Assembly: GCA_948435375.1 (NCBI GenBank)
Contig: CAOJGQ010000009.1
Coordinates: forward strand, 1-34,278
Source: an uncultured Candidatus Saccharibacteria bacterium
GTDB taxonomy: Bacteria; Patescibacteriota; Saccharimonadia; Saccharimonadales; Saccharimonadaceae
Direction: 5' to 3'
Length of the DNA: 34,278 nt
Shown here piece after piece: positions 1-34,278 of this stretch (position 1 is the first letter of the stretch; the number at the start of each line of letters is the position of its first letter). Below the pieces are notes generated by a model. The model made no database searches. It was not told the origin of the DNA and worked only from the letters and a program-made list of their open reading frames with translations. Position numbers and translations under genes: made by a program.

Positions 1-55
1 TGTATTAGGCACGCCGCCAGCATTCATCCTGAGCCAGGATCAAACTCTCCATTAA
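1..55 (-). rRNA. rrs: 16S rRNA, first ~55 nt (partial)
   Basis: Read on the minus strand, the first bases are the conserved 5' start of bacterial 16S rRNA: AGAGTTTGATCCTGGCTCAG (the 8F/27F site) followed by an ATGAATGCTGGCGGC-type segment. Aligning the 8F site to E. coli numbering puts the mature 5' end near position 55. The gene runs out of the window, so the phylum cannot be read from it. Confidence 0.97.
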
Positions 56-292
56 GGTGTAAGCTCGGGCAAACCCTCACTTACCGGACTATTATTCATA
101 ATCCAAAATTCGAACCAATGTTCATAAATCAACTGACGATGATAAAATCTCAATTTCGGCCAGGCAAAACCCAACCATAATATCAAGATCTTTAATTGCA
201 CAACTAAATTGTTAAATTCCAAAACCTTTCAAACTCAAGGAGATTCAAAGAAACAACTCTTCACGTACCCTCGCAGTTCTTAGGCTATTCCC
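56..292 (-). other. 16S rRNA leader region
   Basis: About 230 nt lie between the rRNA promoter and the 16S start, with no reading frame. Close to the 16S there is a GTAAGTGAGGG...CCCGAGCTTAC self-complementary stretch, plausibly part of the processing stem that flanks 16S. The length and position are those of an rRNA leader; no boxA was identified with confidence. Confidence 0.6.
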
Positions 293-321
293 ATCTTATC
301 GCACTTCGATAAAAAAGTCAA
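293..321 (-). promoter_or_regulatory. rRNA operon promoter
   Basis: On the minus strand, -35 TTGACT (316-321), a 17-nt spacer and -10 TAAGAT (293-298) point at the 16S gene. The AT-rich tract just upstream (322-350) could act as an UP element. Transcription would start near position 286. Confidence 0.75.
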
Positions 322-357
322 TACTTTTTTCGTATTTTTTTGCATTTTTTAACGATT

Positions 358-807
358 TCAGGCCGATCGGATAAACATTATTACTAAAAATCCAATCATC
401 ACCCCTAAAATCACGCCTACCGTAACCTGAGACACCGTATGTCCTTCAACAATTGGTAATTCTTGCAACTTTTCTCGTTTTAGCAGCTGGTTTAAGGCCT
501 TTCCCTGTTCCCCCACCGCATACCGCACATGAATCGCGTCATATAGCACAATCATCCAGACACCCATCGCTAAGGCGAATACCCCAGATGTCCAACCACA
601 TAACGCCCCTAGGCAAACCGTCATCGCCGTAAAACTCGCTGCATGGCCAGAAGGCATCCCACCCGACCGCGAAAAGTAGCCAATTGCCGCTTGCAAATTC
701 GTCACTCCTTCAGGCTTTTCCCCCGACACCAAACCCGCAATCAACTTCCAAACCTGCGCCCCCAAGAACCCCAGCACAAACGCAATTATCGCATATAAGC
801 CTTCCAT
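358..807 (-). CDS. Divergent PAP2 family membrane protein (DUF212-like)
   Basis: This 149-residue protein has four hydrophobic stretches and the family signature: GGMPSGHAASFTAM near residue 50, YDAIHVRYAVGEQ near residue 90 with a following LN, and GHTVSQVTVGVILG near residue 122. These correspond to the GMPSSH, YDAxGVR and GHT motifs of the divergent PAP2 (DUF212) family, whose substrate is not established; a phosphatase-type role at the membrane is only inferred. A -10 TATAAT (817-822, preceded by TGTGA) ends 9 nt before the ATG, so the message would have almost no leader and no Shine-Dalgarno. It is read toward the 16S gene and follows the surface-protein gene by 27 nt. Confidence 0.85.
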   Translation of the reverse strand: MEGLYAIIAFVLGFLGAQVWKLIAGLVSGEKPEGVTNLQAAIGYFSRSGGMPSGHAASFTAMTVCLGALCGWTSGVFALAMGVWMIVLYDAIHVRYAVGEQGKALNQLLKREKLQELPIVEGHTVSQVTVGVILGVMIGFLVIMFIRSA

Positions 808-834
808 ATATAATATATTATATCACAGCTATGC

Positions 835-2301
835 TTATCTTAAGTCATTTCCCCTTACTTTTCGATAAATCTTCCGTGCCAACACTAAAACTAGTAACAG
901 TAACCCCGCAATCAGCGGCAGATAAAACACCCACGCTGTTATTTTCTGTCTCTCTGTTCCTCCCAAATTTGGGATTTCCACTTCTTGGTCACCATCATTA
1001 GTCTTATTATCTGTCTCATTCCCTTGTCCACTTTGGGCAACCAAATCCTCGTTATCCGCTCCTTGCGATTCAGTCTGGGCACCATTATACGCCGTGACTC
1101 CACCAACCACATCGCTACTCGTGCTCATTCCATTCACCGCACTCCCGCCTCTAACCACGAACTCATCCCGACCGCCTAGGCTAGATCCACTCCCTGCACC
1201 ATTTCCGTTTTCATTTCCGTTTTCATTCCCATCTCCATTCCCGATTCCAGCCCCTGATCCATTTTCGTTTCCCGTACCGTTTTCTTCTCCCGGTTTCGCC
1301 CCCGATTCGGTACCATTTTCCTCCGGCTTCACATTTTCAATTCCTTGCAGTTTCTTCAGTCTCGCCTCCAGATTATCCCGCAAATCCCTCAGCGCCTGCG
1401 CCCCTTCTCCACCAGTTTTGGCCAATGTCTTCTTTAACCTTCCTAAATCAGCTTCGACTTCAGCTATCTCCGTCGCATCTACCGTGCTAAAATCCTCCAA
1501 TTTCTCCCAATCTGTAATTTTTGTTTCAAGCGGCTCCAGTCTTTTCTTCTGAATGCCCTGCCATTCCTCATCCCAAGTCATAATATGCACATCCATCGCC
1601 GGCTTCCGCCCATAAGTCCAATAATTCGCAACTTCACTATCTGCCGTCCGCACTACCTTACACTCGCCATAGTTCGTATAATTCGAACCATGAATACAAT
1701 CTCGATAATCAATCTTTCCCCTTACCCAGCTTGTATTCGACCAAGTCGTCGCAAGTCCACTTCCCGACTTTTCCCCAAATTCCGCCGCATAATACAACAC
1801 ATCCGTTTTATTCACCTCAGCTAAACTCAGTGGCTCCATAGTCATTGTTCCAGTTTCATCAAAGACTTTCGCCCCACCACCATAAATCGTATTTTGCGGA
1901 AAAGCGTTTTGTGCAAAATCATACACTTTCGTGCCCCAAGATAGCCCATCCGTTGCGCCTAGTTCCCCAATTTGCGCATCCGCCTCTTCCTCACTCACCC
2001 CATCTTCATAGTTATAATATGCCAGAATCACCCGATGCAGGTACAAATCCGTTCCCGCCGAATTCACCGCAAAGTCCACCATACCATCTTCCGGCCGCAC
2101 CATCGCAATATAGAACATTGGATTATAGTAATTTTTTACTACACCAGGATCCCCCACCGATTGCAGCACCCCTATCTTTCCACCACTCGAAGTATTCGTT
2201 CCCTCCGCATTTGCTCCTTCTGCATTCACAGCTCTTGGCAGGCCCATTCCCACCCCAGCAATCAAACTTAAAATTAATAAAAAGTTTAGAAATTTTTTCA
2301 T
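835..2301 (-). CDS. Secreted, membrane- or wall-anchored surface protein
   Basis: This is a 488-residue protein of unknown function with clear surface topology. Residues 1-27 are a signal peptide (MKKFLNFLLILSLIAG... ending AVNA before EGANAEG). An extracellular region of ~250 residues rich in Tyr, Trp and Asp follows, then a charged coiled-coil-like stretch (LEPLETKITDWEKLED...), a low-complexity Gly/Asn/Glu linker (repeats like GNENG), and a C-terminal hydrophobic segment followed by RKIYRKVRGNDLR. An IPNLGG sequence just before the hydrophobic segment is placed like an LPXTG sortase signal but is not canonical. I chose the ATG at 2301 because GAGGA precedes it and the upstream in-frame ATG at 2352 lies inside the promoter. 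No FISUMP-like domain is present, so it is not the parent of the cassettes described elsewhere. Confidence 0.8.
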   Translation of the reverse strand: MKKFLNFLLILSLIAGVGMGLPRAVNAEGANAEGTNTSSGGKIGVLQSVGDPGVVKNYYNPMFYIAMVRPEDGMVDFAVNSAGTDLYLHRVILAYYNYEDGVSEEEADAQIGELGATDGLSWGTKVYDFAQNAFPQNTIYGGGAKVFDETGTMTMEPLSLAEVNKTDVLYYAAEFGEKSGSGLATTWSNTSWVRGKIDYRDCIHGSNYTNYGECKVVRTADSEVANYWTYGRKPAMDVHIMTWDEEWQGIQKKRLEPLETKITDWEKLEDFSTVDATEIAEVEADLGRLKKTLAKTGGEGAQALRDLRDNLEARLKKLQGIENVKPEENGTESGAKPGEENGTGNENGSGAGIGNGDGNENGNENGNGAGSGSSLGGRDEFVVRGGSAVNGMSTSSDVVGGVTAYNGAQTESQGADNEDLVAQSGQGNETDNKTNDGDQEVEIPNLGGTERQKITAWVFYLPLIAGLLLLVLVLARKIYRKVRGNDLR

Positions 2302-2331
2302 CTTTTCCTCGCAATTTTTAGTATTTTCGCC

Positions 2332-2361
2332 AGTGTAACAAAATTTTTTCAAAACTTACAA
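2332..2361 (-). promoter_or_regulatory. Promoter of the surface-protein gene
   Basis: On the minus strand, TTGTAA (2356-2361), an 18-nt spacer and TACACT (2332-2337) give a start near 2325 and a ~24-nt leader containing GAGGA before the ATG at 2301. This placement rules out the upstream in-frame ATG at 2352. Confidence 0.6.
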
Positions 2362-2415
2362 GCACATCCATGTTCAAAAATGCCATTTTGTCTTAGAATC
2401 CTACAAAACCAAAAA

Positions 2416-2491
2416 AATTCGTACAAATTCCTTCACCGTTCTGCAAAATTCGTACAAATTTGGCGCAGACCTAAAGAATTTTGTACAAATT
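2416..2491. promoter_or_regulatory. Three phased palindromic operator-like sites
   Basis: Three copies of the near-palindrome AATTYGTACAAATT have GTAC centres starting at 2421, 2452 and 2483, exactly 31 bp apart, or about three DNA turns. They sit between the gyrA terminator and the surface-protein promoter, roughly 90-165 bp upstream of that promoter's start. Same-face phasing suggests a cooperatively binding dimeric regulator, inferred from spacing and symmetry only. Confidence 0.6.
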
Positions 2492-2494
2492 TCC

Positions 2495-2532
2495 ACAAAA
2501 AAATAGCGCCTGCTCCCCCAGCAAGCGCTATC
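2495..2532 (-). terminator. Rho-independent terminator of gyrB-gyrA
   Basis: On the minus strand, ATAGCGCTTGCT, a GGGGG loop and AGCAGGCGCTAT form a 12-bp stem with one G-U pair, followed by seven T residues. It lies just past the gyrA stop codon. Confidence 0.92.
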
Positions 2533-2551
2533 ACTACCCCCCACTTTTCCG

Positions 2552-5107
2552 CTATTTCTCGGTTTTTTCTTCTTCACCTTCTTCGTCCGGCAAAACAATT
2601 CCAATCGACGCCACTGCATCACCCTCATTCATCTTCATAATCCTCACACCTTGCGCCACACGCCCCAACGTCGGAATGTCCTTCACTGCTACTCGAATCG
2701 CCTGCCCCATCGACGACATCATGATCACTTCCTTCGCCGCCGGATCCAAAGTATGCACCGCCACAATCGGCCCCGTCTTCTCGGTTACTGCCGCCACCCG
2801 AATCCCGACACCTCCGCGCTTGTGTGATGGAAAATTCTTCGCCAAAGTTGCTTTACCATAACCGTTCGCAGACATGACTAACAGCTTCTGTCCTTCATCT
2901 CGAATCACATCCATTCCAACAATCTCATCTTTTGGCCGCAAACGAATGCCAATCACCCCTTTCGCGCTCCGCCCCATGCTCCTGACATCTTTTTCGTTAA
3001 AGCGCATCGCCTGACCGGCCGAAGTGGAAATCACCACATCATTTTCACCAGTTGTCTCCTGAATCCACTTCAATTCATCTCCCGCGTCAAGCTTGATCGC
3101 AATCATTCCGTTCGCCCGTAGCGTCAAAAATTCTTTCACCGCTGTCTTCTTGATCGTTCCCTTTTTCGTTGCCATGAATAGAAATCCGCTCGGATCACCA
3201 CCTTGTTTAATAATCGTGGTTACTTTCTCATCTGGATGCATATTCAAAAGATTCACTGCCGCAGTGCCCTTCGCCACCATCGACGCTTGTGGCACTTCAT
3301 ATGCTTTCAAGCGGAAAATCCGCCCCTGGTTCGTGAAGAATAAGAGATAATCGTGCGAATTCGCCGTCACAATCTGTGCAATCACATCTTCATCCTTCGT
3401 TGTCATCCCCCGGCGCCCCTTACCACCTCGATTTTGTCGTTTGAAATCACCTTGCAAAACTCGTTTCAGATAATTCTGCGCTGTCAGCAGGATTACGCTT
3501 TCTTCATCCGGAATCAATTCTTCTTCCGAAAACTTACCAATTTCATGATTGAAAATCTTGCTCTTGCGCTCATCACCATATTTTTCTTTCATCGCAATCA
3601 GCTCTTCTTTTACCACTCTGAGCACCTCTTCTTCGCTCGCCAAAATCTTCTCGTATTCCGCGATTTGTGCCAAAAGCTGTTTCAACTCATCTTCAATCTT
3701 ATCTCGCTCGAGACCTTGCAACCTTCTCAACTGCATCGCAAGAATCGCTGCTGCCTGAATCTCCGACAGACCAAACCGCTCCATCAACCGTTTATCCGCA
3801 TCATCATAACTCTCACGAATCGTCTTGATTACTTCGTCGATATTGTCCAGCGCAATCTTCAAACCTTCGAGGATGTGAGCACGCTCTTTTGCTTTCCTAA
3901 GGTCATATTCTGTCCGACGACGCACTACTTTTTGACGATGTTTAATAAACTCCGTCAAAATCTCCTTGAGGCCCAAAATTCGCGGTTGCACCCCATCGAC
4001 CAGCGCCAACATATTATAATGAAACGTCGTCTGAAGGCTTGTCATCTTATATAATTGATTCAAAATCTTCTTCGGGAAAGCATCCTTTTTCAGTTCCACT
4101 ACCACCCGAATCTTCCCGCGCGCACTTTCGTCTCGTGCATCCGCAATGTGATCAAGCTTTTTGTTCAGCACCAATTCCCGCACTTTTTCGATAAAACCCT
4201 CTTTGCTCATTCCATACGGCACTTCAGTAATCACAATTTGGTAGCGACCATTTTTCTTCTCTTCAATCCCGGCCACCGCCCGAATCACCACGCTACCCTT
4301 ACCAGTTGCATAGGCTTGCTTCATCGGTGCACCACCATAAACCTCTGCCCCTGTCGGAAAATCTGGCCCCTTCACATGTTGCATCAGCCCATCCAGACTA
4401 ATCTCCGGATCTTCAATTTGCGCCACCGTCGCGTCAATTACTTCCGACAAATTATGTGGTGGAATATTTGTCGCCATCCCCACCGCAATCCCCATCTGAC
4501 CATTAAGCAGAATATTCGGCACTGCCGACGGCAAAACCACCGGCTCTTGCTCGCTACCGTCGAAGTTATCCCGAAAATCCACCGTTTCCTTCTCAATATC
4601 GGTCAAAAGCTCCGCCCCAATTTTATCCATTCGTGCCTCGGTATACCTCGAAGCCGCCGCGTCGTCGCCATCCATTGAACCAAAGTTCCCTTGCCCCTCA
4701 ACCAAGGTATAACGCATTTTCCAAGGCTGCGCGAGGTTCACCATCGCGTCATAAATCGACGAATCACCATGCGGGTGATACTTACCCATTACCTCACCCA
4801 CGATACGCGCTGATTTCACCGTCGCGTGCGGCGCCTTCCAACCATTTTTATTCATCGCATAGAGGATTCGCCGGTTCACCGGTTTCAGACCATCTCGCAC
4901 ATCCGGCAAAGCACGATCAATAATCACCGACATCGAATAACGCAAGAAGTAATTTTCCATCGTTGTCTCGACATCACGCCGCTCAACACCATCAACCACC
5001 TGCCCCTCAACCAATTGGCTGTCCAAGCTTAGATCTTTTTCCATCTCTTCGCCTTGCACCCCGCTATCAGCTTGAGTCTTATTGCTTTTATCGTCACCAT
5101 TACCCAT
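2552..5107 (-). CDS. gyrA: DNA gyrase subunit A
   Basis: The 851-residue breakage-reunion subunit of gyrase cuts and rejoins DNA to introduce negative supercoils, working with GyrB. The winged-helix region carries HPHGD (residues 111-115), followed by Ser116 and Asp120 in the places of E. coli Ser83 and Asp87, the quinolone-susceptible residues. The catalytic tyrosine is Tyr155 in [12 protein letters not shown]-terminal beta-pinwheel domain includes the GyrA-box-like [10 protein letters not shown], which supports gyrase over topoisomerase IV. The N-terminus has ~35 extra polar residues. The gene starts 21 nt after the gyrB stop, with GGGAGA before the ATG, so the two form an operon ending at the 2495-2532 terminator. 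The tail is acidic ([12 protein letters not shown]). Confidence 0.96.
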
Positions 5108-5128
5108 ACAATCTAGTCTCCCTTTCCC

Positions 5129-7129
5129 TTAAAAATCCAGCTCATCAAGGTCAACACTCGCCGCCCCGGCCTGAATAAAGTTTTTACGTAGATCTACTTG
5201 GTCGCCCATCAACTTTGTGAACACCGCATCTGCCTTCTCGGCATCCTCAATGTGCACTTGTACCAAAATCCGATTCTCCGGATCCATCGTCGTTTCCCAA
5301 AGTTGTTTTGCATCCATCTCGCCAAGACCCTTAAACCGATTCTGCGCTGTATAGCCCGCCTGTTTGAAACGCTCTTGGCTCGGATCGATTTTCGTCCCCG
5401 CTGCTTTGCGCTCTTCAATCTTTTCTGTCAACTTCTTCTCCAAGGCAACTTCATCATACACATAATCAATCTTCCGATTGCCGCCCGTCCCCTTCGAAAG
5501 CCCAAACAGCGGTGGTTTTGCGAGATACACATGTCCCGCCTTAATCACTTCCGGCATATAACGGAAAAAGAACGTCATCAGCAGCGTCGCGATATGCAGA
5601 CCATCGACGTCAGCATCGGTCATGAAAATCACCTTATGATAACGCAAACCGTTAATATCGAACTGTTCGCCAATCCCCACGCCGAGCCCCTTAATCAAGC
5701 TCACCAGCTCCTGGTTCGCCAACATCTTATCCAGCCTTGCTCTTTCCGTATTCAGCACCTTCCCACGCAGCGGCAAAATCGCCTGAATCTTCGGGTTGCG
5801 CCCTTCTTTCGCCGATCCCGCCGCCGAGTTCCCCTCCACGATGAAGAGTTCGCACTCGCTCCGGTCCCGACTCGAACAATCCGCCAACTTCGAAGGCAGA
5901 TTCAGACCTTCAAACGCCCCCTTACGGATCACATTATCCCGTGCCGCTCGTGCCGCCTTACGCGCTCGTGCCGCCAAAGTCGCCTTCGTGATGATTTTCT
6001 TCGCAATCGCCGGATTTTCCTCCAGATAGTAACCAAAGTACTCGGTCATAATCTTATCGACATAACCCCGCACTTCCGGATTCCCCAGCTTATTTTTCGT
6101 CTGCCCCTCAAACTGCGGATCCGGCAACTTCACCAAAATCACCGCCGTGAGACCCTCCTTAATATCATCACCGGTCAAATTCGATTCTTTTTCCTTGAGC
6201 AAATTATTTTTTCGCGCATAATCATTAATCACTCGCGTCATCGCCGTCCGGAAACCTTCCACGTGCTTCCCTCCGTCCGGCGTCAAAACGTTGTTCGCAA
6301 ACGGCTTAATCGTCTCGACATACGTATCATTATATTGCAGCGCCACCTCAACTTCCGAATCCGCAATCTCTTTCTCAATATAGAAAATATCATCCGCGAC
6401 AACTTCCTTCCCCTCATTCAGCTTGCGCACATAGCTCCGAATCCCACCTTCAAAATAGAACGACTCCCGCTTCCCGGTCCGCTCATCCCGCACCGCAATC
6501 AAAACCCCCTTCGTCAAATACGCCTGATGCCGCGCATAGTGCGACACCCAATCATAATCAAAAGTTGTTGTCTCCTTAAAAATCGACGCATCCGGATAAA
6601 ACGTAATCGTCGTTCCCGTGTCCTTAGTCTCCCCCACTACTTTCAGACCATCGCCAATTGTCTTCCCGCCGTTTTCAAACTCGACCTGGTGTACTTTACC
6701 ATCTTTTCGCACCTCTGCAATCATCTTCGTCGACAACGCATTCACCACCGACGAACCCACACCATGCAAACCCGACGAAACTTTATATCCCCCGCCACCA
6801 AACTTACCACCAGCATTCAAAACCGTCAGCACTGTCTCCAGCGTCGATTTTTTCGTCTTCGGGTGAATGTCCACCGGGATACCACGACCGTTGTCTGACA
6901 CCCGCACGCCCCCATCCTCCAGCAGCACAATTTCCACACGATTACAAAATCCCGCAATCGCTTCATCAATCGAGTTATCAGCAATTTCCTTCAAGAGGTG
7001 GTGCAGGCCGTCAAAACCCGTCGAACCAATATACATCCCTGGCCGAATCCGCACATGCTCCAGCCCCTCCAAAACCTGGATTTGCGAACTATCATATTCA
7101 TGCCCATCACTTTTTTGTTTTTCCGACAT
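5129..7129 (-). CDS. gyrB: DNA gyrase subunit B
   Basis: This 666-residue ATPase subunit of gyrase has the GHKL fold: DNSIDEAIAG (51-60), NGRGIP (80-85), and GLHGVGSSVVNA (120-131). A transducer domain follows, then a Toprim domain with EGNSAAGSAK (432-441) and DADVDG (505-510), and a C-terminal tail with GLGEMDAKQLWETTMDP. The usual Toprim text is EGDSAGGSAK; here Asp is Asn and one Gly is Ala, while the key Glu and the DxD are kept. The length is that of Gram-positive-type GyrB without the E. coli insert. Translation starts at 7129 behind AAGAGGT, and transcription from the 7160-7188 promoter. Confidence 0.96.
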   Translation of the reverse strand: MSEKQKSDGHEYDSSQIQVLEGLEHVRIRPGMYIGSTGFDGLHHLLKEIADNSIDEAIAGFCNRVEIVLLEDGGVRVSDNGRGIPVDIHPKTKKSTLETVLTVLNAGGKFGGGGYKVSSGLHGVGSSVVNALSTKMIAEVRKDGKVHQVEFENGGKTIGDGLKVVGETKDTGTTITFYPDASIFKETTTFDYDWVSHYARHQAYLTKGVLIAVRDERTGKRESFYFEGGIRSYVRKLNEGKEVVADDIFYIEKEIADSEVEVALQYNDTYVETIKPFANNVLTPDGGKHVEGFRTAMTRVINDYARKNNLLKEKESNLTGDDIKEGLTAVILVKLPDPQFEGQTKNKLGNPEVRGYVDKIMTEYFGYYLEENPAIAKKIITKATLAARARKAARAARDNVIRKGAFEGLNLPSKLADCSSRDRSECELFIVEGNSAAGSAKEGRNPKIQAILPLRGKVLNTERARLDKMLANQELVSLIKGLGVGIGEQFDINGLRYHKVIFMTDADVDGLHIATLLMTFFFRYMPEVIKAGHVYLAKPPLFGLSKGTGGNRKIDYVYDEVALEKKLTEKIEERKAAGTKIDPSQERFKQAGYTAQNRFKGLGEMDAKQLWETTMDPENRILVQVHIEDAEKADAVFTKLMGDQVDLRKNFIQAGAASVDLDELDF

Positions 7130-7159
7130 ACTACTGTACCTCTTGCTTATTACCCCTAT

Positions 7160-7188
7160 ATTTTAACGTACCCCACCGCCAAAGTCAA
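7160..7188 (-). promoter_or_regulatory. gyrB-gyrA promoter
   Basis: On the minus strand, TTGACT (7183-7188), a 17-nt spacer and TAAAAT (7160-7165) lie ~31 nt upstream of the gyrB ATG. This is one of three promoters in the window that use the identical TTGACT -35 with 17-nt spacing before an RNA or core gene (others at 293 and 31066, plus 15652). Confidence 0.75.
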
Positions 7189-7218
7189 CCTTTCCCCCAA
7201 ACAAATCCAGGAACCAAA

Positions 7219-7390
7219 GTTAGTCAGAATGTAACACAAGGCAAACCTTCAGGAGGCTTGTTGGCGTCGATGCAGCGCAAGGCAGATCCTGAGAGGACGA
7301 TGCTGACGTCGATACAGTACCAGGTAAACGTCCGGGAGACTCGTTAGCACGGATGAGATACAAGGCAAATTTGAAGCACGGACTGAGACG
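7219..7390. repeat. Four degenerate 41-42 nt direct repeats
   Basis: Copies begin near 7219, 7260, 7302 and 7343. Shared words are GTTRGC-type starts, CGATG.A in the middle and CAAGGCA (CAGGTA in copy 3) about 18 nt in. The copies diverge strongly. A GGAGACTCGTTA word at 7335 recurs inverted at 7446-7457 (TAACGAGTCTCC). No convincing reading frame runs through all copies. The stretch fills the gap between the gyrB promoter and the antitoxin gene. Confidence 0.5.
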
Positions 7391-7456
7391 TATTGTATAT
7401 ACGTCGAAGGAGTACTGGAAAATTTAACGCGGTAGCTCGCCGTGATAACGAGTCTC

Positions 7457-7804
7457 CTAGAGTTCGTCCCAAAGTTCTTCCAACGCCATAAACCCCGCCT
7501 CACTACTCCTATCACCCCCATTCCCTAGTCCAGCAGTTCCACTATTTTCAGCCTCAAGCTTTTTCTGCACATTAGGCGTAAACGGCATTCCCTTCTCACG
7601 CACCACCTGCGACAAAAACATATTCAGGGCCGCGCTCATCGAAATCCCCATCTCGTCAAAAATCCCCTCCGCCTTCTTTTTCAGCACCAATTTCGTCCGA
7701 AAACTCACCGTAGCCATCTTCGCCGCCACCGGCAAAACCGGCGCTGCTTCCGGTTTTTTGACCTCTGTTTTTTCTTCGACTTGTCCCTTTGTGCGTTTCG
7801 CCAT
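7457..7804 (-). CDS. RelB/DinJ-family antitoxin-like protein
   Basis: Residues ~30-75 (ATVSFRTKLVLKKKAEGIFDEMGISMSAALNMFLSQVVREKGMPF) are a ribbon-helix-helix DNA-binding domain of the RelB/DinJ type, recognised from the beta-strand, the EMGISMSAALNMFL helix-turn-helix and the VVREKGMPF end. Residues 1-29 are a Lys/Glu/Pro-rich arm; the C-terminus is acidic and would be the toxin-binding part in the family. I chose the ATG at 7804, preceded by GGGAGG, over an in-frame ATG at 7837. No RelE/YafQ-like toxin gene is adjacent on either side, so it is either an orphan antitoxin or a stand-alone repressor. A promoter lies at 7826-7854. Length is 115 residues. Confidence 0.75.
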   Translation of the reverse strand: MAKRTKGQVEEKTEVKKPEAAPVLPVAAKMATVSFRTKLVLKKKAEGIFDEMGISMSAALNMFLSQVVREKGMPFTPNVQKKLEAENSGTAGLGNGGDRSSEAGFMALEELWDEL

Positions 7805-7825
7805 TTTAGCCTCCCTCTTTCCCCC

Positions 7826-7854
7826 ATTGTAATACATTACCCATACAATTTCAA
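7826..7854 (-). promoter_or_regulatory. Promoter of the RelB-like gene
   Basis: On the minus strand, TTGAAA (7849-7854), a 17-nt spacer and TACAAT (7826-7831). The surrounding 7826-8040 region repeats words such as GTATTACA, TGTATGTACA and TTGTATATA, which could be binding sites for the autoregulating antitoxin; that is inference. Confidence 0.6.
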
Positions 7855-8103
7855 TACATTTTATATATAAGCACCCTACAAAGCATTACTTTATATATCA
7901 ATTGTATATATTTTGTATGTACAATGTATTACATACTTCCATTTTTCCAAATTCTTACCTTTTCAGTTGTATATACATAATACATTCATTATACATACAA
8001 AAACCATACAATGTACTTACAAATTCATTATAACGTATTACAAACTTTTTCGCAAAATTCTTATGTTTTTTTCAAACCAAAATCACCATTTTCAATAAAA
8101 CCA
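7855..8103. other. AT-rich spacer with TGTAT/ATACA words
   Basis: No gene is seen. The stretch is very AT-rich, with many TATATA, TGTAT and ATACA words in both orientations, including TGTATGTACA and ATACAATGTA. It separates the antitoxin promoter from the first surface-domain cassette. Confidence 0.5.
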
Positions 8104-8307
8104 TCTTCGAATTCTCCTATATGTCTAACTCGTGACAGGCATGTCAATGAAAGCACTGGTTCGCTCAGAGATGGAGGCAACAATGGCTGTTCCTGGGAGG
8201 TTATTGCCTATTCCTCCGAACTCTACGCATATAATATCCATTTACCCCCTACTAGCATCAGCCCGTCAGGCGTCAACGCTAGGTGGCATGGCTTTACGGT
8301 CCGCAAG
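8104..8307 (+). pseudogene. Surface-domain cassette C1, FISUMP-like C-terminal domain, no start
   Basis: A start-less coding fragment of ~65 residues reads SNSPICLTRD...ESTGSLRDGG...W...LYAYNIHL...SPSGVNARWHGFTVRK. It matches the other cassettes in the window at both ends (IYLTRGG start, N.RW.GFTV end) with a variable middle. The end pattern resembles the C-terminus of the Fibrobacter succinogenes major paralogous domain (FISUMP, C-type-lectin-like). Here the start is degraded: TCTAACTCGTGACAGG in place of TCTAACTCGTGGCGGG. No start codon, ribosome site or N-terminal domain precedes it. It meets cassette C2 tail to tail. Confidence 0.65.
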
Positions 8308-8319
8308 TACGCACGACCA

Positions 8320-8510
8320 TATTTTAGCGCACCCAACCATAAAGCCAACCCAGCGAACGTTGTTGTAGGATGTGAGAATATTAGTGGTATTAAAATAAAG
8401 GCTATACGTAGAATAGGAGCTAGCAGTCCAAAAAATCCCCACATGTCCAAGATATCGCGCCGCACCAGACATCATGTCAATGTCCCCGCCACGAGTTAGA
8501 TATATAGGAG
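8320..8510 (-). pseudogene. Surface-domain cassette C2, inverted relative to C1
   Basis: On the minus strand the fragment reads SIYLTRGGDIDMMSGAA...W...YSLYFN...SYNNVRWVGFMVG, the same domain as C1 in the opposite direction. Its head keeps the consensus CTAACTCGTGGCGGGG. Its tail abuts the tail of C1 within ~20 bp, so GGCTTTAYGGT words face each other. The TGSLR motif is altered to SGAAR and the tail is eroded (GFMVGCAK). No start codon or promoter is seen upstream, so expression is unlikely. Confidence 0.62.
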
Positions 8511-8600
8511 ATAACGGATATGTTTGACGTCTACTTTTTCTGCTTCTGCTTGACGAAGAGAATACTGCAACGAAGTCTACAACAAAACTTTGACTGTTGC
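8511..8600. other. Post-cassette flank shared with the 28.9-kb locus
   Basis: Positions 8534-8565 contain TTCTGCTTCTGCTTGACGAA followed by GAGAATACT. This matches TTCTGTTTCTGTTTGACAAA followed by GAAACTATA just after cassette C4 (28940-28968). The shared flank suggests the cassettes were copied from a common parent gene together with its 3' sequence. Here it follows the head of an inverted cassette, while at 28.9 kb it follows a tail. Confidence 0.55.
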
Positions 8601-8603
8601 CTC

Positions 8604-8726
8604 TGGTTTTTCGATTTATGTTTTGACGAAGGAGGATCCGGACTTACGAGGAGGAAGAGCGCGCCATACCCGTGACGACGGGATATGGCGACGCGCCTCC
8701 TTCGTTAGAACAGAATCGAAAAACCA
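8604..8726. repeat. Long imperfect inverted repeat with structured core (hairpin element A)
   Basis: Left arm 8604-8635 (TGGTTTTTCGATT ... ACGAAGGAGG) and right arm 8696-8726 pair over ~31 nt with a few mismatches. The enclosed core, 8635-8696, folds again: GCCATA.CCGT against ACGG..TATGGC inside GCGC/GCGC. The core aligns without gaps to 31990-32051 at about two thirds of positions, including AGGAAGAGCGC. No T tract follows, so it is not simply a terminator. It resembles a non-autonomous palindromic element or a structured RNA. Confidence 0.65.
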
Positions 8727-8779
8727 AATTACAGACAATCAAAAATAGACCCCGGCATTCCCGCCATGGTCATATTTTG

Positions 8780-9346
8780 TTATGGAAGAGGAGGAGGAAA
8801 ACCTTGAACGGATAAACAATCACGCAACTCAGCTACCGTATCACCGTCTAAGCGCACTGAAATCAGAGGCCAATATAGATCATTCACGGTGTTATAGCCA
8901 AAAGACTTAACTAGATTATACTTGCTAGCGCTTAACCCGAGTTTCTCTATTGCTACCAAACACCTCCTACTAGGCAAAAGGATCTTATCGATTTTTGCTT
9001 GCGTCTTTGAGTTTTTCTCATCCATCAATTTCAGACCATGCTTACCAAGCTCGAGCACAATCTCGTTCAATGTTCCATGGCCCAAATAACTAATTTTCAG
9101 TAGTTCTGACGCCTTGTATGACAACAATTCGCCCACCGTATGGATATCCTGCAAGCAGTTAGACGCGCGTTTACTTAGGTCTAACGCATCTCCAAGACGA
9201 GCATCATCGAGACTACTAGCCGCTGCTTCCTCCAGCAACTCCTCGTCCAGAGTTACCTCAGTTCCGCCCAGTCGCCGTATTGTCTCAGAAACACACATAT
9301 CTAAAAGTTCCTGCTTGTTTGCCAAAACAGCGGCGTCTTTGAACAC
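8780..9346 (-). CDS. RNA polymerase alpha-CTD-like protein
   Basis: This 188-residue protein has two helix-hairpin-helix modules resembling the C-terminal domain of RpoA. Residues ~56-112 (LDLSKRASNCLQDIHTVGEL...LLKISYLGHGTLNEIVLELGKHGLKL) follow the alpha-CTD pattern closely: L..S.R..NCL, TVGEL, LL.I..LG, L.EI...L...GL. Residues ~128-185 are a weaker second copy (LGLSASKYNLVKSFGYNTVNDLYWP...). There is no alpha N-terminal dimerisation domain, so it is not RpoA. A role in promoter or protein contacts is inference. The start is a GTG at 9346, with GGAGG 11 nt upstream. It follows the coiled-coil gene by 29 nt, so the two are probably cotranscribed. Codon use is more balanced than in the C-rich core genes around it, hinting at acquisition. 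Confidence 0.65.
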   Translation of the reverse strand: MFKDAAVLANKQELLDMCVSETIRRLGGTEVTLDEELLEEAAASSLDDARLGDALDLSKRASNCLQDIHTVGELLSYKASELLKISYLGHGTLNEIVLELGKHGLKLMDEKNSKTQAKIDKILLPSRRCLVAIEKLGLSASKYNLVKSFGYNTVNDLYWPLISVRLDGDTVAELRDCLSVQGFPPPLP

Positions 9347-9375
9347 TAATAAATCGTCCTCCCCACGGATTCCAG

Positions 9376-9660
9376 CTAGCGTTCTAACTCCTCATTCCAT
9401 TGTTTTAACCGCAGATTCTCTCGCGAACAGCTAAGCAGCTTATCATCTTTTTGCCGCAATACATTATCTTGGCGCTGCAGTTCCTGCTGCAATGTTTGGC
9501 ATTTCACTTCTAGAGCTTTAAATTTCTGCTCCATTTGTTTCAAAGCCTTTTCAGATTCTTCGACTACTTTATTAGTCGCCTTTGTCACTTTTGCCCGTAC
9601 TATCCATACAGACAGCAACACAGATAGCAACACAGTAATTATAATTGTCCAAAAATCCAT
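9376..9660 (-). CDS. Small membrane-anchored coiled-coil protein
   Basis: This 94-residue protein starts with a transmembrane segment (residues 4-22, FWTIIITVLLSVLLSVWIV) followed by a basic stretch and a long coiled coil (residues ~30-92, rich in K, E and Q with heptad leucines, ending WNEELER). The ATG at 9660 is preceded by GGGAGAG. A topology like RmuC or YhcB N-termini is suggested, but it is too short for either, and I do not recognise a family. It sits just upstream of the alpha-CTD-like gene on the same strand and 81 nt downstream of the TraG-like gene. Confidence 0.6.
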   Translation of the reverse strand: MDFWTIIITVLLSVLLSVWIVRAKVTKATNKVVEESEKALKQMEQKFKALEVKCQTLQQELQRQDNVLRQKDDKLLSCSRENLRLKQWNEELER

Positions 9661-9740
9661 TCATCTCTCCCCCTTCACTTTTAAAAAACTATTTTGTTTT
9701 TAGCCATCGCAAAAAACTATAACGTGACTCTTTTAGATAA

Positions 9741-12569
9741 CTATTTCCGCTTAACCTTGAAAACCACCCCGTCATCCGCCTGATGATCCGTCTGAGAAGT
9801 CTGATGGTCCGCCCGAGGGACCTGATTTGCCTCCTGACCCCCTTCAGAGCTACGAGAAGCCCCTTCAATCTGTCCAGTAGTATCCATAAGCGGTTTCGGA
9901 CTAGAAGCCCCTTCCTGAGCCTCTGAAGCCATAATTAGCGCATTTCGCTCCGCATCATCACTCTTATCCGTAATCTGCTCACGCTTTTTCTTCCAACTAT
10001 CCAGAAAACTCGACTTTTCAGCTTTTTCAACCATATTCGTTTTCGAAACATTTTTAACCATAGACGTTTTCGACGCGCCCATATCTTCCCCAGATTCCCC
10101 CTCTGCTTGTTTACCTGCCCTTGCCCAGCGCTCCTTGATCTCACGTTCCACCTCTGCCCGCGTTCGCCCATATCGTGTCGCCGAATATTGTTTCATCATC
10201 TCCATCAGCTCCGCATTCGCTTTCCCCATCGGCGGCACCAGCTTCATCGTAAACGGCGCGCTCGGCAAATCAAACATCATCACCGTCGCAATCGCCTGAA
10301 AATTCCCCTGTTTATGCAAATCTTCCGCGTTAAACACCGGCGAAAACGCCTTTTCCATCAATTCCGCGTCCGTCACCCCAATTCGCCCACACAAAATCGT
10401 CCCACAGTTCCCTAGTACTGCCTCCCGAATTTTATCCGTCAGCTGCGTCATAAACTGGTTCGCCAGCAAGAGATTCAGCCGATATTTCCTCGCCTCCGAC
10501 AAAATACTCTCAAAACTATCCGTCGCAAAGTTCTGAAACTCGTCCACAAACAAGCAAAAGTCTTTTCGTTCGTCCTCTGGAATATCCGCCCGGCTCATCG
10601 CCACCTGCTGAAACTTCATCACCAAAATCATACCGAGCAAATTGCTGTTAATATCGCCCAATTTCCCCTTTGACAAGTTCACAAGAAAGATTTTCTTGTT
10701 GTCCATAATTTCGCGAATATTAAAGCCTGATTTCGCTTGACCAAGAATATTTCTCATGGTCGTATTACTCAGAAATGGCCCCCATTTCGACGCAAACCAC
10801 GTGATCACTTCACCCGCATCATTGCTTTTCTGCGACGCCGGAAACTCCTTCGTCCAATAATCATACACTGCTTTGTCAGTTACATACTTCAATTTACTCT
10901 TTACAAACTCCGGATCAGTGAAACATTGCGGAATATCAATGAAGGTCGCCCCGTTTGGATCGCTCATCAGCAGCAATGCCGCATTCCGAAACATATGCTG
11001 ACCACGCGGTCCAAAGAAACCCTGATTCGACGGATCAAACAAGCTTTGCAACATATTGATTCCCTCTTGTACGATAAAATCTTTTTGGTCCTCTGTCGTC
11101 CACTCAAACATATTCATCCCCATCGGGTGTTCCATGTCCGAAGGGTCAAAATAGACCACATCATCAATCCGATCCTCTGGCACTTTCGCCAGCAACGTCT
11201 CCGCCGCGTCCCCGTGCGGATCAATGAAAGCAAACCCTCGCCCCTCCAGCATATCCTGATAGGCAATATTCGTCAGTAAGACCGACTTACCCATACCGGT
11301 CGCCCCGATTACATAAGTATGGCGTCGTCGATCCTTCTCTGATAATCGAATTTCCTTCTCTGTTCCGCGAAACTCATTCACCCCGAGCAGCACTCCATCC
11401 GTCACCAATTTCGCCGGCCCATCAACTTGTTTAGTCGCCTGCCGCTCCACCTGCGAAGTCGGAATCGCATTTTGTGCCGGCAAGTGAAAAACCGACGCCA
11501 GCTCTATGCTATTCAAAATATTTCCACTCGTGCCCTGCGGGAAAATCCGAAAAATAAAATCTACCGAAAGCTTTTTCGCGTCCTTCAATATATCATATTG
11601 AAAACTATTGTGATTCTGCGAATCAAACTGCGCAAAAGCCGCCACAAGCCCCGACAACATCGCCTCCGAACGCGCTTTTGAGTTTGAACTCGCCACCACT
11701 CGGATTAAGGTCTCAAAACCCGGGTACTTTGTCTTATTCTCAATCGCTGCAATTTCCTCTTGTTGTAAATTCGATAATGGTTCATTTTTTTGTTCAGCTT
11801 GTTCGCGCGGATCGGGTGGGTGAAAAAATGCCTGAGCAAAATCTTTAACCATATTCGCGATCCCAAGAACAACTTTTTTACCCCCAGCATGTTTTTTCTT
11901 CCCATCGCGTAAATCTTGTACCCAGCTAGTCGATTTTGTTGTCCAGCTCCCGTCCGTCGGTCGCATCAGAAGTTGTAAAGCCATGCTTTCCCCCGCTTTC
12001 GTCACCGACATCGCGTTCAAAATCGCCAAGCTTGCGTCGCGCTTGCTATCTTCATAAGTACTAATTGGGTAGACAAAATCCTTCTTTAAAGTCAGCTCAC
12101 CCCCGGCAATCATTTCCGTCGTCACCTCTTTACCAAAGATATTTTCCTGCTCAATCTCCTCCAACCTTGCTGTCGGATAAGCCGACAAAATCGCCTGCTT
12201 CACCGTCTCCGAAATCACCGCCGGCACCACAGTATAATATTTAATCAGGCCATCTGTCGCAATAATCTCAAATGCCAAATGCCTCTGTCCAAAAACCCGA
12301 CTACTAAACCCCTTCGTTAGCGTCGAGGCAATAATCGAATACATCACCTGTGCCTGCGAAAGCGCCTCGTTCGTCACATCCCGCTCATCACGTCCTCCAC
12401 CCTGAATATCATCCGTACTCGGCGGCAAATGAATCAACATTGGCATCATTTTCAGCCCCCGCTCATAGTTCTTCGCCTGACGTCGTTTTTGCAGATGTAA
12501 CGCCCAAACAAACCCAACCATGAGCAGTACAATCGCCACTGCTGCCAGAATAACTACCCACTTAGGCAT
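9741..12569 (-). CDS. TraG/TraD (VirD4)-like DNA-binding ATPase
   Basis: This 942-residue membrane-anchored ATPase has a transmembrane helix at residues 5-25. Residues ~50-400 form an N-terminal domain, and the RecA-like motor follows: Walker A GATGMGKS (422-429), DPHGD (450-454), Walker B FCLFVDEFQNF (671-681), and a sensor-like LLLANQF (699-705). The C-terminal ~140 residues are polar and low in complexity. The family (type IV secretion DNA-binding domain, DUF87/TraD-like) couples DNA or protein substrates to secretion channels; in Patescibacteria such proteins often stand near competence or type IV secretion genes. No VirB4, VirB6 or relaxase is present here. It starts 51 nt after the 222-residue gene at 12621 and is probably cotranscribed with it. 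The ATG at 12569 follows an AGAGG. Confidence 0.85.
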   Translation of the reverse strand: MPKWVVILAAVAIVLLMVGFVWALHLQKRRQAKNYERGLKMMPMLIHLPPSTDDIQGGGRDERDVTNEALSQAQVMYSIIASTLTKGFSSRVFGQRHLAFEIIATDGLIKYYTVVPAVISETVKQAILSAYPTARLEEIEQENIFGKEVTTEMIAGGELTLKKDFVYPISTYEDSKRDASLAILNAMSVTKAGESMALQLLMRPTDGSWTTKSTSWVQDLRDGKKKHAGGKKVVLGIANMVKDFAQAFFHPPDPREQAEQKNEPLSNLQQEEIAAIENKTKYPGFETLIRVVASSNSKARSEAMLSGLVAAFAQFDSQNHNSFQYDILKDAKKLSVDFIFRIFPQGTSGNILNSIELASVFHLPAQNAIPTSQVERQATKQVDGPAKLVTDGVLLGVNEFRGTEKEIRLSEKDRRRHTYVIGATGMGKSVLLTNIAYQDMLEGRGFAFIDPHGDAAETLLAKVPEDRIDDVVYFDPSDMEHPMGMNMFEWTTEDQKDFIVQEGINMLQSLFDPSNQGFFGPRGQHMFRNAALLLMSDPNGATFIDIPQCFTDPEFVKSKLKYVTDKAVYDYWTKEFPASQKSNDAGEVITWFASKWGPFLSNTTMRNILGQAKSGFNIREIMDNKKIFLVNLSKGKLGDINSNLLGMILVMKFQQVAMSRADIPEDERKDFCLFVDEFQNFATDSFESILSEARKYRLNLLLANQFMTQLTDKIREAVLGNCGTILCGRIGVTDAELMEKAFSPVFNAEDLHKQGNFQAIATVMMFDLPSAPFTMKLVPPMGKANAELMEMMKQYSATRYGRTRAEVEREIKERWARAGKQAEGESGEDMGASKTSMVKNVSKTNMVEKAEKSSFLDSWKKKREQITDKSDDAERNALIMASEAQEGASSPKPLMDTTGQIEGASRSSEGGQEANQVPRADHQTSQTDHQADDGVVFKVKRK

Positions 12570-12620
12570 TTTCTACCTCTGTTTCATTATTTTTTACAAC
12601 ACCAACCCTAAGCCCCTCCA

Positions 12621-13289
12621 TCAGTTTCCGCTCCCAAATTCATAACCAAACGCCCCTCGCAACATCTCTAACATCCCCTTCTCACGCGCTCTCACCACGT
12701 CCGCCGGTCGAAACACTGGCTGCGAAGTAATTGCCTGTACCTCCGCCACTGTCGCCGTTGTCACCGCATCCTGCACCTTCTGAACAATTTTATGATCACG
12801 ATTAATCAGTGCTTTCTCCGCTTCGCTCGCCCCTTTTGGCGCCAAATTCTCCTCATTCCGTAGATCCTCTTCATCCGCCTCTAGCCTCTCCTGAGTCTGA
12901 ACTTCCGTTTCTTCTCCCACAAATTCCATCGGGTTCAAGATTTCCTGCCGATCTCGTTCAAGCTCGTCCTGAGCCATAAGTTCTTCGCCCATCTGGGCTA
13001 CCGACATCCCTGCTGGTCCACCGCCAAATCCCAGCTGCGCATTCCCCTTAAGCACCATCGCCCCCGTTCTCCCAGCCTCTGTTCTAGTATTTTTTACAAC
13101 ACCAGAATCTAATACGCCCTTATCGCCGATATCAAGACTAGACGCGCCAAAACCAGACCTTTCTACCCCTGAAGCCTCACTTCTACCCGGAACCATCTCA
13201 ATCGGCTGGCCCAAGACCTCACCACCCGTACCATTCAGCCATTCTCCAGGCTTCATTCCGCCATTACTCTGCCCTGCTACTTTATCCAT
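12621..13289 (-). CDS. Hypothetical polar protein upstream of the TraG-like gene
   Basis: This 222-residue protein has no transmembrane segment and no recognised domain. The first ~90 residues are Gly-rich and probably disordered; residues ~105-185 are acidic and helical (EELMAQDELERDRQEILNPMEFVGEETEVQTQERLEADEED...); the last 35 residues have mixed composition (ARE KGMLEMLRGAFGYEFG). A -10 TAAAAT (13296-13301) ends 6 nt before the ATG, so the transcript would be leaderless. Position suggests an accessory partner of the TraG-like ATPase. A copy of the TTGTAAAAAATA word falls inside the gene and encodes VVKN. Confidence 0.65.
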   Translation of the reverse strand: MDKVAGQSNGGMKPGEWLNGTGGEVLGQPIEMVPGRSEASGVERSGFGASSLDIGDKGVLDSGVVKNTRTEAGRTGAMVLKGNAQLGFGGGPAGMSVAQMGEELMAQDELERDRQEILNPMEFVGEETEVQTQERLEADEEDLRNEENLAPKGASEAEKALINRDHKIVQKVQDAVTTATVAEVQAITSQPVFRPADVVRAREKGMLEMLRGAFGYEFGSGN

Positions 13290-13378
13290 AAGCTTATTTT
13301 ATCACAAACCCCCATTTTGTTCACATATTTTATACAAAAAATCCCCCAAATTTCTCAAAAATAATTCTCTAAAACGCC

Positions 13379-13726
13379 CTAAGCTGCCCTTTTCCCAATC
13401 AAAAAACATGCCAAAAAGACAAAAACCACCGTCAGCCCCACCGTCACCGGACTCAGCGACCCTAGCGACTGCGCCAGAAGCAGCATAATCGGCCCAAACG
13501 CAATCACCGCGCTATAAAGATATTCCCTTTGCGCCAGATTACGTTTTGTTAGTTTTGCCCCAAAGCGTACAAACATCTGCGCCACCCCGAGCATCACAAT
13601 ATAAACTGCTGTAAAAAATACCAAAACCCCGAGTGGACCAATATCCAACGGGGTGGTAAAATTCAGCATTACTAGCAGCACAACTGCTGCTAGTAAGCTC
13701 AAAACCGGAATCAGGCGTTTAGGCAT
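13379..13726 (-). CDS. Small four-helix membrane protein, unknown function
   Basis: This 115-residue protein has four predicted membrane helices (residues ~5-22, 29-50, 72-87, 90-110) separated by a basic loop, FGAKLTKRNLAQREY. No family is recognised. An extended -10 (TGATATAAT, hexamer 13733-13738) ends 6 nt before the ATG, so the message is probably leaderless. It may be first in the block that continues with the 222-residue protein and the ATPase, although the latter has its own -10 90 bp downstream. Confidence 0.65.
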   Translation of the reverse strand: MPKRLIPVLSLLAAVVLLVMLNFTTPLDIGPLGVLVFFTAVYIVMLGVAQMFVRFGAKLTKRNLAQREYLYSAVIAFGPIMLLLAQSLGSLSPVTVGLTVVFVFLACFLIGKRAA

Positions 13727-13738
13727 AAGCTCATTATA

Positions 13739-14950
13739 TCACATTTTGGTACAATCTAGCCCAGTGGCGCAAAACACCGTCCTAAATTTCCTTTCGCAAT
13801 ATAAGCGAGCCCAACTCTGCTCATCGCGCTCCAAAAAAGCTCGCGACAGAGCCTCAATCGCAAAATGCTCACACCTCACCCTGATTCTGTAAGATTATTT
13901 AGATGCATGATCTTCATCCTGCATCTATTCTAAGGGAGAATGGGAAAGTTATCCGGCATAAAACAATATTACTTTGGGCCGCAACTTTCGCCATCCTCGT
14001 TGGTTTGACCGCTCCACTTTCGTGGGGCACACGTCCTAGCTTGTTCCTTCCCCGTTATTTCATTTCAAAGTACCAACAGAGTTCAGTTCAAGCGCGCTTG
14101 ACTTTTACCAAATTAGCTCAAAATCACATTTTCACCATCTTCTCTCGAAGATCAGAAAAGTCATTTCCTCCTAACTTTGGCTTTTCCATCATAATTTTCT
14201 AGTCTTTAGGCTGCTTATCTCACTTCTGCTTAACTTTGAATCTCTATTTTCGGTCTCCCTATCTTTAATCATCTCTGTTAAACTTTAAGGAATTAAGCTC
14301 CCGCTTAGTTTTTAGTTTAAATTTCCGTCTCTGCTTCCATTTAGCCCCGATTATCAGTTTCCTGCTCCGAGCTCCCCCTTCAGCCTTCCCGAATCTAAAA
14401 CTTCCCAGAAAGTTATGATTTTCCGCAAGCTAATGGTAATTCCTATGTTTGTAATTTATGGCTAGAAATTACCATTTCGCTCGTGGAATCATCGTCTGAG
14501 TCATCAAATTTTTAAACTGCGTTTTAACTTTCGTTAATTTTGTTTGTCGTTTTTGTGTTCGTTTATCGAACTGTCTCCAATATATCACGCTCATGTTAAT
14601 TTTTCAAGCCTTTTTGCCAATTTTATGTTGTGTTTTTTACAATATACCCCACTTCTTCCCTGTTATTCAAGTCCACTTCAGTGTTGTAAAGTTCACAACG
14701 TTATCCGCATCAACCATCCTAAAACATCTCTTTCTGTTGTAGAAATAACAACATATTATACCTAATCGTTGTTATATTTACAACAGAAAATCCATATTTT
14801 CAGCTATCCTATCGTTATTTCCACATTATCAATCGTCCCTTATTTTCAAAATGTTGTTATTTTAACAGCAACACCGTACACTCCGCCTGCTTAAAAATTT
14901 TAACTATTATCGTTTTTGACGTTTTTGACGTTTTTGGCCAAATTTTCACC
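13739..14950. other. Gene-poor region (13739-14950)
   Basis: No convincing gene. A frame of 99 codons at 13903 (+) has no ribosome site and turns low-complexity. The 14400-14900 part carries GTTCGTTTATCGAAC (palindromic, ~14558), several inverted GTTGT...ACAAC words (14676, 14738, 14768, 14852), and a GTTTTTGAC triplet repeat near 14910-14935. The low-complexity, T-rich plus strand suggests degraded or regulatory DNA. Confidence 0.5.
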
Positions 14951-14959
14951 ACTTCCCTC

Positions 14960-14988
14960 TTGCCGAGCCACGCAAACCGTGCTACAAT
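14960..14988 (+). promoter_or_regulatory. tRNA-Gly promoter
   Basis: TTGCCG (14960-14965), a 17-nt spacer and TACAAT (14983-14988) lie 13 nt before the tRNA. Confidence 0.75.
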
Positions 14989-15001
14989 AAACCCATAGCT
15001 T

Positions 15002-15078
15002 GCGGGCGTAGCTCAGTTGTTTAGAGCGCTTCCTTGCCAAGGAAGAGGTCGAGAGTTAGAGTCTCTTCGCCCGCACCA
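15002..15078 (+). tRNA. tRNA-Gly (anticodon GCC)
   Basis: A 77-nt cloverleaf with acceptor GCGGGCG/CGCCCGC, D stem GCTC/GAGC, anticodon stem CTTCC/GGAAG with loop TTGCCAA, T stem GAGAG/CTCTT (one G-U) and encoded ACCA. Two normally invariant bases are changed: the D loop has GT where G18-G19 is expected, and the T loop reads TTAGAGT with A at position 56. Together these replace the G19-C56 tertiary pair by U19-A56, which would keep the elbow contact. The tRNA-Val in this window has the normal GG and TTC, so the change is specific. Confidence 0.95.
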
Positions 15079-15120
15079 AAAAGGACTTTCCTATCCCCCT
15101 AGGAAGGTCCTTTTTGGTGG
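15078..15120 (+). terminator. Terminator after tRNA-Gly
   Basis: AAAAAGGACTTTCCTA and TAGGAAGGTCCTTTTT form a 16-bp stem around a CCCCC loop, starting at the tRNA end and finishing in a T tract. The stem begins at the encoded CCA. Confidence 0.92.
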
Positions 15121-15539
15121 TATACCAGACCTCTGAACAGCAGCTTAGCCTCATCACATTGCAGCCTACTTTCCTAAACTAAAAACTTATATTCGGTTGC
15201 TCCCGCTCGTTCACGCCTGTTATATTATTTTTAACAACAAGAGCCATCAAAAACTGCATCTGTCTTTCTTTGCCTAAATAAGACCGATATATCACCAAAC
15301 ATACCAATCTATATCGCCTCATAATAACCTATAACCGACAGTATAAAGTATCACCTTAGCAACATCACCTCAGCAACCTAGACTCGCCAGCACATGCCGT
15401 ATACGACTACTAGCCAGCCAGCCAACCGTCCAAAAATTCATCCAAAGTACAGTCAAATTGAAAACATATTACACGGCAGAGCCCCGCTCGTTCAGTATTC
15501 CCGTGCCGTCAATTCCTCACGAAAAAACAATTCAAAACA
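15121..15539. other. Non-coding stretch 15121-15539
   Basis: No gene is supported. CCCGCTCGTTCA occurs at ~15207 and ~15484. An ACGGCA...TGCCGT inverted repeat encloses the second copy (~15472-15510), just downstream (minus strand) of the candidate small RNA, and could be a second processing or termination hairpin. A TTTTTAACAAC word occurs near 15225. Confidence 0.4.
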
Positions 15540-15645
15540 AAGAAAAAGACCGGCAACTGCGAGGAAAACCGGTCTTTCGTAGAGTGTGGAGTTATTTTGG
15601 CTATTTTTATTTTTGGTTCCTGAATAATTTTTTTATTCAAGAACT
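15540..15645 (-). ncRNA. Candidate small RNA with its own promoter and terminator
   Basis: A full promoter (15652-15680) and an intrinsic terminator (15541-15577) bracket ~105 nt with no start codon or frame. The RNA would begin with a hairpin (GTTCTTGAATAA against TTATTCAGGAAC), continue with an A-rich single strand, and end in AAAGACCGG...CCGGTCTTT followed by TTCTTTG. It does not match 6S, SRP or other families I can recognise. Orphan promoter-terminator pairs of this spacing usually mark a small RNA. Confidence 0.6.
15541..15577 (-). terminator. Terminator of the candidate small RNA
   Basis: On the minus strand, a 9-bp AAAGACCGG/CCGGTCTTT stem with a 15-nt loop, followed by TTCTTTG. Confidence 0.8.
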
Positions 15646-15651
15646 ATCCCT

Positions 15652-15680
15652 ATTATAAGCCCCCAAAATGCTTAAGTCAA
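15652..15680 (-). promoter_or_regulatory. Promoter of the candidate small RNA
   Basis: On the minus strand, TTGACT (15675-15680), a 17-nt spacer and TATAAT (15652-15657). The -35 and spacing are the same as in the rRNA and gyrB promoters. Confidence 0.75.
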
Positions 15681-15848
15681 GCACTTTTTGTATACTTTTT
15701 TTATAAAGTTTTCCACAGGATTTCATTATTAATATTTTTATACTCCACTACTACTCGGTCAACCATTACCGAGCATTGAAGCATTATAATCCACGGAATT
15801 TTGATCATGTATTCATCGACCATAGACTTCACGGATAAACTTAATCGC

Positions 15849-15876
15849 AACAAAAAAACAGCCCATACAGGCTATT
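15849..15876 (-). terminator. Terminator after tmRNA
   Basis: On the minus strand, AGCC-TGTAT-GGGCT followed by GTTTTTTTG, starting a few bases after the tmRNA CCA. The stem is short but followed by a strong T tract. Confidence 0.7.
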
Positions 15877-15881
15877 TATCT

Positions 15882-16238
15882 TGGTGGAGCTGCCGGATAC
15901 TGCCTCCGGGTCCGAAAAATTACGCTGGATACCATTCTACATGCTTAGTTCCCTGTTTATCCCGCAAATCCCACTAGCTACAAGGAACGCAGCCTGGGTG
16001 CTTTAGCCTTGGTTTTCGAGTGAAATGCCGGCTATGCTTTCACCTTATCCTCGTTGTATGATAATCTGACACCTACGAAGACTTAGTGTTAGACCAGTCT
16101 AGAATAAAATATCTCTAGGCGTACGCAGGTGCGTAAAGCACATGCTTTGAAGTGTTTTTTGCACTTATTTACAATACTTACGGTATTACGCGACATGCCT
16201 GGTATCTGTTAATGATCCGTCTAAACTTTGTCAGCCCC
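15882..16238 (-). ncRNA. ssrA: tmRNA
   Basis: This 357-nt transfer-messenger RNA rescues stalled ribosomes. The ends pair as in all tmRNAs: 5' GGGGCTG and 3' CAGCTCCACCA. The tag frame starts with GCA after TAAGT and reads AKNTSKHVLYAPAYA before TAG, a 15-residue tag ending AYA instead of the usual LAA. The T arm is unusual: stem CCGGA/TCCGG but loop GGCAGTA where TTCRANT is expected. The 5' D-like segment has AGTTTAGACGG in place of GGATTCGACGG, so a conserved GG is also GT here. A promoter (16249-16277) and terminator are present. Confidence 0.93.
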
Positions 16239-16248
16239 AACTATCCCT

Positions 16249-16277
16249 ATTCTAGCACACTCCACAGAGAAGCACAA
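16249..16277 (-). promoter_or_regulatory. tmRNA promoter
   Basis: On the minus strand, TTGTGC (16272-16277), a 17-nt spacer and TAGAAT (16249-16254). The start would fall ~7-10 nt before the mature tmRNA 5' end. Confidence 0.7.
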
Positions 16278-16979
16278 GGGTAATCCACTAAATATTGTCA
16301 AAAATGCAATAACTTCCCACCATAACTGTTTCATTATTATTCACAACAGCACAAATACTCATATTTTTACAATAACCGTTTCAGAGTTCATCTCTTCTCT
16401 ATATCATAGCCGTAATAAACAATGTAATTTTTACTATAACAGTTTGGCATATCTGTTTAGGTAAATCTATAAATCCCTAAATCTATCAACAATCTCAAGA
16501 CTTCAAAAACAGCCCAAAAAATCCTCAATTCACTCACCCTGAGCAAATCTCCTAAGAATCATCACATCATAAAATACCATTATCACTTCAAAACTGTTAG
16601 ATTGTTGTAAAAAATACCAAAACTCAGTTCTTTCCCAGATGTTGTAAAAATTAATTCCTCTATTAAAAAATTTAATCATTGTGAAAAATACTAGAACAAA
16701 GAAACATTTTTGTTATAAAATTATTAATCCTTGAACACTATTTTTGTATTTTACATTCTACGATATTCAATTCCGCCAACTCGAGCTCCTCCAAAAAACC
16801 ACTTCCAAAATCTAAACCTTATATTCATTGTAAGAAATACATAAACAGGGATAAAGCAACTACAACTCAATTCTTCACTCAAACGCGAACATTAAATGCG
16901 GTCATCTTTGATTAACGTTGTAAAAATTACAGAGACAGATACAAAACTGACTTTTTCGTCAAAATCGGAAGGTTTGGGG
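16278..16979. repeat. Non-coding region with a cluster of TTGTAAAAA words
   Basis: No gene is seen. The word GTTGTAAAAAATAC or close variants occurs at 16604 (GTTGTAAAAAATACC), 16641 (GTTGTAAAAATTA), ~16680 (TTGTGAAAAATACTAGAACA), ~16832 (TTGTAAGAAATACATAAACA) and 16917 (GTTGTAAAAATTACAGAGAC), with inverted forms near 16330, 16360 and 16430. The cluster ends at the comM promoter, whose -35 (TTGTAA, 16980-16985) is part of the same kind of word. Confidence 0.55.
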
Positions 16980-17009
16980 TTGTAATTTTTCTTTCATTTG
17001 TGCTAGCCT
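16980..17009 (+). promoter_or_regulatory. comM promoter (leaderless)
   Basis: TTGTAA (16980-16985), an 18-nt spacer and TAGCCT (17004-17009) preceded by TGTGC, an extended -10. The ATG begins 6 nt after the -10, and no Shine-Dalgarno is present, so translation would start at the 5' end of the RNA. Confidence 0.5.
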
Positions 17010-17015
17010 AGCTCC

Positions 17016-18626
17016 ATGATCGCAAAAGTATATTCCGCCATTCCCCATGGTTACGATGGTAGTATCGTTACCGTTGAAGCTGACAGCGCTAAGAGTCTCC
17101 CCAATTTTAACATCGTCGGCATGGCTACCAAAACCATCTTCGAAGCCCGCGAACGCGTGCGCTCGGCCATTACTAACTCCGGCTTCACCTTCCCTGCTAA
17201 AAAAGTCACCATCAACCTCGCTCCCGCTGAATTACCCAAAGACGGCACCCATCTTGATCTACCTATCGCTCTTGCTATCCTCGTTATCTCTAAACAACTT
17301 GCGCTTGAAAACCTTACAAATCGTGCTTTCATCGCTGAGCTTTCGCTCGACGGCTGCCTAAAACCCGTCCGCGGCATTGTCAACGCCGTCGAAGCCGCCA
17401 AAAATCACGGTTTTAAAGAAGTTTTCGTCGCAAAGGACAACCTGACTCACGCGTCGCTCGTCCCTGGCATCAAAATCACCTCCGCAAACAACCTACTCGA
17501 AATCTTTCTCTATCTCAAAGGCCAGTCTCCAAACTTAGCACTAACTCAATCCGACTGCCAAACACCCCTTGAAAACCAAACCCGGCCACAAGCCAAAAAC
17601 TTAGCACTAGCCAAATCCGACTGTCAAAACATTCCCAAACCAAGCATCCCAAAATCTAATTGCCCCGACGCGATTCCGTTCGAACAAATCCGCGGCCAAG
17701 ACCTCGCCAAGCGCGCCCTAATTATTGCTATTGCTGGCCACCACAACATTCTCATCTCTGGTCCACCCGGCTCCGGCAAAACCCTACTCGCCCGGGCAGC
17801 TGCCTCTTTGCTCCCACCACTCACTCCAGATGAGCAAATCGAAACCGCCAAAATTCACGCCCTCACCTCCGCCCACTCTGTCATTTCCGACCGCCGCCCA
17901 TTCCGTGCCCCTCACCACTCCGCTTCTACCACTGCCATCATTGGTGGCGGGGCCAACGCCCTACCTGGTGAAATTTCCCTTGCCCACCAAGGCGTGCTTT
18001 TCCTTGATGAACTACCAGAATACCGTCGAGATGTACTCGAATCACTCCGTGGCCCGCTCGAAGACCATTCTATCACCATCTCCCGCGCCCACTACCACAC
18101 TACCTACCCCGCCAATTTTATGCTCATTGCTACCATGAACCCCTGTCCTTGTGGCTATCTTGGCGACCCCACCCACACCTGCACCTGTAGCCGCACCCAA
18201 ATCGAACGTTACGAAAAACACCTTTCTGGCCCCATTCTCGACCGTTTCGACCTCCTTGTTTTCGTCCAACCAGTCAAAAACTCCGAACTCGCCCCTCTCG
18301 AAAACCTCCCCTCAACCCTCAAAACAAGTGTTGTAAAAAATACTATATCTCAATCACTCCAGAGACAAGCACAGCGCTACCGTAAAAGTAATTTTAACAA
18401 CAGTTCCCTTTCCACCGCCGATCTAAATCACCTGAAGATCACTCCCTCCGCCCACCAGCTTATCACCTCCGCCCTCGATAGACTCAATCTTTCCGCCCGC
18501 AGCTACCACAAAGTCCTTAAAGTTTCCCGCACTATCGCCGACCTCGCAGAACAAGATTTTATCCAGCCCGAGCATATTTCTGAAGCTCTCACCTTCCGCC
18601 ATCAGCCCATTGAGCACCAATTTTAA
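17016..18626 (+). CDS. comM: ComM/YifB-type Mg-chelatase-like AAA+ ATPase
   Basis: This 536-residue protein is of the YifB/ComM family. In naturally competent bacteria ComM is a hexameric helicase that extends branches during integration of incoming DNA. Residues 1-165 are the Lon-protease-like N-terminal domain (IVGMATKTIFEARERVRSA, VTINLAPAELPKDG). The AAA+ core has Walker A GPPGSGKT (249-256), Walker B LFLDE (328-332), and the family's Cys-rich MNPCPCGYLGDP...C.C insertion near residue 375. The C-terminus has LNLSARSYHKVLKVSRTIADL. The linker at 170-218 is unusual: it carries imperfect repeats of NLAL.(Q/K)SDCQ. A TTGTAAAAAATA word inside the gene encodes VVKN. It fits a competent lifestyle but is not proof of it. 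Confidence 0.93.
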   Translation: MIAKVYSAIPHGYDGSIVTVEADSAKSLPNFNIVGMATKTIFEARERVRSAITNSGFTFPAKKVTINLAPAELPKDGTHLDLPIALAILVISKQLALENLTNRAFIAELSLDGCLKPVRGIVNAVEAAKNHGFKEVFVAKDNLTHASLVPGIKITSANNLLEIFLYLKGQSPNLALTQSDCQTPLENQTRPQAKNLALAKSDCQNIPKPSIPKSNCPDAIPFEQIRGQDLAKRALIIAIAGHHNILISGPPGSGKTLLARAAASLLPPLTPDEQIETAKIHALTSAHSVISDRRPFRAPHHSASTTAIIGGGANALPGEISLAHQGVLFLDELPEYRRDVLESLRGPLEDHSITISRAHYHTTYPANFMLIATMNPCPCGYLGDPTHTCTCSRTQIERYEKHLSGPILDRFDLLVFVQPVKNSELAPLENLPSTLKTSVVKNTISQSLQRQAQRYRKSNFNNSSLSTADLNHLKITPSAHQLITSALDRLNLSARSYHKVLKVSRTIADLAEQDFIQPEHISEALTFRHQPIEHQF

Positions 18627-18661
18627 CCATGGCAATCATTCATAAAAATACCTCTCACCCC

Positions 18662-18690
18662 TTGCCAACCACCGTAATCTTTGCTATAAT
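18662..18690 (+). promoter_or_regulatory. infC operon promoter
   Basis: TTGCCA (18662-18667), a 17-nt spacer and a perfect TATAAT (18685-18690). The start near 18697 leaves a ~28-nt leader with AAGGA before the ATT start codon at 18725. The promoter excludes the upstream in-frame ATG at 18629. Confidence 0.85.
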
Positions 18691-18724
18691 AAACTCAGTT
18701 CATTTAAGCGAAAGGAATCCACCC

Positions 18725-19249
18725 ATTAGTAAAAACACTCGCACTAGATTAAACGGAGAGATTCGTTATCCATCTGTCCGCGTTATTGGCACTAACGGAG
18801 AGCAACTCGGCATCATGTCTAGCCGCGAAGCTCAATCCCTCGCCCATGAACAAGGCGTCGACCTGGTAGAAATTTCCGCCAATGCCGACCCACCCGTTGT
18901 CAAAATCATCGATTGGGGTAAATACCAATACCAAAAGATGAAAGAAGAGGCTAAAAATCGTAAAAAAGCCCGCGAAAAGCAATCTGAGCTGAAAATTATG
19001 AAAGTTGGCCTCAAAATCAGCGACAACGACCTTAACATCAAAGTTCGCAAGATCAAAAGTTTCCTAGCTGATGGCGACCGAGTAAAGATCATGATTATCT
19101 TTCGTGGTCGCGAATTAGCACATAAAAATCTTGGTCAAGTCATGCTGGACAAAGTTCTCGCCCTCATCGGTGAAGACTTCGAAATCGTCGTCGAAGGCAA
19201 ACCTCAGTTTGCTGGTCGCAATTTCTCCGTCAGCATCCGTAAAAAATAG
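18725..19249 (+). CDS. infC: Translation initiation factor IF-3
   Basis: This 174-residue IF-3 keeps the 30S subunit free and checks start-codon pairing. The N-terminal domain has RLNGEIRYPSVRVIG and LVEISANADPPVVKIIDWGKY (residues ~47-67); a Lys-rich linker follows, and the C-terminal domain includes KIMKVGLKISDNDL and KIMIIFRGRELAH. The start is an ATT codon at 18725 (ATT AGT AAA AAC) with AAGGA 8 nt upstream. A rare ATT start is the classical autoregulatory feature of IF-3 genes: IF-3 rejects its own start. The gene leads the infC-rpmI-rplT-rpmB operon. Confidence 0.93.
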   Translation: MSKNTRTRLNGEIRYPSVRVIGTNGEQLGIMSSREAQSLAHEQGVDLVEISANADPPVVKIIDWGKYQYQKMKEEAKNRKKAREKQSELKIMKVGLKISDNDLNIKVRKIKSFLADGDRVKIMIIFRGRELAHKNLGQVMLDKVLALIGEDFEIVVEGKPQFAGRNFSVSIRKK

Positions 19250-19452
19250 ACCCAAGACGATATTAGAACTTCTTGCGAAAGCCTAACTAATCGTTAGGCG
19301 AGCTAAACTATCAGATTGAATTCGGACCAAGTATTTCCTACTTCTACGGTTCCCTGATCGTACTTTCAATATTAACTAAGCTAATTTCCCAAAATTAGCA
19401 CTCAGCATGTTAGAGTGCTAAACATCCGGAAATTACATAAAGGAATACCATT
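19250..19452 (+). promoter_or_regulatory. Structured intergenic leader before rpmI
   Basis: The 203 nt between infC and rpmI are non-coding and rich in hairpins: GCCTAAC/GTTAGGC (19281-19299), AAGTA/TACTT flanked by GGA and TCC (~19332-19361), GCTAAT/ATTAGC (19380-19399) and AGCACTC/GAGTGCT (19397-19419). The last two share bases 19397-19399 and cannot fully form together. No T tract follows. Placement matches known L20-binding autoregulatory leaders of this operon; similarity in sequence was not established. Confidence 0.5.
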
Positions 19453-19647
19453 ATGCCAAAGATTAAAACGCATAAAGGCACCGCGAAACGAGTCAAACTA
19501 ACCGGTTCTGGTAAACTGGTTCGCGAACGTGCCTATGGCAACCACATTCTTGCCAAAAAGTCGAAAGCGCGCAAGCGCAACATGAAAACTGCTGCCATGA
19601 TCAGCGGTAAAATTGCCAAAAACGTTAAAACATCCCTAGGAGTTTAA
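19453..19647 (+). CDS. rpmI: Ribosomal protein L35
   Basis: This 64-residue 50S protein begins MPKIKTHKGTAKRVKLTGSGKLVRERAYGNHI, the diagnostic L35 start, and is rich in Lys and Arg throughout. AAAGGA lies 9 nt before the ATG. It is one codon-gap upstream of rplT. Confidence 0.96.
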   Translation: MPKIKTHKGTAKRVKLTGSGKLVRERAYGNHILAKKSKARKRNMKTAAMISGKIAKNVKTSLGV

Positions 19648-19648
19648 G

Positions 19649-19999
19649 ATGAGAGTAAAACGTGGCGTCCCAGCTCGGGCCAAACATAAGAAAATCTTGA
19701 ATTCAGCCAAGGGTATGCAGCACTACCGCACCCGCAGCTACCGTCTTGCCAAACAAGGCGTGATTAAATCATTGCGCTATAGCTATCGCGACCGTCGCAA
19801 TCGCAAGCGTGATCTTCGTTCAATTTGGATTACTCGTATCAACAACGCTTCGCGCGAACTCGGAGTTTCCTACTCCCAGCTCATGGCTGGTCTGAAGAAA
19901 AACGGCACTACCATCGACCGCAAAATTCTGGCCGAACTCGCCGTCAATCAGCCCAAAGCTTTCGAAGCGATCGTAAATACCGTGAAGGAGAATAAATAA
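19649..19999 (+). CDS. rplT: Ribosomal protein L20
   Basis: This 116-residue 50S assembly protein has the usual text MRVKRGVPARAKHKKILNSAKGMQHYRTRSYRLAKQ and RDLRSIWITRINNASRELGVSYSQLMAGLK. In other bacteria L20 also represses its own operon by binding the mRNA leader. It starts 1 nt after the rpmI stop and its stop overlaps the rpmB start (TAATG). Confidence 0.97.
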   Translation: MRVKRGVPARAKHKKILNSAKGMQHYRTRSYRLAKQGVIKSLRYSYRDRRNRKRDLRSIWITRINNASRELGVSYSQLMAGLKKNGTTIDRKILAELAVNQPKAFEAIVNTVKENK

Positions 20000-20190
20000 T
20001 GGCTGTCTGTGAAATTAGCGGCAAAGGCAAAATGTACGGTCACAACGTCTCATTTTCCCAGCGCAAAACCCGCAAAGTATTCAAACCTAATGTGCAGAAA
20101 AAAACCCTCACTATTGACGGCAAAAAGGTGAAAGTCAACGTTGCGACTTCTACCTTGCGCACCCTCAAGAAAAAGGGCTTGATCAAATAA
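19999..20190 (+). CDS. rpmB: Ribosomal protein L28
   Basis: This 63-residue 50S protein begins MAVCEISGKGKMYGHNVSFSQRKTRKVFKPNVQ, typical of L28, and ends with TLRTLKKKGLI. It lacks the second pair of zinc-binding cysteines of some L28 forms. Its ATG overlaps the rplT stop codon, giving translational coupling. Having rpmB as fourth gene after rplT is not the common order in E. coli or Bacillus. Confidence 0.94.
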   Translation: MAVCEISGKGKMYGHNVSFSQRKTRKVFKPNVQKKTLTIDGKKVKVNVATSTLRTLKKKGLIK

Positions 20191-20204
20191 TTTTCTACAA
20201 AACT

Positions 20205-20242
20205 GAGCACTTGGGGGCCTAAATATTATATTTAGGCCCCAT
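20205..20242 (+). terminator. Hairpin after rpmB
   Basis: GGGGCCTAAATA and TATTTAGGCCCC form a 12-bp stem, but no T tract follows, so it may be a stabilising or processing hairpin rather than the terminator. The true terminator is probably the one at 20276. A TTGTAAAAATA word follows at 20248. Confidence 0.55.
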
Positions 20243-20275
20243 AAATGTTGTAAAAATAACTAGAACAGTTTAGCC

Positions 20276-20312
20276 AAAAAAGACCAATTCGGTAAGGAGT
20301 TGGTCTTTTTTT
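20276..20312. terminator. Bidirectional terminator between rpmB and rnpB
   Basis: AAAAAAGACCAA and TTGGTCTTTTTTT form a 12-bp stem with A and T tracts on both sides, so it can end the ribosomal-protein operon (+) and rnpB (-). Confidence 0.92.
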
Positions 20313-20762
20313 GAGCCTTCAGTAAGCCGGGTTCTGTAATCTACATATCGCTATGAAGACCGACAGCCATCTATCTAGGCACAAAATTACTTTTATGCTC
20401 CAGCGGTGATCGCGCATCCTCGAACCAAGGTATCTAGCGCTCCTTGCAGCCAGTAGGGTTTGCCTCCTCCCCATGTCACCATGAGGAGCTGTGGGCTCTT
20501 ACCCCACTCTTTTCACCCTTGCCTGGCACCCTAGAATCGCCAAGATTGTGATTTTCTTCTCTTGTAGCGCGTCTTCCTCAACGAGCAAGAGAAAAATAAA
20601 TTGCAAGATTGACGATTATAGGATGTCAGGCGGTTTAAGTCTCTGTGGTACTTTCCCTACCCTTTCGGGCGGTCGCCGTTAGCGACTACTGTGTTCTATG
20701 CTGCCCGGACTTTCCTCTCGACTAATCTGTAGACTAGTCCAGCGACTGTCTTTCAGGCTCTC
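20313..20762 (-). ncRNA. rnpB: RNase P RNA (bacterial type A-like)
   Basis: The catalytic RNA of RNase P, which trims tRNA 5' ends. The conserved core is visible on the minus strand: GAGGAAAGTCCGGGC near the 5' end, ACAGAACCCGGCTTA near the 3' end, and P1 formed by GAGCCT and AGGCTC at the two ends. The length, about 450 nt, exceeds the E. coli RNA (377 nt). The extra bases seem to lie in the peripheral helix around 20540-20640 (TCTTCTCTTG against CAAGAGAA). A promoter (20767-20795) and the shared terminator at 20276 flank it. Confidence 0.96.
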
Positions 20763-20766
20763 TCTA

Positions 20767-20795
20767 ATACTAACATAAACTTCTTATAAATGCAA
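20767..20795 (-). promoter_or_regulatory. rnpB promoter
   Basis: On the minus strand, TTGCAT (20790-20795), a 17-nt spacer and TAGTAT (20767-20772), a few bases from the RNA 5' end. Confidence 0.7.
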
Positions 20796-20847
20796 AATAG
20801 CCCGCCAAAACCCCTTTTCCATCACATCACCCCCCTCCACTACATTC

Positions 20848-21699
20848 CTACTCTTCAAACTGCCGGTCAATCGCCAAATTCGCCTGCGCGTCCGCCTGCG
20901 TATTTTGCTCTCTCACCACATGCACGAACGCACAAGCTTCAAAATTCTTCGAAAGTCTCCTCACGTCATCGTGAATCGCTAAAAGATCACGATTTTTGAC
21001 TTTATATATTCCATTCATCTGATTTACCATCATCAAATTATCGCTCACGAAGCGCACCCTCTTCAAACCCAGCTCCAAAGCCTGCTCGCAACCCTCTTTC
21101 AAAGCATAATATTCCGCCACTCTCGATGTCGCAAAACCGATAAATTTCCCACCACACGCCAAAACTTCACCATTTTCGCCCACAATATGATAGCCAATCC
21201 CCGCCGGACCCGGGTTCCCTCGGCTACTTCCATCCACGTACACCGTTGCACTATTCGCCACAGTTTTATAATTCTCTCGCGATTCAACATCACCCCTCTC
21301 TTCAATCTCCAGCGCCGTCGCACTCGCTTCATCCAAATGATAGCTATTCGCCTCATCCAACTTCACGTATTTATACGCCGTATATCGATCGCGTGCCTCA
21401 ACCTTGCTATCCGCGAGAAGTTCTACACTATATATAATATATAGATTACTCAGCTGACTCGCCCCATGCGGCGCCAAAAAAGTCACCACATCCCTCAAAA
21501 CTGTAGCCTTAGTTGCTTCAATCCCTAAATATTCTTCCAACATCCGCGCCAAAGCTTCCTCTGGCTGTTCACCAAATTTAATCTTTCCAGTTGGCAACTC
21601 CCAAGTCGGCGCCGCATCCAACCGCCCATGGCTCCTTTTCATAATCAAAACGCCATGTTCGTTTTTGATAATCCCCACTACTCGAATTCTTTGTTTCAT
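20848..21699 (-). CDS. Fusion of a degenerate Nudix domain and RNase HI-like domain
   Basis: This 283-residue protein has two domains. Residues 1-130 are Nudix: the box is GKIKFGEQPEEALARMLEEYLGI (38-60), matching G-x5-E-x7-R but with RMLEEYLGI where REUXEEXGU is expected. Two of the metal-binding glutamates are thus Met and Tyr, so hydrolase activity is doubtful. Residues ~150-283 are RNase H: VDGSSRGNPGPAG with Asp156, Glu196 in AEYYAL, Asp220 in VSDN and Asp270 in ADAQANLA, the full catalytic DEDD set. RNase H removes RNA from RNA-DNA hybrids. The ATG at 21699 is preceded by GGAGGTGG. A ~250-nt structured leader lies upstream. Confidence 0.85.
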   Translation of the reverse strand: MKQRIRVVGIIKNEHGVLIMKRSHGRLDAAPTWELPTGKIKFGEQPEEALARMLEEYLGIEATKATVLRDVVTFLAPHGASQLSNLYIIYSVELLADSKVEARDRYTAYKYVKLDEANSYHLDEASATALEIEERGDVESRENYKTVANSATVYVDGSSRGNPGPAGIGYHIVGENGEVLACGGKFIGFATSRVAEYYALKEGCEQALELGLKRVRFVSDNLMMVNQMNGIYKVKNRDLLAIHDDVRRLSKNFEACAFVHVVREQNTQADAQANLAIDRQFEE

Positions 21700-21714
21700 T
21701 CCACCTCCGTGTTA

Positions 21715-21958
21715 ATTATTTTGAGAGCATTATTGATAGCTAGTACAAGGACGGGGCTATAAGCCCAGAGACCGAGCAACGGAAATCCTGACGCAGTAAT
21801 AGTTATTAAGAATGTCCTCAAAGACCCTAGCAGCTATGTTTTCCCTGTTGTATAAACAAGGTGGGTAAAATCTTATGCTCATTTCCACGGAAATAAGCCA
21901 CGAAATCCCTAAAACATGATTATTCAGGAAAATCATGCCGCCACTAGGGTTACCCTCA
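21715..21958 (-). ncRNA. Structured leader or small RNA upstream of the Nudix-RNase H gene
   Basis: An extended -10 (TGCTATAAT, hexamer ~21957-21962) starts ~240 nt of non-coding RNA. Visible hairpins, 5' to 3': CCCTA...TAGGG enclosing CATGATT/AATCATG (~21900-21950); GTGG...CCAC enclosing CTTAT/ATAAG and ATTTCC/GGAAAT (~21850-21900); and GGGCTTATAGCCC (~21755). No terminator is seen before the gene, so it may be a 5' leader. It does not match SRP RNA, 6S or a riboswitch I know. Confidence 0.45.
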
Positions 21959-21979
21959 TTATAGCACAGTTTTTATTTT

Positions 21980-22627
21980 CTACCCCAAAACCATACTTAA
22001 CAACTGCAAAATCCCCTGCATCGCCCCCAGCATAAAAGTTGACAAAAAACTCGGGAACACAATCACCACAATCATCACCAACACTATCCCCCAACGTTCC
22101 ATTCTCTCCATCATCCCCCTAATCTCATCTGGCATCAAAGCATACAACACTCTCGAACCATCCAGCGGCGGAATCGGGATCAAGTTAAAAATCCCAAAAC
22201 CCAAGTTAATATAAACCAGATTCACCATTATCTCCCCCATCATCCCTGGCATATACATCAACGTCCCACTATCCAGCATCAAAACTCCAGTCGCATGCCC
22301 AATCACCGCCACCACAATTGCAATCAAAAAATTCGTCAATGGCCCAGCAATAGCCACCAACGCCATTCCCCACACCCCATGCCGCAAATTGCGCGAATCC
22401 ACTGGCACCGGTTTCGCCCCACCAAAAATCGGCGCCCCCGACATATACAGCATTACCGGCACCAAAATCGACAGCACCGGGTCAATATGCTTCACTGGAT
22501 TCAACGTCAACCGCCCCTCCTCCTTCGCCGTATCATCCCCTAAGCAGTACGCCATCACTCCGTGCGCCAGCTCATGCAAAATCATCGACCCCAGCACTAC
22601 AACCAGTACTATTACTAGCTCCACCAT
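21980..22627 (-). CDS. Site-2 protease family (M50) membrane metalloprotease
   Basis: This 215-residue intramembrane protease has HELAH (18-22), the zinc ligands with catalytic Glu, NPVKHIDP (43-50), and PIPPLDGSRV (151-160), where the LDG supplies the third ligand. Four to six hydrophobic segments are visible. It belongs to the compact YwhC-like group without PDZ or CBS domains, and the substrate is unknown. It begins 5 nt after the stop of the MBL-like gene and closes the operon that starts with miaA. Confidence 0.9.
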   Translation of the reverse strand: MVELVIVLVVVLGSMILHELAHGVMAYCLGDDTAKEEGRLTLNPVKHIDPVLSILVPVMLYMSGAPIFGGAKPVPVDSRNLRHGVWGMALVAIAGPLTNFLIAIVVAVIGHATGVLMLDSGTLMYMPGMMGEIMVNLVYINLGFGIFNLIPIPPLDGSRVLYALMPDEIRGMMERMERWGIVLVMIVVIVFPSFLSTFMLGAMQGILQLLSMVLG

Positions 22628-22631
22628 CGCC

Positions 22632-23090
22632 CTAAGTTAGCGCAATCACTTCCAACGCCGCCGGCAAAGCGTCTTTACTCTTTACCTTATACTTCCGCTC
22701 TGCTCTCGGCGCCAGTTTCAACTCTGTTACCATTCCATCGACATTTCCCGTTGCAACCACCGATTTCGGCTCAATCTCACGCACCGCTCGCACCGAACTT
22801 GTACACAATACATCGGAAATCCCCAGCTCATCCAGCGCCAGCGCCTCATCAATATCCCCCAAAATCCCCACATGCGTATTCCCAATCACTGCATCATAAA
22901 TCGTATGCGCATTATCCGCCGTCGCAATTCCCCGAATCGCCACATCACCAATCTCAAACTCCCCCGGTCCCACAATCTTCCCCACCTCAAGATCCGCATC
23001 AATCGACTCTTCCGCCAGGTTAAACTTCACCTTCGCCTTCTTCGTCGTAATCACAATTTCTACCGGGTCTTTACTTTCAATCTCAAACAT
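22632..23090 (-). CDS. Degenerate metallo-beta-lactamase-fold protein
   Basis: This 152-residue protein resembles the short, UlaG-like MBL-fold proteins of Patescibacteria: IVGPGEFEIGDVAIRGIATADNAHTIYDAV and a strand-rich end ELKLAPRAERKYKVKSK. The HxHxDH metal motif is absent, so metal-dependent hydrolysis is unlikely. The call rests on the GPGE(F/Y)E(I/V).....I.G pattern and is moderate. The gene begins 9 nt after the stop of the winged-helix gene and ends 4 nt before the M50 gene. Confidence 0.55.
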   Translation of the reverse strand: MFEIESKDPVEIVITTKKAKVKFNLAEESIDADLEVGKIVGPGEFEIGDVAIRGIATADNAHTIYDAVIGNTHVGILGDIDEALALDELGISDVLCTSSVRAVREIEPKSVVATGNVDGMVTELKLAPRAERKYKVKSKDALPAALEVIALT

Positions 23091-23099
23091 CTTACCTCC

Positions 23100-23714
23100 T
23101 TATTCCTTAACTATCTTCTCTGGATCATACAATTCCGCAATTTCCATCTCAAGCACTTCCATCAAAAACTTATCTCGCACGCTCTTTCGGTAGAGAAAAT
23201 CATCCCTACTCATAATAACATAATTCATTGGTTTTCCACGCCTTTGTTCCACCACTTCTGCCCACCTTGTCAACTTTTTCGTCCGATCATCCCCAATCAC
23301 TAGCATATCAATCCCCTCTTGCCCCGGTAGACGGTTCATCAGCACCATCGCCCGCAAATATTTCGCCACCGGTCGGATATATTCCTGCCAGTTATTAGTC
23401 GCCGCCCGTTTCACCTCCACCACAGTGTCCGGCGTCACCTTTCGTCCAAAAATCTCTTGAAAAGCATGCGCATACGGATGTTTCATATTCGCCGAATAGT
23501 ACACCTTATTATCATAAGTCTCACTCTTCACCACCCCAATCCCCTCGAGGTTAATCAACTCCCGCCGCACGGAATTAATCTGTTCTTCAATCACCCGCGT
23601 AATTTCCCGCACATAAAACGATTGTCCAGTATTAGAAAAGAAAAGATCAAGCAATTTAGCCCTCGTTTTCGAGCCGAACAATTTTTCTACTGGAGTGCTA
23701 TCTTCCTTGCTCAT
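23100..23714 (-). CDS. Winged-helix regulator with nucleotidyltransferase-like domain
   Basis: In this 204-residue protein, residues 10-75 are a winged helix (LFGSKTRAKLLDLFFSNTGQSFYVREITRVI...INSVRRELINLEGIGVVKS). Residues ~108-190 resemble a minimal nucleotidyltransferase domain (RAMVLMNRLPGQEGIDMLVIGD...), but the GSxxxG-D-x-D catalytic text is missing, so enzyme activity is not expected. The start overlaps the end of miaA by 17 nt. A TAAAAT with TGTGC before it suggests an extra internal promoter. Confidence 0.65.
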   Translation of the reverse strand: MSKEDSTPVEKLFGSKTRAKLLDLFFSNTGQSFYVREITRVIEEQINSVRRELINLEGIGVVKSETYDNKVYYSANMKHPYAHAFQEIFGRKVTPDTVVEVKRAATNNWQEYIRPVAKYLRAMVLMNRLPGQEGIDMLVIGDDRTKKLTRWAEVVEQRRGKPMNYVIMSRDDFLYRKSVRDKFLMEVLEMEIAELYDPEKIVKE

Positions 23715-24489
23715 CCTGTATACATTTTAGCACAAAGGGTCGCACTTCCGCAAGCTCCAACCAGTTAATATTTTTGTTCCGTTTGAACCACGTCATCTGT
23801 CTTTTTGCCAAATGCCAGTCATCATAGATGAACAATTCTTTTGCTCTCTCAAGACTAATCTCGCCCTGCAAATAGCTCCAAGCGAACTGGTAAATATTGC
23901 TTTTCATCGCTTGCGTTTGCCAGCTATACTTTTTTTCTAACTCCTGTGTCTCCTCATAAAGTTCCTGAACAAATAATTTATCCGCCCGCATCGTAATCCG
24001 TTTTCGCAACTCTTCAGGGGTCCACTTAATGCCCACGATTAAATAATTTGTACAAATTTCTCGCCGATCCAACTGTTCATTTTTCTTTTGTTCATCAAAA
24101 TTATAATCATAAACCAGTGCGTCAATATATAATCCCGTTCCCCCTGCCACGATTGGTAGCTTTCCCCGCGCCCGAATCTCGCGGATTTTCTCCTCCGCAT
24201 ACTTTTTCCAGTTCGCCACCGTGAAGCGCTCCCCTGGCTCCACTATCCCCACCCCCCAATGTGGGATACCATCCTGCTCCTCTTCTGACGGCGCCGCCGT
24301 GCCAATCTCCATCCCTCGATAAATCGCTCGTGAATCCGCTGATATTACTTCAGCCCCCGTGAATCCGCCGAAATTCCCTTCTGGCGCTTCCTTCGCTCGC
24401 CGTGCAATTTCCTTCGCAATCTCAATCGCCACCCCAGTTTTCCCACTCGCCGTCGGCCCCAAAATCACTAGTGTTTTTGCAAAACTCAT
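23698..24489 (-). CDS. miaA: tRNA dimethylallyltransferase
   Basis: This 263-residue MiaA adds an isopentenyl group to A37 of tRNAs reading codons that start with U. It has a P-loop GPTASGKT (10-17), DSRAIYRGMEIGTAAPS (51-67; the usual DSxQxYRG has Ala-Ile here), VAGGTGLYIDAL (~115-126), and the C-terminal KRQMTWFKRN. At 263 residues it is somewhat short. A -10 TATAAT (24497-24502) ends 7 nt before the ATG, leaving practically no leader. It heads the miaA, winged-helix, MBL-like, M50 operon. Confidence 0.95.
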   Translation of the reverse strand: MSFAKTLVILGPTASGKTGVAIEIAKEIARRAKEAPEGNFGGFTGAEVISADSRAIYRGMEIGTAAPSEEEQDGIPHWGVGIVEPGERFTVANWKKYAEEKIREIRARGKLPIVAGGTGLYIDALVYDYNFDEQKKNEQLDRREICTNYLIVGIKWTPEELRKRITMRADKLFVQELYEETQELEKKYSWQTQAMKSNIYQFAWSYLQGEISLERAKELFIYDDWHLAKRQMTWFKRNKNINWLELAEVRPFVLKCIQDEQGR

Positions 24490-24605
24490 TCCTTAAATTA
24501 TAACACGAATCTCAATATTAACCAAATGCACCAATTTCACCGCTGTTTACTTTATTTTTACAACATTACAAAATCCTTAAGGTAGCAGAAATACAATCCA
24601 AGTCA

Positions 24606-25220
24606 CTAAATCCCAATCTCCCCAACTTCAATCTTCCGCCCCATCCGACAATGATTGTAGAATTCTACATCTGAAATCCCATATTCCGGCCGCTCATACT
24701 CATATAGCGCCCACCGCTCCTTCTCCAGCTTCTCTGGCAACTTCCCTGTTATCTGCCCATTCAGCCCAAAAACTCGCCAGAAATCCGCCAGCAACTCCCG
24801 CTCACTATCATATTCATGAATCCCCGCATACTCCACCCCCAAACCGTCCCCCGAATCACCTTGACTTCGCCCAAACATCGGCTCAAACCAATACCATTTC
24901 CCCTCCTTAAAACCATCCCGGAAGCCCTGTTTAAGACCTTTTTTAGTCCCATCCTCACCGCCAAAATCACTCGATTTCCCCCGAAACGCCAAAATCGAAT
25001 GCGAAGGGCAAAAATCATCCCGGACGTAGTAATATAACAGATAAATCTTCACCTCGTACCCATGTTTCTCAAACCATTCCCGCTGCAGCTCCGTCTGGTC
25101 CCAACAATTTCCCACATGATTCCGCACCAACTCCTCTGGTGCAGACAATTTCCCCTCGAAACCATCTGCTTCGTAACCATAAAACGTCAAATAGCGACAA
25201 AAATCGAAAAATTCAGCCAT
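24606..25220 (-). CDS. Transglutaminase-like cysteine-protease-fold protein
   Basis: In this 204-residue protein, VGNCWDQTELQREWFEKHGYEVKIYLLYY (Cys39) and PSHSILAF (His74) look like the Cys and His of the transglutaminase/papain fold, with WYWFEP as the likely third motif. The substrate is unknown. The ATG at 25220 is chosen because an in-frame ATG at 25340 lies inside thrS and upstream of the thrS terminator. TATAAA directly abuts the chosen ATG, with TTGATA 17 nt upstream; no Shine-Dalgarno is visible, so the exact start is uncertain. Confidence 0.55.
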   Translation of the reverse strand: MAEFFDFCRYLTFYGYEADGFEGKLSAPEELVRNHVGNCWDQTELQREWFEKHGYEVKIYLLYYYVRDDFCPSHSILAFRGKSSDFGGEDGTKKGLKQGFRDGFKEGKWYWFEPMFGRSQGDSGDGLGVEYAGIHEYDSERELLADFWRVFGLNGQITGKLPEKLEKERWALYEYERPEYGISDVEFYNHCRMGRKIEVGEIGI

Positions 25221-25257
25221 TTTATAACCCAATACGATATCTATATCAAAAACGTTA

Positions 25258-25306
25258 GCAAAATGCCCTTCTAGCCCCTCCTGAGCGCCGAGAAGGGCAC
25301 TTTTTC
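25258..25306. terminator. Terminator after thrS
   Basis: On the minus strand, TGCCCTTCT and AGAAGGGCA form a long stem with a GC-rich loop, followed by TTTT; the plus strand also ends in TTTTT. It lies 21 nt past the thrS stop. Confidence 0.82.
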
Positions 25307-25326
25307 GCACTATACCGCCTAACGCA

Positions 25327-27126
25327 TTATTTTGTTGCAAAGCAACCCTCTCCCTGCTCCTTCAGCCATCCCGCGAGTTCCGCTAACTTCACTTTCTCTT
25401 CACTTTCCCTTGTGCGCACGCTCACCTGCTCTGTCTCCGCATCCTTCGGTCCAACGATTAGCACGACCGGAATTTTCATCTCTGTCGCCCGCTTAATCTT
25501 CTTTCCAAGGCTATCATCACTCCAGTCTACCTCATACCTTAGCTGATTTCCCTTCAGTGGCTCCTCTAGAACAACCCCCCTCAATGTTTCTTCAACTTCC
25601 TTCACATATTCCCCAACTTTATCGTTCACCGTCAATACCCTCACCATCTCTGGCGCACACCACAACGGAAACCATCCCGCCGTATGCTCAATAAAGATAC
25701 TCATAAACCGCTCAATCGCCCCTAACAGCGCACAGTGCACCATAATCGGTGTCTTCTTCGTACCGTCTTTATCGGTATATTCCAGCCCAAATCTCGCCGG
25801 CATCGCATAATCCAATTGCACTGTTGCTAGTTGCCATTCCCGACCTAGCGCGTCCACTGCCATAAAGTCCATTTTTGGCCCATACATCGCCGCTTCACCA
25901 ATTCCGACGAAATATTCCATCTCAAACTTCTTCGCCATCCGCTCGATCGCCGCTTGCGCCTTCTCCCACATCTCTGGATCACCGATGTAAGCATCTTTAT
26001 CATCTCGGAAACTTAACCTCAAAGTCAGTTTCATCCCCACTCGCCTATATAAATCTTTTGCACTCTCAATCAATTCTCCGAACACCATTTCAACCTGGTC
26101 TTCCGTGCAGAACACGTGTGAATCATCTTGTGTAATCGCTCGCACCCGACTTAGACCACCTAGTTCCCCTTTTCTTTCGTCCCGATACACCATCGTCGTC
26201 TCGAGATATTTCACCGGCAATTCTTTATAGCTTCTCGGCGCACTCGCGAAAATCTGCGTATGATGCGGGCAGCTCACTGGCTTCACTGCTAAATTATCCC
26301 CCGATTCCTGACTAACGAACTGCAAAAGTTCCGGGAACTTCTGATAATGCCCAGAAGTTTTATACAAATCTACATTCGCGATATGCGGGATACAAACTTT
26401 CCGATACCCACACTTCTCACGATAACCATTCGCAAAATCCGCCAACATATTCCGAAGAATCGTCCCCCTCGGGGTGAACATCGGCAAACCCGACCCCACT
26501 AGTTCAGAGAAGCAGAACAAATCTAGCTCTTTACCCAACTTCCGATGATCACGCTTCTTCGCCTCTTCCTGTCGTTTCAGGTAATCCTCCAATTCGCCCT
26601 CAGTCGCGAACGCCACCCCATAAATCCGCGTCAACATCTCACGTTTCTCGTCGCCCCGCCAATACGCCCCTGCAATCCGCTCCAGCTTCCAGGCGCCCAC
26701 TTCCCCCAAATTCTCCACGTGCGGCCCCTTACAAAGATCCGTAAAAATCACCTCCCCCGTCTCTGGCACCACCATATCATAAAACGTAATTTTCTCATCC
26801 GCCGGCATTTCTTCAATCAACTCAACCTTATACTTCTGCCCATTCTCCCGCGCCCATTTCAAGGCCTCTTCCTTTGAAACTTCTCGCTCCCTCAGCTCAC
26901 ACTTCTGGGCAACAATCTTGCGCATTTCCTCCTCAATTTTCAAAAGATCCGCATCCGCAACCTTCGTGTCACCAAAATCAATATCGTAATAAAACCCCTT
27001 ATCAATCGCCGGTCCCACGCCAAAGGTGGTAGTTGGATAAAGCTCCTGCATCTTTTGCACTGCCGCCGCAAGCACGTGGCTGAGACTGTGACGCATTTTT
27101 TCAACTTCTTCCTGAGCTACACTCAT
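25327..27126 (-). CDS. thrS: Threonyl-tRNA synthetase without TGS domain
   Basis: This 599-residue ThrS attaches threonine to tRNA-Thr. The first residues already belong to the editing (SAD) domain: HSLSH (13-17) and CKGPH (132-136), its metal/editing residues. The class II core has motif 2 VYRDERKGELGGLSRVRAITQDDSHVF and motif 3 VHCALLGAIERF; Cys286 and His337 correspond to two zinc ligands. The C-terminal anticodon domain has VRVLTVNDKV and DDSLGKKIKRATEMKIP. The usual ~60-residue N-terminal TGS domain is absent; no upstream in-frame segment could encode it, because TATAAT (27177-27183 region) and AAAGGA precede the ATG. Confidence 0.95.
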   Translation of the reverse strand: MSVAQEEVEKMRHSLSHVLAAAVQKMQELYPTTTFGVGPAIDKGFYYDIDFGDTKVADADLLKIEEEMRKIVAQKCELREREVSKEEALKWARENGQKYKVELIEEMPADEKITFYDMVVPETGEVIFTDLCKGPHVENLGEVGAWKLERIAGAYWRGDEKREMLTRIYGVAFATEGELEDYLKRQEEAKKRDHRKLGKELDLFCFSELVGSGLPMFTPRGTILRNMLADFANGYREKCGYRKVCIPHIANVDLYKTSGHYQKFPELLQFVSQESGDNLAVKPVSCPHHTQIFASAPRSYKELPVKYLETTMVYRDERKGELGGLSRVRAITQDDSHVFCTEDQVEMVFGELIESAKDLYRRVGMKLTLRLSFRDDKDAYIGDPEMWEKAQAAIERMAKKFEMEYFVGIGEAAMYGPKMDFMAVDALGREWQLATVQLDYAMPARFGLEYTDKDGTKKTPIMVHCALLGAIERFMSIFIEHTAGWFPLWCAPEMVRVLTVNDKVGEYVKEVEETLRGVVLEEPLKGNQLRYEVDWSDDSLGKKIKRATEMKIPVVLIVGPKDAETEQVSVRTRESEEKVKLAELAGWLKEQGEGCFATK

Positions 27127-27256
27127 GCTTTATCCTTTCCGCCGAATTCTATCCAGCTTTTTAACTTATCTTTCCATTATACCACACCCTCTCATCAGAG
27201 CATCAAAAACTTCCCCGTCATCCTCTACTCCAGTTCCCGATCTCGCTGCCACCCCT

Positions 27257-27748
27257 CTAGAGCTGCACCATCAAAACCTTATTCCCCACCCCCTCGATCA
27301 CCTTCTTAAGATCGCTAAATTCCAGCCACAGCGTCGCCGTGTTATCATTCGGGTGCACCCCCACTTTCTTCCCCGAAAGACTCTTATCAAACACTACAAC
27401 CACCGTATCGTCTTCATTATTCATCACCCCAAGCGGCGACACGCTCCCTTGTTCCACCCCGAGATACTTCATCAATCTCTCCGCCGAGCCAAAGCTCAAC
27501 TTCGTACTGCCAATCTTCCCCGCCAGCCCCCTGAGATCCACCTTCGTCTCCTCCGGCACCACGACCAGATAATGATTCTTCCCCTTCGCATCCCGGAGAA
27601 ACAAGTTCTTACACACCCCGCCCTTCTCCGTAATCCCCGCCTTCTGCATCTCCTCTATCGTATAAACCGCATCATGCTCCAATTTCTCAAACTCCACCCC
27701 CGCCTTCTCCAGATAATCATAAACTTCAGCCTTACCATATTTCGCCAT
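27257..27748 (-). CDS. YbaK/ProX-family aminoacyl-tRNA deacylase-like protein
   Basis: This 163-residue protein resembles ProX/PrdX, which hydrolyses mischarged Ala-tRNA(Pro) or similar. Recognisable parts: YDYLEKAGVEFEKLEHDAVYTIEEM, GGVCKNLFLRDAKGKNHYLVVVPEE (with the conserved Lys), SFGSAERLMKYLGVEQGSVSPLGVMN, and VHPNDNTATLWL. I start it at ATG 27748, after GGGAG. In-frame ATGs at 27760 and 27772 are alternatives, but 27772 lies inside the -10 TATAAT (27771-27776). Confidence 0.82.
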   Translation of the reverse strand: MAKYGKAEVYDYLEKAGVEFEKLEHDAVYTIEEMQKAGITEKGGVCKNLFLRDAKGKNHYLVVVPEETKVDLRGLAGKIGSTKLSFGSAERLMKYLGVEQGSVSPLGVMNNEDDTVVVVFDKSLSGKKVGVHPNDNTATLWLEFSDLKKVIEGVGNKVLMVQL

Positions 27749-27793
27749 ATTTTCTCCCATTCTTTCCCCCATTATACCATCCCTAGATCCCAA

Positions 27794-28080
27794 AACTGCA
27801 AAACCCTAAAACTCTGGCTCGCGAAAGCCCTAAAACCATAAAATTCAGCCCAAATCCCCCTGTTCACCAAACCAATATATCACCAGATGAATATTCCATT
27901 TTTCGCAATATTCATTTCATGATATAACATTGTACCATATCGTTACCCCCTTGCTAATTTTAATCTACTACAGTGCCTCCTACTTGCCCCTTTCACTATA
28001 TTTCCTAAAATTATACCACTCCTCCCGAAAATACGTTAAAATTACCCTCATATCACCAAAAATTCTCAAACCCAAGAAAA
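27794..28080. other. Intergenic region with inverted repeat 27877-27925
   Basis: No gene. ATATCA-4nt-ATGAATATT and AATATTCAT-4nt-TGATAT (27877-27925) form an inverted repeat with an internal loop, a possible operator. The rest is AT-rich spacer before the tRNA-Val promoter (TGCTATAAT, hexamer 28086-28091). Confidence 0.45.
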
Positions 28081-28109
28081 ATATGCTATAATAACAATAG
28101 TAATATCTT

Positions 28110-28186
28110 GGGTCGTTAACTCAGCTGGCTAGAGTGTCTCGTTTACACCGAGGAAGTCGGGGGTTCAAATCCCTCACGACCCACCA
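28110..28186 (+). tRNA. tRNA-Val (anticodon TAC)
   Basis: A 77-nt cloverleaf with acceptor GGGTCGT/ACGACCC, D stem ACTC/GAGT with loop AGCTGGCTA, anticodon stem TCTCG/CGAGG with loop TTTACAC, T stem GGGGG/CCCTC with loop TTCAAAT, and encoded ACCA. All invariant bases are normal. A TGCTATAAT extended -10 lies ~19 nt upstream. Confidence 0.96.
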
Positions 28187-28237
28187 TAGAAAAATCCGCA
28201 CCACACCCCAGAGGTAATTGTGCGGCTTTTTCTATGT
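28187..28237 (+). terminator. Terminator after tRNA-Val
   Basis: AGAAAAATCCGCAC and GTGCGGCTTTTTCT form a stem of ~12 bp closing a ~20-nt loop, followed by the T tract. Confidence 0.85.
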
Positions 28238-28496
28238 CAAATTCCCTAAACATCCCATAAATCTCACCAAGCCCGCCCCGTAAAGCCCTGCCAACGCGCA
28301 TAGCTGTACGACGAGTATATATTATCTTTGTTGAAAGCCAGAAAATCTGCATAAGACGCAATAAAGAACCCTTGATAGGCCCAAACTTTCTTCAATCTAA
28401 CAGAGATGATATCTATTTGAACTTGTAACGCCGTTACAAGTTCAACTCAAAAACCATAATTGATTCACATAAGAAGTTCAGCTTAAATCTATAATC
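28238..28496. other. Non-coding stretch before cassettes C3-C4
   Basis: No gene is supported. A perfect 13-bp palindrome with a triloop, TTGAACTTGTAAC-GCC-GTTACAAGTTCAA, lies at 28417-28445, without a T tract. It is ~60 bp before the first cassette. Confidence 0.5.
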
Positions 28497-28708
28497 CGAA
28501 AACTCTCCCAATCTTCCATATATCTAACTCGTGGCGGGAATATGCACCTATCTACCGGTTCTTTGAGAAGTGCTAATGCTTCTAGTTACTACTGGACTGA
28601 TACCGTTTATGCATCCTCATCTTATGCATATTATTTCTTTTCTGGTAACACCACCACAGGACCATCATATAACGATGGTCGTTGGTATGGCTTTGCGGTC
28701 CAAGCCGA
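28497..28708 (+). pseudogene. Surface-domain cassette C3
   Basis: The fragment reads SIYLTRGGNMHLSTGSLRSANASSYYW...SSSYAYYFFSGN...PSYNDGRWYGFAVQAENS. The same domain follows in tandem as C4. Upstream, CCGAAAACTCTCC and the next bases match the C4 junction but are one base shorter, so the frame of the preceding codons is broken. An ATG at 28542 inside the domain has no ribosome site and would give a headless protein. No signal peptide is present. Confidence 0.7.
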
Positions 28709-28937
28709 AAACTCTCCAAATTCTTCTATATATCTAACTCGTGGCGGGGCCGTGACTATGACTACTGGCTCTTTGAGGCGCGCGGGCAGCGATGGATACT
28801 ACTGGGGAGTCAGCGCCGACCCGTCTACGCTCTATGCGTACTTCCTCAATTTCAATAGCGCTAACGTCGTCCCGTCGAACAACAACGCTCGTTGGAGTGG
28901 CTTTACGGTCCACGCAAGTCCAACTTCCGATTTCTAG
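28709..28937 (+). pseudogene. Surface-domain cassette C4, with stop codon
   Basis: It continues in frame from C3: AENSPNSSIYLTRGGAVTMTTGSLRRAGSDGYYWGVSADPSTLYAYFLNFNSANVVPSNNNARWSGFTVHASPTSDF, ending at TAG. It has the best-preserved consensus (IYLTRGG, TGSLR, GYYW, PS.NN.RW.GFTV). The stop follows shortly after GFTV, where FISUMP-type proteins end, so C4 represents the natural C-terminus of the parent gene. C3-C4 form a ~213-nt tandem unit. Confidence 0.72.
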
Positions 28938-28962
28938 GTTTCTGTTTCTGTTTGACAAAGAA

Positions 28963-29000
28963 ACTATAACTATGACTATGACTATGACTATGACTATGAC
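28963..29000 (+). repeat. Hexanucleotide repeat (ACTATG)5
   Basis: ACTATA followed by five ACTATG units and AC, just after the 3' flank shared with the 8.5-kb locus. The related TGACTATGACT occurs inside C4 at ~28751. Six-base slippage does not change frame. Confidence 0.92.
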
Positions 29001-29001
29001 C

Positions 29002-29086
29002 ACGTTGCTGGCTTTAGGTTTTTTGGGATATAAAAGCGTTGCGCCCGAGCGGCGCTCCATCCCAAAAAGCCTAAATTCAGCAACGT
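29002..29086. repeat. Long inverted repeat (hairpin element B)
   Basis: A 28-nt left arm (29002-29029, ACGTTGCTGGCTTTAGG ... TTTTTGGGAT) pairs with 29059-29086 with three mismatches. The loop holds a second 8-bp stem, AGCGTTGC/GCGGCGCT. The plus strand has no T tract after it. It occupies the same place relative to cassettes as element A does at 8.6 kb, but its sequence is different. Confidence 0.85.
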
Positions 29087-29120
29087 TAGTCAAAGAAATA
29101 TACCTTACATCAAACCAGAA

Positions 29121-29714
29121 TCAAAACCCCATCTCCCGCATAAGATCAAACATCCGATAATATTCCCTCTCCTCATTAATCTCAATCAAAATCTCCGTCC
29201 GTCCAAAAATCGTCTTCCCTGTACTCTTATACAGCTCATAAATCCTCCGCATATCCGGAATCGCCAGCACCTCCTGAAAAAACTTCACCAGTTCCTCCTC
29301 ATCATAAGCAATATAATACTCACTCTCAATATGCTTCACCTTCGAAATCCGATATTTCTCCATCAACCCCAAAATCTGCTCCCGAAACACATTCGTGAAA
29401 TACACCCCATAATCCGTCGTCCCATCCGCAAACTCACTCGCGCACAATTTCTGCCCCCGCGTATTATACCAACAATGATAGTTGTAGCGATATTCCCCAT
29501 TCAGCTCAATCTGCAACGAATAATTCAGCAAGTTCACTCCCACCACTTCCACTTCAAATTGCTGCTCAAGTTCCTCGCTCAACCTCCCCCAATACTTCCA
29601 AGTCAAAAGATTCCGTCGCACTCCCACCACCAACACCGCAAAAAGCAACGCCCCTGCCACAATCGCGAACACTTTCCACGGCCGCGCCACTATAGCCTTT
29701 AAGCACCTCCTCAT
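29121..29714 (-). CDS. Hypothetical membrane-anchored protein
   Basis: In this 197-residue protein, a membrane helix at residues ~14-34 (VFAIVAGALLFAVLVVGV) is followed by a ~160-residue extracytoplasmic domain rich in Tyr, Glu and Arg (ELEQQFEVEVVGVNLLNYSLQIELNGEYRYNYHCWYNTRGQKLC...). I do not recognise a family; the Cys pair at ~81 and ~91 could form a disulfide. The ATG at 29714 has GGGGGATAG before it; a GTG ~24 nt downstream after AGGAGG is an alternative start. Confidence 0.6.
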   Translation of the reverse strand: MRRCLKAIVARPWKVFAIVAGALLFAVLVVGVRRNLLTWKYWGRLSEELEQQFEVEVVGVNLLNYSLQIELNGEYRYNYHCWYNTRGQKLCASEFADGTTDYGVYFTNVFREQILGLMEKYRISKVKHIESEYYIAYDEEELVKFFQEVLAIPDMRRIYELYKSTGKTIFGRTEILIEINEEREYYRMFDLMREMGF

Positions 29715-29757
29715 CTATCCCCCATTCTACTTGATTTTTTTTCTTTCCGTCTATCTC

Positions 29758-29786
29758 TTTACATTATCAAGCAAATCAGTTATAAT
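29758..29786 (+). promoter_or_regulatory. rpsT promoter
   Basis: TTTACA (29758-29763), a 17-nt spacer and TATAAT (29781-29786), then a ~34-nt leader with AGAGGA before the ATG. Confidence 0.75.
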
Positions 29787-29826
29787 TGGACAAAGTATTA
29801 TTTATTAACTATCTAGAGGAAAAAGA

Positions 29827-30153
29827 ATGCCGATTATCAAGTCTGCAAAAAAAGCTGCCCGCCAGGCAGAAAAGCGCACCGCGCACAACCAACAAATCAA
29901 AAAAACCATCAAGAATGCCCTCAAAGCTTTCAAAGCTGACCCAACTCCCGAAAATCTTTCCAAAGCTCAGTCCGAATACGACAAAGCTGTTAAGAAAGAT
30001 CTCATGAAGAAAAACACCGCTTCCCGCCGCAAAGCCGCTCTCGCGAAATACGCCAAAGAAGCTAAAAACGCTCCCAAAGCCACCGCAAAAGCCACAAAAT
30101 CCACCAAGACTGCCAAAAAGTCAACCAAAAAGACCGCCAAAGCGGCAGCCTAA
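29827..30153 (+). CDS. rpsT: Ribosomal protein S20
   Basis: This 108-residue 30S protein begins MPIIKSAKKAARQAEKRTAHNQQIKKTIKNALKAF, typical of S20, with the later KKDLMKKNTASRRKAALAK helix. The last ~27 residues are an extra Lys/Ala/Thr-rich tail (KATAKATKSTKTAKKSTKKTAKAAA) beyond the usual ~86-residue length, resembling histone-H1-like tails. It is a single-gene unit with its own promoter and terminator. Confidence 0.95.
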   Translation: MPIIKSAKKAARQAEKRTAHNQQIKKTIKNALKAFKADPTPENLSKAQSEYDKAVKKDLMKKNTASRRKAALAKYAKEAKNAPKATAKATKSTKTAKKSTKKTAKAAA

Positions 30154-30187
30154 AGTCACATTCCAAATCTAAACAAAATCACTTCTT

Positions 30188-30216
30188 AATGCCCGCTTGC
30201 CGGGCATTATCTTTTT
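30188..30216 (+). terminator. Terminator after rpsT
   Basis: AATGCCCG and CGGGCATT form an 8-bp GC-rich stem with a short loop, followed by ATCTTTTT. Confidence 0.85.
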
Positions 30217-30236
30217 CCTAAAGATACCCGTATCAA

Positions 30237-30297
30237 AACAAGAAATCCCTAGGACCATAATGCGACATTCTACGATGCGCGGTCCTAGGGTTTGTTT
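30237..30297 (-). terminator. Terminator-like hairpin after the 124-residue gene
   Basis: On the minus strand, AAACAAACCCTAGGACC pairs with GGTCCTAGGGATTTCTTG over ~12 bp plus an AT-rich outer part and ends in TTTT. It lies 26 nt past the stop of the small gene at 30323. Confidence 0.7.
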
Positions 30298-30322
30298 CCC
30301 AATATTTAGTTGTAAATTGAAA

Positions 30323-30697
30323 TTAGCCAATAATCACCGTCACTGTCGCGCAGTTGGTGACAGTAAACAGTTCTTCGCCGTCGTGCGAAAACACGACTTT
30401 TGACGAGTACGATCCACCGCTAGACACAACAAATGTCCGGTGATAGGTCGAGATCATGATGTAGCTTTTGCACGGCATTGATTTGCCGCAATCAAGGTTA
30501 ACCTCTCTGATCTCATAGACCCTGTTTTCTTGGATGGTACTACACAGCTTCACAATGTTTTCGGAGTTCTTGCAATGTGATAGGTCGGCCAAAAACTCTT
30601 CCACAGAGATTGACTCCATTTCGGAGTAGCCATACCGCTTCTGTTTCAAAGCCGTCGCCTGCAATCTTACACCATCGTGATTAATCATGTTAATCAT
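30323..30697 (-). CDS. Hypothetical small protein behind a structured leader
   Basis: This 124-residue soluble protein is of unknown family: MINMINHDGVRLQ..., then helices (SVEEFLADLSHCKNSENIVKLCSTI) and a strand-rich half (VYEIREVNLDCG...YIMISTYHRTFVVSSGG...VVFSHDGEELFTVTN). Cysteines occur in HCKN, LCST, DCG, PCK and NCA. AAGGAGG lies 5 nt before the ATG, one of the strongest ribosome sites in the window, right after a GCCCC-AAT-GGGGC hairpin. Base composition is balanced, unlike the C-rich neighbours, hinting at foreign origin. The ~360-nt leader upstream is described separately. Confidence 0.65.
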   Translation of the reverse strand: MINMINHDGVRLQATALKQKRYGYSEMESISVEEFLADLSHCKNSENIVKLCSTIQENRVYEIREVNLDCGKSMPCKSYIMISTYHRTFVVSSGGSYSSKVVFSHDGEELFTVTNCATVTVIIG

Positions 30698-31060
30698 GTT
30701 ATCCTCCTTCGCCCCATTGGGGCTCTCTCTTTTTATTTTTTAGTTTCCTGCTCCCCTACCAGGTAGCATAGAGACCATAAACGTTTTGTCTTGATTCCTC
30801 AAGAGAGTTTACTGTCTCAATGCTACCCACTAGGTTTAGGATAAGCTAAAACAAAGAGTTTCGGAGGTAATACGAAAGTTAGTGTAGCTTAGGGTATCAG
30901 CTAGGCGAAGTACTAAACTAAGCGTTTTACAACTTCCTATTGGGTTTTAATGTACTTAAGCTCCTAAGCCCTGGAACTTAGTTCCATAAGCCTTAGAGGA
31001 ACCTTACGGTTCCTTAATAAGGTATTTCGCCCTTCGGGCTTCATCCTTATCAAGCTTATG
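30698..31060 (-). ncRNA. Candidate large structured RNA (~360 nt) or riboregulatory leader
   Basis: A strong promoter (31066-31094) starts ~360 nt of non-coding RNA leading to the gene at 30697. Helices visible on the minus strand, 5' to 3': CCATAAGC/GCTTATGG closing a domain with GATAAGG/CCTTATT, GCCC-GAA-GGGC and GGAACC-GTAA-GGTTCC (a GNRA tetraloop); GGAAC-TAA-GTTCC; GGGCTTAGG/CCTAAGC enclosing AAGTAC/GTACTT; GGTAGCATTGAGAC/GTCTCTATGCTACC enclosing CTTGA/TCAAG; and GCCCC-AAT-GGGGC just before the ribosome site. It does not match tmRNA, RNase P, T-box or riboswitches I know. Confidence 0.6.
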
Positions 31061-31065
31061 GTTCC

Positions 31066-31094
31066 ATTGTAGCACACATCACCAAAAAAGTCAA
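31066..31094 (-). promoter_or_regulatory. Promoter of the structured RNA
   Basis: On the minus strand, TTGACT (31089-31094), a 17-nt spacer and TACAAT (31066-31071), with an A/T-rich upstream tract almost identical to the one at the rRNA promoter (AAAAGTATTGACTTTTTT). Confidence 0.8.
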
Positions 31095-31206
31095 TACTTT
31101 TTATACTTATTTTGCAAAAAAGCGAGAAATATTCGTAACAAAACAGAAGTAAACTCTAGCAAAAATCCGCCAACTGCAACACATTCCCCCAGAATCAGCA
31201 AAAATC

Positions 31207-31848
31207 CTATTTCTTCCCTACCTCTAATAAAAACATCTTCACCAGCGTCCACGGCTCCAAATAAACATTCGCCTCCCCCTTCATCCGCATATCTAGCTCC
31301 CCCAACATTTTCACCACGCGTCGTTCCTTACTTCCCTGTTTCGCCTCAAATTTCTTCAGCGCCTGCGTCACCATCAGCCCCAAAAACATATACGGGTCCT
31401 GTTCCAGTTCAATCTTCTCCACCATCCGCACCGCAGTTTCACCATCCCCTCTTAGCGCCGCATCAAAAATCCCAAACACCTGCCGCATCTCTGGTTTCTG
31501 CGCCAAATTAAACTCCCGAATCTCCACCCCCATCTCTTTCAACCGTTTATACCCCGCTGACCGCTTATCAATCTTTGTCTCCCAGATGATCACCTCATGT
31601 TCCGTCTCGAGATAATCCACAATTTTTTCCCAAACCGCCCCATTTTCATTGAGGTCTTTCAGCAAAATCCGCCTTTTATCGCCAAAACCACCAGAATCTC
31701 CTCCAAACAGTGAAACCCCCTGAAAAATACTCGGCAAATCCGCTAGCGTCAAACTCTCCCCCTCAAAAACCTCGTAGTTGCCCCCTAACTCGCTCTCTAC
31801 GGCCTTCGCCGCCCGAACCCTGTCATCACCCACAAAAACTCTTACCAT
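31207..31848 (-). CDS. holA: DNA polymerase III delta subunit-like protein (short HolA)
   Basis: This 213-residue protein resembles the N-terminal and middle parts of the clamp-loader delta subunit: MVRVFVGDDRVRAAKAVESEL (Y/F-G-D.....), LPSIFQGVSLFGG, RILLKDL, VIIWETKIDKRS and the helical collar part EQDPYMFLGLMVTQALKKFEAKQG. The typical protein is ~330 residues, so much of the C-terminal collar is missing or reduced, as in other small Patescibacteria genomes. The ATG at 31848 is preceded by AAGCTT and by GAGAGG at ~12 nt. It is 77 nt downstream of mutM. Confidence 0.75.
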   Translation of the reverse strand: MVRVFVGDDRVRAAKAVESELGGNYEVFEGESLTLADLPSIFQGVSLFGGDSGGFGDKRRILLKDLNENGAVWEKIVDYLETEHEVIIWETKIDKRSAGYKRLKEMGVEIREFNLAQKPEMRQVFGIFDAALRGDGETAVRMVEKIELEQDPYMFLGLMVTQALKKFEAKQGSKERRVVKMLGELDMRMKGEANVYLEPWTLVKMFLLEVGKK

Positions 31849-31925
31849 AAGCTTATTTGGCCTCTCCGCACGCCACAGAGCCTATTTTAGTATATAAGCC
31901 ATCACCAGATAACTCTAAATACATC

Positions 31926-32927
31926 TCATTCATCACCCACCCCAACTCTTCCAGTCTGTGAATGTTTATCTAATAAGCCTCCTCGAGAAGATCCAGAGCT
32001 ACGGCAAGGAAGAGCGCCCGACACCTGCGACGGTAGGCTGACGGGACGCACTTCGAGAGGGGCTTTATTAGATAAACACTGACAAACTGGACAAACATGC
32101 GTCCCCCTCCCCGCCACCTTCATCTTTACAATCTCCGCCCCACACCTCGGACACGGCTTCCCTTCTCGCCGAAACACCTGCGCAAACTGCTCCAAATAGT
32201 TCCCCGTTGTCCCATCTGGCTTAATATAAGTCGCCATCGTCGAGCCACCAGAGTCAATCGACGCCTGCATCGTCTGCCGCGCCCCTTCCAGCACTTTTTC
32301 AACCTCCTCCTGGCTCAAATCCCCCGCTCGCCGCTCCGGATGTACGCGTGCATAAAAAAGTGATTCATCCGCATAAATATTCCCCAACCCCGCGATCACT
32401 TTTTGGTCCAAAAGCACTGCCTTGATCAACGCATTTTTATGTCGCTGACATTTTTTATACAGCTCCTCTGGCCCCATTTCCCAGGGTTCCTTCCCTAGAC
32501 TAGCAATAAATTTATCCTTTTCCACCTCGTCCGTCGCCAAAATTTTCACAAACCCAAATTTTCTTTGATCATTGAAAAATAATTTACCCTCAGGAAACTC
32601 AAAAATTACTCGCGTCTGCGCATTCGGCAACTCATCCGTAAAATTCTTACTCGGATGCCCCGCCGCAAAATTCTGCTCGCCTCGCCATATGAGTTGACCA
32701 GTCATACGCAAATGAATCATTAACGTGCAACCATTATCCAAATCAATCAAGAGCGCCTTCCCTCGTCGCCTCAAATCCATCACCTCCACCCCTTCTACCA
32801 CTTGCGCCATCTCTGCCCCACCAACAAAGCTCTTCTCGCACTTCACTGTCACCCGAACAATTTTTTTATTCAAAATAAAATCCCCCAGCCCCCTCCGCAC
32901 GGTCTCTACCTCTGGCAACTCTGGCAT
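31926..32927 (-). CDS. mutM: Formamidopyrimidine-DNA glycosylase with added C-terminus
   Basis: This 333-residue Fpg removes oxidised purines from DNA. The active-site start MPELPEVETVRRGL fixes the ATG at 32927 (Pro2 is the nucleophile, Glu3 catalytic); an in-frame ATG at 32948 must be wrong because Pro has to be N-terminal. RRRGKALLI, LGNIYADESLF, and the zinc finger CPRC...CPVC are all present. Normal Fpg ends at the zinc finger; here 50 further residues (CLSNKAPLEVRPVSL...) are encoded by a long inverted-repeat element (31951-32090) and end in TGA. A -10 TATACT (32937-32942) is 9 nt before the ATG, so the message has almost no leader. Confidence 0.92.
   Translation of the reverse strand: MPELPEVETVRRGLGDFILNKKIVRVTVKCEKSFVGGAEMAQVVEGVEVMDLRRRGKALLIDLDNGCTLMIHLRMTGQLIWRGEQNFAAGHPSKNFTDELPNAQTRVIFEFPEGKLFFNDQRKFGFVKILATDEVEKDKFIASLGKEPWEMGPEELYKKCQRHKNALIKAVLLDQKVIAGLGNIYADESLFYARVHPERRAGDLSQEEVEKVLEGARQTMQASIDSGGSTMATYIKPDGTTGNYLEQFAQVFRREGKPCPRCGAEIVKMKVAGRGTHVCPVCQCLSNKAPLEVRPVSLPSQVSGALPCRSSGSSRGGLLDKHSQTGRVGVGDE
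31951..32090. repeat. Long inverted repeat inside the 3' end of mutM (hairpin element C)
   Basis: Arms 31951-31980 and 32061-32090 are inverted copies (CCAGTYTGTSARTGTTTATC then TAATAA) with few mismatches. The enclosed core 31990-32051 aligns without gaps to 8635-8696 of element A, at ~42 of 62 positions by hand, keeping GATCC, TACG and AGGAAGAGCGC. The inner hairpin is rebuilt with different bases (GCGCCCG/CGGGACGC). The right arm overlaps the codons of the last zinc-finger residues. Confidence 0.78.
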
Positions 32928-33038
32928 AATACCCCCAGTATAACACAAAGGTAACCCTCAGACCAGCCGAGGGTTTATCTCATTATAATGTGCAACACTA
33001 CGCCAAATCTAGTCCGGTTCAAACTCACCCAAACATGC

Positions 33039-33044
33039 TATAAT
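33039..33044 (+). promoter_or_regulatory. -10 of the GDPD-like gene (leaderless)
   Basis: TGCTATAAT (hexamer 33039-33044), then 6 nt, then the ATG at 33051. No Shine-Dalgarno is present. Confidence 0.65.
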
Positions 33045-33050
33045 AAATTT

Positions 33051-33974
33051 ATGAAAAAATCCGCTCTCATCACCATTATTATCACTACCGTTATCCTGCT
33101 CGGCATTTTCGCCGCCAGCCTCTTTCTTTTCCTGCGTAATAGCCAAATTCCTCGGGATTCTCTGAATACCGAGGAAGTCGTCAGTATACCTGGCGACGCC
33201 AAACCTTACAATTTTGACTATTCTTGGATTGAAAAAGGCCCTTATATCGCTCATGCTATGGGTGGCATCGACGGCTCAAACTATTCCAATTCTTACGAAG
33301 CCTTCCGTTCCAACTACAAAGCCGGCCAGCGCCTCTTCGAAGCTGATTTCTCGCTCACTGATGACGGTGATGTCGTGCTTATGCATACCGATTACGAATG
33401 GGAGAACCGCCTCCGCAGTTCCAAAGACCTAGATTTCACCACTAAAAACTTCCTTTCCTCCCTTTACGATGGTAAGTTCCATACCATGGATTATCGCAAG
33501 GTGATCGATCTTATGATTGAACACCCTGACATCTACCTCATCACCGATTCGAAATACACCGACCGCCCCAACGTCGAAAAAGAATTCACCCAAATTATTG
33601 AATATGCCCAGTCCAAAGACCCCTCTGTCCTCGATCGCTTCGTCATCCAAATCTATCTGCCCGAGATGCTCGACTGGGTCATGGCGCTCCACCCCTGGCG
33701 TTCCGTCATCTATACGCTCTACCAAGACCCTAATTGGACCACCGAGAACGTCCGCGATTTTGCTCTCGAGTCTGGCGTCAAAGTTATCACCACTGGTTGC
33801 GATTGGATTGACGACAACATCGCTCAGACTTGGCACGACGCCGGCCTCACCATCGCCGCCTTTACCACCAACGACTTAAACAAAGTCCAAAGCCTTGTCA
33901 CCACCTACGACGTCAAACTTTTCTATACTGATTACCTCCTTCCTTACACCTATAATTACATAGCTACTCAATAA
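33051..33974 (+). CDS. Membrane-anchored glycerophosphodiester phosphodiesterase-family protein
   Basis: In this 307-residue protein, a membrane helix (residues ~5-27) anchors an extracellular PI-PLC/GDPD-type TIM barrel. Family motifs are YIAHAMGGIDGSNYSNSYEAF (HRG replaced by HAMGG, as in one bacterial subgroup), FEADFSLTDDGDVVLMHTDY (Glu, Asp and His of the site), YLITDSKYT and the late FTTNDLNKVQSLVTTYDVKLFYTDYL. Phospholipid head-group or teichoic-acid hydrolysis is inferred from the family. The start at 33051 follows a TATAAT by 6 nt; the in-frame ATG at 32988 lies upstream of that promoter. Cassette C5 follows 14 nt after the stop. Confidence 0.85.
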   Translation: MKKSALITIIITTVILLGIFAASLFLFLRNSQIPRDSLNTEEVVSIPGDAKPYNFDYSWIEKGPYIAHAMGGIDGSNYSNSYEAFRSNYKAGQRLFEADFSLTDDGDVVLMHTDYEWENRLRSSKDLDFTTKNFLSSLYDGKFHTMDYRKVIDLMIEHPDIYLITDSKYTDRPNVEKEFTQIIEYAQSKDPSVLDRFVIQIYLPEMLDWVMALHPWRSVIYTLYQDPNWTTENVRDFALESGVKVITTGCDWIDDNIAQTWHDAGLTIAAFTTNDLNKVQSLVTTYDVKLFYTDYLLPYTYNYIATQ

Positions 33975-33987
33975 TCAAATCATATCC

Positions 33988-34185
33988 AATTCTCCTATAT
34001 ATCTAACTCGTGGCGGGGATCTAGTCATAGACACTGGCTCGTTAAAGTTCGCAAGTCGTGACGGCATTCTATGGTCTAGCTCATCTCATCAGATGTCATT
34101 CCATACATACGACCTCTTTTCCAATAGCACCGACATCTACCCTTCGCACTACAACAATCGTTGGAGCGGCTTTACGGTCTGGTCA
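33988..34185 (+). pseudogene. Surface-domain cassette C5
   Basis: The fragment reads SPIYLTRGGDLVIDTGSLKFASRDGILWSSSSHQMSFHTYDLFSNSTDIYPSHYNNRWSGFTVW. It has no start codon, begins directly after the GDPD gene, and has the conserved head TTCTCCTATATATCTAACTC. It is tail to tail with C6: GGCTTTACGGTCTGG here faces CCAGGCCGTAAAGCC at ~34217, a 15-nt inverted repeat with one mismatch. Confidence 0.68.
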
Positions 34186-34204
34186 GGCCATTCAAGGCGG
34201 ATTG

Positions 34205-34278
34205 TGAAACCCACCTTTCCAGGCCGTAAAGCCATAGAGACGATTATCGTTAGTTGATGGACTAAGATTGGTATTATT
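34205..34278 (-). pseudogene. Surface-domain cassette C6, partial (window end)
   Basis: On the minus strand the last bases read NTNLSPSTNDNRLYGFTAWKGGFHNPP and stop, the C-terminal part of the same domain (usual N.RW.GFTV; here NRLYGFTAW). The head lies beyond the window. Orientation is opposite to C5. Confidence 0.55.

Follow-up and report, generated by a model that had tools for sequence, protein, structure and literature searches.

A candidate family of structured RNA frames enclosing unrelated accessory genes in Saccharibacteria

An insertion between rpsT and holA

We analyzed a stretch of 34,278 nucleotides (hereafter, the window) from an uncultured Candidatus Saccharibacteria bacterium (assembly GCA_948435375.1, contig CAOJGQ010000009.1). 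The unit described here lies between rpsT (29827-30153, plus strand) and a holA-like gene (31207-31848, minus strand), the latter call resting on a weak match to TIGR01128. The unit is encoded on the minus strand; an earlier note on this DNA, made from the sequence alone, gave no strand. In each of the 54 genus relatives that carry rpsT and holA convergently on a single contig, 244-433 bp (median 314) separate the start of rpsT from the C-terminal end of holA, compared with 1383 bp in the window; the unit is thus an insertion of about 1 kb at the rpsT-holA site. Its ends can be given only approximately, since holA protein identity to the nearest relatives is only about 65%. The features of the unit are as follows:

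30217-31206, no strand assigned: approximate extent of the insertion of about 1 kb, from the rpsT terminator to holA
30247-30290, minus: P4, terminal hairpin CCCUAGGACC-GCGCAUCGUAGAAUGUCGCAUUAU-GGUCCUAGGG; covaries in five members, inner part conserved
30298-30316, minus: 3' strand of P3, UUUACAACU..UAUUGGG, in the 3' UTR; predicted pairing
30323-30697, minus: cargo gene, 124-aa orphan protein P0001, no family or homologue
30703-30707, minus: Shine-Dalgarno (SD) sequence GGAGG
30711-30723, minus: small hairpin GCCCC-AAU-GGGGC directly 5' of the SD; predicted fold, same hairpin in G370:C11
30745-30925, minus: middle leader domain, in which the long hairpin 30829-30760 lies; predicted fold
30926-30944, minus: 5' strand of P3, CCCAAUA..AGUUGUAAA; predicted partner of 30316-30298 on the far side of the ORF (pair probabilities 0.68-1.0)
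30948-30963, minus: motif II, GAGCUUAAGUACAUUA, comprising the 3' strand of P2 (30963-30957) and the conserved single strand AGUACAUUA
30964-31051, minus: variable arms inside P2, namely GAUAAGG/CCUUAUU with GCCC/GGGC, AGGAACC-GUAA-GGUUCCU, and CUAAG/CUUAG with UGGAAC/GUUCCA; predicted fold
31052-31058, minus: 5' strand of P2, UAAGCUU, inside motif I (CAUAAGCUUGA); predicted extreme 5' end of the transcript
31066-31094, minus: promoter TTGACT-17-TACAAT with TG before the -10 box (extended -10); 10 of 12 consensus positions matched

The composition of this stretch had been said to differ from that of its neighbours, and this holds for GC skew, which is about -0.1 to -0.2 here and about -0.45 in most adjacent blocks. 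Elsewhere in the window, both on the minus strand, we observed a divergent tmRNA (15882-16238; Rfam, 86.5 bits) that was missed by ARAGORN, and a class A RNase P RNA (20308-20761) that has about 90 nt inserted compared with the model.

Promoter, leader and 3' region

The promoter had been described as strong and rRNA-like. We agree that it is strong, but not that it is specific to rRNA: its first 33 bases or so recur at about 19 further sites in the same 0.91-Mb genome, which makes it a strong promoter of a type general to the genus. The same type precedes other members of the family described below. From the position of the -10 box, transcription is predicted to start at about 31060-31058.

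The leader is about 360 nt long, reaching 30698, and has a minimum free energy (MFE) of -126.8 kcal/mol; its dinucleotide shuffles gave -90.2 +/- 5.2 kcal/mol (z = -7.0), none of 100 being equally low. The elements singled out in the earlier note were recovered: well above the eight helices it proposed are predicted, among them the hairpin AGGAACC-GUAA-GGUUCCU with its GUAA tetraloop (31014-30997) and the long stem, which is present as 10+5+6+6 bp closed by a GGAA loop (30829-30760), and the very strong ribosome site corresponds to GGAGG at 30707-30703, followed by ATG at 30697. Inside P2, the arms of relatives are fewer or different, and both the 3' part of the middle leader domain and the long hairpin are common to the G370:C11 unit. 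RNA structure, absent from the earlier note on this side, resumes 3' of the gene (30316-30247). The structure of the proposed discrete RNA of about 360 nt was thus borne out, and it is better read as part of an mRNA frame formed by the 5' and 3' UTRs than as a separate species.

No Rfam riboswitch, intron or ornate RNA matched the unit or its relatives at the gathering score, and permissive scans returned chance-level E-values only. Nor did we find in the leader the tandem repeat array that is the hallmark of Type III (ToxIN-like) toxin-antitoxin systems.

A family with common ends and unrelated cargo

Homologues of P0001 were found neither in 60 relatives nor in the genome contig collection, viral contigs, phages, plasmids or the PDB, and its fold prediction was unusable (pLDDT 39). 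The key to the unit was a paralogue in the same genome, a weak match extending beyond the promoter (C5:31360, locus L002). Its 5' end has CATAAGCTTGATAAGGA and AGCTTAAGNACATTANNACCCAATA in common with the window unit, and the tail after its gene matches as well, with GCGCATCNTNNAATGTCGCATTATG inside the stem; its gene encodes a MYG1/UPF0160 protein (PF03690, 2.6e-63). Since L002 combines the same non-coding ends with a different gene, the frame is the conserved part and the gene its cargo.

From these two copies we built two covariance models, R1 for the tail and R2 for the 5' part. Across 380 genomes of the phylum, R1 alone returned nothing besides the two. Over 174 genomes of the genus, R2 identified, at E <= 1e-3, relatives from seven further genomes (G370, G023, G120, G067, G068, G110 and G066), a third copy in the same genome (C8:4152) and weaker matches. 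These relatives have the promoter together with motifs I and II, and also more structured sequence, an SD and a gene. For three of them, the 3' tail also scored with R1 (6e-11 to 8e-8), an independent confirmation, since R1 had played no part in finding them. A third model (R3), built from 17 sequences, brought in a further own copy, at C18:1385, as well as members from other genera of the family; all members outside the genus are weak. The window unit thus has relatives on C5, C8 and C18 of its own genome, and seven or more further genomes of the genus contain them too. Three weak R2 or R3 matches (L222, L223, L226) were judged to reflect the promoter only. Exact-pattern scans of the viral contigs and of the genome contig collection produced chance matches; the best of these, L158, was discounted because it lies inside a 435-aa ORF.

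In every member with a resolved cargo, the RNA encloses a protein gene. MYG1-like proteins are the cargo of three units (L002, G370:C9 and G120). A 160-aa protein is shared by G023 and G370:C11 (57% identical), whose leaders are of different types, that of G023 being the H5 type of the MYG1 units and that of G370:C11 the window type; homology between this protein and P0001 was tested and not found. Other cargo includes a small protein with matches to PADLOC Unk_01 (1e-24), sometimes fused to CARF, and to phrog_30542; a protein that looks secreted, with an apparent N-terminal signal sequence (L252, G000:C18:1385, minus strand), and several orphans. The suggestion that the 124-residue product might be the bound partner of the RNA is therefore unsupported, because the same frame holds several unrelated proteins in different members.

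Helices P2 and P4 at the two ends

The first helix common to the family is P2 (CATAAGCTTGA / AAGCTTAAGNACATTA), at the predicted 5' terminus. Its consensus, UAAGCUU/RAGCUUA, is paired in 99% of cells among 17 sequences, wobble changes included, and one full compensatory change (UAAACUU/AAGUUUA) occurs in G370:C9. From the position of the -10 box, the transcript would begin with P2 and so would have no free 5' end. The conserved single strand ACAUUA lies after P2. Sequence conservation in this region (CAUAAGCUU, ACAUUA) exceeds what simple end protection would need, hinting at a specific binding partner. In the window, motif I is predicted to pair with GGCUUAUGG when the leader is folded in isolation, and with motif II when the full transcript is folded; the GGCUUAUGG partner is seen in the window only.

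Compensatory changes occur at 5 of 15 pairs of P4 (five members) and at 9 of 17 pairs of H5, a leader hairpin (GUGGGAU...ACCCCAC) common to eight members. Pair counts taken on the alignments A6 and A9 lean towards the structure, since both were fitted to the models. In other members, P4 is replaced by a plain terminator-like hairpin. The search for covariation that the earlier note had proposed thus returned homologues with covarying helices, and its idea of a new ornate RNA is supported to the extent that this is a new, large and covarying structured RNA.

A predicted zipper across the coding sequence

P3 would join the 34-nt leader window directly after motif II to the stretch just before the 3' hairpin, with the coding sequence in between. 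It is 16 bp long in the window unit. Its sequence varies among members and complementarity is retained: CCCGAUAG.. pairs with ..UAUCGGG in G370:C11, AAGCGAGAAC with GUUCUCGCUU in G000:C8, GCAAAUUCC with GGAAUUUGC in G370:C12 and GAAACAGCC with GGCUGUUUC in G785, and the own copy on C18 has a perfect P3 over ten pairs (CUCUUGCAAA/UUUGCAAGAG). Summed over ten representatives, duplex energies were -163.2 kcal/mol with the units' own partners and -90.3 +/- 11.9 kcal/mol with permuted partners, and none of 200,000 permutations was equally low, in a test that is independent of any alignment and whose windows were set by rule, after the pairing had first been noticed. For the seven later-found members alone, three of which lack a convincing P3, the same test gave P = 0.012. 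P3 is weak or missing in L228, L229, L233 and G120b.

The unconstrained MFE structure of the whole predicted message of the window unit (820 nt) holds all 7 pairs of P2 and all 16 of P3. The SD is located more than 200 nt downstream of P3 (5' strand at 30944-30926, SD at 30707-30703). Applied to whole leaders and 3' UTRs, RNAduplex was uninformative, because long sequences always pair, and was dropped. A further helix joining the 5' and 3' ends (P1, GGAGA/UCUCC) was discarded because its 5' strand sits upstream of the predicted start.

A possible function in protecting messages

With about even confidence, we read these units as a family of mRNA frames with closed ends, by which strongly transcribed accessory messages are protected. 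Sequence comparison shows the family, its P2, P3 and P4 helices, the unrelated cargo, the insertion and the lack of any preferential occlusion of the SD. The strong promoter would start transcription such that the first nucleotides enter P2; the ACAUUA single strand would follow, and P3 would then join leader and 3' UTR across the coding sequence. With P4 closing the 3' end, the message, if it folds this way in vivo, would form a closed loop, both ends being sequestered in helices, and the SD and reading frame would sit in the loop and remain open. Such a message should resist end-dependent decay, both by 5'-end-dependent nucleases and by 3' exonucleases, giving high and lasting expression of an exchangeable accessory gene. 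The frame probably shields and boosts its messages, and protection from end-dependent decay would be its best-supported function. Ribosomes must pass the P3-closed loop, so co-transcriptional translation may delay zipping.

Across 22 leaders, the complement of the SD was not enriched, and in several it fell below shuffles; SD sequestration was thus rejected as the mechanism of the family, and the result fits protected rather than switched-off messages. It likewise makes a regulated leader unlikely, that is, a riboswitch or protein-sensing RNA turning the gene on and off by alternative pairings such as motif I with GGCUUAUGG or with motif II. The window leader can form either pairing, the MFE structure there pairs CCUCC with the GGAGG of the SD, and the ACAUUA strand is conserved; yet the alternative P2 partner is confined to the window, the target genes are unrelated and Rfam has no match.

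The nearest described case is the icaR mRNA of Staphylococcus aureus, in which base pairing between the 3' UTR and the SD region prevents initiation and creates a site for RNase III (PMC3868564). End-to-end pairing of bacterial mRNAs is known for single messages such as this one, and sequence and covariation point to a 5' UTR-3' UTR pairing of the same kind here. The window P3, at 16 bp, could likewise be an RNase III substrate that lowers expression, and a long helix of this kind can destabilize a message as in icaR, which speaks against stabilization. We nevertheless consider such negative control improbable: P3 of the window leaves the SD free, and a strong promoter together with a strong SD argues against a silenced gene. 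In icaR the pairing concerns one gene and covers the SD, whereas here it lies far upstream, covaries across numerous unrelated genes and joins a helix at the 5' terminus and a terminal hairpin.

The exchange of cargo between frames may have occurred by recombination or horizontal transfer. It also brings to mind a mobile gene cassette, in which the conserved 5' and 3' RNA parts would be working ends and the cargo would be moved in trans by a recombinase or reverse transcriptase. Insertion at one site only, unrelated cargo in one frame, the 160-aa protein in two leader types, and several copies per genome in a patchy distribution across the genus all agree with such a cassette. We still regard it as distinctly unlikely, since, in contrast to transposon ends, every unit has a P3 sequence of its own, we identified no target-site duplication or mobilizing enzyme, and ordinary recombination could account for the exchange. 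A more specific version of it appears quite improbable: a factor would recognize the conserved ends of a closed-loop RNA, or of its cDNA, and so spread unrelated accessory genes in tiny genomes, with a private zipper for each copy. The hok mRNA of Type I toxin-antitoxin systems also folds back from its 3' to its 5' end, but a hok-like message is highly improbable here, given a product of 124 aa rather than a short hydrophobic peptide, a MYG1-like enzyme among the cargo, and promoter-like sites that both lie on the minus strand of the unit, with none on the opposite strand.

Returning to the closed-end frame, it resembles other systems only in part. Stabilizing 5'-terminal stem-loops of the ompA type similarly place at the very 5' end a helix that would shield the message, but in the frame the sequence is conserved, the leaders are modular and very long, and another helix reaches the 3' UTR. 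OLE, ROOL, GOLLD and HEARO are alike in length, in their many helices and in GNRA loops; here, by contrast, there is no Rfam match and the RNA encloses a protein gene. Integron gene cassettes also carry genes that can be exchanged and are often orphans, together with a structured 3' element, whereas these units have their own promoter, a long RNA leader and dispersed sites, and their pairing spans the gene rather than an attC site. Our literature search returned no paper joining Saccharibacteria with structured RNA, or with an untranslated region and promoter. The conserved RNA frame is undescribed. A recurring, covarying zipper round many unrelated genes would make the closed-loop mRNA a standing device of a bacterial lineage, and would give both a direct handle on the control of message lifetime in bacteria with tiny genomes and a marker by which their accessory genes could be found.

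Related leaders and unusual units

Several further loci were observed beside the family. In G110:C19 (L142, minus strand, about 1385-1132), a strong promoter and a structured leader of about 235 nt, without motifs I and II, precede a 398-aa orphan gene that adjoins a MYG1 homologue, possibly a second class of such leaders. At G000:C8:13013 (L253, plus strand), a leader of about 590 nt precedes an orphan gene; it has a P2-like helix of other sequence (UAGGCUU/AAGCCUA) and no convincing P3. An apparent minimal form, consisting of P2, CACAUUU and SD only, was found before a membrane protein gene in another genus of the same family (L239). Finally, G120:C3:37256-39396 (L210) contains two units on the same strand about 2 kb apart, hinting at a cluster of such genes.
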